Assembly: GCF_000337335.1 (NCBI RefSeq) | Contig: NZ_AOJN01000048.1 | Coordinates: forward strand, 105,203 to 162,512 | Length of the DNA stretch: 57,310 nucleotides | Source of the DNA: Halorubrum distributum JCM 10118 | GTDB lineage: Archaea; Halobacteriota; Halobacteria; Halobacteriales; Haloferacaceae | Direction of reading: 5' to 3' | Shown: piece by piece, positions 1-57,310 of the stretch | Layout: each line of letters begins with the position of its first letter | Numbering within the stretch: position 1 is the first letter of the stretch | The notes under the pieces: model-generated | What the model saw: only the letters and a program-made list of their open reading frames with translations | What the model was told of the DNA's origin: nothing | The model's database searches: none | Made by a program: the position numbers and the translations under genes

Positions 1-9
1 CGCCATCAG

Positions 10-28
10 AGATGTGTATAAGAGACAG
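10..28. other. Nextera transposase mosaic-end adapter remnant
   Basis: The sequence AGATGTGTATAAGAGACAG is the 19-base Nextera/Tn5 mosaic end used in tagmentation libraries. It lies at the contig edge and its reverse strand reads as the familiar artefact peptide SYTHL at the end of a minus-strand reading frame. It is an untrimmed adapter, not genomic DNA; bases 1-9 are probably adapter or a stray tag too. Confidence 0.97.
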
Positions 29-158
29 CCCCCAACACGACCGGGACGGTGATCTCGGCGACGGTCGTCGCGGTCGCCATGTCGAGGCCGGGCTCGACGA
101 TAAACCCGAGACCGAGGGCGAGCAGCAGGCCGTTGAGGACGTGGCCGCGTTTGTTCAT
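29..158 (-). CDS. Membrane-bound metal-dependent hydrolase, DUF457/YdjM family (truncated by contig edge)
   Basis: The ATG at 158 opens a frame MNKRGHVLNGLLLALGLGF that runs through a hydrophobic helix to a PVVLGA motif and then enters the adapter. About 43 residues of the N-terminus are present; the C-terminal part is lost. The N-terminal His (about residue 6) and following helix match the start of DUF457 hydrolases, integral membrane proteins with His/Asp metal ligands of largely unknown substrate. Two further members of this family lie at 41.5-42.8 kb. The assignment rests only on the first helix. Confidence 0.7.
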
Positions 159-290
159 ACCGCTGGCTGTGCGTGTCGGTAGGTCAAACCACCGGATCGC
201 GGCGACGGCGGTAGGGCGCGCGTCCCCCGCCCTTCGGAACGGCCGCTCGCGGGGCGAAAGAGCCACGGCGGGCGCGCCCGACCCGCCCGT

Positions 291-1424
291 ATGGAGTACG
301 AGGAGCCGAAGTTCTTCCACGTGATGCAGTACGCCGCGGCCGCCGACGGCGACGTCATCGACATGGTGAGCGGCAACCCCGACTGGGAGCCGCCCGCCGC
401 GCTCCGGGAGGCGCTCCGCGAGTACGCCGACCTGCCGCCCGCCGACTTCCAGTACCCGCCGAGCGACGGGCTCCGCGAGCTGCGGGAGGCGATCGCCGAA
501 CGCCGCGGCGTCGACCCCGACCGCGTGGTCGTCACCAACGGCACCGGCGAGGCGAACTACCTCGCCATGGCGCGCGCGCTCGACCGCGGCGCCGGCGACG
601 AGGCGCTGCTCATGGACCCGGTGTACCCGTACTACCCCGGGAAGACGCATTTGCTCGGCGGGGAGCCGACCCTCGTTCCGACCGCCCGCGACGGCGGCCT
701 CGACGTCGACGCGGTCCGCGAGGCCGCGAGCGAGGACACCGCCCTCATCGTCCTCAACACGCCGAACAACCCCACGGGCGCCGTCTACGACCTCGACGCG
801 GTCCGCGAGGTCGTCGGTCTCGCCGAGGCGGTTGACGCCGTGGTCGTCGTCGACGAGGTGTACGACCGGTTCGACCTCGCCGGCTCGTTCGAGTCCGCCC
901 TCACCCTCGATTCGGACCGCGTGATCGTCACCAGCGGCTTCTCGAAGTCGATGGCGATCACGGGGCTCCGCGTCGGCTACGGCGTCTTCCCCGAGGCGCA
1001 CGTCGGCGACGCGAAGACGCGGCACATGCTCGTGAACGTCACCGGCGCGCGCCCCTCCCAGTACGCGGTGTACCACGCGCTCGCCGAGACGGAGCCGGAC
1101 TACTACGCCCAGTCGCGCGAGCTGCTCGCGGACCGCGTCGACGCGTTCACCGACGCGCTCGACGCGGCCGGCGCGGAGTACAGCCGCCCCGAGGGCGCCT
1201 TCTACGTCCTCGCGCGCTTCGAGGGGTTCCCCGGCACGATGGCGAACGTCAAGCGGCTGGTCGACGAGGCGGGCGTCGCCGGGATGCCGGGCGAGGCGTT
1301 CGGCACCGCCCGCGACGAGTGGATCCGCTTCGCGCTGGTGACGCCGCGAGCGACCGAGGCCGCCGAGCGGCTCGCGGACTACTTCGCCGACGGCGCGCCG
1401 GAAACGCCGGCCGACCCGCGGTGA
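291..1424 (+). CDS. Class I/II pyridoxal-phosphate aminotransferase
   Basis: The protein has 377 residues, the normal length for fold-type I aminotransferases. Visible landmarks are NTPNNPTG (156-163), containing the PLP-contacting Asn, the DEVY motif with the Asp that pairs with the PLP nitrogen (188-191), SGFSKSMAITG with Schiff-base Lys219, and GLRVGY with a phosphate- or carboxylate-binding Arg (about 227). It would transfer amino groups between an amino acid and a 2-oxoacid in the cytoplasm. Substrate cannot be read from sequence; aspartate- or alanine-type activity is likely, but I give no symbol. It appears monocistronic; the gene downstream is on the other strand. Confidence 0.9.
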   Translation: MEYEEPKFFHVMQYAAAADGDVIDMVSGNPDWEPPAALREALREYADLPPADFQYPPSDGLRELREAIAERRGVDPDRVVVTNGTGEANYLAMARALDRGAGDEALLMDPVYPYYPGKTHLLGGEPTLVPTARDGGLDVDAVREAASEDTALIVLNTPNNPTGAVYDLDAVREVVGLAEAVDAVVVVDEVYDRFDLAGSFESALTLDSDRVIVTSGFSKSMAITGLRVGYGVFPEAHVGDAKTRHMLVNVTGARPSQYAVYHALAETEPDYYAQSRELLADRVDAFTDALDAAGAEYSRPEGAFYVLARFEGFPGTMANVKRLVDEAGVAGMPGEAFGTARDEWIRFALVTPRATEAAERLADYFADGAPETPADPR

Positions 1425-1437
1425 GCGGCGGCGACCG

Positions 1438-1791
1438 CTACCCGCCGCCGCCCCCGCCGAAGCCGCCCTTCCCCGCCTCGGCCTCCCGCTCGCGGCGGTC
1501 CCGCTCGTCGTCCGCGTTCGACGGTGACCGCTCCGGCGGTGACCGCTCCGGCGGTGACCGCTCCGGCGGTGACCGCTCCGGCGGTGACCGCTCCGCCGGC
1601 GACCGCACCGACCCCGACCCGGACCGCCGCGCCAAGAGCGCCCACCCGAGCGCGTACGTCGCGACTGCGACGGCGACGCCCGCGGCGGCGCCGAGGGACT
1701 CCGCGCCGGCGACGAACGCGACGGCGGCAAGCGCCGGCCCGCCGAGGAGCGCGTACCCGAGGTTCTCGCGCACGACTCGCGGTGTCTCCAT
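1438..1791 (-). CDS. Small two-helix membrane protein with PPERS tandem repeat tail
   Basis: The 117-residue frame starts METPRVVRENLG at 1791. Two hydrophobic segments (about residues 11-29 and 33-53) are followed by a basic RRSGSG linker, five to six repeats of the pentapeptide PPERS, a charged stretch and a terminal run of glycines. The longer open frame in the same register reaches 3705 but is only the shadow of ileS, so the ATG after ileS begins is preferred. Topology suggests a membrane anchor with a disordered cytoplasmic tail. I do not recognise a function; related haloarchaeal genes are annotated hypothetical. Confidence 0.6.
   Translation of the reverse strand: METPRVVRENLGYALLGGPALAAVAFVAGAESLGAAAGVAVAVATYALGWALLARRSGSGSVRSPAERSPPERSPPERSPPERSPPERSPSNADDERDRREREAEAGKGGFGGGGGG
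1523..1612. repeat. 15-bp tandem repeat inside coding sequence
   Basis: The unit GGTGACCGCTCCGGC is repeated directly from 1523 five times, the last with one change, followed by a degenerate sixth copy. Read on the minus strand it encodes the PPERS repeats of the membrane protein. Perfect identity between units indicates recent slippage expansion. Confidence 0.95.
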
Positions 1792-1895
1792 GCCCGGAGC
1801 GTCCGGCTCCCGGCGGAAGTGTCTTGTCCCGTTCCGCGGCCGTTGAACCGTTCCGGCGAGTCCGCCCCGTTCGAACCGTTCCCACGACTCCGCCG

Positions 1896-1905
1896 TATTC
1901 AAATA
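1896..1905 (+). promoter_or_regulatory. TATA promoter of ileS
   Basis: TATTCAAATA is centred about 27 bases before the ileS ATG, as expected for a haloarchaeal leaderless transcript, and supports the chosen start at 1927. Confidence 0.65.
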
Positions 1906-1926
1906 CGCGCGCGCAGACCAACGCGT

Positions 1927-4900
1927 ATGGAGCAGATCGACGACCAGTACGCGCCCGCGGACGTCGAGTCCGCGGTCGACGAGTACTGGGACGAGCACGA
2001 CGCCTACGAGGCGGCGAAAGAGGCGCACGCCGACGACCCGCCGTTCTTCTTCGTGGACGGGCCGCCGTACACCTCCGGGCAGATGCACCTCGGGACGGCG
2101 TGGAACAAGACGCTGAAGGACGCGGTCATCCGGTACAAGCGGATGACCGGCCACCGCGTCACCGACCGTCCCGGCTACGACATGCACGGGCTCCCGATCG
2201 AGGTGAAAGTCGAGGAGGAGCTCGGCTTCGAGAACAAGCGGGACATCGAGGAGTACGGGATGGAGTCGTTCATCGAGAAGTGCAAGGAGTTCGCCCTGGA
2301 GAACCGGGCGGCGATGGACGAGGACTTCAAGTCCATCGGCGTCTGGATGGACTGGGAGGACCCGTACGAGACCATCTCGCCGGAGTACATGGAGGCCGCG
2401 TGGTGGGCGTTCTCCGAGGTCGCCGACAACGGGCTCGTCGAGCAGGGGAAGCGGTCCATCTCGCAGTGCCCGCGCTGCGAGACCGGGCTCGCCAACAACG
2501 AGGTCGAGTACGAGGACGTCGAGGACCCCTCCATCTACGTGAAGTTCCCGCTCGCGGACCGCGAGGGGAGCCTCGTCATCTGGACGACGACGCCGTGGAC
2601 GGTCCCCGCGAACACCTTCGTCGCCGTCGACGAGGAGCTCACCTACAACGCGGTCCGCGCGGAGAAGGACGGCGAGGAGGAGCTGCTCTACGTCGCCGCG
2701 GAGTGCGTCGAGGACGTGCTCGGCGAGGGTCGCTACGAGTCCTACGAGGTCGAGGCCGAGCTGACCGGCGAGGAGCTCGTCGGCTGGGCGTACGACCACC
2801 CGCTCGCCGACCGCGTCGCCGAGTACCCCGACTTCGAGGGCGCCGGGCAGGTGTACGCCGCCGACTACGTGGAGGCGGACCGCACCGGACTGGTCCACTC
2901 CGCGCCGGGCCACGGGGAGGAGGACTTCCACCGCGGCACGGAGCTCGGGCTCGACATCTTCTGCCCGGTCGGGCCGAACGGCGAGTTCACCGAAGCCGCC
3001 GGCGAGTACGCCGGCCAGTTCGTGCGCGACGCCAACGACGACATCATCGACGACCTCGTCGCCGACGGCCACATGCTCGCGCACGGCACCGTCGATCACA
3101 GCTACGGCCACTGCTGGCGGTGTGACACCGGGATCATCCAGCTCGTCACCGACCAGTGGTTCATCTCGATCACGGACGTGAAGGAGGACCTCCTCGACAA
3201 CATGGAGGACTCGGAGTGGCACCCCCAGTGGGCCCGCGACAACCGGTTCCGCGACTTCATCGAGGACGCGCCCGACTGGAACGTCTCCCGCCAGCGCTAC
3301 TGGGGGGTCCCGATCCCGATCTGGGTGCCGGAGGACGCCGAGGCCGGGAACCTCGACGAGGAGATGATCGTTATCGGCACCCGCGAGGAGCTGGCCGAGC
3401 GCGTCGAGGAGGACGTCGACCCCGACTCGATCGACCTCCACCGTCCCGCCGTCGACGACCTCACGATCGTCGAGGACGGGACGACGTACCGCCGGGTCGA
3501 GGACGTGTTCGACGTGTGGCTCGACTCCTCGGTCGCGACGTGGGGCACGCTCGGCTACCCGAGCGACGAGGCCGCGCACGACGAGCTGTGGCCCGCCGAC
3601 CTCATCATCGAGGCGCACGACCAGACCCGCGGCTGGTTCTGGTCCCAGCTCGGGATGGGGACCGCCGCGGTCGGCGAGATCCCCTACGAGGAGGTGCTGA
3701 TGCACGGCTTCGCCAACGACGAGGACGGCCGCAAGATGTCGAAGTCGGTCGGGAACATCGTCACGCCGGAGGAGGCCATCGACCGCGCCGGCCGCGACCC
3801 GCTCCGCACCTACCTCCTCTCACACGACCAGCAGGGGGTCGACCTCGCGTTCGAGTGGGACGGCCTCGGCGAGATCCAGGGGAAGCTCAACATCCTCTGG
3901 AACGTGTTCCGGTTCCCCCTGGAGTACATGGAGCTCGACGGCTACGACCCCGCCGACGCCGACCTCTCGGACGGCGACCTCGAACTCGTCGACGAGTGGG
4001 TGCTCTCCCGGCTCCAGTCCGTGGAGACGGAGGTCGCCGACGCCTGGGACGACTACCGGGTCAGCGACGCCGTCAACACTGTCATCGAGTTCGTCACGCA
4101 GGACGTCTCCCGCTTCTACGTGAAGGCGGTCCGCGACCGCATGTGGGAGGAGGCCGACTCCGCCTCGAAGCGCGGCGCGTACGCCACGCTCGCGACCGTC
4201 CTCGACGAGGTGATCCGGCTGCTCGCGCCGATCGCGCCGTACCTCGCCGAGCGGATGTACCAGCGGCTCGACGGCGAGGCGACGACGGTCCACGCGCTGT
4301 CGTACCCCGAGCCGGACGCGGATCTGCGCGACCCCGACCTCGAACGCGACGTGGCGGCCTTCCGGGACGTCGAGGAGGCGGCCGCGAACGCGCGCCAGCA
4401 GGCCGGCCGGAAGCTCCGCTGGCCCGTGCCGCGCGTCGTCGTCGAGACCGACGACGAGACGGTCGCGGCCGCGGTCGACCGCCTCGAAGCGCTGACCGCC
4501 GACCGCGTCAACGCCCGCGAGGTGGTCGTCACCGACTCGTTCGACGAGCTTGTCGAGACCGCGGAGCCGCAGATGGCCGCCATCGGCCCCGCCTTCGGTG
4601 GCGACGCCCAGAAGGTGATGGAAGCGGTTCAGGGTGCGACCCGCGCGGCGGTCGAGGGCGGCGAGGTGACCGTCGACGGCGAGCCCGTCGACCTCGACGA
4701 CGAGATGGTCGAGTACGTCGCGGAGCCGCCGGAGCACGTCTCCGGCGCGGACTTCGAGGGCGGCACCGTCTACGTCGACACCTCCCTGACCCCCGAGATC
4801 GAGTCCGAAGGGTACGCCCGCGACGTGATCCGCCGGATCCAGGAGATGCGCAAGGAACTCGACTTGGACGTCGAGGCGCGGATCCGCGTCGGCGTCGCCG

Positions 4901-5079
4901 TCGACGACGAGCGCGTGGCTGACTTCGTCGACGACCACGCGGACCTGATCGCCGGCGAAGTGCGCGCCGACGCCTGGCTGGACGACCCGAGCGACGCCGC
5001 CGACGCCGAGGGCGGCCTCGTCGAGGAGTGGACGGTCGAGGAGACGACCGTCACGATCGGAATCGAGCCGGTCGCGTAA
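1927..5079 (+). CDS. ileS: Isoleucyl-tRNA synthetase
   Basis: This 1050-residue class I synthetase charges tRNA-Ile in the cytoplasm. The HIGH-like signature HLGT is at residues 54-57 after GPPYTSGQM, and KMSKS is at 603-607. Zn-binding Cys pairs CPRC (after ISQ) and CWRC lie in the inserted domains, the CP1 editing domain lies between, and the WDSS/DVWLDSS block precedes KMSKS. The C-terminal part resembles the archaeal/eukaryotic-type anticodon-binding extension. An ATG at 1927 lies 27 bases after a TATA box; in-frame codons upstream to 1819 are not used. The length is normal and no lesion is seen. Confidence 0.98.
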   Translation: MEQIDDQYAPADVESAVDEYWDEHDAYEAAKEAHADDPPFFFVDGPPYTSGQMHLGTAWNKTLKDAVIRYKRMTGHRVTDRPGYDMHGLPIEVKVEEELGFENKRDIEEYGMESFIEKCKEFALENRAAMDEDFKSIGVWMDWEDPYETISPEYMEAAWWAFSEVADNGLVEQGKRSISQCPRCETGLANNEVEYEDVEDPSIYVKFPLADREGSLVIWTTTPWTVPANTFVAVDEELTYNAVRAEKDGEEELLYVAAECVEDVLGEGRYESYEVEAELTGEELVGWAYDHPLADRVAEYPDFEGAGQVYAADYVEADRTGLVHSAPGHGEEDFHRGTELGLDIFCPVGPNGEFTEAAGEYAGQFVRDANDDIIDDLVADGHMLAHGTVDHSYGHCWRCDTGIIQLVTDQWFISITDVKEDLLDNMEDSEWHPQWARDNRFRDFIEDAPDWNVSRQRYWGVPIPIWVPEDAEAGNLDEEMIVIGTREELAERVEEDVDPDSIDLHRPAVDDLTIVEDGTTYRRVEDVFDVWLDSSVATWGTLGYPSDEAAHDELWPADLIIEAHDQTRGWFWSQLGMGTAAVGEIPYEEVLMHGFANDEDGRKMSKSVGNIVTPEEAIDRAGRDPLRTYLLSHDQQGVDLAFEWDGLGEIQGKLNILWNVFRFPLEYMELDGYDPADADLSDGDLELVDEWVLSRLQSVETEVADAWDDYRVSDAVNTVIEFVTQDVSRFYVKAVRDRMWEEADSASKRGAYATLATVLDEVIRLLAPIAPYLAERMYQRLDGEATTVHALSYPEPDADLRDPDLERDVAAFRDVEEAAANARQQAGRKLRWPVPRVVVETDDETVAAAVDRLEALTADRVNAREVVVTDSFDELVETAEPQMAAIGPAFGGDAQKVMEAVQGATRAAVEGGEVTVDGEPVDLDDEMVEYVAEPPEHVSGADFEGGTVYVDTSLTPEIESEGYARDVIRRIQEMRKELDLDVEARIRVGVAVDDERVADFVDDHADLIAGEVRADAWLDDPSDAADAEGGLVEEWTVEETTVTIGIEPVA

Positions 5080-5151
5080 GGGCTCGGCGGCTCCCCGCTC
5101 CCCCGGCTCCTTCTCTCGGCGGTACTGTGCCAACAGTTCGCATCCCGAAAC

Positions 5152-5158
5152 CTATAGG
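5152..5158 (+). promoter_or_regulatory. TATA promoter of the GNAT gene
   Basis: CTATAGG lies 28 bases before the ATG at 5183, a standard leaderless spacing. Confidence 0.55.
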
Positions 5159-5182
5159 TGCGTTCTTTACTCACGGTCGAAC

Positions 5183-5656
5183 ATGGATGTCCGGGCGGCT
5201 CGGCCCGACGACGCGGAGGACCTGCGAACGGCGGTCTCGCGAGCCCGCGAGGAGACGGTGTTCGACGACATCGGCGCGCCCCTGCTCGACGTGTCCGCCG
5301 CCGGCGTCCGCGAGGCCGCCGCCGAGGCGGAGTGGTCGTTTCTGATGGAAGACGTCGAGGAGGGCCCCGTCGGCATCGCGATCGCACACCCCGATCAGGG
5401 CGGGACGGAGGCGGAGCTGCTGGCGCTGTGGGTCCACCCGAACCGCGCGGGAGAGGGCGTCGCGGACGAGCTGCTCTCCCGCGTGGGGGACGCGCTCGCC
5501 GACCGCGACATCGAGGCGCTCCGCGCGACGGTCCCGCCGGACCGTCCCAGCGCGGAGGAGTTCTTCAGCGCGCACGGGTTCACGCGGCGGGGAACCCGCC
5601 GGGGTCCCGCCGGCGACGAGACGGTCGTCGTCGCGGACCCGCACACGCTCACGTAA
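5183..5656 (+). CDS. GNAT family N-acetyltransferase
   Basis: The 157-residue protein is a single GNAT domain. It starts VRAARPDDAEDLR-like, has the central strand AELLALWVHPNRAGEGVADELLSR carrying the acetyl-CoA pyrophosphate-binding segment (an R/Q-x-x-G-x-G/A-like NRAGEGVA at about residues 93-100), and ends with the FF..HGF motif typical of strand beta6. It would transfer an acetyl group from acetyl-CoA to an unidentified amine. Its own promoter and the convergent lrpA1 gene 41 bases downstream argue that it is monocistronic. Confidence 0.85.
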   Translation: MDVRAARPDDAEDLRTAVSRAREETVFDDIGAPLLDVSAAGVREAAAEAEWSFLMEDVEEGPVGIAIAHPDQGGTEAELLALWVHPNRAGEGVADELLSRVGDALADRDIEALRATVPPDRPSAEEFFSAHGFTRRGTRRGPAGDETVVVADPHTLT

Positions 5657-5697
5657 CCCGCGAGCGCGACGTCGGAAAACGGGGTTTTTGCGTCGGC

Positions 5698-6126
5698 TTA
5701 CTTCAGGCGCTCCTGGAGGAAGGAGGGGTGCGCCGCGGTGACGCCGTCGACGCCGAGCAGCTTCTCGGAGATGACGTCGCCGAGCTCGTCGCCGTCGCCG
5801 GCGCGGACCTCGGCCATCAGCATGTGGTCGCCGGAGGAGGTGTACAGCGCCTGGACCTCGTCGAGCGACTTCAGCTCGCGGGTTGCCTCCACGTACTGTC
5901 CGGAGTCGACGTCCATCCCGACCATGGCGATCGACTGCGACGATAGCTTCTTCGGGTCGACCTCCGCGGAGTAGCCGACGATCACGCCCCGCTCCTCGAG
6001 GCGGTCGATGTACTTCCGCACCGTCGGCTTCGAGACGTCGGCCCGCTCGGCGATCTCTCCGCAGGACGCCTGCGCGTCCTCTTCTAACACGGAGAGGATC
6101 CGTTCCTCCGTCGATACGGTACTCAT
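5698..6126 (-). CDS. lrpA1: Lrp/AsnC family transcriptional regulator LrpA1
   Basis: The 142-residue protein has an N-terminal winged HTH (residues 5-55; recognition helix around SKPTVRKYIDRLEERGVI) and a C-terminal RAM/AsnC ligand domain (about 62-140) with the GDHML core. It closely matches the Halobacterium protein named LrpA1 as I remember it, and in that genome the gene also neighbours porB and porA. Such proteins form dimers or octamers that bind DNA in response to amino acids. The start is supported by a TATA box 27 bases upstream. It lies downstream of porB with its own promoter, so co-regulation of the por operon is plausible but inferred. Confidence 0.9.
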   Translation of the reverse strand: MSTVSTEERILSVLEEDAQASCGEIAERADVSKPTVRKYIDRLEERGVIVGYSAEVDPKKLSSQSIAMVGMDVDSGQYVEATRELKSLDEVQALYTSSGDHMLMAEVRAGDGDELGDVISEKLLGVDGVTAAHPSFLQERLK

Positions 6127-6147
6127 ACTACTCCGTTTGTCACCAAT

Positions 6148-6158
6148 GAAAAAATACC
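6148..6158 (-). promoter_or_regulatory. TATA promoter of lrpA1
   Basis: On the minus strand the sequence GGTATTTTTTC sits about 27 bases before the lrpA1 ATG. Confidence 0.6.
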
Positions 6159-6209
6159 TTGCGAATCAAAAAACGAACGCACGGCGCCGTGAACGGCCGC
6201 GGGTCCCGC

Positions 6210-7148
6210 TCAGGCGTGTTTGTCGAGGAACATGTCGTGGGAGCGCTCCCACTCGTAGTCGTCGTCCCAGTAGCGCTCGGCCAGCGGCTCCTCGGGCATC
6301 TCGCCGATTTCCTGCTTCTCGGCCCCGTAGGAGGGGCGCTCCTCGTCGACGTAGAAGCGGCCGGTGAGGACCTCGCCCTCGTACAGCGACTCCTCGGTCT
6401 CGCGCATCATCTCGGCGGCCTCGACGCGGTCCGTCTTGTCGAACTCGTAGTCGTCGGACTCGTTGACGTCGATGTACGGGACGTACTGGCGCGCGTCCTT
6501 GTTCCAGGTCGGACACTGGGTGAGGAAGTCGACGTGCGCGAACCCGTCGTGTTCGATCGCCTCGATGAGGATCTCCTTCGCCTGGTTCGGGTTGACCGCG
6601 GCCGTCCGGGCGACGTAGGAGGCGCCGGCGTTCAGCGACATCGAGAGCGGCTTGATCGGCTCCTTGGCGCTGCCCGAGGGCTGCGTCTTCGACTTGTGGC
6701 CCTTCGGGCTGGTCGGGGAGGTCTGCCCCTTCGTGAGCCCGAAGATCTCGTTGTTGAACACGATGTACGTCATGTCGTGGTTCTCCCGGGCCGTGTGGAT
6801 GAAGTGGTTCCCGCCGATCCCGTAGCCGTCGCCGTCGCCGCCGGCGGCGATCACTTCGAGGTCGGGGTTCGCGAGCTTCGCGGCGCGGGCCACGGGCAGC
6901 GAGCGCCCGTGGATCGTGTGGAACCCGTACGTGTCGAGGTAGCTGTTCAGCTTGCCCGAACAGCCGATTCCGGTGCACAGCAGGGTCTCCTCGGGCGTGC
7001 GCCCGACCTCCGGCAGCGCCTGTTTCAGCGCCTTCAGGACGCTGAAGTCACCGCAGCCCGGACACCAGGTCGGCTGCGGCTCCACGCCGGGGGTGTACTC
7101 GTCGCGGTCGATCTCTCGCTCGTCGCCGATCGCTGAAAACGTGCTCAT
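6210..7148 (-). CDS. porB: Pyruvate:ferredoxin oxidoreductase beta subunit
   Basis: The 312-residue beta subunit binds thiamine diphosphate. The sequence shows WCPGCGDF (Cys29 and Cys32), CTGIGCSG, GRSLPVARA (81-89) and the ThDP/Mg motif GDGDGYGIGG (104-113) followed by NN at 132-133. With PorA it oxidatively decarboxylates a 2-oxoacid, producing acyl-CoA and reduced ferredoxin in the cytoplasm; haloarchaea use this instead of pyruvate dehydrogenase. Only three bases separate it from porA, so the two are co-transcribed. The 2-oxoglutarate enzyme KorB is the main alternative, but the neighbouring lrpA1 and the partner's length favour Por. Confidence 0.9.
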   Translation of the reverse strand: MSTFSAIGDEREIDRDEYTPGVEPQPTWCPGCGDFSVLKALKQALPEVGRTPEETLLCTGIGCSGKLNSYLDTYGFHTIHGRSLPVARAAKLANPDLEVIAAGGDGDGYGIGGNHFIHTARENHDMTYIVFNNEIFGLTKGQTSPTSPKGHKSKTQPSGSAKEPIKPLSMSLNAGASYVARTAAVNPNQAKEILIEAIEHDGFAHVDFLTQCPTWNKDARQYVPYIDVNESDDYEFDKTDRVEAAEMMRETEESLYEGEVLTGRFYVDEERPSYGAEKQEIGEMPEEPLAERYWDDDYEWERSHDMFLDKHA

Positions 7149-7151
7149 GGG

Positions 7152-9047
7152 TTAGTCACCTGCGGCTGGGACGAAGGTGGTCTGATGGCCGGACGCGTCG
7201 CCGTCGCCCTCGACGACCGCGGCCTCGAACCCGTCGACGATCTCCGCCGGCTCGAACGGGTTCCCGTTGTACTTCAGCAGGCTCGACAGCTTCTCACCGT
7301 ACTGACCGAGGTTCTTCTGGACGAGCCCGCGGAACTGTCCGGACGCCGTCATCTCGACGACGAGGACCTCGTCGACGCTCTCGACGAACTCCCTGACCTG
7401 CTCGGTCGGGAACGGGAGCATGTCGGAGACGCCGTACGACTTCACCGAGATCCCGGCGTCGTTGAGGCGACCGACCGCCTCCTCGACGGTTCCCTGCTGG
7501 CTGCCGAACGTGAGGATGCCGTACTCGGCGTCCTCGGGGCCGGCGTACGAGCCGGTGTCCTCCTGGTCGAGGTCGTCGCGGATCGCCTCCAGCTTCTGGG
7601 TCCGCCGGTCGATCTGCGCGACGCGGTTGTCGGGCGACTCGGCGATGTGCCCGGTGGGGTCGTGCTCGTTGCCGGTCGCGAGGAAGCGACCGCCCTTCTG
7701 GCCGGGGATCGACCGCGGCGAGACGCCGTCCTCGACGTCGTGCTGGAACCGGTGGAACTTCCCGTCGGGCGAGTGCGGCTCCTCGGCGAGCGCGTCCTCC
7801 GAGAGCGTCTTCCCGAGCGTCGGGTTCGGCTCGCGGTCGAAGTGGCTCTTCGGGACGTTCTTCAGCTCGCCGCCGAGCTTCTGGTCGTACAGGAGGATCG
7901 ACGGGATCTGGTACTCGTAGGCCAGCCGGAAGGCGAGCCGCGACTGCTCGTACGCCTCCTCGACGGTCCCCGGGGCCAGGACGACCCGCTGGGAGTCACC
8001 CTGCGAGGTGTAGAGGACGTGTTCGAGGTCGGACTGCTCCGGCTTCGTCGGCATCCCGGTCGAGGGACCGGCGCGCATGGCCTCGACGAGGACGACGGGC
8101 GTCTCCGTCATCTCCGCGAGCCCGAGCGGCTCCGACATCAGCGCGAACCCGCCGCCGGAGGAGCCGGACATGGCCTTCACGCCGGCGTGCGAGGCGCCGA
8201 CCGCGAGCGCGGCCGCCGCGATCTCGTCTTCCACCTGCTCGGAGATCCCGCCGAGCTTCGGCAGGTTCTGCGTCATAATGGTGAACACCTCGGTCCACGG
8301 CGTCATCGGGTAGCCGGCGATGAACCGGCAGCCCTCGTCGATGGCGCCGTAGGAGATGGCGTCCGAGCCGGACATGAGGAGCTGCTCTTCGTCGTGTTCG
8401 CCCGTCGGTACCGACACGTCCGGGGCGTCGACGTCGTACTCCTCGCGGACCTGGTCGTACGCGATCTGGAGGATCTCGAGGTTCGGTTCGAGGATCTTCT
8501 CCGGCATCGCGTCGCGCATGAGGTCCTGGACGTGGTCGAGGTCCATCCCGGTCAGCGCGCAGGTCGCGCCGACGCCGGCGGTGTTCCGCATGACCTCACG
8601 CCCCTGGTCGCGGGCGAGCCCGCGGAGGTCGAGGGGGTACACGTGCCAGTCGTTCTCCTCGACGCGCTCGTCGAAGTTCGGGATATCCGAGGCGTCGAGT
8701 AGCCCCTCGTCGTAGACGATGACCCCGCCCTCGCGGAGCTCGTCGAGGTTCTCCGAGAGCGGCTTGATCTCCTCGTTGCCGTAGACGGCCTCCTCCTGCG
8801 GGTTGCGGGCGAACGAGTCGCCCAGCGCGAGCAGGAAGTTGTAGCCGTCGCCCCGGGATTCGACGGGGTCCGCCGACGCGCGGACCTCGGTGTAGGTGTG
8901 ACCGCCGCGGATCCGCGACGGGTAGTGCCGATGCGTGAAGACGTTGAGCCCCGATCGCATCAAGGCCTTCGCGAAGTTCTGGCTGGTCGAAGCGATCCCG
9001 TCACCGGATCCCCCCGATATCCGCCAGATGAGTTCGTCGTCAGTCAT
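7152..9047 (-). CDS. porA: Pyruvate:ferredoxin oxidoreductase alpha subunit (gamma-alpha fusion)
   Basis: This 631-residue protein joins a gamma domain (residues 1-about 200, with GGSGDGIASTSQNFAKAL near the N-terminus) to an alpha domain (from about 220, with GYPMTPWTE, EDEIAAAALAVGASHAG and MSGSSGGGFALMSEPLG). This is the two-subunit haloarchaeal arrangement. It heads the porA-porB operon and is the larger of the two haloarchaeal 2-oxoacid:ferredoxin oxidoreductase alpha types, which fits PorA better than KorA (about 590 residues). The ATG at 9047 is the natural start. The 215 bases upstream to dphB contain no other gene I can defend. Confidence 0.9.
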   Translation of the reverse strand: MTDDELIWRISGGSGDGIASTSQNFAKALMRSGLNVFTHRHYPSRIRGGHTYTEVRASADPVESRGDGYNFLLALGDSFARNPQEEAVYGNEEIKPLSENLDELREGGVIVYDEGLLDASDIPNFDERVEENDWHVYPLDLRGLARDQGREVMRNTAGVGATCALTGMDLDHVQDLMRDAMPEKILEPNLEILQIAYDQVREEYDVDAPDVSVPTGEHDEEQLLMSGSDAISYGAIDEGCRFIAGYPMTPWTEVFTIMTQNLPKLGGISEQVEDEIAAAALAVGASHAGVKAMSGSSGGGFALMSEPLGLAEMTETPVVLVEAMRAGPSTGMPTKPEQSDLEHVLYTSQGDSQRVVLAPGTVEEAYEQSRLAFRLAYEYQIPSILLYDQKLGGELKNVPKSHFDREPNPTLGKTLSEDALAEEPHSPDGKFHRFQHDVEDGVSPRSIPGQKGGRFLATGNEHDPTGHIAESPDNRVAQIDRRTQKLEAIRDDLDQEDTGSYAGPEDAEYGILTFGSQQGTVEEAVGRLNDAGISVKSYGVSDMLPFPTEQVREFVESVDEVLVVEMTASGQFRGLVQKNLGQYGEKLSSLLKYNGNPFEPAEIVDGFEAAVVEGDGDASGHQTTFVPAAGD

Positions 9048-9262
9048 AGTGGTATGTGAGCCCGAGTGGGCCTCGTGGCCCGACCTTGTGTTGGTTCCCT
9101 CTTAGGGCTTGCTATGGAATCCCAAGGGACAATCATGAAGGTCTATTAGGAGCGCTCAGGCCGTCCTCGCCCGCCCGCCGGACCCATCCGAACGCCTGCC
9201 TCCGGTTTCGTCGCTCCCGCCCCTTTCGCGTCCTTTTAGGCCGCCGCGCGCCGAGCGCTCCC

Positions 9263-10060
9263 ATGCTCACCTTCATCGGACTCGGCCTCTACGACGAGCG
9301 CTCCGTCACCGTCGAGGGGCGCGAGGCGCTGCGCGAGGCCGACCGCGTCTTCGCGGAGTTCTACACCAGCCGCTTGGTCGGCGCCGACGTCGCCGACCTG
9401 GAGGCGTCCCACGACGTCGATATCGAGGTCCGCGACCGCGCCGGCGTGGAGCGGGACCCGGAGCCGATCCTGGAGGCCGCCGCGTCCGGTGACGCCGCCT
9501 TCCTCACGGCCGGCGACACGATGATCTCGACCACTCACACCGACCTCCGCCTCCGCGCCGAGGAGCGCGGGATCGAGACGCGAGTGGTCCACGGCGTGAC
9601 GGCACAGTCCGCCGCGTCGAGCCTGACCGGGCTCCAGAACTACCGGTTCGGGAAGTCGACGACGCTGCCGTTCCCGTACGCGCACGGCGGCGACGACGTG
9701 CCCGCGAGCGTGGTCGAGACGATCGAGGCGAACCGGGAGCGGGGGCTCCACACCGTCGTCTACCTCGACATCAAGGTCGGGACGGGCCCGAGCGGCCCCG
9801 ACCCGGACCACGAGGAGTACATGACCGCGGACGTCGCCGCCGGGTTACTCGCCGACAACTGGGGCGACGAGCTCGCGGTCGTCGTCGCGCGCGCGGGCTC
9901 CCCCGACGCCGTCGTCGCCGCCGACCGGCTGAGCGCGCTCGCCGAGCGCGAGTTCGGCGACCCGCTCCACCTGCTCGTGATCCCCGGTGACCTCCACCAC
10001 GTCGAGGCGGACGCCCTCGTCGGCCTCGCCGGCGCTCCGGAGTCGCTCGCCGAGGAGTGA
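9263..10060 (+). CDS. dphB: Diphthine synthase
   Basis: The 265-residue protein is a SAM-dependent methyltransferase of the tetrapyrrole-methylase fold that methylates the modified histidine of elongation factor 2 during diphthamide synthesis. Diagnostic stretches are MLTFIGLGLYDERSVT at the N-terminus, TAGDTMISTTHTDLRLRA, and GLQNYRFGKSTTLPFPY. The start is at the ATG of MLTFIG, the family's usual N-terminus; the open frame extends 69 codons further upstream without homology. Length is normal for archaeal DphB. Confidence 0.96.
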   Translation: MLTFIGLGLYDERSVTVEGREALREADRVFAEFYTSRLVGADVADLEASHDVDIEVRDRAGVERDPEPILEAAASGDAAFLTAGDTMISTTHTDLRLRAEERGIETRVVHGVTAQSAASSLTGLQNYRFGKSTTLPFPYAHGGDDVPASVVETIEANRERGLHTVVYLDIKVGTGPSGPDPDHEEYMTADVAAGLLADNWGDELAVVVARAGSPDAVVAADRLSALAEREFGDPLHLLVIPGDLHHVEADALVGLAGAPESLAEE

Positions 10061-10152
10061 GTCCCCCGCGGTCGGCCCCGCGCCGGCCGGCCCCCGCGAC
10101 CGCCTCCCGCCGACCGGACGTTTGATTATCGTGCCTCGCGTTACCACGATTC

Positions 10153-10539
10153 ATGAACGACGTGCCCGTCGACCGGCTCATGTCGACCGACCTCACCACG
10201 ATCGAACGCGGAGCCGCGGCGGCCGACGCGGCGAAGGAGATGCGCGAGACCGGCGTCGGATCCATCCTCGTCGTCGACCACGACGGGACGCTCGCCGGGC
10301 TGATCACCGCCACGGACTTCGTCGCGCTCGTCCGCGATAACGACCCGAAGGACCGGACGCCGGTCGAGGCGTTCATGACCACTGACGTCGTCACGGTGGG
10401 TCGCGAGGACACCGTCGCCGAGCTGGCGGAGCCGACCGCACACGGGTACACCCACCTCCCGGTGACCGACGCCGACGGCAAGCCGATCGGCGTCGTGTCG
10501 ACGACGGACCTCACGGCGCACCTCTCGAAGGCGCGGTGA
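10153..10539 (+). CDS. CBS-domain pair protein
   Basis: The 128-residue protein is a single Bateman module: CBS1 begins PVDRLMSTDLTTI and contains GVGSILVVDHDGTLAGLITATD, and CBS2 begins PVEAFMTTDVVTV and contains HLPVTDADGKPIGVVSTTDL. Such modules bind adenine nucleotides or SAM and usually regulate a partner. There is no fused effector domain. A second stand-alone CBS gene follows on the same strand 131 bases later, suggesting tandem duplication. A TTTGATTATC box about 28 bases upstream is compatible with its own promoter. Confidence 0.88.
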   Translation: MNDVPVDRLMSTDLTTIERGAAAADAAKEMRETGVGSILVVDHDGTLAGLITATDFVALVRDNDPKDRTPVEAFMTTDVVTVGREDTVAELAEPTAHGYTHLPVTDADGKPIGVVSTTDLTAHLSKAR

Positions 10540-10670
10540 CGGCCCGGCCGGACTTCGAGTCCGGATGCGCTTCGCGTCCGGACGCGCTCAGACCGATCGG
10601 GCCCGCGGCGCGCCCGCCCAGCGTTGTGCGTTCCGGAAGAGTAATGAGACATGGTAACACACGTCGGCGT

Positions 10671-11045
10671 ATGGATCTCGACGACAGAACCCGCGTCGCG
10701 GACGTGATGTCGACGCCGCTGGAGACGATCGGAGCGAACGCGCCCATCCGTGACGCCGCCCGCCGGATGCACGACGGCGGCATCAGCGCGCTCGTCGTGA
10801 CGACCGGCGGCGGCTGTATCGTCACGCAGAGCGACGTCGTCGGGGCGGTCGCCGACGGGCGCGACCCCGAGGCGACGGCGGTCCGCGACGTGATGACCGA
10901 GGACGTGGAGACGGTGACGCCCGACCTGATGATGCAGGAGGTCGCCGCGATGATGACGATGTACGGCGTGAAACACCTCCCGGTCGTCGACGACGACTAC
11001 GTGGGCATGGTCTCGTCGACGGACATCGCCGAACACCTCTCCTAA
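10671..11045 (+). CDS. CBS-domain pair protein
   Basis: This 124-residue Bateman module starts MDLDDRTRVADVMSTPLETI and has the two repeats GGISALVVTTGGGCIVTQSDVV and GVKHLPVVDDDYVGMVSSTDI. An in-frame ATG nine codons upstream (10644) is possible, but 10671 gives an N-terminus like its neighbour. It lacks any catalytic domain. CBS2 keeps the canonical STDI end; CBS1 has a shortened GGGCIVTQSDV edge, so the two halves may differ in ligand binding. Partner unknown. Confidence 0.85.
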   Translation: MDLDDRTRVADVMSTPLETIGANAPIRDAARRMHDGGISALVVTTGGGCIVTQSDVVGAVADGRDPEATAVRDVMTEDVETVTPDLMMQEVAAMMTMYGVKHLPVVDDDYVGMVSSTDIAEHLS

Positions 11046-11090
11046 GGCGGGGCCGGCGGCGGTCCGACGCCGATCGGACGACAACGATTT

Positions 11091-12338
11091 TCAAAACAGC
11101 AACAGCGGCAGGCCGGCCGCCACGCCGACCGCGATCAGCAGGAGGTTCCACAGGAACACCGGCCGCACCAGTTCGCGCGCGATGCTCGCCGCGAAGGCGG
11201 TCTTGATCAGGATGCTGGCGGCCGTGCCGGCGACCACGCCCGCGACTGCGGTCTCGACGCCGATCTGTCCGGTCCCGAGCAGCGAGACGGCCGTGGTGGT
11301 CGAGGTCCCCGACGACACCAGCCCGGCGAGGAAGGAGGTGGCGACGAACCCGCCCGCGCCGAACGTCTCCTCGGCGACCGCCGAGACGAGCAGCACGACG
11401 AGGAAGAGCGCGCCGAAGGTGAGCGCGTTGCCGAGGCTGAACGGGGAGGTGAGTTCCGCTTCCATGTTCGTCCGCCAGTCGCTTCGCCATACCGCGACGC
11501 CGATCCCCGCGAGCGTGATCGCGCCGAGGGGCACCCCGACGACGAGCGCCGCCTCCGGGACGAAGACGGCGACCACCGCGGCGTTGCGGAAGGCCATGGC
11601 GGCGTTCGCGAGGAGGATCGACCCCACCGCGATCTCGCGCAGGTCCGCCCGCCCCTTCGCGCGCTTCGCCATCTCGGCGACGACCGCGGTCGAGTTGACG
11701 AGCCCGCCGAAGAAGCCCGTCACCGCGTAGCCGCGCCCCTGGTACCGCTTCACCAGCACGTAGTTGACGAAGCCGATGGCGCTGACCGCGACCACGAGCG
11801 ACCAGACGAGCCGCGGCTGGACAGCGTCCCACGGGTCGACGGTCTCCGCGGGGAGGAGCGGGAAGACGACGAACGCGAGGATGGTGAACTCCACCGCGCT
11901 GCGCACCTCCTCGCGGGAGAGGCCCCACGCGAACTCGTGGAGCTCCCGCTTCAACACGAGCAGCAGCGACGAGAGCACCGCCACGGTCACCGACTCGATG
12001 AAGAGCCCCTCCGCGACGAGGACGCCGACCCCGTACGCGACGAGCATCGACGCCGACGTCGTCAGCGAGAGGCCGTCGACGTCGGCCTCGACGAAGCTCC
12101 GGACCGCGAGCAACACCGCGCTGGCGATCACCAGTACGCCGCCGACGACGAGCAGCCCCGGCTCGTCGAGCAGCGAGAACACCGCGGCCGCGAGGCTGAT
12201 CAGCGCGAACGTTCGGATCCCCGCGGACTTCTGTGACCACTCCCGCTCCAGCCCGAGGAACATGCCGAGCGCGGTCGCGAGCACCAGCTTGGCGACGTTC
12301 GTCTCCAGGTAGACGAACGGGTCGACCCCGCTTAGCAC
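11091..12338 (-). CDS. MgtC/SapB N-domain plus DUF4010 membrane protein
   Basis: The 415-residue integral membrane protein has around eleven to twelve hydrophobic segments. The first part (residues 15-150) contains the MgtC-like signature ALGMFLGLEREWSQKSAGIRTFALISL, and the second half (about 190-412) fits the DUF4010 domain, with FGGLVNSTAVVAEMAKRAKG and SFLAGLVSSGTSTTTAVSLLGTG. The fused arrangement is common in bacteria and archaea; a role in Mg2+ or other ion homeostasis is assumed for the family, not shown. A TATA-like CACTATATAG lies far upstream (around 12450), so the transcript may have a leader of about 80-100 bases. Confidence 0.85.
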   Translation of the reverse strand: MLSGVDPFVYLETNVAKLVLATALGMFLGLEREWSQKSAGIRTFALISLAAAVFSLLDEPGLLVVGGVLVIASAVLLAVRSFVEADVDGLSLTTSASMLVAYGVGVLVAEGLFIESVTVAVLSSLLLVLKRELHEFAWGLSREEVRSAVEFTILAFVVFPLLPAETVDPWDAVQPRLVWSLVVAVSAIGFVNYVLVKRYQGRGYAVTGFFGGLVNSTAVVAEMAKRAKGRADLREIAVGSILLANAAMAFRNAAVVAVFVPEAALVVGVPLGAITLAGIGVAVWRSDWRTNMEAELTSPFSLGNALTFGALFLVVLLVSAVAEETFGAGGFVATSFLAGLVSSGTSTTTAVSLLGTGQIGVETAVAGVVAGTAASILIKTAFAASIARELVRPVFLWNLLLIAVGVAAGLPLLLF

Positions 12339-12528
12339 CGGTGATCACCCCGTCGCGGCCGCGCTCCCTGGCCGGAGCGCGGCGATCCGTCTCGCCTCTT
12401 CGCAGTCATGCTCGCTCGTACCCGTCCTCCACGTCTATAGCTTGCTATATAGTGCTATGTATTTCCGGGATTACACCGGGACGTAACCGCCCTCGGTCGC
12501 CCGCCGGTGCCGGCGACCGGATTCCGGC

Positions 12529-13491
12529 TTACCGGTTCGTCGGCTCGCGCGGGAGGTCGAGCGACTCCGTCAGGTCGTGTTCCTCGCCGGTGATGAGGTA
12601 GAGGACGTCCTCTAAGATGACCGCGAGCTCGGGCAGTTCGCGCACCGCCAGGAAGGTGATCGCGATGAGCGCCACGACCGCGAGCAGCTGGCTCATGATC
12701 CGATCGGAGATGAGGAAGGAGACGCGGTACGGGTCCGTCGCGCCGAACATCGTCAACACGAGGTCCGGGTACCAGTGCATGTACTGGTTGCCCGCCACAA
12801 CCGAGATGAACGTCGTCCGGAGGATGTTCAGGACGTAGATGAGCGGGAGCGACACCGCGAGCGCGCGGAGCTTCCGGGAGAGCGGCGCCTCGACGGCGGC
12901 CACGAGGCCGCCGAAGATGGCCATGCTCCCGAGCCCCGTGCACGCAAGCACGATGTGGATGATGACCGTGTGGCCGTCGTCGAGCGTCCACGAGTAGGCG
13001 GCGTCGTACCCCTCGTTGCTCGTCACCGCCTCCGGCGCGTACCCGAGAAGGTCGATGAGGGCCCCGGTCTGCGAGGCGACGATCTCGATGAGGACTCGAC
13101 GGGGCTCCGGGACAGCGATCCCGGCGAACGTGAACGCCGGAATCGTCTCGAACGGGAGGTAGATGAATAACATGAACGCGATGGCCCGGGTGAGGGTGAA
13201 AAGCGACGCCCGCCCGTCGTAGAGGAGGTACCCCGCGTACACGCTGGCGGGAAAGCCGACGAGCGCGAGGATCGACTCGACGTAGCTCTGGTGTTCGAAC
13301 GCGAAGTACGGTACCGTCGACAGCCAGAACAGCCCGAACAGCGCCCACGTCGCGGCCGCGAGCGTCCGCCCCGCGGACAGCCCGCGGCTGTCGAGCAGCC
13401 ACGCCGTCGCGAAGAGGATCGCGACGATCCACGCGAACGTGAACGTGTCGGGGATCACGCTCAACACCGCCGGCGCGCCGTGGCCGAGCAT
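12529..13491 (-). CDS. artA: Archaeosortase A
   Basis: The 320-residue multipass membrane protein belongs to the exosortase/archaeosortase family. The catalytic triad is visible: Cys184 in ACTGLGSM, Arg225 in NILRTTF and Arg264 in SDRIMSQ. The spacings (41 and 39) equal those of the Haloferax ArtA triad as I recall it. ArtA cleaves the C-terminal PGF-CTERM signal of surface proteins, and the mature C-terminus is lipid-linked. A likely substrate is encoded at 23378-26680. A TATA box 27 bases upstream supports the start. Confidence 0.95.
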   Translation of the reverse strand: MLGHGAPAVLSVIPDTFTFAWIVAILFATAWLLDSRGLSAGRTLAAATWALFGLFWLSTVPYFAFEHQSYVESILALVGFPASVYAGYLLYDGRASLFTLTRAIAFMLFIYLPFETIPAFTFAGIAVPEPRRVLIEIVASQTGALIDLLGYAPEAVTSNEGYDAAYSWTLDDGHTVIIHIVLACTGLGSMAIFGGLVAAVEAPLSRKLRALAVSLPLIYVLNILRTTFISVVAGNQYMHWYPDLVLTMFGATDPYRVSFLISDRIMSQLLAVVALIAITFLAVRELPELAVILEDVLYLITGEEHDLTESLDLPREPTNR

Positions 13492-13639
13492 ATCCGTCTC
13501 GTCGGTCGTCGTCGAATAAAGCCCTTGTCGTTGCGTGCGAGGGCGGCGTCAGAGCGGGGCATCGTCCGACGAATACGGGACCCTACTGCTCCTCGCTGTC
13601 GGCTCGCGGCGCGTCGCGCCGCTCGCTCAATACGAGGAG
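13492..13639. other. Intergenic spacer with duplicated spt5 tail
   Basis: This holds the artA promoter (AATAAAGC at 13515-13522, minus strand GCTTTATT, 27 bases before the ATG). Nearer to spt5 the sequence CTCCTCGCTGTCG occurs both at the spt5 terminus and about 55 bases beyond it, separated by a GC hairpin, as if the last codons of spt5 had been duplicated. No gene is seen. Confidence 0.5.
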
Positions 13640-14092
13640 CTATCGCTCCTCGCTGTCGAGCACGCGGATCTGGTCGCCGCGGACGGTCACCGGAATCGGG
13701 ACCGTCGCCTCGTACAGCTCGACGGTCACCTGGTCTTTCCCCTCGTCGATGCGCTGGACGCGCGCCTTCTCGCCCTTGAACGGGCCGGCGATCAGCTCGA
13801 CGATGTCGCCCTCGCCGATCCCCTCCACGTCCGGGGTCGGCGAAAGGAAGTGCTCGACCTCCGAGAACGGGCTCTCGGCGGGCCCGTCGCCGCCCTGGAT
13901 GACGCCGCGGGCGTGCGGGATCTCGTCGAGGATCCGCCCGAACGCGGTCCCGTCGGTCGCCTCGACCATCACGTAGCTCGTGAGCTGGTCGGGGGCGATG
14001 ACGGCCTGGATCTCCGGCGCCTCCTTCTCGGCGATCATGTCGGCGACGGTGCGCTCCTGGCTCGCCGTCGTCTTGACCGAGTAGATCGGCAT
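13640..14092 (-). CDS. spt5: Transcription elongation factor Spt5 (NusG homologue)
   Basis: The 150-residue protein has an N-terminal NGN domain (residues 3-85; MPIYSVKTTASQERTVADMI and GRILDEIPHARGVI) that contacts the RNA polymerase clamp, and a KOW domain (about 92-125; GDIVELIAGPFKGEKARVQRID). With Spt4 it promotes processivity. Its start overlaps the secE stop by one base (TAATG), so the genes are translationally coupled, the classic archaeal secE-spt5 arrangement. Confidence 0.97.
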   Translation of the reverse strand: MPIYSVKTTASQERTVADMIAEKEAPEIQAVIAPDQLTSYVMVEATDGTAFGRILDEIPHARGVIQGGDGPAESPFSEVEHFLSPTPDVEGIGEGDIVELIAGPFKGEKARVQRIDEGKDQVTVELYEATVPIPVTVRGDQIRVLDSEER

Positions 14093-14268
14093 TACGCGCC
14101 GACCCCCGGGATCAGGCTCATGATCGCGAAGATCAGGAACCCGATGAACCCGATGAGCAGAATCCCGGCGCCGGCGATCTTCGACACCTGGAGGAACTCG
14201 TCGGTGCTCGGCGTGCTCGCCAGCTTCAGCACCCGAATGTAGCTGTTGAGGTCGTACGGAACGTCCAT
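14092..14268 (-). CDS. secE: Protein translocase subunit SecE (Sec61 gamma)
   Basis: A 58-residue single-span protein starts MDVPYDLNSYIRVLKLASTP, has the amphipathic helix TDEFLQVSKIAGAG, and one transmembrane helix (about residues 32-54) ending SLIPGVGA. It is the clamp subunit of the SecY channel in the cytoplasmic membrane. It overlaps spt5 by one base and lies 60 bases after ftsZ1. A TATA-like stretch at 14295-14308 gives the secE-spt5 pair its own promoter. Confidence 0.96.
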   Translation of the reverse strand: MDVPYDLNSYIRVLKLASTPSTDEFLQVSKIAGAGILLIGFIGFLIFAIMSLIPGVGA

Positions 14269-14294
14269 GTTACCGAACGGTTCGAGACGAGACG

Positions 14295-14308
14295 GTTTTT
14301 ACCTTTTG
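14295..14308 (-). promoter_or_regulatory. Promoter of secE-spt5
   Basis: On the minus strand CAAAAGGTAAAAAC is centred about 33 bases before the secE ATG, between the ftsZ1 stop and secE. Confidence 0.5.
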
Positions 14309-14328
14309 ATGCGACCCCGGCGGGCGGA

Positions 14329-15489
14329 CTACTCCACGTAGTCGATGTCCTCGACGTCGGCGGAAGCGGCGCCGCCCTCCGGCGGTTCGCCGTTGCTCCC
14401 GTAGATCTGCGGCGACTCGACGCCGGTGACGACGATCATGGTTCGCATCTCCCCTTCGAGCTCGTCGTCGACGGAGGTCCCCCAGATGATCCGGGCGTCG
14501 GGGTCGATCCGGTCGTAGATCTCCTCGACGACGCCTTCCGCCTCCTCGATGGACATGTCGGTCCCGCCGGTGACGTTGACGAGCGCGGAGTTCGCGCCGG
14601 AGATGTCGACGTCGAGCAGCGGCGAGCGGAGCGCCGACTTCACGGAGTCTTGGGCCTTCGAGTCGGAGTCGGACTCCCCGAGGCCGATCATCGCGACGCC
14701 GCCCTTCTCCATGACCGTGCGAACGTCGGCGAAGTCGAGGTTGACCAGCCCGGGCATGGTGATGAGCTCCGTGATCCCCTTCACCGAGCGCATCAGCACC
14801 TCGTCGGACACCTTGAACGCCTGCCGCACGGGCAGCTTCCCGACCGCGTCGAGCAGGCGGTCGTTGGGAACGACGATGACCGTGTCGCTCACGTCGCGGA
14901 GGCGCTCCAAGCCGGCCTCCGCGTTCGTTCGACGGACCTCGCCCTCGGCCGTGAACGGCGTCGTGACGATGGCGATGGTCAGGGCCCCCGACTCGCGGGC
15001 GGCCTTCGCGACGACCGGCGCCGAGCCGGTCCCCGTGCCGCCGCCGAGCCCGGCGGTGACGAACACCATGTCGGAGCCGTCGATGGCGTCCTGGATCTCC
15101 TCTTGGGACTCGATGGCGGCCTCCTCGCCGACCTGCGGGAGGGAGCCGGCGCCGCGGCCCTGCGTCTTCTGCTGGCCCATGAGGATCTTCGTGTCGGCCT
15201 CGATGTTGACGAGGTGCTGGACGTCGGTGTTCGCCGCGACCAGCTTCGCCCCGTGGATCCCCTCCTCGGTCATGCGGTTGACCGTGTTGCCCCCGGCGCC
15301 CCCGCAGCCCACGACCGTGATGTTCGTCTGGAGGTCTTGGAGGACGTCCTGTAGCTCGTCGTCGGTCATCGTCCCGGTCTGCGGCGGCGCGCCGGCGCTC
15401 CCTCCGGCGGCGCTCTCGCCGGCTCCCCCGGCGTCCTCTGCGGGGGCCTCTTCGGCTTCGTCGATGGCGTCCTCTACGATGGAGTCCAT
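14329..15489 (-). CDS. ftsZ1: Cell division GTPase FtsZ1
   Basis: The 386-residue tubulin homologue carries [13 protein letters not shown] (61-73), the tubulin signature [10 protein letters not shown] (149-158) and the T7 synergy loop NLDFADV (250-256). A 40-residue acidic N-terminal extension and a short acidic tail are typical of haloarchaeal FtsZ1. It polymerises at midcell; in Haloferax FtsZ1 and FtsZ2 have distinct roles. Genomic linkage to secE and spt5 is a known haloarchaeal feature of ftsZ1. The ATG at 15489 has a TATA box about 32 bases upstream; the longer open frame beyond it is a shadow. Confidence 0.96.
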
Positions 15490-15515
15490 TATGTGGTGTG
15501 GTTGCGACCCGGACG

Positions 15516-15526
15516 TATTTATTTTT
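15516..15526 (-). promoter_or_regulatory. TATA promoter of ftsZ1
   Basis: The minus-strand AAAAATAAATA stretch is centred about 32 bases before the ftsZ1 ATG. Confidence 0.6.
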
Positions 15527-15635
15527 GCCCGTTCGTCTGACGCGAGTCGGACGCCGAAATCACCGGCGTCCGCCGCCGACCGTCGAGAGTACGGGCGTCG
15601 CGCCCGCACCCGTGGAACGCGGCGTGATTTATAAA

Positions 15636-17075
15636 TCAGTCGCGCGAGACGGCGTCGATCGGGAACCGGTCCGTCCGCGTCCGCGACACGTCCCCCGGCT
15701 CGACGGTCTCGCCGTCGACATCCACCGGCTCGCCGTCGGCCAGCCGCCCGAACGCCGGTCCCTCCGGGACGCCCCGATCGGCAGCCAGCGCCGGGTCGAA
15801 CGCCGTCTCGCTGGCGACGACCGCGTTCCGGTCGGGCGCCACCTCGACCGCGTCGTACCCCGTCTCCAGCACCTCGACCAACCCCTCGACGAGGTCCGCA
15901 TACCCCGGCGCCTCCGGGATCGCTGCGAACGCGACGCGACCGGCCGCGCGGGTCCCCCCCTGTTCCGTGTCGAACGCGACGGCGACGGACTCGACCGCCT
16001 CCCGCGCCGCGTCGGCGTCGAGCCCCTGCGCTCGCGCGAGCAGGTCCGCCGGGAGGTCGCGGACGCGGACCGCGTCGCCGACCGCCTCGGCGCCCACGTC
16101 GGCCGGGTCGGAGTCGCCGATCACGTCGCCGTCGAGCGCGACCGCGCCGAACCGCAGCCCCTCGTCGACGGGACCGATCTCGGCTTCCAGGTGCTCGACG
16201 AGCGGGAGCGGGGCATCGCCCACCTCGCGGACCCACGTCTCGCTCACGACTCGGTAGCCGAGCTCCTCGACGACCGCGGCGAGGTCGGGACGGTCGCCGT
16301 CGATCACGGCGCGCTCGGCGCGGCTCCGCTCGAAGGCGGCCTCGATCACGTCGCGGTTCGCGTCGGGCGCGCCGAGGTCGGCGAGCGCCCAGTCGGCGCC
16401 GACGTGGCCCACCGCCCACTCGGTCTCGCGGACGATCCGGGTGAACCGCGGCGCGTAGTGGCCGCCGCCGAAGCCGACGACGTGGCGGGGAGGAGCCTCG
16501 GAACCACCGGATAAGTCCGCGCCGGTCTCCCGCAGGTCGAGGACGGCCCGCGCGACCGCCCGGGCCGCCTCGGGGTCCTCCCACTGCGGCTCGTCCGAGC
16601 CCAGCTCGACGAACAGCGACGGGACTGCGACGTCCGTCGGGCCGTGGTGCGTGCACTCGATGCCGACCTCGTATCCGTCGGGCGCGTGGCGCGCGAGCGC
16701 TCCGACGACGCGCTTCTCGGCCCCGGGCGCGGCTCGCGCCAGCGACTCTGGATCGCCGCCGTACTCGGCGCCGCCGAAGTTCCCGGTGACGTGCGCCGTG
16801 AGGAGTTCGCCGGTCTCGCCCGAGTGCCGGGAGACGAACGCGAGGAACTCGGGGTCGCAGTCGAACGCGGCGGTTGGGTCGGACAGGCGGATGTGGAGGT
16901 CGTCGAACTCGCGGAGCTCGAACCCGTCCGTCCGGTAGTAGGTCCCGCCCCCGTCGGCGTCGGGGCGCGAGCCGTCCTCGCGAGTCTCCCAGTCACCGAC
17001 CTCCAAGAGCCGCTCGCCGATGTGCGCCGAGGCGCTGTCGGCCCGGCTGACGACGATCGCTATCACGGCAGCCAC
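15636..17075 (-). CDS. dtdA: D-aminoacyl-tRNA deacylase (GEK1/DTD2 type)
   Basis: The 479-residue protein hydrolyses D-aminoacyl-tRNAs, protecting translation from D-amino acids. Conserved family stretches are [13 protein letters not shown] near the N-terminus, [20 protein letters not shown], the metal-ligand block [21 protein letters not shown], and [12 protein letters not shown]. Archaeal DtdA usually ends near 280-300 residues or, in many haloarchaea, has a long C-terminal extension like this one (from about residue 300, containing [16 protein letters not shown]). The extension's role is unknown. Confidence 0.94.
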
Positions 17076-17151
17076 TCGGCCGCGCGCCGCCGAATACCCG
17101 TCGGTTCCGGTCTCCGACGCCCCGCCGCGGGCGCCGATCCAGGCGTCCGCG

Positions 17152-18102
17152 CTACGGCAGCAGCAGGTAGACGAAGATGCCGTACCCGACGGTGAGGGCG
17201 GCGCCGTCGACGCGGGTGATCCGCTCGCGGTACGCCATCACCCCGACGATGGCGGCCGTGAACACGAGCAGCGCGGGGAACTCGAAGCTTCGGACGCCCG
17301 GCGCGACGCCGATGGGGGTCACCACGGCGACGATGCCGATGACCGCGAGGATGTTGTAGATGTTCGAGCCGACGACGTTGCCGACGCTGAACTCCGCCTC
17401 GCCGCGCACCGCGGCCACGACGCTCGCGGCCAGTTCGGGCAGCGACGTGCCCAGCGCCAGCACGGTGAGCCCGATGAAGATGTCCGAGAAGCCGGCGGCC
17501 GCCAGCAGCGACTCGCTGCCGTCGATCAGCCACCGCGAGCCGAGGACGAGCGCGGCGATCCCGGCGACGACGATCGCGGCGTCGCGAAGCTTCGCGTCGG
17601 GCATTTCGTCACGCTCGCTGTCGGTGATCGCCGACTGGTTCTCCTGGACGCGCCGCAGGACCGCGGCGGTGAACGCGACGAGCGCCGCGAGCAGCACGGC
17701 GCCGTCGAACAGGCCGATCCGGCCGTCCCAGCCGAGGCCGACGAGCAGCAGCGCGGCCAGCACCATGAACGGCACGTCCCGGCGGAAAACGGTGTCCGAG
17801 ACGTCGAGCGGGCGGATCAGCGCGGAGACGCCCAACACGAGCCCGATGTTCGCGATGTTCGAGCCGACGATCGCGCCGAGCCCGATGTCGGTCGACACCG
17901 TGACGGCGCCGAGGAGTGAGACGAAGAGCTCCGGGGCGGTCGTCGCGAACGCCACGACGGTGACGCCGACGGTCGACGCCTTCAGCCCGACGGCGAGCGC
18001 GAGATCCCTCGCGCCCGCGACGAGCAGTTCGGCGCCGGCGTAGAGGAGGGCGACGCCGCCGGCGATCAACAGCAGTTCGACGAGGGGCGACCCGGGCAGC
18101 AC
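17152..18102 (-). CDS. Calcium/sodium (cation) antiporter, YrbG/CaCA family
   Basis: The 316-residue protein has ten hydrophobic helices and two inverted alpha repeats: ATTAPELFVSLLGA with GAIVGSNIANIGLV in the first half, and LGTSLPELAASVVA with VGNVVGSNIYNILAV in the second. These Glu/Ser/Asn residues line the cation site in Na+/Ca2+ exchangers. A TTG at 18129 would add nine residues; GTG at 18102 is preferred because a TTTTGAAA box lies about 25 bases before it. It exports Ca2+ or another cation against Na+ or H+ at the membrane; the ion is not determined. Confidence 0.9.
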   Translation of the reverse strand: MLPGSPLVELLLIAGGVALLYAGAELLVAGARDLALAVGLKASTVGVTVVAFATTAPELFVSLLGAVTVSTDIGLGAIVGSNIANIGLVLGVSALIRPLDVSDTVFRRDVPFMVLAALLLVGLGWDGRIGLFDGAVLLAALVAFTAAVLRRVQENQSAITDSERDEMPDAKLRDAAIVVAGIAALVLGSRWLIDGSESLLAAAGFSDIFIGLTVLALGTSLPELAASVVAAVRGEAEFSVGNVVGSNIYNILAVIGIVAVVTPIGVAPGVRSFEFPALLVFTAAIVGVMAYRERITRVDGAALTVGYGIFVYLLLP

Positions 18103-18189
18103 GGCTCCCGGTTCGCAACGGCGTTTCAAAAGGGTCGTGATCCCCGGTCGCTCGGGGGACGGTCGTCACCGCTCGCCGCCGGCCCCGCC

Positions 18190-18390
18190 TCAGGCGTGGC
18201 CCGCCCGGAACTCGCCGTGTTTCACGCCGATCGCGAACGCGAGCGCCCCGAAGACGAGCATCGACGGGACGACCATCATCAGCGTCGTCTGGAGGGGCAT
18301 CATGTTCGCGCCGATGAGCCCGCCGGCGCCGACCGCGACGATCAGTACGAGGATCGCTGCCGCGCGTGGAAGGTCGAACTCCATGGCCAC
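18190..18390 (-). CDS. Small two-helix membrane protein, unknown
   Basis: The 66-residue frame starts MAMEFDLPRAAAILVL. Two hydrophobic helices (about 9-29 and 36-56) are joined by a Met-rich turn NMMPLQTTLMM, with a short basic/His tail. The frame is compact, ends before the antiporter gene and has no competing frame with better features. I do not recognise a function; conserved hypothetical membrane proteins of this size occur in haloarchaea. Confidence 0.7.
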   Translation of the reverse strand: MAMEFDLPRAAAILVLIVAVGAGGLIGANMMPLQTTLMMVVPSMLVFGALAFAIGVKHGEFRAGHA

Positions 18391-18475
18391 GGTACGTCGC
18401 GAGCGATCCTAAACGTTCGGTCTCCGAAGTCGGCGTCCGGTGCGGGGAGACGGGGTGCGTTCGACCCGACCGCGC

Positions 18476-19420
18476 TCACACCTCGATGATCTCGTCGTCC
18501 TCGTCGTCGGGGACCCGGAGCTCGCCGTCGAGCGCCACGCTGGCCTCCCCGCCGACGTGGACGCCCTCCGCCTCGACGCGGACGCGAACGCGCCCCGGGC
18601 GGTCGACGAAGTGGCCCTGCTCGAACCGGAGCTCGTCCGGCTCGTCGCCCTCGAAGGCGTCGACGTGCCGGAGGTACCCCCCGACCGCCCCGCTCGCGGT
18701 GCCGGTAACGGGGTCCTCCGAGATACCGAGAGAGGGCACGAACGCCCGGCCGTGGAGCGTCGACTCCGCGTCGAGCGCGTCGAAGGTGAACGCGTACACG
18801 CCCGCGGCGTCGAACTCCTCGGAGAGGCGCTCGACCGCCTCGTCGTCCGGGTCGGCCTCGCCGAGCCGCTCCAAGAAGTTCACCGGGACGACGAGGAACG
18901 GCAGCCCGGTCGACGCGACCGCGACGGGGAGGTCCGCACCCACGTCGCGCAGCGCGGCGGGGTCGACGCCGAGCGCGGCCGCGACCCGGTCGAGGTCGAC
19001 GTCGACGACATCGACGCTCGGCGCCTGCTGTCGCATCCAGACGGTGCCGTCGTCGTCGACCGAGACCGCGACGTCGCCGACGTTCGTTCGGACCGTGCGT
19101 TCGCCGCCGTCGACCGCCCCTTCGGCGAACAGGGCACCGTACGTCGCTATCGTGGCGTGCCCGCAGAGGTCGACCTCCGTGGTCGGCGAGAAGTAGCGGA
19201 GCCGGTCGTCGGCCGCGCCGTCCCCGGCCGAGTTATCGCCGTCACCGGCCGCGCCGTCGCCGCCGGTCAGGAACGCGGTCTCCGAGGCGCCCAGTTCGGC
19301 GGCGACCGCGGCCATCTGGTCGTCGCTCAGCCCCTCGGCGTCGGGGACGACGCCGGCGGCGTTCCCGGCCAGCGGCTCCGCGGCGAACGCGTCGACGAGC
19401 AGCGCGCGTCTGTGTTCCAT
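18476..19420 (-). CDS. PhzF family isomerase/epimerase
   Basis: The 314-residue protein has the two-domain diaminopimelate-epimerase-like fold of PhzF proteins. Motifs are LVDAFAAEPLAGNAAGVV, LGASETAFL with the putative catalytic Glu, RYFSPTTEVDLCGHATIAT, and DPVTGTASGAVGGYL near the C-terminus. The start MEHRRALLVDAF at 19420 is chosen; the frame extends nine residues further but without homology. Substrate unknown; phenazine synthesis is not implied. A glycine/aspartate-rich insertion (about residues 55-68, GDGAAGDGDNSAGDGAAD) is unusual. Confidence 0.9.
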   Translation of the reverse strand: MEHRRALLVDAFAAEPLAGNAAGVVPDAEGLSDDQMAAVAAELGASETAFLTGGDGAAGDGDNSAGDGAADDRLRYFSPTTEVDLCGHATIATYGALFAEGAVDGGERTVRTNVGDVAVSVDDDGTVWMRQQAPSVDVVDVDLDRVAAALGVDPAALRDVGADLPVAVASTGLPFLVVPVNFLERLGEADPDDEAVERLSEEFDAAGVYAFTFDALDAESTLHGRAFVPSLGISEDPVTGTASGAVGGYLRHVDAFEGDEPDELRFEQGHFVDRPGRVRVRVEAEGVHVGGEASVALDGELRVPDDEDDEIIEV

Positions 19421-19600
19421 GCCGGGCCCTCCGCGAGTCACGGACAAAAAGCCACCCGAGCCGGCCGGCGGCCAGAGCTTCGCGCGCTGCCGACCCGGCC
19501 GTCAGGCGTGGCCGCCCCCACGGCTCTCGGGGGCGTCGAACCGCCGTTTCGCGCCGCGTCCGATGTCAATCCTTTTGCCTTCGACCGCGGATGAGTGTGT

Positions 19601-20947
19601 ATGGGTCTCTTCGACCGGCTGCGAGGGAGCGACACGCCGCGGGTGGCGTTCATCGGGATCGACGGCCTCTCGTACCGGCTCGTCGCCGACAACCCGGAGA
19701 CGTTCCCGACGCTGTCGGCGATCGCGGACGACGGCGGAGGCGGACGGATCGACAGCATCGTGCCGGCGGAGTCGAGCGCCTGCTGGCCGAGCCTCACGAC
19801 CGGAAAGAACCCCGGCGAGACGGGCGTGTACGGCTTCCAGGACCGCGAGGTCGGCTCCTACGATACGTACGTGCCGATGGGCCGGGACGTCCAGTCCCCC
19901 CGGGTGTGGGACCGCGCGACCGACGCGGGACTCGACGCGACCGTCATGAACGTCCCAGTCACGTTCCCGCCGCAGCGGACCGTCCAGCGGATGGTCTCCG
20001 GCTACCTCTCGCCCGACCTCGACGCGGCCGCGCATCCCGAGGAACTCCGGAAGAACCTCACTGAGAGCGACTACCGGCTGTCGGTCAACGCGAAGCTCGG
20101 CCACAAGGAAGACAAGACCGCGTTCTTCGAACACGCCCGCGAGACGCTCGACGCCCGGGCCGCGGCCTTCGAACGGTACGTCGAGCGCGACGACTGGGAC
20201 CTCTTCGTCGGCGTCTTCACCGCCCCCGACCGGGTCAACCACTTCCTGTGGGGCGACTATCAGGACGGCGGGACGTACCGCGAGGAGCTGTTGTCCTTCC
20301 ACGCCGCGCTCGACGACCACATCGGCACGGTCCGCGAGGCGCTCCCGGACGACGTCACGCTCGTCGTCGGTTCGACGCACGGGTTCCGGCGGCTGCGCTA
20401 CGACGTGTACTGCAACGAGTGGCTCGAACGGGAGGGGTGGCTCTCCTACGAGGACGACGACCACGACGCGCTCGCCGACATCGACGACGACGCCCGCGCG
20501 TACTCCCTCGTCCCCGGCCGCTTCTACCTCAACGTCGAGGGGCGGGAGCCGAACGGCGTCGTCCCCGAAGCCGAGTACGAGGAGACGCGCGCGGAGCTGC
20601 GCGAGGCGCTGGAGTCGTGGACGGGTCCGGACGGGAATCCCGTCGCGGACCGCGTCGTCGACCGCGAGACCGTGTTCCGGGGCGACCACGCCGCCATCGC
20701 GCCCGACCTCGTCGTCCTTCCGAACGACGGGTTCGACCTCAAGTCCGGGTTCCGCCCGCACGACTCGGTGTTCGACCCCGACGGACCCCGGACCGGGATG
20801 CACGCCTTCGACGACGCCGCGCTGTTCGTCGACCACGCGGACGCGACGGTCGAGGACGCCGACCTCCTCGACGTCGCGCCCACCCTTCTCCGACTGCTCG
20901 ACGTCGACTACGGCCGCACGGACTTCGACGGCGCCAGCCTGGTCTGA
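19601..20947 (+). CDS. Alkaline phosphatase superfamily / type I phosphodiesterase protein
   Basis: The 448-residue cytoplasmic protein has the nucleotide pyrophosphatase/phosphodiesterase fold: FIGIDGLSYRL with the metal Asp near residue 20, the ESSACWPSLTTGKNPGETGVYGF block with the Thr/Ser nucleophile region, TAPDRVNHFLWG with Asp/His metal ligands, STHGF, and GMHAFDDAALF with a terminal His ligand. Members cleave phosphodiester or phosphomonoester bonds of diverse substrates. The usual SDHG motif is changed to STHG, so activity may differ. The ATG at 19601 follows a CCTTTT box by 30-35 bases. Confidence 0.82.
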   Translation: MGLFDRLRGSDTPRVAFIGIDGLSYRLVADNPETFPTLSAIADDGGGGRIDSIVPAESSACWPSLTTGKNPGETGVYGFQDREVGSYDTYVPMGRDVQSPRVWDRATDAGLDATVMNVPVTFPPQRTVQRMVSGYLSPDLDAAAHPEELRKNLTESDYRLSVNAKLGHKEDKTAFFEHARETLDARAAAFERYVERDDWDLFVGVFTAPDRVNHFLWGDYQDGGTYREELLSFHAALDDHIGTVREALPDDVTLVVGSTHGFRRLRYDVYCNEWLEREGWLSYEDDDHDALADIDDDARAYSLVPGRFYLNVEGREPNGVVPEAEYEETRAELREALESWTGPDGNPVADRVVDRETVFRGDHAAIAPDLVVLPNDGFDLKSGFRPHDSVFDPDGPRTGMHAFDDAALFVDHADATVEDADLLDVAPTLLRLLDVDYGRTDFDGASLV

Positions 20948-21008
20948 GCCCCCTCCGTCACCCTGCTTGAGCGACCGAATTGAAGTGGATCCGCCTCCAC
21001 CGGTCGGT

Positions 21009-21524
21009 ATGGAGCGCACCCCCGACGGGACCCCCGTCGGCGTCGACGACCCGTACGCGGTCGCCGACGTCTGCGACCACCTCACCGGCGACGGCCGGTG
21101 CCGCTTCGCGCTCACGCGGGCGGGCGACGACCCCGAGTTCGCGGCGGACCGACGCGCGGACGGCTACGACTGTCACGTCGGCGCCGACGGCGAGTGGTCC
21201 GCATGTCCGCACTACCGGTCGACGACGGACGCGAAGACCTGCGCCCGGTGCGGACTTGACGACGTGCGGCTGGCCCACGACGACTCACGGCCGCTCGTGG
21301 AGGAGCACCACCTCTCGTACGGGGGGACGGAGGCGGCCGGTCACGAGATAACGGTCGGGCTGTGTCGCTGGTGTCACGCGAAGGTCCACAAGTCGATCGC
21401 TCGGATCGACGACGACGCGAGCCCGGCCCCCGAGGCGATCGCCGAGCGCGAGCGTCGACGCGGCGCAGAGCTGTCGGAGTCGGCGTTCGAGACCGCGAGC
21501 GAGCGGTACGACCCCGAAGAATAG
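21009..21524 (+). CDS. Conserved haloarchaeal Cys/His protein, HNH-like
   Basis: The 171-residue protein carries Cys pairs CDHLTGDGRC and CPHYRSTTDAKTCARCG, then EEHHLSYGG, HEITVGLCRWCHAKVHKSIARI. The order CxxC, EEHH, LCxxCHxxVH is the ligand and beta-beta-alpha layout of HNH nucleases, but the domain is embedded in a family I know only as a haloarchaeal conserved hypothetical (possibly DUF7097). An in-frame TTG 14 codons upstream is less likely than the ATG. It could be a nuclease or a Zn structural protein. Confidence 0.75.
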   Translation: MERTPDGTPVGVDDPYAVADVCDHLTGDGRCRFALTRAGDDPEFAADRRADGYDCHVGADGEWSACPHYRSTTDAKTCARCGLDDVRLAHDDSRPLVEEHHLSYGGTEAAGHEITVGLCRWCHAKVHKSIARIDDDASPAPEAIAERERRRGAELSESAFETASERYDPEE

Positions 21525-21546
21525 GTCGACGCCTCCCGGCGACGGC

Positions 21547-22314
21547 TCAGGCGTCCGGCGCCGGCCGGATCAGGTTCGCCAGCGCGACGAGGGCGCCGAG
21601 GAACCACCCGAGCGGCACCGAGATGCCGATCCACATCAGGACGTAGCCCAGCCCGGGCAGTCCCCACTGCTCGCCGAACGTCTCCAGGTCGAACGCGCCG
21701 CGGAGGACCTCGTTGATCCCGCCGACAGCGAGGAACGTGTCGAGGATCCACCGCGCGAGATCGTAGCTCGGCGGGAGGATCAGCTCCTCCAACGTCGGCG
21801 TGACGAGCGCGGCGACGACCGGGGGGAGAAACAGCGCCGTCATCGCGAACGGATACGCGAGGAGGACACTGACGAACCGGCCCCCGACCTTCGAGAAGCC
21901 GGCGGCGAACGCGGAGGACACGACCGCTACCGTGCTCGCGGCCCCGACCGCGATCACCGCGTCGAACGGGAGCTGGAGATGCGTGATCACCGTCAGCCCC
22001 CCCCAGACGACGGCGGCGACGACCACGGCGCCGGCGACGCCGATGCGGGTGACCGCGGAGTCGAGCTTCGCCGCGTAGTAGCGGGTGGCGAACCCGACGA
22101 GCAGGAGGGGGTACGCCACCGCGACGAGCGGGGCGCCCAGCACCGCCCAGAGGTAGTAGCCGACGGACTGGACGGTCGTCTCGGGCTTCCACTTCCCCAG
22201 GACGGCGCTCGGGTCGAGCTGCCGCGGGAAGACCACCTCCATCCACGTCTCGTGGAGGCGAACCACGTCTAGGAAGAGCGCTTCCACCAGCCCGGTTTGT
22301 CCTCGTCGTTCCAT
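21547..22314 (-). CDS. Integral membrane protein, unknown
   Basis: The 255-residue protein starts MERRGQTGLVEALFLDVVRL and has about six hydrophobic helices after an N-terminal amphipathic region with ETWMEVVFPRQLDPSAVLGKWKPET. The C-terminus ends in a helix and IRPAPDA. No catalytic motif is seen. The start at 22314 is favoured over upstream codons because the extra residues are charged and lack conservation potential. Its 5' end faces the lipoprotein gene, so the two genes are divergent. Confidence 0.75.
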   Translation of the reverse strand: MERRGQTGLVEALFLDVVRLHETWMEVVFPRQLDPSAVLGKWKPETTVQSVGYYLWAVLGAPLVAVAYPLLLVGFATRYYAAKLDSAVTRIGVAGAVVVAAVVWGGLTVITHLQLPFDAVIAVGAASTVAVVSSAFAAGFSKVGGRFVSVLLAYPFAMTALFLPPVVAALVTPTLEELILPPSYDLARWILDTFLAVGGINEVLRGAFDLETFGEQWGLPGLGYVLMWIGISVPLGWFLGALVALANLIRPAPDA

Positions 22315-22395
22315 TTGCCTCACGTCGCGCGCGGCCCGACGTGAACTTTGTGCCTTCGGCTGCGGGGTTCTCGCGAGCGATATACGCGTCGATAG

Positions 22396-22403
22396 GCTTA
22401 AAG
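22396..22403 (+). promoter_or_regulatory. TATA promoter of the lipoprotein gene
   Basis: GCTTAAAG lies 28 bases before the ATG at 22428. Confidence 0.6.
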
Positions 22404-22427
22404 AACTGTGTAGACCTACCGGGACAC

Positions 22428-23108
22428 ATGAAACGACGTGGACTGCTCGCGGCACTCGCGGCGTCGACCTCGGTCGCTATCGCCGGGTGCGCCGGCGAGG
22501 ACGGGAGCTACGAGTTCGACGCGGAACCGGCGCGCGTTCCCGAGTCCGCGTACGCGGAGGGCTACTCCGGGGAGGATCCGGAGTCGTACACCATCGACCG
22601 CGAGTTCAACGTCACTGGCGTGAACGCGAAGGTCACGGCGACGACGTGGGTCGCCCGGTACACCAACTCGACGACCCAGTCGGCGCTGTTCGTGGCGAGT
22701 ACGCCGAACGCCTCCGTCGCCGGACAGTCGGTCAATCCGCTCGTCAGGGTGGAGGGCGCGGACCTCATCCGACGGCTCCTCAACCAGATCAATCAGCAGG
22801 ACGTCGGCGGCGGCAACGCCGACATCGAAACGGACGACATCGAGGAGCGCGGCGAGGAGACCCGGACGATCCTCGGCGAAGAGACCACCGTCCCCATCTT
22901 CGAGACGACGATCAGCGCCGACGTCGAGGGGACGGGCAACTCGAGCGGATCCGTCGAAAACGTCCCCGTTCTCCTGTACATCGCTACCGTCCAACACACC
23001 GCGGACGGCGCGGACAGCGAAGACGCGATCGCGATGGTCGGCGTCCACCCGGAACAGGCGTCCCAGCGCGAGCAGTTGCTCTCGATGATGGAAGCGGTCG
23101 AACACTGA
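22428..23108 (+). CDS. Tat-type lipoprotein, DUF6517-like
   Basis: The 226-residue protein starts MKRRGLLAALAASTSVAIAGC: a twin-basic n-region, hydrophobic core and a lipobox with Cys21 as the lipidation site. The mature part has NSTT, NATI-like sequons, and repeated RVEGADLIRRLLNQINQQDVG and TILGEETTVPIFETTIS stretches that match the haloarchaeal secreted DUF6517 family as I recall it. It would be exported folded and anchored to the outer face of the membrane. Function unknown. Confidence 0.82.
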   Translation: MKRRGLLAALAASTSVAIAGCAGEDGSYEFDAEPARVPESAYAEGYSGEDPESYTIDREFNVTGVNAKVTATTWVARYTNSTTQSALFVASTPNASVAGQSVNPLVRVEGADLIRRLLNQINQQDVGGGNADIETDDIEERGEETRTILGEETTVPIFETTISADVEGTGNSSGSVENVPVLLYIATVQHTADGADSEDAIAMVGVHPEQASQREQLLSMMEAVEH

Positions 23109-23377
23109 CCGGCCCCGGCGACTCCCCTCTCCGCTCTTCTCTCCCGTCAGGTCCGATCGTCGCCCCGCGAATATCCGGCCACGACCCGGTTAGGAGGCGA
23201 CGCAGTCATGCGATTATTTCTCCGAACGGAAGCTTCCACGTCCGTAAATCACTTATAAGCGATCAACCCGAGTGAGAGATCCCGCGGTGTGACAAGAGGC
23301 GCTTCGCGGGGTCCGGTCGGCTACTGACGCCGCGCTGCCCCGAGAGCGATCGCTCTGGCAACCGTGGCACGTTCGCT
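23109..23377. other. Long leader region of the surface glycoprotein gene
   Basis: A TATA-like ACTTATAAG is at 23251-23259, 120 bases before the ATG, so the transcript probably has a leader near 95 bases. The leader contains a CCCGCG/CGCGGG hairpin (23281-23310) and a 14-base palindrome AGAGCGATCGCTCT (23343-23356). No gene is seen. Confidence 0.5.
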
Positions 23378-26300
23378 ATGATCCGGACGCGATCGGTTCA
23401 ATGGCTGTGGGTCGGCATCGTGATGGGTGCTGTGGTGGGCGCCGTTGTCTTACTAATTATCTCTGGGACATTCGCAGCCTCCGCACAACTATGGGATGTA
23501 GATAGTGCGAGCGATCTTGAAATTGGATCCGAACAGCAGCAAGTAGTCACCAATATCGAAGTTCTTGACTCTAACGAGCCTGTTGAGATTCATGTTGGAG
23601 ATCTTGTTGACTCTGGAGCAGAGTTAGATCACAACGCGACATCCTATCGAATAGACATTGATGAGAAAACGAATAGATCGGAGGTGTATATAGAAAACCC
23701 GAACAGCTCAAATGCGACCGTTGTCGTGTCTGCTTCAGCAATTTCCAGTCCTGGCCGTTTTGATCTATACATCAGCAATATAGATACAACAAATGTTAGT
23801 AAATACGATGAAGAAGGAGCAAAAATAAATCGCGATCTTTCATATACTGCTGAACAGGGAGGAAAGAAAGCATCTGTTGGTTTTAGCATATCTTCTCTTG
23901 GATCTATCGGATTCAAATCTGATACGTATAACCAATCTACACAATCTGTTTTCTACAATTACTCCACAAACAATAATCAAAGCCTAAACACTGCTGTAAC
24001 AATTTGGGAGGAGGAGCAAGATGGGAGCCTGGGAGAGAAAATCAAAACTGTAGAGACATCTAGTAAAAATATATCACTCAGAGACACTGATATTGAAGGT
24101 GAAACAAAGATAATAATTGGTCTTCACTCTTCACCAGACAAGCACAGTTTCAATGCGATCTACGCTTTAGATTCAACAACTATCAATGTCTCTGTGCCTG
24201 CCCAACTTGTAGGTGGGCCATTTTATTACAGCAGAACTGACGTGGATAAGGGATCTGACGGTACTCTCCTGTTCGAATTCAACACGAATATATCCCGTTC
24301 CCAGGGCTATATAACTACTAAATTATCCAATAATAGAACAGAAAACATCTCTCTTAAAAACCATCCAGAGACCTTTGATATAAAAGGTGACTTCCTGTAT
24401 GTTTATCCACTGACCTCAACCAACATTTCTACTAAAGATATTCAACCGGTGATCAACAATATCGAAGTTGGTGGTATTGTCTCCACCTCAAGCAGTAACC
24501 CGTACAAAAACCAATTCAGTTCTCCTGTTCGTGTAGATAATTTAGTCTATAGTGGGAAGAGAGATATAATCAATCAAGGTTCGAATATTGGCCTCCGATT
24601 AGAACAACAGTATGGCTATAATCTATCAAAACTTAACGGAAGTTTGGTTAAACAAATAGATTCTACTGGTTTAAACACTATTCATACGGTAAGAACAGAA
24701 GGTCTTAGCCCCGGCCACTACTCAGTGAATTCTAATTCTGGAACAGAGAATATTACCTTCCAGTTGATTGACTCATCCATTCATTTTGAAACAGCTGACA
24801 CAGTAAACGGATCTCAGATACCGATTCATATTGGTTCGACTGGAACCAATCGGACTGCTGTTCTTAATGTCTCGAAGGCAAATTCTGGTATGATATTTCG
24901 GACAGAGATTATGTTGAATAACGCTTCCAATGTCAGTAGATATATTCCTGTTTCTCAACCCGGAACATACTCAGTAGAATTACATGATCTGGATACGAAT
25001 ATCACCACTGCTCAGGATGTAGAGGTTTTGAAAGACAGAAACCCTACTGTCCGTGCTGCTATTCATGAGAAATTACACAGTGGTAGCCATCTCGATCTAG
25101 TTCTAAATTCAACATATGATACCTCTTCGATAACTTTGATGTCTCAAAATAATACCACTACAACACTCGAACTGAAAACCATCGAGACGGATCCGACACC
25201 AGTGACGGTCAATACGTACGCGTCGCCCGAATCCCCGTCGGAGTTCGTCACGACCGGGTCCGGCATCGACGTCGAATCGGTCACGGGCGATACCGCTCCG
25301 CTCTCGCCCGGGACGTACGACCTCTCGCTGCGGTCGGAGCACGGCACCGAAGTCGCCAACGACACCGCGACGGTCACCGTGGAACCCCGCTCGACGAGCG
25401 ACCTGACCGCGTACACCACGCGGTCGGTCGCATCCGGGGAGTTCGAGAACGCATCCGCGGTCCGAGAGGCGATCGCCGACGGAACCCTCACGCCGGCGAC
25501 GACCGCGACCGCGAACGACACCGTCGTGTACGCCGTGAACGCAACCGGGCTGACGGGCCTCCCGGCGGCCGCGAACGCGTCGCTGGAACGAGGTGCGGAC
25601 CTCGACCGGCTCGACGGCCTCTCGTTCGGCGTGGCGCCGACGGGGGCGGACGACGGCGACGAGTCCACCGACGGCGACGGGCTCGGTCGAACGCTGAACG
25701 GATCCGGGATTCACCTCGACCGACAGGGCCTGTACCTCGTCGCCGACGGCGAACGCGCGTTCGGAACCGAGACGCTCCCCGAACCCGGCGCGACGTTCGA
25801 GGCCGAGTTCCGAGTCGACGACGATCGACTGCGTCGGACCGCCGCGGACGACCGGCACCGGGCGGCGACCGAACTGACCTACGCCACCGATTCGACCGAT
25901 GGGAGCATCGCCACCGAAAGCGGCGACGACTCGACCGAAGCGAGCGGGTCCACCGACTCGGAGGCGTCGGGTTCGACCAGTTCGACAGGCGGTTCCGATG
26001 CGATCGGTGGGGGGTCGGCCGGTGGTGGTTCGACCGGCGGCAGTTCGACCGGTGGTGGTTCGACCGGTGGGGGGTCGACTGGCGGCAGTTCGACCGGCGG
26101 CAGTTCGACCGGTGGGGGGTCGACCGGTGGTGGTTCGACCGGCGGCCCGAACGCACCCGGAGGAGGCGCCGGCCCCGCCGGCTCGGCCGCCGCCGGTAAC
26201 GCCACGAACGCGGGCGGTCCGGCCCCGTCCGAAGAGTCGCTGGGGCCGGACGCGAACCGCCCGGCGCCGCGCCTCGGCATGGGCATCTCGATCGCCCCCG

Positions 26301-26680
26301 GGACGTCCGAGATTCCGCCGTCCGTGGGACCGCCGGAGGTCTTCGGAACCGGCGGCCCGGAACGCGGTGCGGGCGGTCCCACGGGCGCGGAGTCGCGCTC
26401 CGAGCACGGACGGCCGAACGACGCGGGTGGCGGTGAAGGGGACGACGCGACGTCGGCGGGACCCGCCGACTCGGTCGAATCCCCCGAGTCGTCCGCGGCG
26501 GGCGATCAGTCTGCGACGGGGGACTCCTCCCCGGACGAGGCCGACGCGAGCGATCTCGGGTACGACGAGGCGCCGATCCGATCGACCGCGTACGACCTCC
26601 CCGGATTCGACGCCGTCGCCTCGCTCGTGGCGCTGGCGGGCGCGTCGCTTCTCGCTCGGCGTCGCGGACGCGAGTCGTGA
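23378..26680 (+). CDS. PGF-CTERM surface glycoprotein (chimeric composition)
   Basis: The 1100-residue exported protein has an N-terminal hydrophobic signal (about 12-34) ending near ASAQLWDV, a long extracellular part rich in NxS/T sequons, a Ser/Gly/Thr-rich low-complexity spacer (about 870-925, GGGSTGGSSTGG pattern) and a C-terminal PGF (1075-1077) followed by a hydrophobic helix and RRRGRES. This is the archaeosortase A recognition signal, so the mature protein should be lipid-anchored on the cell surface, either as an S-layer-like or adhesin-type component. The coding DNA up to about 25175 is AT-rich and uses A/T-ending codons; from about 25185 it switches abruptly to GC-rich native codon use. 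Confidence 0.9.
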   Translation: MIRTRSVQWLWVGIVMGAVVGAVVLLIISGTFAASAQLWDVDSASDLEIGSEQQQVVTNIEVLDSNEPVEIHVGDLVDSGAELDHNATSYRIDIDEKTNRSEVYIENPNSSNATVVVSASAISSPGRFDLYISNIDTTNVSKYDEEGAKINRDLSYTAEQGGKKASVGFSISSLGSIGFKSDTYNQSTQSVFYNYSTNNNQSLNTAVTIWEEEQDGSLGEKIKTVETSSKNISLRDTDIEGETKIIIGLHSSPDKHSFNAIYALDSTTINVSVPAQLVGGPFYYSRTDVDKGSDGTLLFEFNTNISRSQGYITTKLSNNRTENISLKNHPETFDIKGDFLYVYPLTSTNISTKDIQPVINNIEVGGIVSTSSSNPYKNQFSSPVRVDNLVYSGKRDIINQGSNIGLRLEQQYGYNLSKLNGSLVKQIDSTGLNTIHTVRTEGLSPGHYSVNSNSGTENITFQLIDSSIHFETADTVNGSQIPIHIGSTGTNRTAVLNVSKANSGMIFRTEIMLNNASNVSRYIPVSQPGTYSVELHDLDTNITTAQDVEVLKDRNPTVRAAIHEKLHSGSHLDLVLNSTYDTSSITLMSQNNTTTTLELKTIETDPTPVTVNTYASPESPSEFVTTGSGIDVESVTGDTAPLSPGTYDLSLRSEHGTEVANDTATVTVEPRSTSDLTAYTTRSVASGEFENASAVREAIADGTLTPATTATANDTVVYAVNATGLTGLPAAANASLERGADLDRLDGLSFGVAPTGADDGDESTDGDGLGRTLNGSGIHLDRQGLYLVADGERAFGTETLPEPGATFEAEFRVDDDRLRRTAADDRHRAATELTYATDSTDGSIATESGDDSTEASGSTDSEASGSTSSTGGSDAIGGGSAGGGSTGGSSTGGGSTGGGSTGGSSTGGSSTGGGSTGGGSTGGPNAPGGGAGPAGSAAAGNATNAGGPAPSEESLGPDANRPAPRLGMGISIAPGTSEIPPSVGPPEVFGTGGPERGAGGPTGAESRSEHGRPNDAGGGEGDDATSAGPADSVESPESSAAGDQSATGDSSPDEADASDLGYDEAPIRSTAYDLPGFDAVASLVALAGASLLARRRGRES

Positions 26681-26804
26681 TCGCGACGACGCTGGTGACC
26701 GCGGGGGCGCGGTCGGCGGGGCCCCGTCGGACCGGGCCACCGCGGGCGGTCGGCTGCCGCCGATCGCCGGTATCCTTTTGCTCGCCGGTGCCGTTCGTTC
26801 GGGT

Positions 26805-26972
26805 ATGAGCGTGACCATCACACCCCCGAAGGAGCGCACGTGCGAGCTGTGCGGGCGCGACGAGCGGTGGGACGACGAGGCCGACGGGTGGCGCATCGCG
26901 GACGAACCCGGCAACGTCTACTGTATCCACGAGTGGGACATCAACGGGTCGTTCGTCCCGCTCGAAGAGTAG
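26805..26972 (+). CDS. HEWD family mini-protein
   Basis: The 55-residue protein MSVTITPPKERTCELCGRDE contains one CxxC pair (ELCGRD preceded by CEL) and a later Cys in NVYCIHEWDINGSFVP. The terminal HEWD motif defines a haloarchaeal small-protein family of unknown role, probably binding one metal ion. A TATCCTTTT box about 30 bases upstream supports independent transcription. Confidence 0.8.
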   Translation: MSVTITPPKERTCELCGRDERWDDEADGWRIADEPGNVYCIHEWDINGSFVPLEE

Positions 26973-27177
26973 TTCCTGACTGGACGTTCTACCACTCTGG
27001 ACGGAATACGTGAGACGTCCGCGGAGGATTCTCGTTGAACACGTCAATCTGCGGCTCCGCCGTGCGCGACTCGTGATCGATCCCGAGGTGTGTCATCTGG
27101 TCACCACCCGTGATGAATAATTACCTTATATTCCCTAATGTGTGTACGATGGATCCTACCCCTATCAGGGTCATACC

Positions 27178-27182
27178 TTTAA
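27178..27182 (+). promoter_or_regulatory. TATA promoter of gltB
   Basis: The sequence ACCTTTAAC is centred about 25 bases before the gltB ATG at 27205. A second AT-rich stretch CCTTATATTCC at 27124-27134 could be an upstream promoter or operator. Confidence 0.55.
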
Positions 27183-27204
27183 CTGTTCACTCGTACGCGA
27201 GTGT

Positions 27205-30200
27205 ATGACCAAGTCACGTAGTACCACCCGGGGCGTACGCGACTCGGAGTCCTCGGGTCAGGAGGGGGGGCTCGCGGCGCCGACGGACGACCGGTCGAAC
27301 TGCGGCATCGGCGGGGTCGTCGACCTCGACGGCGCGCCGTCGCACGAGGCCGTCACGGACGCGGTCGAACTGCTCGAGAACCTCGAACACCGCGGGACGA
27401 CGGGCGCCGAGGAGAACACCGGCGACGGCGCGGGTATCATGGTCGCGCGTCCGGACGAGTTCTTCCGCGAGGTCGTCGACGCCGACCTGCCGGCGGAGTA
27501 CGCCGTCGGCTCCGTGTTCATGCCGCCCGAACCGGGCGTCCAGGCGAAGATCCACGACGTCATCGCCGAGGTGTGCGCCGTCTACGGGCTGGAGGTGCTG
27601 GCGTGGCGCTCCGTCCCCACCGACAACAGCGACCTCGGTGCCACGGCGCTCGACTCCGAGCCGGAGGTGTCGCAGGTGTTCGTCGCGCCCGTCGAGGGCG
27701 CGGGGCTCGCCCAGCGGTTCGCCAGCGAGGCGGACCGGTCCGACGACGTCGACCCCGACCTGCTCGGCTTCGACCGCGCGCTGTACGCCGCCCGCCGCGA
27801 GATCGAGAACGCGGTGTCGGAGGTCGACGGCGCCGGGCGCTTCTACGTCTGCTCGCTCGACCGCCAGCGCGTCGTCTACAAGGGCCTGCTGAAGGGGTCG
27901 CAGCTCGCCGACTACTACCCGGACCTGACCGACGAGCGGTTCGCGAGCCACGTCGCCCTGGTCCACGCGCGGTTCTCGACGAACACGCTCGGCGCGTGGC
28001 ACCTCGCGCACCCGTACCGCAACATCGTCCACAACGGCGAGTTCAACACGATCCGCGGCAACGTCAACTGGATGCGCGCCCGCGAGAACGACCTGGAACA
28101 CCCGGCGTTCGGGGCCGAGCTCGACACGATCAAGCCGGTGATCGACGACCCGAACCAGTCCGACACCGCGAGCGTCGACAACGCGCTCGAGCTCCTGCTC
28201 CAGACCGACCGCGACCTCCCGCACGCGCTCCGCATGCTGATCCCGGAGGCGTTCCGCGGCGACGACCTGATGGACGACGACCGCGCGGAGTTCTACGACT
28301 ACCACGCCTCGCTCGTCGAGCCGTGGGACGGGCCCGCCCTCGTCATCGGGTTCGACGGCGAGCGGGTCGCCGGCGTCCTCGACCGCAACGGGCTCCGCCC
28401 GTGCCGGTACGAGGTGACGACCGACGACCGCCTCGTCGTCGGCAGCGAGGTGGGCGCGCTTCCGACCGAGCCGGCGGACGTGCGCCGCCGCGGTCGACTC
28501 CAGCCCGGCGAGATCTTCGTCGCCGACCCCGAGGCGGGCCGGATCGTCCCCGACGACGAGGTGTTCGAGGAGCTCACCGACGAGAAGTACGGCGAGTGGG
28601 TCGAGGACGGGCAGGTCGACCTCAACGACCTCACCGACGAGGACGGCGTCGCGGCCGGGATCGACGCCGACTCGACCGCTGAAGCGGACGGCGAATCGGG
28701 CGAGGCTGACGGGTCGGACGAGACGGACGAGACGGAACCCACCGTCCGCGCCCACCAGGCCGCGTTCGGCTACACGACCGACTCGCTGAACCACCTCGTC
28801 GAGCCGATGGCGAAGGACGGGAAGGACCCGGTCGGCTCGATGGGCGACGACACGCCGCTCTCGGTCCTCGCCGACGTCGACCGCCCCCTCTTCACCTACT
28901 TCAAGCAGCTGTTCGCGCAGGTGTCGAACCCGCCGATCGACTACATCCGCGAGGAGCTCGTCACCTCGCTGGAGACCCGCATCGGGAACCAGCGCAACCT
29001 CCTCGACGAGACGGCCGAACACGCGGAACAGATCGTCGCGGACACGCCGGTCCTGACGGACGCCGAGACGGCGGCGCTCCGCGACCTCCCCGGGCCGGGC
29101 GAGCGAAGGCCGGGCGAGCGCCGCGGACGCGAGGACGTCGACGGTCCCTCGTTCAGTTCCGTGACCGTCGACGTCACCTACGACCGCGACGGCTCGCTCG
29201 TCGACGCCGTGAGCCGCGTCCGCGAGGACGCCGCGGCCGCCATCGAGGACGGGGCCGACGTGGTCGTGCTCTCCGACCGTAACGTGGGTCCGGACCGCCT
29301 CGCTGTGCCGAGCCTGCTGGCGACCGGCGCGGTCCACCACCACCTCGTGCGCAAGGGGCTCCGAAACCGCGCGGGCGTCGTCGTCGAGTCCGGCGAGCCG
29401 CACGAGGTCCACCACCTCGCCACGCTCGTCGGCTACGGCGCGGACGCGGTCGACCCGTACCTCGCGTACGCCTCCATCGCCGACGTGGTCGCCGGCCCGG
29501 ACGGCGCCGACGAGGACGAGGCCCTCGCGGCGTACCGCCACGCGCTGGAGGACGGCCTCCTCAAGACGATGGCGAAGATGGGCATCTCGACGATGGAGTC
29601 GTACCAGGGCGCCCAGATCTTCGAGGCGGTCGGGCTCGACTCCGAGTTCGTCGCCGAGTACTTCGAGGGGACGGAGATCCGCACCGAGGGGATCGGGGCC
29701 GAGCAGATCGAAGACGACCTCCGCACGCGCCACGCGATGGCGTTCGGCGCCGACCCCGAGCTGGAGACGATCGGCGAGTACGAACACCGCTCCTCGGGCG
29801 TGAAACACGGCTGGAACCCCCAGACCGTCGGGACGCTCCAGCAGGCGGTCCGCGGCGGCGACTACGAGCAGTATCAGGAGTTCGCCGAACTGGTGAACGA
29901 CCAGACCGAGGAGCTCCAGTCGCTGCGCGGCCTCCTTGAGTTCGACTCCGACCGCGACCCGGTTCCCGTCGAGCAGGTCGAGCCCGTCGAGTCGATCGTC
30001 GAGCGCTTCTCGACGGCCGCGATGAGCCTCGGGAGCATCTCGCCGGAGGCCCACGAGAACAACGCCATCGCGATGAACCGGATCGGCGCGAAGTCGAACA
30101 CCGGCGAGGGCGGCGAGCCGCCCGAGCGGTTCGACACGGAGAAGGAGTGTACCGTCAAGCAAGTCGCCTCCGGGCGCTTCGGCGTCACCTCGGAGTACCT

Positions 30201-31935
30201 CGCGAGCGCCGAGGAGCTCCAGATAAAGATGGCGCAGGGCTCGAAGCCCGGCGAGGGCGGCCACCTCCCCGGCAAGAAGGTCAACGAGATGATCGCGCAC
30301 GTGCGGTGTTCGACCCCCGGCGTCGGCCTCATCTCGCCGCCGCCCCAGCACGACATCTACTCGATCGAGGACCTCAAGCAGCTCATCTTCGACCTGAAGG
30401 CCGCGAGCCCCGAGGCCGACGTCAACGTGAAGCTGGTCTCGGAGGCGGGAATCGGCACCATCGCGGCCGGCGTCGCGAAGGCGAACGCCGACGTCGTCCA
30501 CGTCTCCGGCCACGACGGCGGGACGGGCGCGTCGCCGAAGACCTCGATCAAGAACGCCGGCCTGCCGTGGGAGCTCGGGCTCGCGGAAGCGAACCAGATG
30601 CTCCGCGCGACCGGCCTGCGCGACCGGATTCGGGTATCGGCCGACGGCGGACTCCGGACCGGGCGCGACGTCGCGGTCGCGGCCGCGCTGGGCGCCGAGG
30701 AGTACATCTTCGGCACCGCGTCGCTCGTCACCTCGGGCTGCGTGATGGCGCGGCAGTGCCACGAGAACACCTGCCCGGTCGGGGTCGCCACCCAGCGCGA
30801 GGACCTCCGTCAGCGGTTCCCCGGCCAGCCGGACCACGTCATCAACTACATGACGTTCATCGCGCAGGAGCTGCGGGAGATCATGGCCGAGCAGGGGTAC
30901 ACCGAGCTCGAGGAGTTCATCGGTCGGCCCGGTCTCCTCTCGCAGCGCGAGACGGACCACGAGAAGGCGAAGCACCTCGACCTCTCGGCGGTCATCGCCG
31001 AGCCCGCGGGCGAGGCCCGCACCAAGGTCCGCGAGCAGGCCCACGACGGCATCGACGACCTGCTCGACTGGGACCTCATCGACGAGGCCGCGCCCGCCAT
31101 CGAGGACGGCGCGCCGGTCGCGCTCACCCGCGACGTGCGGAACGTCGACCGCGCGGTCGGCGCGACGCTCTCGAACCGCGTCGTCTCCGAACACGGCGGC
31201 GAGGGGCTCCCGGACGACACCATCTCGTGCCGGTTCGACGGCGAGGCCGGGCAGAGCTTCGGCGCGTTCCTCGCGCCGGGGATCACGATGGAGCTGTCGG
31301 GCGCCGCGAACGACTACGTGGGCAAGGGGCTCTCCGGCGGTCGCCTCGTGATCGACACGCCCGCCGAGGCCGCGTACGATCCGACCGAGAACGTCGTCGC
31401 CGGGAACGTCTGCCTGTACGGCGCCACCGCGGGCGAGATGTACGTCAACGGCGTCGCCGGCGAGCGGTTCGGCGTCCGCAACTCCGGCGTGCGGGCGGTC
31501 GTCGAGGGCGTCGGCGACCACGGCTGCGAGTACATGACCGGCGGCGTCGTCGCCGTCCTCGGCGACACGGGCCGCAACTTCGCGGCGGGGATGTCCGGCG
31601 GCATCGCGTACGTGTACGACCCCGACGACCGCCTCGACGACCGCGTCAACCGCGGGATGGTGTCGGTCTCCGAGACGCTGGCGGAGTCCGACGAGCGGAT
31701 GCTCCGCCGGCTCGTCGAGAACCACCGCGCGTACACCGACAGCGAGCGCGCGGCCGACCTCCTCGACGACTGGGAGGCCGCGCTCGACGACTTCGTCCGC
31801 GTCTTCCCCGACGCGTACGCGGAGGTCATCGCGGAGGGCAAGGGCGCCGACGTGCGCGAGGAGCCGCCCGCGCCCGCCGCCGCCGTGCCGGGCGCCGACG
31901 CCGACGCGACCGGACAGGTGTCGAGCGACGACTGA
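27205..31935 (+). CDS. gltB: Glutamate synthase, large subunit
   Basis: The 1576-residue enzyme makes two glutamate from glutamine and 2-oxoglutarate. The N-terminal glutaminase domain has Cys33 in SNCGIGG; it is preceded by 32 residues, which would have to be removed for the Ntn nucleophile. The FMN synthase domain follows, with the 3Fe-4S ligands Cys1179, Cys1185 and Cys1190 in CVMARQCHENTCPVG, and the C-terminal beta-helix domain has GGRLVID and YGATAGEMYVNG. Two charged insertions are visible: an acidic one at about 485-513 and ERRPGERRGRED at about 633-645. No small subunit (gltD) is adjacent, so the electron donor is likely ferredoxin or a separately encoded subunit. Confidence 0.96.
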   Translation: MTKSRSTTRGVRDSESSGQEGGLAAPTDDRSNCGIGGVVDLDGAPSHEAVTDAVELLENLEHRGTTGAEENTGDGAGIMVARPDEFFREVVDADLPAEYAVGSVFMPPEPGVQAKIHDVIAEVCAVYGLEVLAWRSVPTDNSDLGATALDSEPEVSQVFVAPVEGAGLAQRFASEADRSDDVDPDLLGFDRALYAARREIENAVSEVDGAGRFYVCSLDRQRVVYKGLLKGSQLADYYPDLTDERFASHVALVHARFSTNTLGAWHLAHPYRNIVHNGEFNTIRGNVNWMRARENDLEHPAFGAELDTIKPVIDDPNQSDTASVDNALELLLQTDRDLPHALRMLIPEAFRGDDLMDDDRAEFYDYHASLVEPWDGPALVIGFDGERVAGVLDRNGLRPCRYEVTTDDRLVVGSEVGALPTEPADVRRRGRLQPGEIFVADPEAGRIVPDDEVFEELTDEKYGEWVEDGQVDLNDLTDEDGVAAGIDADSTAEADGESGEADGSDETDETEPTVRAHQAAFGYTTDSLNHLVEPMAKDGKDPVGSMGDDTPLSVLADVDRPLFTYFKQLFAQVSNPPIDYIREELVTSLETRIGNQRNLLDETAEHAEQIVADTPVLTDAETAALRDLPGPGERRPGERRGREDVDGPSFSSVTVDVTYDRDGSLVDAVSRVREDAAAAIEDGADVVVLSDRNVGPDRLAVPSLLATGAVHHHLVRKGLRNRAGVVVESGEPHEVHHLATLVGYGADAVDPYLAYASIADVVAGPDGADEDEALAAYRHALEDGLLKTMAKMGISTMESYQGAQIFEAVGLDSEFVAEYFEGTEIRTEGIGAEQIEDDLRTRHAMAFGADPELETIGEYEHRSSGVKHGWNPQTVGTLQQAVRGGDYEQYQEFAELVNDQTEELQSLRGLLEFDSDRDPVPVEQVEPVESIVERFSTAAMSLGSISPEAHENNAIAMNRIGAKSNTGEGGEPPERFDTEKECTVKQVASGRFGVTSEYLASAEELQIKMAQGSKPGEGGHLPGKKVNEMIAHVRCSTPGVGLISPPPQHDIYSIEDLKQLIFDLKAASPEADVNVKLVSEAGIGTIAAGVAKANADVVHVSGHDGGTGASPKTSIKNAGLPWELGLAEANQMLRATGLRDRIRVSADGGLRTGRDVAVAAALGAEEYIFGTASLVTSGCVMARQCHENTCPVGVATQREDLRQRFPGQPDHVINYMTFIAQELREIMAEQGYTELEEFIGRPGLLSQRETDHEKAKHLDLSAVIAEPAGEARTKVREQAHDGIDDLLDWDLIDEAAPAIEDGAPVALTRDVRNVDRAVGATLSNRVVSEHGGEGLPDDTISCRFDGEAGQSFGAFLAPGITMELSGAANDYVGKGLSGGRLVIDTPAEAAYDPTENVVAGNVCLYGATAGEMYVNGVAGERFGVRNSGVRAVVEGVGDHGCEYMTGGVVAVLGDTGRNFAAGMSGGIAYVYDPDDRLDDRVNRGMVSVSETLAESDERMLRRLVENHRAYTDSERAADLLDDWEAALDDFVRVFPDAYAEVIAEGKGADVREEPPAPAAAVPGADADATGQVSSDD

Positions 31936-31959
31936 GGAAAGAGAAAAAGCCGCCTGCGG

Positions 31960-34047
31960 TCAGTCGATCGTCTCCGAGTCGACCTCGCTCTCCGCTGTCG
32001 CCCGTTCGACCGCGCGGTCGACGTGGCGCTCGCGGGCGCGCTCGACGAACTCTTCCGGCAGCTCGTCTATCTCGCCGGCCTGAACGCCCCAGAGCTTCGC
32101 GTAGAGCCCGTCCGCCGCGAGCAGCTCGTCGTGGGTGCCGCGCTCGACGACCTCCCCGTCCTCCAACACGAGCGCGGTGTCGGCGTCCGTCACCGTCGAG
32201 AGGCGATGCGCGATGACGAACGTGGTCCGGTCGGCGGCGAGGCGGTCGAGCGAGCGCTGGATCAGCATCTCCGTCTCCGTGTCGACCGCGGAGGTCGCCT
32301 CGTCCAAGATCAGGATCGCGGGGTCTTGGAGGACGACCCGCGCGATGGCGAGCCGCTGGCGCTGGCCGCCGGAGAGCTTCACGCCGCGCTCGCCGATCCG
32401 CGTCTCGTAGCCGTTCGGCAGGGAGTCGATGAACTCGTGGGCCTCCGCGGCCTTCGCGGCCTCGACGACGCGCTCGCGGATCGCGTCCTCGTCGAGGCCG
32501 TCGCCGCCCGCCTCGTCGATCCGCGTGAACCGCCCGTAGCGGATGTTCTCGGCGATGGTGCCGTCGAACAGCGTGGTGTCCTGCGCGACGTAGCCGACCG
32601 ACGAGCGGAGGCTCTCGACGGTCACGTCGCGGACGTCGTGGCCGTCGACGCGGATGGCGCCGTCGGTGACGTCGTACAGCCGGAGGAGGAGCTTGAGCAG
32701 CGTCGACTTCCCGGCACCGGTCGGGCCGACGAGGGCGACGGTGTCGCCCGGCTCGGCGGAAAAGGAGACCCCGCGGAGGACCTCCTCGTCGGCGTCCTCG
32801 GGGTCGACGAGGGCGTTCTCGGGGTACGCGAAGGAGACGTCGTCGTACTCGACGGCGCCCGCGACGCCGCCGTGATCGGGGTCGCCCGCCGGCGTCACGC
32901 CGCCGTCGTTTCGGGGCTCTCCGTCGCTTCGCGTCCCGCCGCCGAGTTCGATCGCGCCGTCGTCGTCCTCGATGCGGACCGGGATGTCGCGCAGGCCGAA
33001 CACGCGCTCGCAGGAGGCCTTCGCGTTCTCGTACTGGTCGATGATGTTCGACACCTCCGCGAGCGGGGCGACGAACTGCTGGGTGAGGAGGACGAAGGTG
33101 ACGAACGTCCCGACCGTCAGCTCCGTCGTGAACGGGCCCGGCGGGCCGTTCGCGAGCCAGAAGCCGCCGACCGCGAAGGTGGCGGCGAAGGCGAGCCCGG
33201 CGAGCAGCTCCATCCCGGGGCGGTAGACGTAGTTGAGCCGGAGGATCGACATCGTGCGCTTGAAGTACGAGAACGAGGCGTCCTCGACGCGCTCGCTCTC
33301 GTGGGCCTCCGTGTTGGAGGTCTTCACCAGCTCGACGCCCGATAGCGCGTTTTCGAGGGCGGTGTTGAGGTCCCCGACGACCGAGCGCTGCGCGACGTAG
33401 CGGGGCTCGACCGCGCGCATGAACCAGAGCGTGAAGAGGAACATCAGCGGGATCGCGGCGAGGGTGACGATCGCGAGCTCGTAGTTGTAGTAGACGAGGA
33501 CGGTCGCGATGCCCGCGAGCATGACGCCGAGGCGCGCGGAGTTCTGGAGGGCGTTGTCGAGGAACACCTCCAGGTTCGAGGCGTCGTTGTTGAGGACGGA
33601 CATGACCTCGCCGGTCTGTTTGTCGTCGAAGAAGGTCATGTCGAGCCGCTGTATCTGGTCGAAGGAGTCGGTGCGGACCGCGTGCATCACGCGGTGGGCG
33701 AAGTTGTTCGCGGCGATGCCGTAGACGTACGTGAACACGCCGGTCACGATGAACGACCCGAAGATGAGCAGCACGGAGAGGCGGAACTGCGCGCCCGCCT
33801 CCGTGGGGAGCCACGCGTCGGGGACGACCGGGAGCGTGTACGGTCCCGTGCCGGTGAAGACGGCGTCGATGGCGACGCCGAGGACGACCGGCGGGATCAG
33901 CCCCGCGACGCGGGCAACGACGTTGGCGGCCATCCCGACGACGAGCCAGTGGGCCTCCGACGCCCCGTACTCGCGGAACAGCCGCCCCAGGGGTCGGTCG
34001 ACCCGGTCGCGGTACACTTCGAAGGCGTTGCGCTCGTCGGCAGCCAT
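31960..34047 (-). CDS. ABC transporter, fused permease and ATPase (ABCB/MsbA-like)
   Basis: The 695-residue half-transporter has six membrane helices (about 30-350) and one nucleotide-binding domain with Walker A GPTGAGKST, Q-loop YVAQDTTLF, signature LSGGQRQR, Walker B AILILDEATSAVD and H-loop IAHRLS. It would dimerise and export a substrate at the cytoplasmic membrane, such as a lipid, peptide or drug; substrate unknown. An unusual insertion rich in Gly/Asp (GGGTRSDGEPRNDGG, about residues 395-420) links the two domains. The ATG at 34047 gives a standard N-terminus; upstream in-frame codons run toward repeat element A. Confidence 0.92.
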   Translation of the reverse strand: MAADERNAFEVYRDRVDRPLGRLFREYGASEAHWLVVGMAANVVARVAGLIPPVVLGVAIDAVFTGTGPYTLPVVPDAWLPTEAGAQFRLSVLLIFGSFIVTGVFTYVYGIAANNFAHRVMHAVRTDSFDQIQRLDMTFFDDKQTGEVMSVLNNDASNLEVFLDNALQNSARLGVMLAGIATVLVYYNYELAIVTLAAIPLMFLFTLWFMRAVEPRYVAQRSVVGDLNTALENALSGVELVKTSNTEAHESERVEDASFSYFKRTMSILRLNYVYRPGMELLAGLAFAATFAVGGFWLANGPPGPFTTELTVGTFVTFVLLTQQFVAPLAEVSNIIDQYENAKASCERVFGLRDIPVRIEDDDGAIELGGGTRSDGEPRNDGGVTPAGDPDHGGVAGAVEYDDVSFAYPENALVDPEDADEEVLRGVSFSAEPGDTVALVGPTGAGKSTLLKLLLRLYDVTDGAIRVDGHDVRDVTVESLRSSVGYVAQDTTLFDGTIAENIRYGRFTRIDEAGGDGLDEDAIRERVVEAAKAAEAHEFIDSLPNGYETRIGERGVKLSGGQRQRLAIARVVLQDPAILILDEATSAVDTETEMLIQRSLDRLAADRTTFVIAHRLSTVTDADTALVLEDGEVVERGTHDELLAADGLYAKLWGVQAGEIDELPEEFVERARERHVDRAVERATAESEVDSETID

Positions 34048-34134
34048 GGGCGTACGAGCGCCGGAAGCCCCATGTATCCGGCGGCTTCGGCGGCCCGTTC
34101 CGGGTTCCGCCAGTCTTGGTTCTGGAAACACTTC

Positions 34135-34565
34135 TTATTTATAAATAACCGACCGGGTGCGGTGGCGCGTGCCTCCGAGTGGCCGCCGAAGGCGGCCGCG
34201 AGGAGCACGCGCGAGGGACGCCGCGAGCGCTTTTAAGCGCGAGCGGCGAGGCTGGGGAGGTGGGAGGTGCTGTGCGGAGCGGTGTGGGGCGGGACTCAAA
34301 GGGGCAGTCGCGAGGCGACCGTAGGCGACGTAAGCACCGGAACGAGGGAGCGAACGGAGTGAGCGACCGAGTGAGGAGCGCAGCGAGCGTACGGTCGCCT
34401 CGCGACTGGGGCTTTGGCGGTGTTCGTCGCGGGATCGCCGACCGTAATTTATAATCGAGCTGGGGATTTTGCGGTGTTCGTCGCGGGATCGCCGACCGTA
34501 ATTTATAATCGAGCTGGGGCTTTGGCGGTGTTCGACGGCGATCCGCAATGGGCCATTTATAAATG
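34135..34565. repeat. Element A: structured repeat, candidate non-coding RNA or mobile element
   Basis: It is bounded by the palindromes TTATTTATAAATAA (34135-34148) and CATTTATAAATG (34554-34565). Inside are a hairpin at 34165-34212 (GCGCGTGC against GCACGCGC, then GGCCGCC against GGCGGCC), the block GGGACTCAAAGGGGCAG (34291-34307), a 19-bp perfect stem pairing 34305-34323 with 34390-34408 around a 66-base loop, and three tandem 54-bp units from 34406. A second copy is at 52400-52822. The loop and blocks are nearly identical in the two copies, and the stem differs only by compensated changes. No convincing protein is encoded. The element separates the divergent ABC transporter and START-like genes. 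Confidence 0.85.
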
Positions 34566-34567
34566 AG
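34406..34567. repeat. Three 54-bp tandem units at the end of element A
   Basis: Units begin at 34406, 34460 and 34514 with CTGGGG(C/A)TTT and GCGGTGTTCG and end in an ATTTATAA box. Units 1 and 2 are almost identical; unit 3 diverges in the middle. Confidence 0.92.
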
Positions 34568-34627
34568 CGTCCGGAGGTCTGACAGCGACCACCGCAGCAA
34601 GATTGAATGCGTATCGTCGCCGGTCCG

Positions 34628-34635
34628 TTTAATAA
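34628..34635 (+). promoter_or_regulatory. TATA promoter of the START-like gene
   Basis: TTTAATAA lies about 26 bases before the GTG start at 34657. Confidence 0.6.
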
Positions 34636-34656
34636 GCGCCGCTCGAACCCATCTAC

Positions 34657-35220
34657 GTGGACGAACTCGTCGTGAGTACGGAGGTGTACGCCGACCCGGA
34701 GGAGGTGTACGCGTTCCTGCTCGATTTCCCGCAGTACGCGAACTACTCCGAGTACCTCCGAGAGGTCCGAACCGTCACCGGCGACGGCGGCCCCGGGACC
34801 AAGTACGCGCTCACGTTCGCGTGGTGGAAGATCTCCTACACCGCCCGATCGGAGGTGACCGGCGTCGAGCCCCCCGAGCGGATCGACTGGGAGATCACGA
34901 AGGACATCGATGCCGGCGGCTGTTGGCGCGTGACGCCGCCCGAACGCGTCGAGAGCGACGGGGATTCCGCCGAGACAGACGCCACCCCGAGCGACGACGC
35001 CCCTTGCGAGGTCGCGCTCGAAGTCGAGTTCGACCCCGGGTCGGCCAGTTCGGACGCGCTCAATCTCCCGCGGCTGGTCTCGTTCGACTGGGTGTTGAAG
35101 AAGGCGATCCCGCTGATCAGAGACGAGGCCGAGCGCGTGGTCGAGCGCGCGGTTCAGGACTTAGAGGGGTCGACGCGGGACGTCGACCTCGACGTGTACG
35201 TGGACTCCGACCGGATCTGA
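34657..35220 (+). CDS. SRPBCC (START/polyketide cyclase-like) family protein
   Basis: The 187-residue protein starts with GTG and has the START-like opening ELVVSTEVYADPEEVYAFLLDFPQYANYSEYL, a beta-rich core (WKISYTARSEVTGVEPPERIDWEI) and a long C-terminal helix (DEAERVVERAVQDLEG). This fold makes a hydrophobic ligand cavity; members bind lipids, quinone intermediates or other apolar molecules. An acidic stretch (about 110-130) is inserted in the core. The ligand is unknown. The gene has its own promoter and precedes tRNA-Ala. Confidence 0.82.
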   Translation: MDELVVSTEVYADPEEVYAFLLDFPQYANYSEYLREVRTVTGDGGPGTKYALTFAWWKISYTARSEVTGVEPPERIDWEITKDIDAGGCWRVTPPERVESDGDSAETDATPSDDAPCEVALEVEFDPGSASSDALNLPRLVSFDWVLKKAIPLIRDEAERVVERAVQDLEGSTRDVDLDVYVDSDRI

Positions 35221-35264
35221 CGCCCCGCGGGGCGGTTCGCCGCTCCCGTGCCCGAGTCGAAGGC

Positions 35265-35274
35265 CTTAATATAT
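35265..35274 (+). promoter_or_regulatory. TATA promoter of tRNA-Ala
   Basis: CTTAATATAT is centred about 33 bases before the first base of the mature tRNA. Confidence 0.65.
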
Positions 35275-35302
35275 CCAGCGGGGAACGAACGGATGCGTTC
35301 GA

Positions 35303-35374
35303 GGGCTCGTAGATCAGTGGTAGATCATCCCCCTGGCACGGGGAAGGCCCGGGGTTCAAATCCCCGCGAGTCCA
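35303..35374 (+). tRNA. tRNA-Ala(GGC)
   Basis: A full cloverleaf of 72 bases is visible: acceptor GGGCTCG/CGAGTCC, D stem GATC/GATC with loop AGTGGTA, anticodon stem TCCCC/GGGGA with loop CTGGCAC (anticodon GGC at 35335-35337), variable AGGCC, T stem CGGGG/CCCCG with loop TTCAAAT, and discriminator A. There is no intron and no encoded CCA. The anticodon reads GCC and GCU alanine codons. Confidence 0.97.
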
Positions 35375-35375
35375 T
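35362..35375 (+). other. att-like repeat, copy 1 (tRNA-Ala 3' end)
   Basis: CCCCGCGAGTCCAT covers the 3' end of tRNA-Ala and is duplicated 87 bases downstream (35449-35462). Duplication of a tRNA 3' end is the mark of site-specific integration by a tyrosine recombinase. Confidence 0.65.
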
Positions 35376-36060
35376 TCCTTCGCTCACTTCGTTCGCTCAG
35401 TCATTCCCTCGCGTGGTCCCACTCGCTCGCTGCGCTCGCTCGCGGGACCCCCGCGAGTCCATGATTTTGCGCCGCGAGCAACGTCGCGAGCGGCGCATAT
35501 CTGTACCGAGTGGAGATTTGAACCCTATACCAGTCGCGCGCAGTCCGAAGTCGTCGAGCGGCTCGCCGCGAAGCGAGCGCTCGATCTCGGTGTCGGACGG
35601 AGCGTGTCGCAGGCGGACTGTACCTCTCCTTTTTATCGTGCTTTCACACGAGCGCAACGAGCCGAGGTCGAATTAGACCACCTTCTCCACACGTGTGACT
35701 TCGTCCTCAGACCGTTATTTCACTCATACGAGTTCGAATACTGTCACACTCTCTCGCTTATTATAGACAGTTTCTCATCAGCATCACAAGATCTGCTGGA
35801 TCACCGTTATTGGGTGATTCGCGCGCAACGGTTGAGACGGGTCGACACGTCCCACAACACGTTCGGCCCTGGTTCGAGCATTACCCTCGAAGTCAAGATC
35901 GAGGTGAGCACGACAGTTGCACTGTTAGTGCGTACTCTCGTCACGCAGTTGTAAAAGGGGCTGCTCGATGGTATATTCGTGTGGGCAGATGACGACCACA
36001 CGCCCCACAACACGCGTTTTGCGTTACTCGCTTCCCGTATTTCAGACGTATGTCGGCGGC
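35376..36060. other. Degenerate spacer with att-like repeat copy 2
   Basis: It contains the second CCCCGCGAGTCCAT at 35449-35462, then GC-rich sequence with direct and inverted repeats typical of haloarchaeal spacers, then a lower-GC stretch (about 35630-35990) unlike the flanks. Short open frames exist on both strands here but none has recognisable domains or native codon use. It is best read as debris of an integrated element. Confidence 0.55.
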
Positions 36061-36345
36061 TTAGAGCCAGCTGACCTTCTCTCGCGCTCGGCGCTGCGCC
36101 GCCGGGCTTAGGTCCCGTTGTAGTGTTCGAGGAACGTCTCTAGGTCCTCCCAGCCGCCCCAGTCGAGAACGAGCAGCGGGTCGACCTCCGCATCCGCGAG
36201 CGTACTCGCCCACGTTCGGCAGAGGTCGTGCGTACTGCGGAATTCCCAGCCGATGTCGTCCTCCTCCTCGGCGAGCTGCTCGTGGGCATCTTGGAGCCAG
36301 CGTCGGAGCGACCACGTTCCCGACGACTTGACCCCCAACCGGGTC
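36061..36345 (-). pseudogene. Tyrosine recombinase (integrase) C-terminal remnant, frameshifted
   Basis: The minus-strand frame reads LRRWLQDAHEQLAEEE, then STHDLCRTWASTLADAEVDPL, WGGWEDLETFLEHYNGT and a stop at 36108. This matches the end of haloarchaeal integrases, with the HxLRR box, the WGGW box and the nucleophile Tyr in FLEHYNG. Two lesions are visible: the catalytic Arg of HDLRR is Cys, and one base is missing at about 36109, creating a stop. The next frame continues with SPAAQRRAREKVSWL and the natural stop at 36061-36063. The N-terminal two thirds are absent. Confidence 0.85.
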
Positions 36346-36401
36346 GAGCGCGTCGGCGAGGTGGTCGTCGACCGGATTGAGAAGGGCCGCGTGTGAGCGC
36401 G

Positions 36402-36647
36402 TCAGCGATGCTCGTCGATCCAGCGGCACCACGCGTGAAAGTCGTCGGCACCGCACTGGGGGGCGATGTTTCGGAGCGTGTCGCCGCTGATCTCGTGGCC
36501 GATCGGGACCGTACCGTTCCGTGTCTCACCCGTCTTCGGGTGGATGTATCGCAGTTTGAGATGGCTCCCGGTTCGGTCGACGGGAGTGTAGTTCATGCTC
36601 GTCAGCACGGAGACGATCTCCCGACCGGTGAATCGCTGCCGGACCAC
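36402..36647 (-). CDS. hicA: HicA family toxin (putative mRNA interferase)
   Basis: The 81-residue protein starts with GTG and has the double-stranded RNA-binding-like HicA fold: FTGREIVSVLTSMNYTPVDR, then GSHLKLRY with the catalytic His, and TVPIGHEISGDTLRNIAPQCG. HicA toxins cut mRNA and are neutralised by HicB. The start lies two bases after the stop of the adjacent hicB frame, the usual tight coupling, though here the antitoxin is upstream. It lies next to an integrase remnant, as is usual for genomic-island TA pairs. Confidence 0.88.
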   Translation of the reverse strand: MVRQRFTGREIVSVLTSMNYTPVDRTGSHLKLRYIHPKTGETRNGTVPIGHEISGDTLRNIAPQCGADDFHAWCRWIDEHR

Positions 36648-36649
36648 GA

Positions 36650-36919
36650 TTACGCCGTCTCGTCAGCGTCGTCGAACCACGGAGCGTCGGGCACGCCCGC
36701 CTCGTCCGGGACCTCGTCGAGATCGAGGCCCAGCTCCTCCAGGTCATCGTCGGTAACCGGCTCGCCGGCCTCGCCGGTGTGTAGGGCTACCGCCTCGTCG
36801 AGCATCTCCAGCGCCTCCTCACGAGTATCGCCGCACGAGGCGACGCCGAGGTCCTCGTCGATCGCGGACCAACCGCCCTCATCTTCTTCGATCAGGCGGA
36901 TCTCTCGGCCAGTGCTTAT
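36650..36919 (-). pseudogene. hicB: HicB family antitoxin with ATA in place of the start codon
   Basis: An 89-codon frame reads (ATA) STGREIRLIEEDEGGWSA, then DEDLGVASCGDTREEALEMLDEAVAL and an acidic tail ending PWFDDADETA. This matches HicB antitoxins, whose usual haloarchaeal start is MSxGREIRLVEED. The codon where ATG is expected is ATA (36917-36919), and the in-frame codons upstream run to a TGA with no ATG, GTG or TTG. The first in-frame ATG is about codon 39. The gene is therefore either dead, started at ATA, or carries a sequencing error. The rest of the frame is intact and has native codon use. Confidence 0.8.
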
Positions 36920-37096
36920 GGCTGGTAGTAGTTGTCACCGTGGAATAAGCGTTCTGTCGCTCCGAGACGCCGCGGAAGTGAGGCTGAACCGCGAGACACT
37001 TCACCGGGAGCTCAGTTTTCGGTTCCCGGTACCCGTTCCGCGACCGCTTTCCCGCACGAACGCTAAAGTGAAATCGCGACACACGACCAGCCGACC

Positions 37097-37417
37097 GTGC
37101 TGACCGACGCCGAGGAACGACTCGTCGAGGACGTCTTGGAGGTTGGCGAGGTCATCGAACGAGACACGTTCGAGTTCATGATCGAGGAGGGCCTCCCCGC
37201 GGAAGAACTCCGAATTCTCGGCAGCGACGGCAGCGCCGAAACGGCCATCGAGAGCCTCGAATCGAGGGGACTCGTCACCACCGAGCGGGTCGAGGAGACG
37301 GTGCGCGACAGCAGCTCACCGGAGGAATCGATTCTCATCCCCGGAACGGATTTCGAACGCGTCGAGCGCCGGTACGTCTACTTTACCGACGAACTCGAAG
37401 CGCGGTACCGGGAGTAG
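37097..37417 (+). CDS. Hypothetical protein, possible winged-helix
   Basis: The 106-residue protein starts with GTG (VLTDAEERLVEDVLEVGEVI). It is acidic and mainly helical, with a segment DGSAETAIESLESRGLVTTERV that resembles the recognition-helix and wing pattern of winged HTH proteins, ending VYFTDELEARYRE. No family is recognised with certainty. Its base composition is closer to the core genome than the island to its left. Confidence 0.6.
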   Translation: MLTDAEERLVEDVLEVGEVIERDTFEFMIEEGLPAEELRILGSDGSAETAIESLESRGLVTTERVEETVRDSSSPEESILIPGTDFERVERRYVYFTDELEARYRE

Positions 37418-37432
37418 CTCGCCGCCCGATCC

Positions 37433-38974
37433 CTACTCCGGCCACGGCTCCCGTTCCCGCCGGTCCGTCTCGCGCGAAAGCTCCGGCGGCACCTCCTCCA
37501 ACAGCACCGGCGCCAGCGACGCGCCGACGTGCCACGCGACGACCTCCTCGTCTAACTCCTCCAGCCGCACGTCCTCCTGCCCGTAGTACTCGCCGTCGAC
37601 CGTACAGGAGCCGCCGCCGTCGGCGAAGCAGACGTCGCCGCGCTCGTCGTAGGTGATCTGGACGTGCGCCTCGCGCGCGCTGTCGACGAACTCCCACGCG
37701 AACCGGTCGCTCCCGGCGAGGTCGTCGCGCCCTGCGAAGTAGTCGAGCGCGGCAGCGACCTCGTCCTCGACGGGGCCCGTGACCGCGCCGTCGTCGGCGC
37801 GCAGGTGGACCTTCACCGGCTGGTGCGTCGCGAGCGTGCTCGTCGCGCTCATCAGCCCGGCGGGCTCCTCGCCGTGTTCGAGCCCCTGGACGTGCCCGAG
37901 CTCGTGGATGATCGTCGCGTTCATCTCCGCGTCGGAGAGCCGGGGGTCGACGGTCGCGGTCATCGGCGTCCGCGGCTCGTCGACGAGGAGGTCCGCGCAG
38001 CCGAAGTACCGCGTCTCGTTGGTCTCCTCCACGCCGCACCGCTCCACGCGGTCGAACCGGAGGACGACGTCGGCGCCGTCCGCGCCGTCCGCGTCGTCGA
38101 CGCGCTCGTACTCGACCGGGTAGCCGAGGTAGCGCTCGTCGGTGCGCTCCCAGTAGCCCGTCGCGGCCGCGACCACGGCCGAGACGTTCCGGTCGACCGC
38201 CTCGTCGTCGACGTAGAGGTCGAGCGTCGTCTTCCCGTACGGGCTCGGGTGTACCACCGAGACGGTCCGCTCGCGCGTCCGGTTCGCGGTCGTCACGACG
38301 ACCGGGTAGTCGCCGCCGTCGAGCCGCACGTCCGCGAACGTGACGGACGCTTCCGCCTCCGCGCCGCCGTCGAGCGCGACCGTCCGGTTCGCGCTCGCGC
38401 CGGTCCCGTACCGGATCCGGACCGTCTGGTTCCCCGCCAGGTCGCCGACGTTGGTCACGGTCGCCGTGACGGAGAGGTCCCCGCCGTACGCCACGCTCTC
38501 GGGGGCCTCGATCTCGGAGACCGCGAACGCCGCCGGCCGCGCCTCCTCGACGACGACGGTGCGAGTCGCGCTCGCCTCCCCGACGCTCACCCTGATATCG
38601 TGTTCGCCCGGGTCGAGCGCCGCGGCGTCGACGGTCGCCGTCACCGTCATCGTCCCGTTCGCGGGGACCGACCGGTTCTCCGAGAGCAGCGTCGCGTCGC
38701 CGACGCGGACCGTCACCCGAACCGGGTCGAGCGTCGCGTTCGCGCTCCCCGACCCTTCGCCCGCGGCGTCGTCGGCGTCGTCCGCGAGGCCCTCCCACCG
38801 CGCGGTCGCCTCGACCGTCGCCCGCTCGTCGTGGCCGAGCGACTCCGGCGCGTCGACGGACTCGATCGACGGGGACGGCGCCCCGAGGGGACCGGCCATC
38901 TCTCCACCGAGCCCGCCGCAGCCGGCGAGCGCGACGAGCAGGACGACGGCGGCGACGGCGCTTGCGTTGCGCAT
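37433..38974 (-). CDS. Lipoprotein with CARDB-like domains and a metzincin-type protease domain
   Basis: The 513-residue protein has a signal peptide with lipobox LAGC (Cys19). Two CARDB/Ig-like regions follow (about 40-145 and 150-250; for example DLSVTATVTNVGDLAGNQTVRIRYG). The C-terminal domain has the zinc motif HELGHVQGLEH (357-367: His357, Glu358, His361, His367) followed by an LMS Met-turn, as in matrixin-like metzincins. It should be anchored outside the membrane and cleave extracellular proteins; substrate unknown. A TATA box (GGTTATATGT, about 30 bases upstream) gives it a promoter divergent from the PAS gene. Confidence 0.85.
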   Translation of the reverse strand: MRNASAVAAVVLLVALAGCGGLGGEMAGPLGAPSPSIESVDAPESLGHDERATVEATARWEGLADDADDAAGEGSGSANATLDPVRVTVRVGDATLLSENRSVPANGTMTVTATVDAAALDPGEHDIRVSVGEASATRTVVVEEARPAAFAVSEIEAPESVAYGGDLSVTATVTNVGDLAGNQTVRIRYGTGASANRTVALDGGAEAEASVTFADVRLDGGDYPVVVTTANRTRERTVSVVHPSPYGKTTLDLYVDDEAVDRNVSAVVAAATGYWERTDERYLGYPVEYERVDDADGADGADVVLRFDRVERCGVEETNETRYFGCADLLVDEPRTPMTATVDPRLSDAEMNATIIHELGHVQGLEHGEEPAGLMSATSTLATHQPVKVHLRADDGAVTGPVEDEVAAALDYFAGRDDLAGSDRFAWEFVDSAREAHVQITYDERGDVCFADGGGSCTVDGEYYGQEDVRLEELDEEVVAWHVGASLAPVLLEEVPPELSRETDRREREPWPE

Positions 38975-39110
38975 CGGTTACCGGGGGCTCGGAGACGGAG
39001 ACATATAACCTTCGTTTCAACCAGCGATTAGGTGTGGCGTCGCGGAGCCCGACCCACCCTCGCCTCGTCGCTTTCTACCCGGATCGACTCGGCGCCGACC
39101 GCGGAGACCG

Positions 39111-39728
39111 GTGGCCGCCGCCGAACGACACTGGCTTGTCGCCCGGTCGCCAACGGTTCGTGTGACGCTCCGACGCGACGTTCTCGCGACGGTCGACGCC
39201 GACCGCGGCTCGTTTCGGACACGCCTCTCGACGCTCGTCGAGGAACACGGCCTCGACGGGGAGCTGGTTCCGCCCCGGTCGGCGGACCCGGACGACCGCG
39301 CGGAGCGCGAGGCGATGCTGGTCGACCGCGTCCGGGCGCTCGATGACCTCCCGCTCGGTCTCACCCTCACCGGCCCGGCGTTCCGCGACACGCCGATCGT
39401 CTACGTCAACCGCTGGTTCCGCGACTGGACCGGGTACGCGATGGAGGACCTCCGCGGGCGGAATCCCCGTCTGTTCCAGGCGCCGGACCCGGACGCCGAG
39501 GTCCGCGCCGACTTCCGCGACGCCCGCGCCGACTTCCGGGAGGCCCTGTCGACGTGGTCGCGAGTCACGGTCGAGATCCGCAACCGCCGCTCTGACGGAA
39601 CCCCGTTCACCGCCCTCGTTTCGCTGCGACCGCTGTTCGGTGACGCGGGGACGGTCACGCACTGGGTCGCCGCGCAGGAGCCGAAGTCGACCGAGACGCG
39701 AGAAGCCGGCGGGAACGCCCCGGAGTGA
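39111..39728 (+). CDS. PAS-domain protein, LOV-like without the photoactive cysteine
   Basis: The 205-residue protein (GTG start; a second GTG at 39162 is possible) has an N-terminal region of about 70 residues and one PAS domain: GLTLTGPAFRDTPIVYVNRWFRDWTGYAMEDLRGRNPRLFQAPD, then VTVEIRNRRSDGTPFTALVSLRPLFGD and THWVAAQ. The GRNPRLFQ motif corresponds to the LOV motif GRNCRFLQ, but the adduct-forming Cys is Pro. It may still bind a flavin or another ligand. There is no effector domain, so it presumably signals through a partner. Confidence 0.82.
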   Translation: MAAAERHWLVARSPTVRVTLRRDVLATVDADRGSFRTRLSTLVEEHGLDGELVPPRSADPDDRAEREAMLVDRVRALDDLPLGLTLTGPAFRDTPIVYVNRWFRDWTGYAMEDLRGRNPRLFQAPDPDAEVRADFRDARADFREALSTWSRVTVEIRNRRSDGTPFTALVSLRPLFGDAGTVTHWVAAQEPKSTETREAGGNAPE

Positions 39729-39767
39729 CGCGTCCCCCGAACCAAGCGGCGGACGCCGAACCGGCAC

Positions 39768-41369
39768 TCACCGCAGCGTCGACGTCGGGACGACCGACGG
39801 GAGCACGCCGCCGCCGGTCGCGTCCTCCACGACCGCCTTGGCGACGTGTTCGCCGCTGAGCAGGCACATCGGCATCCCGATTCCCGGGTTGGTGTACGCG
39901 CCGACGTAGTAGAGGCCGTCGACGCCGGGCGCGCGGTGCGCCGGGCGGAGCGGCCCGGTCTGTTCGAGCGTGTGCGACAGCGCCAGCGCGGTGCCGCGGG
40001 GCGCGTTGAACCGCCGCCGGAAGTCGGAGACGCAGGCGGTCTCCTCGAAGACGATCCGGTCGCGGAAGTCGACGCCCGCGTGCTCCGCGAGGTCGTCGAA
40101 CACCAGGTCGCGGAACCGCTCGCGGGTCTCCGGGTCGTCGTCCAGCCCCGCCGCGAGCGGGACGAGCAGGAAGACCGCCTCGTGGCCGTCGGGCGCCGCC
40201 TCCGGGTCCGTCTTCGAGGGGACGTGGACGTAGTACGCGGGGTCGTCGGGCCACTCGGGGTCGTCGAAGATGGCGTCGAAGTGGGGGCGCCAGTCGGTCG
40301 GGAACACGAGCGTGTGGTGGTCCAGGTCCACGTCGCCCTCGACGCCGAGGTACGCGAGGTACGCCGAGGGCGCGTACGTCCGCGACTCCCAGTACGACTC
40401 GCGGTCGACGGTCCCGGCGGGCAGGAGGTCGCGCTCGACGTGCGGCGGGGGCGCGTTCGCGACCACGCGATCGAAGCGGTCGCTCCGCGCCGTGGCGGCC
40501 GCGCCGCCGTCCCCCCCGCGCCGTTCCGTCTCGACGGTGAACTTCGGGACGGACGCGGCGACCGACGGCTCGACCGCGGTCACCGGCTCGCTCGTTCGGA
40601 TCGAGACGCCGAGCTCGCGGGCGAGGTCGGCCATCGCGTCGACGACGCTCGCGATCCCCCCGACAGGGTGGTAGACGCCGAGGTTCATGTCGACGTGGCT
40701 CATCAGCGTGTAGATCGCGGGCGTGTTGTACGGCGACCCGCCGAGGAAGACGAGCTTGTACTCCGCGATCTGACGCAGCTTCTCGCTGTCGAAGTAGTCG
40801 CCGACGTAGTCGTCCATCTCGCGGAGCTTCGGGAGCGCCCGGCCCGAGCGGAGCACGTCGGCGTCGACCATGTCGCGCAGCCGCGACCGGCTCGGGTAGA
40901 CGAACCGGTCCATCCCCAGCTCGTACGCCTCCGCGGCGTCCGCGAGGTACTCGTCGAGCACCTCGCCCGCACCCGACTCGTACGACTCGAACAGCGCCTT
41001 CTGTCCCGCGCGGTCGGCCGGCATCGACGCGCGGTCGCCGTCCTTCCAGACCACCTCGTACAGCGGGTCCAACTCGATCAGGTCGTAGTAGTCGTCGGTC
41101 GACCGTCCGAAGTGCTCGAAGAACCGGTCGAACACCTCCGGCATGAGGTACCACGAGGGCCCGGTGTCGATCCGGAACCCGTCGCGCTCGATCCGCCCGG
41201 CGTACCCGCCGGGGTGGTCGTTGCGCTCGAACAGCGTCACGTCCGCCCCCGCGTCGGCGAGGTAGCTGGCCGCGGAGAGCCCGCCGAAGCCGGCGCCGAC
41301 GACCGCGATCGACTCCCCGGCCAGCGGTTCCGCGGCGTCCGACAGGCCCGCGTCCGGTTGGGGTGACAT
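39768..41369 (-). CDS. crtI: CrtI-type carotenoid desaturase (phytoene desaturase family)
   Basis: The 533-residue flavoprotein has the N-terminal dinucleotide motif IAVVGAGFGGLSAASYLADAGADVTLFE, the DTGPSWYLMPEVF segment, and the C-terminal CrtI signature region ending VDGLYYVGAYTNPGIGMPMCLLSGEHVAKAV. It inserts double bonds in C40 carotenoids; in haloarchaea the pathway ends in bacterioruberin. The other carotenoid genes (crtB, crtD, lyeJ, cruF) are not in this window. CrtI rather than CrtD is judged from overall similarity. Start ATG 41369, with a GGTAAACGTT box about 27 bases upstream. Confidence 0.85.
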   Translation of the reverse strand: MSPQPDAGLSDAAEPLAGESIAVVGAGFGGLSAASYLADAGADVTLFERNDHPGGYAGRIERDGFRIDTGPSWYLMPEVFDRFFEHFGRSTDDYYDLIELDPLYEVVWKDGDRASMPADRAGQKALFESYESGAGEVLDEYLADAAEAYELGMDRFVYPSRSRLRDMVDADVLRSGRALPKLREMDDYVGDYFDSEKLRQIAEYKLVFLGGSPYNTPAIYTLMSHVDMNLGVYHPVGGIASVVDAMADLARELGVSIRTSEPVTAVEPSVAASVPKFTVETERRGGDGGAAATARSDRFDRVVANAPPPHVERDLLPAGTVDRESYWESRTYAPSAYLAYLGVEGDVDLDHHTLVFPTDWRPHFDAIFDDPEWPDDPAYYVHVPSKTDPEAAPDGHEAVFLLVPLAAGLDDDPETRERFRDLVFDDLAEHAGVDFRDRIVFEETACVSDFRRRFNAPRGTALALSHTLEQTGPLRPAHRAPGVDGLYYVGAYTNPGIGMPMCLLSGEHVAKAVVEDATGGGVLPSVVPTSTLR

Positions 41370-41475
41370 CACTTCCGGCTACGCGTCCGGGAACGTTTAC
41401 CCTGCGGTCATACCATGTTAGGGGCGTCGCCGTCGCTCGGTTCTCCCGCACCCGTCAGGCGTCGTCTCGCACCCG

Positions 41476-42153
41476 TCAGGCGTCACCCCCGACGTCGTCC
41501 CCTTGGAGCCGTCGGGCGCCGAGGGCGAACAGCCCGAGCCCGATCAGGTAGAGCCGCCACCCGCCGTTGGCGACGGGGAACCGTCGTTCGACCGGCTCGT
41601 CGACGTCGAGGTCGGGGTCGCGCGGCTGGACCGGGTTGCTGACGTGGACCGACTCGCTCGTGCCGCCCGCGCCCGCGTCGACCGTCCGCGTCCCCGTCTC
41701 CGGGTCGACGCGTACGTCGACGAACGTCTGAACGAACCCGTCGGCCGTCGAGTAGAACGCCTCGCCGCCCAGGTGGAAGAACCGGTCTCGAAGGGGCCAA
41801 AACGCGTTCACGCCGTCGAGGTGCGTCCAGTCGACCGCGACGTGCGCGAAGACGTGGACGAAGACGGCGACCCACGCGACCGCGATCAACCGGTCGGAGA
41901 GCCGGTCGCGGAGCAGCGACCGCTCCCGGACGCGCGTGTCGTAGTACAGCCCCAGCGCCGCGGCCGCGGGCAGCACGAAGTTGTGGCCGACCGTGCGATG
42001 CGCGCCGGGCATGATCGCGCCGAGGAAGCTGTCCGCCTCCGGGAGCACGAGGACGACGAGCAGGACCGCGAGCGCGCGCCGGTCGTAGTACGCCCCGAGC
42101 AGCCCGGCCGCCAGCAGCAGCGCGAACCCGGCGTGGACGACCGTCGAGGGCAT
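41476..42153 (-). CDS. Membrane-bound metal-dependent hydrolase, DUF457/YdjM family
   Basis: The 225-residue protein has four or more hydrophobic helices. It keeps putative metal ligands: His7 in MPSTVVHAGF, LPEADSFLG, GAHRTVGHNF and HVFAHVAVDWTH. The C-terminal half is a soluble loop and one final helix. Its ATG directly follows the stop of the upstream paralogue (TGAATG), so translation is coupled. The family's substrate is unknown. Confidence 0.8.
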   Translation of the reverse strand: MPSTVVHAGFALLLAAGLLGAYYDRRALAVLLVVLVLPEADSFLGAIMPGAHRTVGHNFVLPAAAALGLYYDTRVRERSLLRDRLSDRLIAVAWVAVFVHVFAHVAVDWTHLDGVNAFWPLRDRFFHLGGEAFYSTADGFVQTFVDVRVDPETGTRTVDAGAGGTSESVHVSNPVQPRDPDLDVDEPVERRFPVANGGWRLYLIGLGLFALGARRLQGDDVGGDA

Positions 42154-42834
42154 TCAGCGGAACCCCCCGCCGTCGGTCGCCGCGTCTCCCCCGCGACCCC
42201 GGAACCGGACCGCGAGCGTCGCGGCCGCGGCGGCGACGACGACCAGCTGCCAGCCGTTCTCCACGAAGTCGAACCGCCGGTCTACGCCCGGGTCGATCCC
42301 GGGACGCCCGTCGGGGTTGATCCACGAGGAGACCGGCTCCGCGGTCGCGGCGTCGACGCTCTCGAGCGGCAACAGGCCGGGACCGTCGGCGCCGAGCGCG
42401 ACGAACGTCTGGACGATCCCCTCCTGCGTCGAGTAGGCGAGTCGGCCCCGGACGGCGTAGCGCGCCTCCTCGAACGGGTACAGCAGGACCGCGCCCTCTC
42501 CGGCGAACAGCGCCGAACCGATCCCCGCGACGACGAGCGACGCGAGCGCGACCCACGCGACCCGAACGGCGCGCCGGCCGCCGCGCGCTCGGAGCGCCGA
42601 CTCCGCGCGGTGCGTCGTGTCCCAGTACAGCAGCCCGCCGGCGAAAAGCGGCGCCCAGACGGCGTGGAAGAGCGTGTTCGTCGCCCCCGGCACGACGAGG
42701 CTCGCGGCCGCGTCGAGGCCCGGGAGGAGCGCGGCCGCGACGACGACCGCGACCGACCGTCGGTCGAACGCGTCTCCGAGCAGCGCGGCCGCGAGCAGCG
42801 CGCCCACGGCCGCGCTCACGAGCGGCGGTGCCAT
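42154..42834 (-). CDS. Degenerate paralogue of the DUF457 membrane protein
   Basis: The 226-residue protein aligns along its length with the gene that follows it: similar helices, FDRRSVAVVVAAALLPGLDAA against YDRRALAVLLVVLVLPEADSF, YSTQEGIVQTFVALGADG against YSTADGFVQTFVDVRVDP, and similar C-termini. The metal ligands are lost: His7 is Ala-like context, GAHRTVGHN is GATNTLFHA, and HVAVDWTH is replaced by LFAGEGAVLL. It is probably not an active hydrolase. A TATA-like GCTTATTCG about 25 bases upstream suggests it heads the operon. Confidence 0.75.
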   Translation of the reverse strand: MAPPLVSAAVGALLAAALLGDAFDRRSVAVVVAAALLPGLDAAASLVVPGATNTLFHAVWAPLFAGGLLYWDTTHRAESALRARGGRRAVRVAWVALASLVVAGIGSALFAGEGAVLLYPFEEARYAVRGRLAYSTQEGIVQTFVALGADGPGLLPLESVDAATAEPVSSWINPDGRPGIDPGVDRRFDFVENGWQLVVVAAAAATLAVRFRGRGGDAATDGGGFR

Positions 42835-42923
42835 ACCATCGCTGACGCTCGGAGGCGAATAAGCGCACCGGGCGGGCCGGTGTCGATCGGGTGCTCCCGG
42901 ACGGATCGAGGGCAGCCGAGGAG

Positions 42924-43619
42924 TCAGTCTCCGCTCGGCTCGCCGTCGACCGTCACGCGCTCGCTCTCGCCCGCGGGGCCGTCACGCGTCGGTCCGTCGA
43001 GCAGGGCGACCGCCATCCGGCGGGCGGCGTACGCGGCCGCATTCGCGAGGTGACAGGCGACGAGAATTGCGGCGACGCCGAGCGGGACCGCCGCCAGCGC
43101 CTCCGGCAGCGTCTCGATCGCCCACGTCGCGGGCTCGCCGTTGACCTCGCCGAATTGGACCGTGACGGGATACCGGGCCGGCGCGGTCAGCAGGGGAACC
43201 CCCCTCGCGAACAGGATCAGCGGGATGAGGCCGAACAGGGCGATCCAGAACTTCGACAGGAGGAATCCGAGCCCCCGCCACGTCGAGGCGGCGTCCACGT
43301 ACTTCCGCGCGCCGGCGACCGCGCCGTCGGCCTCGGCGAGGTCGTCCGGCGTCGCGAGGTCGGTCCCGAGCAGCGCGTCGGCGAGCCAGCGCTCGAAGGC
43401 CGCGAGCAGCCGAGCGGCGACGAGCGTCGCGAGCAGGACCACGAGCCCGACCAGCACCGGCGAGAGCATGATGCCGAAAACGACCCCGAAGCTGAACACG
43501 CCGGAGTGGACGAAGGCGATCGGCATCGCGACCAGCAGGTACAGCAGGTGGCGATACGTGCGGCCGTCGGCGACGACGCCGACGACCGGGAGGGAGGCGA
43601 GCGGTCGGAGGGAGACCAT
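42924..43619 (-). CDS. Membrane protein with PF13796-like sensor domain
   Basis: The 231-residue protein starts MVSLRPLASLPVVGVVADGRTYRHLLYLLVAMP and has four hydrophobic helices; the segment AARLLAAFERWLADALLG is typical of the putative Sensor domain found in haloarchaeal and actinobacterial membrane proteins, where it is often fused to a kinase. Here it stands alone. It has an acidic C-terminal tail. Function unknown. The TnpB element inserted just upstream of its start region leaves the TATA-like GATTTTTG about 25 bases upstream intact. Confidence 0.75.
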   Translation of the reverse strand: MVSLRPLASLPVVGVVADGRTYRHLLYLLVAMPIAFVHSGVFSFGVVFGIMLSPVLVGLVVLLATLVAARLLAAFERWLADALLGTDLATPDDLAEADGAVAGARKYVDAASTWRGLGFLLSKFWIALFGLIPLILFARGVPLLTAPARYPVTVQFGEVNGEPATWAIETLPEALAAVPLGVAAILVACHLANAAAYAARRMAVALLDGPTRDGPAGESERVTVDGEPSGD

Positions 43620-43690
43620 ACCGTAACAGGTTCTTCGTCCGACAAAAATCGGTCGCTCTCCCGGCGACTCAGCGTAATTCAAGGTGGAGC

Positions 43691-43733
43691 CTCCGACCTC
43701 AGAGAGTGAGCGTAGCGAGCGAGTAGGTCGGAG
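43691..43733 (+). other. Left-end hairpin of the TnpB element
   Basis: Nine base pairs, CTCCGACCT with AGGTCGGAG, enclose 25 bases. Sub-terminal hairpins of this type are the recognition sites of TnpA in IS200/IS605 elements. The sequence TTCAA just before may be the target/TAM. Confidence 0.7.
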
Positions 43734-43834
43734 AGGAAACCGATACAGTACTACACCAACTATGCTCGGTGACTGGCCGACTCCCCACCGAGCCGTTACT
43801 AATATAAAACTATAGACCTACATCTGAAGTACAG

Positions 43835-45121
43835 ATGGAGGTACGTCGCACCGTTCCCGTCAAACTCGACGTGGCCGACAGCGACGCTGACCTCCTCCAC
43901 GAAACCATCTCCGAGTTCCTGTGGGCTGCCAACTACGTCGTCGACCACGCGTGGGAAGGCGAATACAAGACCACGAGCAAAGCTGAACTCCAACGCGAAA
44001 CCTACGACGACGTGCGGGCCGAGACGCGACTCCAAGCGAACCTCGTCCAAAACGCTCGCAACAAGGCCGCCGACGCCGTCCAGAGCGTCGTCGCTCGGTG
44101 GAAGCAAGGTGACTACGCGGGGAAGCCGAACTTCTCCGCACCGACGCTCGTCTACGACAAGCGATGTGCGACGTTCAACGACGACCACGCGACGCTCTCG
44201 ACCGTTGAAGGGCGCATCACCGCGGAGTACGTCCTCCCCGATGAGAGCCGCGAGACGCCCCACTCGGAGTATCTGTTCAACGACGACTACGAAGTGACAG
44301 GCGGGGAACTCCACTACCGCGACGGCGAGTTCTACCTTCACGTCCGCACAAAGGCGGACGTGGAGTTCGAGACTGCCGACGACGGCAACGACGGGCACAG
44401 CACAGTCCTCGGCGTTGACCTCGGCATCGAAAACGTCGCCGTCACCTCCACAGGGACATTCTGGAACGGGTCGGAGTTGAATCACTGGCACCGCGAGTTC
44501 GAGAAGCGGCGCGGATCACTCCATCAGTGTGGCACGCGGGCCGCCCACGAAACCATCCAATCGGTCGGACGTACTGAGACAGGCCGCTACGACCACTTCT
44601 TACACACCGTCTCGAAAGAACTCGTCGCGGAAGCCGTCGAGTATGGCTGCGACGTGATCGCGTTCGAAAACCTGACAGGGATTCGTGAGCGGATGCCTCG
44701 TGCCAAGAAGTTCCACGAATGGGCGTTCCGCCGTCTGTTCGAGTACCTCAAGTACAAAGCTGAGACCGTCGGTATCTCGGTCGAAGAAGTGAGTCCTGCC
44801 TACACCTCTCAACGGTGTTCAAAGTGTGGATTCACCCATGAGGACAACCGCCCGACATCGGACGGACAGGACGTATTCGAGTGCCTGAAGTGCGGGTACT
44901 CACCTCACGCGGACTACAACGCGGCGAAGAACATCGGTCTGAAGCATCTCCGCGCGGCGCAAACGTCGTCGGGCGGAGGCGCACCCGTAAACGTGCGCTT
45001 GAATCGCGGGACGTTGAACGTGAACGGCGAGTATTCGCCTGCCGCCGACGGCGGCCAGAACGGAAGTCCACGCGAAAGCCCCACCCTCAACGAAGCGAAC
45101 GGCGAAGCCGTGAGCGAGTAG
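43835..45121 (+). CDS. tnpB: TnpB RNA-guided endonuclease (IS1341-type transposase)
   Basis: The 428-residue protein has all three RuvC acidic residues: Asp195 in [11 protein letters not shown], Glu278 in [10 protein letters not shown] and Asp360 in [11 protein letters not shown]. The zinc ribbon has CSKCG (from Cys328) and CLKCGY. The N-terminal WED/REC-like part starts [15 protein letters not shown]. TnpB cuts DNA next to a TAM guided by an omega RNA from the element's right end, promoting element retention. The protein is full length and apparently intact. The last residues are encoded within the right-end hairpin. An AT-rich TATA region (TAATATAAAACT, about 30 bases upstream) serves as promoter. 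Confidence 0.95.
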
Positions 45122-45131
45122 GGTGGGGTAG
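44960..45131 (+). ncRNA. Predicted omega RNA (sense overlapping RNA) at the 3' end of tnpB
   Basis: In Halobacterium IS1341-type elements, sense overlapping transcripts cover the 3' end of tnpB, and TnpB guides are derived from this region. Here the 3' part of the gene contains several possible hairpins (for example GCCGCCGACGGCGGC and the terminal CCCCACCCT/AGGGTGGGG stem at 45079-45128). The guide would be read from bases downstream of about 45131. The 5' boundary is a guess. Confidence 0.5.
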
Positions 45132-45132
45132 T

Positions 45133-45483
45133 TTACCCGAGGAAGAAGTCGATCGCGTTCCCGGACGACTGGCCCTTGTACAGCTCGGAGTAGCCGCAGT
45201 TCGCACAGGAGACGACGAGGAAACTGCGGTTCTGAACGTCGAACATCTTGGTGAGTCCCGTCCCGCTGGTCGCGATCTCGTCGGTCTCGGCTTCCGTGCC
45301 GCCGCACTTGGGGCACCCCTCGTCGTCGCCGCCGAGCGAGGCGGGACGGTCGTCGGCCGCCGCGGCGTCGCGGCCGCTCGGGGCGTCGCGACCGCCCGGG
45401 GCGTCACGACCGTCGGACCCGTTCTCGCTCTCGTCGTCGTCGCCGAACACGGAGTACTTCGAGTCGTCGGTTTCGGAGGGCAT
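45133..45483 (-). CDS. Zn-ribbon nucleic-acid-binding protein (COG3478/DUF2082-like)
   Basis: The 116-residue protein has a disordered acidic N-terminus with repeats of GRDAP(G/S), then a four-Cys zinc ribbon: GCPKCGG and SCANCGYSELYKG, ending GNAIDFFLG, the canonical C-terminus of this family. It may bind nucleic acid. Its stop codon abuts the right end of the TnpB element, and the last bases of the stop could belong to the target. A TATA box (GTTTATCGA) about 28 bases upstream supports the start at 45483. Confidence 0.82.
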   Translation of the reverse strand: MPSETDDSKYSVFGDDDESENGSDGRDAPGGRDAPSGRDAAAADDRPASLGGDDEGCPKCGGTEAETDEIATSGTGLTKMFDVQNRSFLVVSCANCGYSELYKGQSSGNAIDFFLG

Positions 45484-45526
45484 CGCCCCGCGATTCACCC
45501 GCGATCGATAAACTTCTTGTGTCGCC

Positions 45527-47050
45527 TCACTCGTCCGTCTCGTCGACGAGTTCGTCCGCGAGTCCGGTGTAACCGGCGGGCGTCAGCGCCTTCAGTTCCT
45601 CGCGAACGCCGTCGTCGACGTCGAGCTCGTCGAACAGCTCGCGGAAGTCGTCGAGCGTCACCGACCGCCCGCGAGAGAGTTCCTTCACGCGCTCGTACGC
45701 CTCGGTGTCGCCCTCGCGCCGCAGGACCGTCTGGACCGCCTCGCCGATCACCTCGGGCGTCGCGTCCAGCTCCTCGCGCATGACCGTCTCGTTCGGGACG
45801 ACCTTCCCGAGCCCGTCCGCGGCCTTCGAGTAGCCGATGAGGCAGTGCGCCAGGGCGGCGCCGACGTTGCGCTTGACAGTGGAGTCGGAGAGGTCGCGCT
45901 GGAGCCGGGAGGTCGTCACGTAGTCGGCGAGGAAGGTGAGGTCGGAGTTCGCCTTCGAGAGGTTCCCCTCGCTGTTCTCGAAGTCGATCGGGTTCACCTT
46001 GTGTGGCATCGTCGACGACCCCGTCTCGCCCTCGACGGCCTCCTGGCCGAGGTAGCGGTCGGAGACGTACAGCCACGCGTCCAGGTCCAGATCGAGGAGG
46101 ACGTTGTTGACGCCCCGGAGCGCGTCGAACAGCGCCGCGAGGTCGTCGCAGGGGTTCACCTGCGTCGCGAGCGCGGTGTGTTCCAACTCCAGGCCGCGCA
46201 CGAACGACTCGGAGAAGCCCCGCCAGTCGACGTCGGGGTAGGCGGCGCGGTGCGCCGCGAAGGTGCCCGAGGCGCCGGCGAGCTTCCCGGAGAGGTCCTC
46301 GTTCGCGACGACGACCCGCCCGAGCGCGCGGCCGAGCCGCGCGGCGTACACCGCCATCTCCTTGCCGAAGGTGGTCGGCGTCGCGGGCTGGCCGTGCGTG
46401 CGCGCCAGCATCGGCGTGTCGCGGTGGTCCTGTGCCAGCTCGACCAGCGCGTCGCGCACCTCGCGGACCGCGGGGACGATCACATCGCTCACCGCGGGCT
46501 TGATGAGCAGTCGCTGCGCGAGGTTGTTCACGTCCTCGCTCGTGAGCCCGAAGTGGATCCACGGGTACAGCGACTCGGCGTCGTCGAGCGGCGCGTCGGA
46601 CGCCTCGCCCGCATCGCTTTCGCCCGCTCCGCTTTCACCGTCCTCGGCGACCTCGGCCAGCCGGACGCGGAGGAAGTACTCGACCGCCTTCACGTCGTGG
46701 TTGGTCGCGTCGTACCCCGCGGCGCCCTCGGTCTCCAGCGCCTTGATCAGCCGCGCGTCCTCGGCGTCGAACTCCTCGTATATCCGCCGGAGCGCCGCCT
46801 CGGTCGCCTCGTCGAAGCCGATCGGGATCGCGTCGAGCCCGCCCAGCGCGAGCAGGTACTCGACCTCGACGCGGGTCCGCGCGCGCATCAGCGCGGCCTC
46901 GCTGGCGTACGGGGACAGCGGCGCCGTCCGGCCGGCGTAGCGGCCGTCGAGCGGCGAGACGGCCGCGAGCGGGTCCGAGCGGGACAGGCCGGCGATGGCG
47001 TCCGCCGTCGGTCCGGAGCCGTCCGCGGTCGGTTCGGGGTCGTCGGTCAT
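45527..47050 (-). CDS. purB: Adenylosuccinate lyase
   Basis: The 507-residue fumarase/aspartase-superfamily enzyme acts twice in purine synthesis, on SAICAR and adenylosuccinate, releasing fumarate. The catalytic signature GSSTMPHKVNPIDFENSEG is present, as are the N-terminal SPLDGRYAGRT and the TSEDVNN block. An acidic insertion (about 128-150, GESGAGESDAGEASDAP) is unusual but between domains. Start ATG 47050 follows a divergent intergenic region shared with purN-purH. Confidence 0.95.
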   Translation of the reverse strand: MTDDPEPTADGSGPTADAIAGLSRSDPLAAVSPLDGRYAGRTAPLSPYASEAALMRARTRVEVEYLLALGGLDAIPIGFDEATEAALRRIYEEFDAEDARLIKALETEGAAGYDATNHDVKAVEYFLRVRLAEVAEDGESGAGESDAGEASDAPLDDAESLYPWIHFGLTSEDVNNLAQRLLIKPAVSDVIVPAVREVRDALVELAQDHRDTPMLARTHGQPATPTTFGKEMAVYAARLGRALGRVVVANEDLSGKLAGASGTFAAHRAAYPDVDWRGFSESFVRGLELEHTALATQVNPCDDLAALFDALRGVNNVLLDLDLDAWLYVSDRYLGQEAVEGETGSSTMPHKVNPIDFENSEGNLSKANSDLTFLADYVTTSRLQRDLSDSTVKRNVGAALAHCLIGYSKAADGLGKVVPNETVMREELDATPEVIGEAVQTVLRREGDTEAYERVKELSRGRSVTLDDFRELFDELDVDDGVREELKALTPAGYTGLADELVDETDE

Positions 47051-47188
47051 GTCCGCGACTGCCCCCGGCGCCAGCAAAAGCGTGTCGATGGGGCGTCGCA
47101 CGGACGTGGATCCGTAGCGGCCTCGAAGCGCGTCGAGTGCCGGTTCCGATCCGCAAACGTGTACACTACCGCGGCGCGGACCGCAATC

Positions 47189-47196
47189 GATATACC
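47189..47196 (+). promoter_or_regulatory. TATA promoter of the purN-purH gene
   Basis: GATATACC lies about 26 bases before the ATG at 47218, in the 167-base divergent region shared with purB. Confidence 0.6.
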
Positions 47197-47217
47197 CGAT
47201 CGGTCGGAGGTCCACGT

Positions 47218-48822
47218 ATGAAGATCGCGGGACTCGCGAGCAACCGAGGACGGAACCTCAGACACATCGCCGACGCCGCGCCCGGCGGGGCGGAGCTGTC
47301 GGTCGTCCTGACGAACCGCGAGCAGGCGCCGGTGCTGGGGGCCGCGACGGAGCGCCGGATCCCGACCGAGGTCGTCGAGCGCGACGAGGGCGAGTCGCGC
47401 GAGTCGCACGAGCGCCGCATCGTCGAGCGCCTCTCGGACTACGACGTCGACCTCGTCTGCCTGGACGGCTACATGCGCGTGCTCACCGACGCGTTCCTCG
47501 ACGCCGTCCCGACGACGCTGAACGTCCACCCCTCGCTGCTCCCGTCGTTCCCGGGCACCGACGCCCACGAGCAGGTCCTGGAGGCGGGCGTCCGGACCAC
47601 CGGCTGTACGGTTCACGTCGTCACCGAGGAGGTCGACGCCGGCCCGGTCGTCACCCAGGAGCCGATCCCGGTGTACGAGGACGACGACGCCGACTCGCTG
47701 AAGGCGCGCGTCCTCCGCGAGGCCGAGTTCACGGCGTACCCGCGGGCGGTCCGCTGGTTCGCCGAGGACCGCGTGACCGTCGAGCGCGACGCCGACGGGA
47801 GTCCGGAGCGCGTCGCGGTCGAGGGCGACGTGGGCGGCGACTTCCCGGAGCGGCGGTTCGTCTCCGAGGAGCGCACAGACACGCTGCGGTACGGCGAGAA
47901 CCCGCACCAGGACGCCGCCTTATACGTCGACGACGGCTGCGAGGAGGCGAGCGTCGTCGACGCCGCCCAACTGAACCCCGGCGCGAAGGGGATGGGGTAC
48001 AACAACTACAACGACGCCGACGCCGCCCTCGACCTGGTCAAGGAGTTCGACGAGCCCGCGGCCGCGGTGATCAAGCACACGAACCCCGCGGGCTGCGCCG
48101 TCGGCTCGGACCTCGCGGACGCGTACGACCGCGCGCTGCGCACGGACGCGAAGTCCGCCTTCGGCGGTATCGTCGCCCTGAACCGCGAGTGCGACGCCGA
48201 CACCGCCACCGCGGTCGCCGACTCGTTCAAGGAGGTCGTCGTCGCGCCCGGCTACACCGACAGCGCGCTCGACGTGCTCACGGAGAAGAAGAACCTCCGC
48301 GTGCTCGACGTGGGCCCGCTCGGCGAGGGCGAGGACCGGTTCTCCGAGCGGTTCACCGAGAAGCCGATTGTGGGCGGCCGCCTCGTCCAGGAGCGCGACC
48401 GACAGTCGCCGACCGCCGACGACCTGGAGGTCGTCACCGAGCGCGAGCCCACCGACGAGCAGGTCGAGACGATGCTGTTCGCCTGGAAGACGCTGAAACA
48501 CGTGAAGTCGAACGGCATCCTCTTCGCGACCGGCACCGAGACGGTCGGCGTCGGGATGGGGCAGGTGTCCCGCGTCGACGCCGTGACGCTGGCGGCGATG
48601 AAGGCGGAGAAAGACGCCGAGGGGAAGTCCGCCGAGGGCGCCGTGATGGCCTCGGACGCGTTCTTCCCGTTCCCGGACGCGGTCGAGGAGGCGGCCGACG
48701 CCGGCATCGAGGCGGTAATTCAGCCCGGCGGCTCCGTCAACGACGAGGACGTGATCGCCGCGGCCGACGAGCGCGACATGGCGATGGCGTTCACCGGGTC
48801 GCGGTGCTTCCGACACGATTAG
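47218..48822 (+). CDS. purH: Fused GAR formyltransferase (PurN) and AICAR formyltransferase domain (PurH)
   Basis: The 534-residue protein joins two folate-dependent steps of purine synthesis. Residues 1 to about 190 are PurN-like: LASNRGRNLRHI, then LNVHPSLLPSFPGTDAHEQVLEAG and TEEVDAGPVVTQ, with the Asn/His/Asp catalytic residues. Residues about 205-534 are the AICAR transformylase half of PurH: LRYGENPHQDAALY, GKGMGYNNYND-like, KHTNPAGCAVG, AFGGIVALN, and SDAFFPFPDAVEEAADAG. The N-terminal IMP cyclohydrolase (MGS-like) domain of bacterial PurH is absent, so IMP ring closure must use a separate enzyme such as PurO. Confidence 0.92.
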   Translation: MKIAGLASNRGRNLRHIADAAPGGAELSVVLTNREQAPVLGAATERRIPTEVVERDEGESRESHERRIVERLSDYDVDLVCLDGYMRVLTDAFLDAVPTTLNVHPSLLPSFPGTDAHEQVLEAGVRTTGCTVHVVTEEVDAGPVVTQEPIPVYEDDDADSLKARVLREAEFTAYPRAVRWFAEDRVTVERDADGSPERVAVEGDVGGDFPERRFVSEERTDTLRYGENPHQDAALYVDDGCEEASVVDAAQLNPGAKGMGYNNYNDADAALDLVKEFDEPAAAVIKHTNPAGCAVGSDLADAYDRALRTDAKSAFGGIVALNRECDADTATAVADSFKEVVVAPGYTDSALDVLTEKKNLRVLDVGPLGEGEDRFSERFTEKPIVGGRLVQERDRQSPTADDLEVVTEREPTDEQVETMLFAWKTLKHVKSNGILFATGTETVGVGMGQVSRVDAVTLAAMKAEKDAEGKSAEGAVMASDAFFPFPDAVEEAADAGIEAVIQPGGSVNDEDVIAAADERDMAMAFTGSRCFRHD

Positions 48823-48825
48823 GCG

Positions 48826-49710
48826 TCACCCATCCCAGTCGCTCGGGACGTACTGCTCGAACTCGGGGTCGGCCGAGCGGGCGAGCGGCCGGAACGCCCG
48901 CTCCCCGTCGACCCGGAACCCCTCGATCCGCGACTGTCCGGGACCGGTGAGGTAGCCGACGTAGGACATGGCGAGCGCGTACGCCGCGTCGTGTCGGGCG
49001 GGGTTGACCGGGATGACGGCGTACTCGTTCCGGAGGAGCGGCGGCGGGTGGTCGATTCCGAAGTCGACGTGCCGGCTGAGGGCGCCGTCGCCGCCCACGG
49101 CGAGGAAGGTGCCGCGGTCGACGAGGGTGTAGGCGCCCGACCGTTGAGCGGTCGTCAGCGTGTCGCCCATTCCCTGACCGGTTTCGAGGTACCACTCGCC
49201 GCCGGGATCGACGCCAGCCTCGTCCCAGATCCGGCGCTCGCGGATGTGGGTTCCCGACCGATCGCCCCGCGACAGGAACGTCGCCTCCGCGTCGGCGATC
49301 GATTCGAACGCCGACACGGGACCCGCTCCGGCGACGCCCGCGGGGTCGTCGGGCGGCCCGACGACCAGGAAGTCGTTGACCATCACCCGGCGTCGATTGA
49401 TCCCGTGCCCCTCGGCGATGAACTCGTCCTCCAGCGGGCGGGCGTGGACGAGCACGACGTCGCAGTCGCCGTCCCGGGCGGTGCGGAGCGAGGCGCCCGT
49501 CCCGCGCACGACCGACTCCACCTCCGCGCCGAACCGGTCGGCGTACCCCCGGTTCAGGACGGGGAGCAGCCCGCTGTCGTACGCCGTCGTGGCGGTGGCG
49601 AGCGTCAGCGACCCGAGGTCGGACGGGCGCTCCTCGGTCCGATTCGTACAGCCGGCCAGCGAGGCGGCACCGCCGAGGCCGAGCGCCCGCACGTACTGTC
49701 GACGGCGCAT
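48826..49710 (-). CDS. Tungstate/molybdate-type ABC substrate-binding lipoprotein (TupA-like)
   Basis: The 294-residue protein has a twin-basic signal MRRRQYVRALGLGGAASLAGC (lipobox SLAGC, Cys21). The mature part matches TupA-like binding proteins: LTLATATTAYDSGLLPVL near the N-terminus, FLSRGDRSGTHIRERRIW, and GGEWYLETGQGMGDTL. It would deliver tungstate or a similar oxyanion to an ABC permease. No permease or ATPase gene is adjacent, so it acts as an orphan or with transporters elsewhere. A TTAATTCATA stretch about 35 bases upstream may be its promoter. Confidence 0.85.
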   Translation of the reverse strand: MRRRQYVRALGLGGAASLAGCTNRTEERPSDLGSLTLATATTAYDSGLLPVLNRGYADRFGAEVESVVRGTGASLRTARDGDCDVVLVHARPLEDEFIAEGHGINRRRVMVNDFLVVGPPDDPAGVAGAGPVSAFESIADAEATFLSRGDRSGTHIRERRIWDEAGVDPGGEWYLETGQGMGDTLTTAQRSGAYTLVDRGTFLAVGGDGALSRHVDFGIDHPPPLLRNEYAVIPVNPARHDAAYALAMSYVGYLTGPGQSRIEGFRVDGERAFRPLARSADPEFEQYVPSDWDG

Positions 49711-49902
49711 GCGATGTAGCCGAAATTGGGCACACTTTCCTATGAATTAACCGGTAGCTGTTTCGGCGCTGGAACGCCGCTCGTCGTGGGGCGGCGCCGC
49801 GTCCGACTCGCGTATCGGCCGCCTGAAACGATAACCCCACGCGGACCGCCGGATCGACGGCGCTTTTTTCTCGCGCCGTCGTTGCTCCGACGAGAGACGA
49901 CC

Positions 49903-51204
49903 GTGGCGCAGTTCGGCAACTCGGTACGGCTGCTCGGGGACCGGGAGTTCGCGGCGCTCGCCGGGACCGCGTTCGCCCGTAGTCAGGCGTACTCGACGAT
50001 CCTCATCGCGCTGGCGCTGTACGCGGACCTGTTCGGCACCACCGGGTTCGTCGAGGGCCTGTTCGGCACCGCCTTCGCGATCGTCCAGCTGGTCATCGTC
50101 CTGCCGCTGGGCCGGAAGGTGGACACCGGGAACGCGAAGCGGTGGCTGCTCGGCGGCTTCCTGATCAACGTCGCCGTCTTCGTCGGCTTCGCGCTGGTCG
50201 ACAGCTCGGTTCACATCATCCTCGTGCGGATGGTCCAGGGGCTCGGCGCGAGCGTCCTCTGGATCACGGGCGCGACGGTGATCGGGGAGATCAGCCCGGA
50301 CGACGAGCAGGGGCGGTGGCTGGGCTCGTACAACCAGTTCGCCTCCTTCTCGTCGCTCGCCGGCGACCTCGTCGGCGGCTACCTCCTGTACGCGTACGGG
50401 TTCACGGAGACGTACCTCGTGTTGACCCTCGTCACGCTCGCCGCGTTCGCGCTCGTTTTCGCCTTCCTCCGCGACAACCCCGGCGGCCGGAAGGACCCCG
50501 AGGACGCGGGCGGGATCGAGACGTTCCGGTCGCTGCTGGGCCTCCCGATGTTGCGCGCGCTCGTCTTCTTCCGGTTCACGTTCAGCGTGGGGAAGATGGC
50601 GGTGATCATCTTCCTCCCCATCTACGCGCGGACGACGTTCGGCATCTCCGCGTTCGCCATCGGCTGGATCATGGCGGGCGGGAAGCTGACGAAGGCGCTG
50701 ACGCAAGGGTTCGTCGGCGACCTCACCGACCGCTACGAGCGCACGTACCTGTTCGTCGCGGTCGGCGCGCTCCTGTACGGCGTCGGCACCGCGATCATCC
50801 CGCTCGCGGCGTACTTCGAGGGGACGCTCGCGCCCGTCACCGTCTCCTATCTCGGCGACTCCCAGACGCTCGGCGGGGCCTTCTTCGCGCTGTTCGCCGC
50901 CTACTCGCTCCTCGGGGTCGCCGACTCGATCCGACTGCCGGCGAGCATGTCGCTGTTCGTCAGCGAGGGCGAGGCGTACGACTCCGTCGCCAGCGCGATG
51001 AGCCTGCGCTCCGTCTCGTGGAAGGTCGGGCAGGTCGTCGGGCCCGTGCTGGTCGGCACCACGATGGACTGGACGACCACCGAGACGGGGTTCCTGCTCG
51101 CGGCCGCGTTCATCGCGTTCGCGACCACGGGCTTCGCGTGGCAGGCCCGGGCGGCCCACCGAGCCCGCCGCGACCCGGGCGGGGCCGTCCCCGGCGACGA
51201 CTGA
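49903..51204 (+). CDS. Major facilitator superfamily transporter
   Basis: The 433-residue protein has twelve hydrophobic helices with MFS loop signatures: LGRKVDTGNAKRWLLGG between helices 2 and 3, RMVQGLGASVLWITGATVIGEISPDDEQGRWLGS, and the second-half loop FVGDLTDRYERTY. It is a secondary transporter or exporter of unknown substrate, in the drug-efflux-like branch. The start GTG (49903) gives the usual short N-terminus; the in-frame upstream extension to 49726 is unrelated. Confidence 0.88.
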   Translation: MAQFGNSVRLLGDREFAALAGTAFARSQAYSTILIALALYADLFGTTGFVEGLFGTAFAIVQLVIVLPLGRKVDTGNAKRWLLGGFLINVAVFVGFALVDSSVHIILVRMVQGLGASVLWITGATVIGEISPDDEQGRWLGSYNQFASFSSLAGDLVGGYLLYAYGFTETYLVLTLVTLAAFALVFAFLRDNPGGRKDPEDAGGIETFRSLLGLPMLRALVFFRFTFSVGKMAVIIFLPIYARTTFGISAFAIGWIMAGGKLTKALTQGFVGDLTDRYERTYLFVAVGALLYGVGTAIIPLAAYFEGTLAPVTVSYLGDSQTLGGAFFALFAAYSLLGVADSIRLPASMSLFVSEGEAYDSVASAMSLRSVSWKVGQVVGPVLVGTTMDWTTTETGFLLAAAFIAFATTGFAWQARAAHRARRDPGGAVPGDD

Positions 51205-51226
51205 TCTCGATCAGCGGAAAAATCGT

Positions 51227-52285
51227 TTAAAGCGTGTAGTCGTGGTCGCCCGTCTCGGACTCCAGGAAGGCCGTCAGCAGATCGATCGTCGCCTCGACGT
51301 CGCCGCCGTCGGCGGTCTCGGTGACGGTGTGGAGGTACCGCGTCGGGATCGAGATGGCGCCGACGGGCTTCGCGCCCGCCGTGTTCTGGAACCCGGCGGT
51401 GTCGGTGCCGCCCGCGGGCAACACCTCGTGCTGGTGGTCGATCTCCTCGCTTTCGGCCACGTCGGTGAGCCGGCTGTGAACCTTCGGGCTGGTGATCACC
51501 GAGGAGTCCTTCAGCTTCACCGCCGTCCCCTCACCGAGCTCGGTGACGGCGTCGGCCGGGTCGCCGATCTGCGGCACGTCGTTGGCGACGGTGACGTCGA
51601 GGGCGACGGCGAGGTCGGGGTCGACGTCGACGCCGAGCGCCCGCGCGCCGCGGAGGCCGACCTCCTCCTGGACCGTCGCCGCGAAGTGGATCGTCACGTC
51701 GGGGTCGTCGATCCGGCGCGCGGCCTCCAGCATCGCGAACAGGCAGATCCGGTCGTCGAGCGCCTTCCCCGTGACGCGGTCGCCCATCCGCGTCGTGGTC
51801 TGGTCGAGGGTGACGAGGTCGCCGACGCTCACCAGCTCCTCGACCGCCTCGGCGTCGCGGCCGAGGTCGATGAACACGTCCTTCACCTCGTCGTCTTTCT
51901 CCTGCTGTTCCTCCGTGAGCGTGTGCGGCGGGACGGAGCCGATGACGCCCGTCAGGTCCTCGTCGCCGTGGACGGTGACGCGCTGCGCGCGCAACACCCG
52001 GGCGTCGAAGCCGCCGAGCGGGTCGACCTGGACGAACCCCTCGTCGGTGACGTGGCGGACCATGAAGCCGATCTCGTCCATGTGGGTCGCGACGGCGACG
52101 GAGTAGTCCGAGTCGCCCTCGATCGTGCCGACGACGTTCCCCATCGCGTCGCTCCGGACCCGGTCGACGCTGTCGGCGAACTCGCGGCGGACGATCTCGC
52201 GGACGTCGTCCTCGTAGCCGGGGACGCCGCGGGCCTCGGTCAGCTCTCGGAGCAGGTCGAAGTCGAAGTCGAACTCGCGTGGCAT
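51227..52285 (-). CDS. M42 family metallo-aminopeptidase
   Basis: The 352-residue cytoplasmic protease belongs to the TET-type M42 family of glutamyl/leucyl aminopeptidases. It has the metal ligands VATHMDEIGFMV (His, Asp), DRICLF (Asp), ATVQEEVGLRGA (catalytic Glu and ligand Glu), ALDVT (Asp) and SIPTRYLHT (His). M42 enzymes form dodecameric tetrahedra. The start MPREFDFD at 52285 is preferred to upstream codons, which lie near element B. The end is normal. Confidence 0.92.
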   Translation of the reverse strand: MPREFDFDFDLLRELTEARGVPGYEDDVREIVRREFADSVDRVRSDAMGNVVGTIEGDSDYSVAVATHMDEIGFMVRHVTDEGFVQVDPLGGFDARVLRAQRVTVHGDEDLTGVIGSVPPHTLTEEQQEKDDEVKDVFIDLGRDAEAVEELVSVGDLVTLDQTTTRMGDRVTGKALDDRICLFAMLEAARRIDDPDVTIHFAATVQEEVGLRGARALGVDVDPDLAVALDVTVANDVPQIGDPADAVTELGEGTAVKLKDSSVITSPKVHSRLTDVAESEEIDHQHEVLPAGGTDTAGFQNTAGAKPVGAISIPTRYLHTVTETADGGDVEATIDLLTAFLESETGDHDYTL

Positions 52286-52399
52286 GTCTTCACCTGTCCG
52301 CGCCAGCGACAAAGGTCCGCAGGATCCGGCACGACCGTCGCCCTTCGCCGAACCGCGAGTGATCCGATATTTAAATAACCGTGAACGGCGACGAGAGTT

Positions 52400-52822
52400 G
52401 TTTATAAATGAATCCGCGGTGGCGCGTGCCTGCGAGCGGCCGCCAAAGGCGGCCGCGAGGAGCACGCGCGAGGGAGTCGCGAGCGAAGCGAGCGACGAGG
52501 CTGGGGAGGTGTGAGGTGCGGGGCTGTGCGGTGCCGGGGCGGGACTCAAAGGGGCAGCCGGGAGGCTGGCGCAGGCGACGCAAGCACCGCAACGAGGGAG
52601 CGAACGCAGTGAGCGACCGAGTGAGGAGCGCAGCGAGCGTGCGCCAGCCTCCCGGCTGGGGCTTTGGAGGTGTTCACCGCCGAGCCGCTATCAGCCATTT
52701 ATAAGCGAACGGCTGGGGATTTGGCGGTGTTCGCGGTCGATCCGAAGTCAACGATTTATAAGCGAACGGCTGGGGCTTTGGCGGTGTTCGACGCCGATCT
52801 ACTGCCAGCTATTTATAAATAG
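52400..52822. repeat. Element B: second copy of the structured repeat
   Basis: It begins at a TTTATAAA box (52401-52408) and ends in the palindrome CTATTTATAAATAG (52809-52822). It repeats element A in the same order: GC hairpin 52422-52469, GGGACTCAAAGGGGCAG (52541-52557), the 19-bp perfect stem pairing 52555-52573 with 52640-52658 around a 66-base loop, and three units. The loop differs from element A at only three of 66 bases. It lies between the 5' end of the M42 peptidase gene and the 3' end of the Nudix gene. Confidence 0.85.
52656..52822. repeat. Three 57-bp tandem units at the end of element B
   Basis: Units begin at 52656, 52713 and 52770 with CTGGGG(C/A)TTTGG and a GGTGTTC block and end with a TTTATAAGCGAACGG type box; the last ends in the terminal palindrome. 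Confidence 0.92.
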
Positions 52823-52843
52823 ACATCCCACGCGGAGTACTAC

Positions 52844-53443
52844 TCAAATCGGTAGCTCGGCGTCCGCGCCGACCACGCGGTCCGGTTCGGCGGGCGCACG
52901 CCAGTCGGTCGTCCGCTCCAACAGCTGGACGACCATCCGGCCGGTCACGCCCCAGACGGTGTAGCCGTCGACGTGGAAGTAGTGGACGCGGTGGTCGCCG
53001 TACTCCGGATGACCGACGCGTCGCTCCGACTCGTAGTTCGCGGGGTTGGTGAGCGCGTCGACCGCGAGGATCGCCACCTCCGCGACCTCCGACTCGTCGG
53101 GGACGTACTCGCGGTCGGGCGCGACGCCGACGAACGGGCGGACCGCGTACTGCGACGAGGTGCGCGTGTCGTCGATCCGACCGAGGACGTCGACCTCCGT
53201 CGGCCGCATTCCGACCTCCTCGTCGGCCTCGCGCAGCGCGGTGTCGGTCAGCGTCCGGTCGATCGGCTCGCGACCGCCGCCGGGGAAGCTCATCTGTCCG
53301 GGGTGTTCGCCGAGGTGCGCGGCGCGCTTGGTGAAGAGGAGGTGGGCCTCCCCGTCGCGCGCGATCACCGGCGCCAACACCGCGGCCTGCCGCCGCCCGG
53401 CGAGCGACTGCGGCGCGTGTCGACGCAGCCCCGACAGGTCCAT
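52844..53443 (-). CDS. CoA-type Nudix hydrolase
   Basis: The 199-residue protein has the NuCoA motif LLFTKRAAHLGEHPGQMSFPGG followed by the Nudix box GGGREPIDRTLTDTALREADEEVGM. This pair is diagnostic of CoA pyrophosphatases (NudL/Pcd1-like), which split CoA into 4'-phosphopantetheine and 3',5'-ADP. The C-terminus VHYFHVDGYTVWGVTGRMVVQLLERTTDW is also conserved. An AAACGTTAACC box about 28 bases upstream supports the start at 53443. Its stop lies close to element B. Confidence 0.92.
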   Translation of the reverse strand: MDLSGLRRHAPQSLAGRRQAAVLAPVIARDGEAHLLFTKRAAHLGEHPGQMSFPGGGREPIDRTLTDTALREADEEVGMRPTEVDVLGRIDDTRTSSQYAVRPFVGVAPDREYVPDESEVAEVAILAVDALTNPANYESERRVGHPEYGDHRVHYFHVDGYTVWGVTGRMVVQLLERTTDWRAPAEPDRVVGADAELPI

Positions 53444-53553
53444 GGGCGAGTTAGGCGACGCGAGGCGGTTAACGTTTCCCCGGATTCCGTCCGCGCGGGA
53501 CGTGATCTATCCGCAAGCCCGGGGCAGACCGCGCCGCGGCGGTCGGGTTCGGA

Positions 53554-53563
53554 CCTTTTAAGC
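53554..53563 (+). promoter_or_regulatory. TATA promoter of proS
   Basis: CCTTTTAAGC is centred about 29 bases before the proS ATG. Confidence 0.6.
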
Positions 53564-53587
53564 CCGCGACACCCGCTTTCGAGAGTA

Positions 53588-55063
53588 ATGAGCGACGACG
53601 ACCAGGAGCTCGGGATCACCGAGTCCAAGACGCACAACACCGGCGAGTGGTACGCCGAGGTCGTACGGAAGGCCGGCCTCGCCGACTACGGCCCGGAAGG
53701 GATGAGCGGCTTCATCGTCACCCGCCCGCGGGCGTACGCGGTCTGGGAGCGGCTCCAGGGGTTCCTCGACGCGAAGTTCAAGGACACGGGCGTCCAGAAC
53801 GCCTACTTCCCGCTGTTCATCCCCGAGTCGTACCTCGAACGGGAGAAGGACATCGTCGAGGGGTTCGACCCCGAGGTCGCGTGGGTCGACGAGGCGGGCA
53901 ACAAGGAGCTCGAAGAGCGGCTCGCGGTCCGCCCCACCTCCGAGTCGATCATCACGCCGTACATCTCGCAGTGGGTCCGCAGCCACCGCGACCTCCCGCT
54001 GCGCGTGAACCAGTGGTGCTCCGTCGTCCGGTGGGAGGCGACCGAGACGAAGCCGTTCTTCCGGACGAAGGAGTTCCTCTGGCAGGAGGGCCACACCGCC
54101 CACGCCACGAGCGAGGACGCGTGGGAAGAGACCCTGCTGCGGCTCGACCAGTACGAGTCCGTCTACGAGGACCTGCTCGCGCTGCCGGTCCTGAAGGGGC
54201 AAAAGCCCGACCACGACAAGTTCCCTGGCGCGGACACGACGACGACCGTCGAGGCGCTGATGCCCGACGGGAAGTCCGTACAAGCCGGCACCTCGCATCA
54301 CCTCGGGCAGTCGTTCGCGGAGGCGTTCGACATCACCTACTCCGACGAAGACGAGGAGGAGCGGACCGCCCACACGACCTCGTGGGGGCTCTCGTGGCGC
54401 GCGCTGGGCGCGCTGATCATGACCCACTCCGACGAGCAGGGGCTCGTCTTACCCCACACGGTCGCGCCCACGCAGGTCGTCGTCGTCCCCATCTGGCAGG
54501 AGGACACGAAAGACGACGTGCTCGACTACGCCGAGGGAGTCGCCGACGAGCTCGACGACGCCGGGATTCGTGTCAAGCTCGACGACCGCGACGAGCGCAA
54601 CCCCGGGTTCAAGTTCAACGAACACGAGCTCAACGGGATCCCGCTCCGGATCGAGATCGGCCCCCACGAGGTCGACGACGAGGAGCTCACCCTGGTCCAC
54701 CGCCCCGACGGCGAGAGCGTCGAGGTCGACCGCGACGGCGTCGCCGAGACCGTCCGCGACCAGTTCGACGAGATATACGCCAAGCTGTACGCGACCGCCG
54801 AAGAGACCCTCGACGAGGGCGTGCGCGAGGCCGACGACCGCGCCGACATCCTCGGCACGCTCGGCCAGCACGGCGGCTACGTGAAGGCGCCGTGGTGCGG
54901 CGACGAGGCCTGCGAGGAGCCGATCAAGGAGCCGCTGGCCGCCGAGATCGTGATGGTCCCGTTCGAGGACGAGGACCCCCTCGCCGACGGGGACCACGGC
55001 GAGACCTGCGCGATGTGCGACGACGACGCCGAGCGGACCGCCTACTTCGCGAAGACGTACTGA
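53588..55063 (+). CDS. proS: Prolyl-tRNA synthetase, archaeal/eukaryotic type
   Basis: The 491-residue class II synthetase lacks the bacterial editing insertion. Motif 2 is the RVNQWCSVVRWE and FFRTKEFLWQEGHTAH region, the TSHHLGQSFAEAF block follows, and motif 3 is TTSWGLSWRALGALIMTHSDEQGLVLP. The anticodon domain follows from about 285, and the C-terminal zinc domain has CGDEACEE and CAMC Cys ligands and the terminal AYFAKTY with the conserved C-terminal Tyr. It charges tRNA-Pro. The chosen ATG has a promoter at normal distance. Confidence 0.97.
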   Translation: MSDDDQELGITESKTHNTGEWYAEVVRKAGLADYGPEGMSGFIVTRPRAYAVWERLQGFLDAKFKDTGVQNAYFPLFIPESYLEREKDIVEGFDPEVAWVDEAGNKELEERLAVRPTSESIITPYISQWVRSHRDLPLRVNQWCSVVRWEATETKPFFRTKEFLWQEGHTAHATSEDAWEETLLRLDQYESVYEDLLALPVLKGQKPDHDKFPGADTTTTVEALMPDGKSVQAGTSHHLGQSFAEAFDITYSDEDEEERTAHTTSWGLSWRALGALIMTHSDEQGLVLPHTVAPTQVVVVPIWQEDTKDDVLDYAEGVADELDDAGIRVKLDDRDERNPGFKFNEHELNGIPLRIEIGPHEVDDEELTLVHRPDGESVEVDRDGVAETVRDQFDEIYAKLYATAEETLDEGVREADDRADILGTLGQHGGYVKAPWCGDEACEEPIKEPLAAEIVMVPFEDEDPLADGDHGETCAMCDDDAERTAYFAKTY

Positions 55064-55190
55064 GTCGCCCGGACGAACGGACGGGCCTCGGACGTGCCGG
55101 GCCGAGACGACCCGCGTTTTTGCGCGCGACCGGGGCACCCGTCACGTCTTGCGATTAATCCGCGTTGATCCGGCTTAACGGAGTTTCGGG

Positions 55191-55198
55191 TATATAGG
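55191..55198 (+). promoter_or_regulatory. TATA promoter of the exported protein gene
   Basis: TATATAGG is centred 28 bases before the ATG at 55222, one of the best TATA boxes in the window. Confidence 0.65.
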
Positions 55199-55221
55199 GA
55201 CGGAGTGTGTACACGCAGGTA

Positions 55222-56367
55222 ATGAACCGATGGATTGCGAGCCTCGTCGTCGTGGCCGTCGCCGCGGCGGTGATCGCCGGGGCCGCCGCGGCCGCGCCGG
55301 CGGGGCCGGTGGCGCCGCAGACCGATTCGCCGATCAACGCGAGCGACGGCGAGAACGGGACCGCCGAGAACGCGACGACCGACCTCAGCCCCGGCGAACG
55401 CCTCGCGGGCGTCGTCGGCGTTCAGGGCGCCGAGATCGAGGGCGAGGTCGAGTCCCGCGCCTTCGAGGTCGGGCTCCGGCAGGCCGAGACGAACGAGAGC
55501 CGCGCCGGCGTCGTCGCGGAGCGACTGAACCGGACCGAGGAGCGGCTCGCGGAGCTGGAAGCACGACAGCGGGAGCTCCGCGAGCGCCGCGCGGCCGGCG
55601 AGCTGAGTCAGGGCGCGTACGCCGCCCGGATGGCGACGACGACCGCGCGGATCGAGACGCTCTCCCGGGGCCTGAACCGGAGCGCGAGCGCGGCGGCCGA
55701 ACTCCCGCCCGCCGTCCGCAACGAGACGGGCGTCGACGACGAGCGGCTGGCGACGCTGCGCGAGCGCGCGAACGAGCTCAGCGGCCCCGAGGTCGCCGCC
55801 ATCGCCCGGGGCGTGGCCGGCGAGGGCGTCGGCGGGCCGGTCGGTCCGGAACGCCGCGGCCCGCCGGGGAACGGGACCGAACGCGGGCCCCCGAGCGACG
55901 CCGGTCCGCCCGGCGAGGGGCCACTGGGCGGCGGTTCGGGAAACGGGTCGGCCGGGCCGCCGGGAGCGGGTCCGGGGAACGGGTCGGTCGGTGGTCCCGG
56001 AGCGGGTCCGGGAAACGGGTCGGCCGGGCCGCCGGGGGCGGGTCCGGGGAACGGGTCGGTCGGTGGTCCCGGTAACGGGTCAGCAGGACCGCCGGACGCG
56101 GCGGGCGCGAACGGGTCCGAGACCGGCGCCGCGAACGGGTCGGACCCGCTCGGTCCGCCGGGATCCGGGGGCGGGACCGACGACGGGTCGGGTAACGCGT
56201 CGACCGGTCCGCCGGTCGGCTCCGGCGACGGGTCCGGGAGCGGCGGGCCGGGCGACGGCGGCCCCGACGGAAACGGATCGAGCGGCGGCGCTGGCGCACC
56301 GTCGGTCGACGGGGCGCCGGGTGCTCCGTGGACGGACGTCGGGAGCGCCTCGCGCCTCGATGGGTGA
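55222..56367 (+). CDS. Exported coiled-coil protein with Gly-Pro-Asn-Gly-Ser repeats
   Basis: The 381-residue protein has a signal peptide (MNRWIASLVVVAVAAAVIAG, cleavage near residue 25-35), an N-terminal helical domain with a coiled coil (ERLNRTEERLAELEARQREL, about residues 100-125) and a low-complexity C-terminal half of PGNGS-type repeats (about 210-360) with many NGS glycosylation sequons. It resembles a haloarchaeal family annotated DUF7096 (from memory). No C-terminal anchor is seen. It precedes the membrane HTH-type gene by less than 100 bases, so the two are probably an operon. Confidence 0.75.
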   Translation: MNRWIASLVVVAVAAAVIAGAAAAAPAGPVAPQTDSPINASDGENGTAENATTDLSPGERLAGVVGVQGAEIEGEVESRAFEVGLRQAETNESRAGVVAERLNRTEERLAELEARQRELRERRAAGELSQGAYAARMATTTARIETLSRGLNRSASAAAELPPAVRNETGVDDERLATLRERANELSGPEVAAIARGVAGEGVGGPVGPERRGPPGNGTERGPPSDAGPPGEGPLGGGSGNGSAGPPGAGPGNGSVGGPGAGPGNGSAGPPGAGPGNGSVGGPGNGSAGPPDAAGANGSETGAANGSDPLGPPGSGGGTDDGSGNASTGPPVGSGDGSGSGGPGDGGPDGNGSSGGAGAPSVDGAPGAPWTDVGSASRLDG

Positions 56368-56463
56368 TTCACGACGGGCCCCGAACGCGGCGCCCAGGAC
56401 GGTCCGACCCTCGACGGGGCGTCGAAACTGTCCCGGATGGGAAGGAATTTACCGGCCGTCCGT

Positions 56464-57310
56464 GTGAGACAGTCTGTGCAGCGAGCGCCGATCTTCCTCG
56501 CCGTCCTGGCCCTCCTCGGAGCCGTCGGTCTCGCGCTCGGCGCCGGGGGCGCGGGCGCGGTGCCGTTCGACGGCGGCTTCGCCCAGATGGACGTCGAACC
56601 GGACGACGTGTCGATGGAGGTCGACGTTCGGCCGGACGGCGACGCGCAGTGGACGGTCGAGTACCGGATCCGACTCGCAACCGACGAAGAGGAGCAGGCG
56701 TTCGAACAGCTCCGCGCGGACGTGGAGAACGACACGGAGGCGTACACGACCCGGTTCCGCGACCGCATGGTCTCGACCGCCGAGACCGCCGAGTCGACGA
56801 CGGGCCGCAACATGACGGTGTCGAACGCGACCGTCACCGCCGAGCGGCGCGAGCTCCCGCAGGCGTACGGCGTGTTGACCTACCGGTTCGAGTGGACGAA
56901 CTTCGCCGCCGTCGACGGGGACCGACTGCGCGTCGGCGACGCGGTCGACGGGCTGTTCCTCGACGACTCCTCGTCGCTCATCGTCTCGTGGCCGGAGGGG
57001 TACCGCCTCGCGGAGACGACGCCGGACCCGAGTGAGGTGCGCGACCGGTCCGTCGTCTGGAACGGACCGGTCGACTTCTCGGCCGGCCAGCCGCGGATCT
57101 CGGTCGCGCCCGCGGGGCCGCTCTCCGGGCTCCCGACGGCCGGAATCGTCGCGCTCCTCACCGTCCTCGCCGTCGCCGGGGGCGTCGTCGCCTATCGCCG
57201 GCGTGACGACGGGAGCGACGGGGAATCGGGAGTCCTCGCGGGCGGTGGCGGAGACACCGCGACCGAGAGCGACGCGACCGGAGACGAGGCGCCGAGCGCG
57301 GCGGGCGCCA
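56464..57310 (+). CDS. Membrane-anchored DUF7345-like protein, probably with C-terminal HTH (truncated by contig end)
   Basis: The frame starts GTG (VRQSVQRAPIFLAVLAL) with a signal or N-terminal membrane helix, continues as an extracellular domain (EVDVRPDGDAQWTVEYRIRL, then YGVLTYRFEWTNFAAVDGDRLRVGD and LIVSWPEGYRL), a second membrane helix (about residues 220-240, GIVALLTVLAVAGGVVAYRRR), and a Gly/Asp linker at the contig end without a stop. Homologous haloarchaeal proteins carry a cytoplasmic winged-helix domain after such a linker, so a transmembrane transcription regulator is expected, but that part is not in the window. A second GTG at 56476 is possible. Confidence 0.75.
   Translation, partial: MRQSVQRAPIFLAVLALLGAVGLALGAGGAGAVPFDGGFAQMDVEPDDVSMEVDVRPDGDAQWTVEYRIRLATDEEEQAFEQLRADVENDTEAYTTRFRDRMVSTAETAESTTGRNMTVSNATVTAERRELPQAYGVLTYRFEWTNFAAVDGDRLRVGDAVDGLFLDDSSSLIVSWPEGYRLAETTPDPSEVRDRSVVWNGPVDFSAGQPRISVAPAGPLSGLPTAGIVALLTVLAVAGGVVAYRRRDDGSDGESGVLAGGGGDTATESDATGDEAPSAAGA

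Follow-up and report, generated by a model that had tools for sequence, protein, structure and literature searches.

Dispersed, modular repeats with terminal inverted repeats have been reported in Streptococcus pneumoniae as BOX elements (PMC3049150). Among haloarchaea, Haloquadratum walsbyi carries PATEs and other short mobile repeats that are free of transposase genes, contain palindromes, leave no target duplication and are sometimes split by other small repeats (PMC3119063). A third type of system is provided by the omega RNAs (sotRNA; Rfam RF02656 and RF02657) of IS200/IS605 elements, which are structured RNAs tied to mobile DNA in haloarchaea (PMC12558985). Here we describe element A and its second copy, element B, in the window (the whole 57,310-nt stretch of Halorubrum distributum JCM 10118 DNA that was analysed) together with the repeat family to which they belong. 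No description of this family was found in the literature, chiefly openly readable papers.

When the source genome (3.3 Mb in 68 contigs) was queried by BLAST with element A, 40 scored relatives of 74–88% identity were returned. The same 3.3 Mb were searched with R1, a covariance model of hairpin H3 (119 positions) for which 37 copies had been aligned; at least 138 matches were obtained, a lower bound with 150 candidates scored. Some few of these matches represent incomplete copies or echoes from the reverse strand. The first-pass annotation had presented an RNA element in two copies. That picture is not supported, given the more than 110 copies detected in the genome by BLAST and the covariance model, and also the filled and empty sites and the exchange of hairpin modules described below: this is an unannotated dispersed intergenic repeat family, not a pair of elements. 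DNA searches located the family in all 34 congeners sampled, and of 242 genomes of the class, 178 contain relatives recognised by R1; class-wide, copy numbers range from none to more than 110. Twelve chosen genomes from other genera contain 3 to 75 copies each at E < 1e-6 (R1 E-values are rough, and distant matches were read by eye in part); these copies have the same layout and sometimes form inverted pairs ~300 bases apart. Outside the class, the R1 search gave no match to other classes of the phylum among the matches listed. Exact matches to the 17-letter block of the family, among those listed, were to Halorubrum contigs and Halorubrum-like MAGs.

When the whole window was compared with Rfam at curated thresholds only a tRNA matched, and at loose thresholds there was only a chance match (E 0.86). 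The element thus matches no Rfam family, and at the outset it had not been recognised as a known one. Two candidate origins were rejected. A virus or plasmid source was discarded, with no phage match, no viral contig carrying the 17-mer and few plasmid matches (one weak match in Halorubrum and two in Halobaculum). A protein-coding reading was dismissed since no gene was called over any of 111 checked copies by a simple codon-usage gene finder, and both arms of the hairpin covary.

Table 1. Coordinates of elements A and B and of the parts of element A within the window.
Feature	Position	Strand	Basis or remarks
Element A, whole copy, from 5' AT box to end of third tail unit	34138..34567	+	BLAST and covariance-model family; ends set by repeat units and AT boxes
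5' AT box TTTATAA of element A, promoter-like	34138..34144	+	26 nt ahead of GGCGCG in copy A
Hairpin H1 of element A	34165..34212	+	Outer helix GCGCGTGC/GCACGCGC, then inner helix; folding and covarying segments
Tandem GA in H1	34177-34178 and 34200-34201	+	
Hairpin H2 of element A, hypervariable	34219..34248	+	Tandem GA at 34225-34226 and 34241-34242
G-rich linker of element A, GAGGCTGGGGAGG...GGGGCGGGACT	34249..34296	+	Nearly invariant blocks in 37 copies
H3 closing helix, 5' side CAAAG	34297..34301	+	Partner 34412-34416; followed by invariant GGG facing GGG
H3 stem, 5' arm, 19 nt	34305..34323	+	Covariation counts
H3 interior	34324..34389	+	Tandem G.A pairs between 2-bp Watson-Crick steps
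H3 stem, 3' arm	34390..34408	+	Covariation counts
H3 closing helix, 3' side CTTTG	34412..34416	+	Covariation of closing helix
Three 54-bp tail units, CTGGGGCTTTGG...TTTATAA	34406-34459, 34460-34513, 34514-34567	+	Repeat family D7; unit number differs among copies
Element B, second copy in the window	52369..52823	+	AT boxes 52369 and 52401; core 52416-52667; three 57-bp tail units from 52656

Read from 5' to 3', the plus strand of the family opens with AT boxes and the two hairpins H1 and H2; a G-rich linker leads to the third hairpin, H3, which is closed by the helix CAAAG/CTTTG, and one to several tail units of 54–57 bp follow, most of which include a TTTATAA box (Table 1). In element A such boxes are found at 34138, 34448, 34502 and 34556, and the GGGACTCAAAGGGGCAG block has its last base at 34307; the stem of element B is formed by 52555-52573 paired with 52640-52658. 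The family AT box usually lies 17–21 nt ahead of GGCGCG (22–27 nt in a minority), irrespective of the sense of the upstream gene, and a second one near -50 nt is often present, although in only about a quarter of the copies. A box at the fixed distance accompanies 33 of 49 copies behind same-sense genes (67%) and 28 of 47 copies beside opposite-sense upstream genes (60%); with similar proportions in the two settings, the boxes are part of the repeat.

Both arms of H1 bear a tandem GA, and the segments adjoining it covary (e.g. TCC/GGA, TGC/GCA, GAC/GTC and GGT/ACC). H2 occurs as 106 distinct sequences in 141 copies, the common ones all being self-complementary, and its length varies as well. 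H3 consists, in order, of the covarying closing helix, GGG opposite GGG, the long stem, an interior of G.A steps and a short end loop. Positions initially assigned to H1, to the 19-bp stem and to the 66 nt that it encloses proved exact, and the stem is perfect over its 19 bp. The 66 nt, earlier taken for a conserved loop, are actually a continuation of the helix, in which 2-bp Watson-Crick steps are parted by tandem G.A pairs; folding of a single sequence predicts this interior without any alignment. The additional helix CAAAG/CTTTG, which had been proposed around the stem, is backed by CGAAG/CTTCG in four copies (L009, L016, L038 and L043) and by GAAAG/CTTTC or GGAAG/CTTCC in other genera.

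Some copies contain additional perfect hairpins within H1, the linker or H3. In L011, L039, L182, L185, L193, L194 and L198 they are paired and placed at recurring points of these three parts, with recurring spacers (e.g. GTCAT, CTGC and CGACAG), and the pairs may represent a smaller repeat in its own right. In another copy (L334:3626-3914; G000:C48:83625-83914) the part of H3 enclosed by the stem arms lies in reverse orientation, as though recombination between the inverted repeats had turned it around.

The stems of elements A and B differ at 6 of 19 positions, all six changes being compensated, and their interiors are the same at 63 of 66 positions (3 differ), as reported at the outset; compensation seen between these two paralogs alone could stem from exchange of modules between copies. 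In wider alignments the covariation nevertheless exceeds both shuffled and slid controls, also at a single orthologous site. In 37 paralogs of the genome pairing is kept in 96% of H3 cells, and both partners have changed in 21 of 33 pairs (13.8 in shuffles and at most 5 in slid structures); among site A orthologs from 13 species both have changed in 25 of 31 H3 pairs (shuffles 10.8, slides at most 7). The count is 28 of 31 H3 pairs both in 79 copies from named Halorubrum contigs and in 36 copies from other genera, the latter with a covariation score of 0.77 against 0.19 for shuffles; alignments A4–A6 had been fitted to the model and are biased in its favour, while A2 was not fitted. The predicted RNA folding energy of the single sequence is 7 SD under that of dinucleotide shuffles (z = -7.0). 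The initial view of the element as non-coding, structured and strongly covarying is borne out, its covariation by pair counts against controls.

The fold belongs to the plus strand. The H3 interior retains its tandem GA/GA in 33/37, 35/37, 37/37 and 16/20 copies even as the intervening 2-bp steps covary, and these G.A pairs are possible solely on this strand. In columns free of an alternative stem G.U combinations outnumber A.C ones (46 versus 17 cells), as expected when the plus strand is the folding one. At the same time, G.U pairs are rare, accounting for 1.2–2.6% of cells compared to 8.4% in 26 tRNAs from the analysed loci of the same organisms. So few G.U pairs are not typical of an RNA and form the most puzzling trait if the fold is that of a plain RNA; the scarcity fits either replacement of hairpins as blocks or a demand for strict pairing. 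The selected fold is probably formed by RNA, with single-stranded DNA as the alternative.

Contig C48 (162 kb) was compared with the matching stretch of genome G061, which is ~92% alike. All seven main copies are common to both, and in these copies runs identical over up to 100 bases end at a hairpin that has been swapped whole. G061 contains two more, inverted copies, each inside another insertion with CTGTTGAAATCC-type inverted ends (L345 and L347; G061:C1 about 2470380-2471400 and 2521950-2523080), and the H. distributum genome is without these CTGTTGAAATCC-ended insertions there. At least 12 congeners carry a copy at site A, the site being empty in G009, and in four genomes with a different neighbour a copy still lies beside the START-domain-like gene. 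Clean pairs of filled and empty sites were obtained for L213 (versus L215, L217, L218 and L222), L371 (versus L160) and L058 (versus L341 and L336); copies have been gained or lost between species, as the filled and empty sites among congeners show. The filled/empty pairs gave no sign of target duplication or of terminal inverted repeats, the exact ends of the repeat being uncertain. A reading of the TTTATAA boxes as target duplications was rejected, as the sequences outside the boxes are not alike at the two ends and no duplication is seen at empty sites. In a test of likeness, A was closer to paralogs and B to positional orthologs, the paralogs having been chosen by likeness to A, which biases the comparison. 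No mobility enzyme for the repeat was found.

We consider it probable, by a modest preponderance, that the family is a BOX-like, non-autonomous and slowly mobile intergenic repeat with a selected plus-strand fold, most likely of RNA. It would have spread through the class as a parasitic element and then expanded in Halorubrum. Its folded plus strand, transcribed from the repeat's own AT-box promoter or by read-through, would be recognised by a host or mobility protein, because of which the plus strand would have to fold; copies that lost the fold would be lost in turn, or be rewritten from other copies by gene conversion. Copies would last where they are least harmful, namely downstream of genes and, most of all, opposite the 3' end of a gene that is read towards them. 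There the fold or the tail units may curb read-through as well, with neutral or weakly useful effects on neighbouring genes. A possible but distinctly less favoured interpretation is that each copy is its own gene for a functional structured RNA with an AT-box promoter, i.e. a class-wide set of more than 100 diverse paralogs per Halorubrum genome that share one fold and are bound by a protein. Transcription from the repeat's own AT box, as assumed in the favoured reading too, has against it that the usual box at -19 is, given TATA spacing, too near H1 for an RNA start that would include all of H1, and that the box near -50 accompanies only about a quarter of the copies.

The fold might instead act as single-stranded DNA, its hairpins being recognised during replication by a transposase of the HUH type (IS200/IS605, PATE or REP-like) that moves the repeat, with no function as RNA. 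Folding on one strand, the apparent lack of both terminal inverted repeats and target duplication, the scarcity of G.U pairs, and an AT box whose spacing from the first hairpin is constant, reminiscent of an IS605 target site with its end hairpin, would all suit such a mechanism. End hairpins of the IS605 type are sequence-specific, whereas the H1–H3 stems are hypervariable; moreover, mobility is very low and the family profile gives no match at either end of the genome's 15 tnpB loci. PATEs are numerous in haloarchaea (PMC3119063), and we nevertheless regard this explanation as rather unlikely. Ends of the IS605 type, the sequence mark of PATEs, and a role as TnpB guide RNA were rejected, with no profile match at E up to 10 in the 15 tnpB loci of this genome. 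A MITE is not indicated either, as no terminal inverted repeats or target duplication were seen at filled/empty sites; the inverted ends around the two inverted copies of G061 belong to the other insertions in which these copies sit.

The genes flanking the copies bear on a further alternative, namely that the repeats serve the host as transcription insulators or terminators between converging genes and are retained for that role. The downstream gene is opposed to the copy in 76 cases and runs along with it in 33 (one-sided p about 2e-5, copies taken as independent), and on named contigs of other Halorubrum species the figures are 33 and 16; the upstream gene has the sense of the copy in 56 cases and the opposite sense in 53. 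This bias in orientation is of moderate extent. Converging neighbours flank 36 of 109 copies; among 88 wide gaps of one contig, 3 have such neighbours. Behind a same-sense gene, copies begin at a median distance of 48 nt; beside an opposite one the median is 124 nt, counted from that gene's start, as if promoters were spared. About a third of the copies are placed otherwise, tolerance of insertions behind genes accounts for part of the bias, and the class-wide range in copy number would be odd for a host need, which makes the insulator explanation doubtful. Least probable is a mutational origin, in which template switching at hairpins makes the arms complementary and gene conversion spreads the result without selection on the fold: the joint change of the arms with few G.U intermediates, the swapping of modules as blocks and the additional perfect hairpins of some copies agree with it, but unpaired linkers are nearly invariant as well, and arm-to-arm copying cannot be the sole cause of the paired changes because G.A mismatches, which copying would erase, persist between the covarying 2-bp steps, also in other genera.

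Other features of the window were recorded alongside the repeats. The stretch 35303-35462 includes a tRNA gene; its 3' end CCCGCGAGTCCAT (35363-35375) recurs at 35450-35462, as at an integration site, and reading frames in the stretch after it are short or broken. Minus-strand tandem-GA hairpins (GAGCGAACGAAGTGAGC type) resembling those of the repeat family occur past the tRNA at 35376-35450. A tnpB-like gene (Cas12f1-like TNB domain), one of the 15 matches in the genome, occupies 43835-45121, and no repeat copy adjoins it. Two genes contain in-frame glycine-rich tandem repeats with periods of 15 bp (25971-26175) and 36 bp (55933-56132).

If confirmed, the family would be a class-wide haloarchaeal counterpart to the bacterial BOX, ERIC and REP repeats, with unusually strong evidence for a selected fold. 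More than 100 diverged copies in one genome, combined with sites common to several species, offer a system in which to study the retention of structure under sequence turnover, and for annotation it matters that many copies stand unlabelled in public genomes. Since an in-frame deletion method exists for Halorubrum lacusprofundi (PMC10102395), the question is open to testing.

Among the described systems, the omega RNAs of IS200/IS605 elements resemble the present family in being structured RNAs tied to mobile DNA in haloarchaea, insofar as we infer an RNA here, but the family has no Rfam match and no adjoining tnpB. With the short mobile repeats of Haloquadratum walsbyi it shares freedom from transposase genes, comparable numbers, palindromes, an apparent lack of target duplication and occasional splitting by other small repeats (PMC3119063). 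In contrast to the family, PATEs have ends resembling those of IS605-type elements, whereas its profile matches no tnpB locus here, and PATEs show strain-specific insertions, whereas 7/7 sites are common over 162 kb. BOX offers the closest parallel. Both are dispersed and modular, contain a tandem array in which the number of units varies, are predicted to form extensive RNA structure, and combine an old expansion with slow mobility at present; in being dispersed, structured and slowly mobile, the haloarchaeal repeat is like BOX. The differences are that there is no known sequence relation between the two, that one is class-wide in haloarchaea and the other is found in streptococci, that strong compensatory change and tandem G.A helices distinguish the haloarchaeal family, that its variable units lie in the 3' tail and those of BOX (boxB) between the two end modules boxA and boxC, and that terminal inverted repeats, reported for BOX, were not seen in it. 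The haloarchaeal repeat appears to work like BOX (PMC3049150), the likeness being one of general kind.
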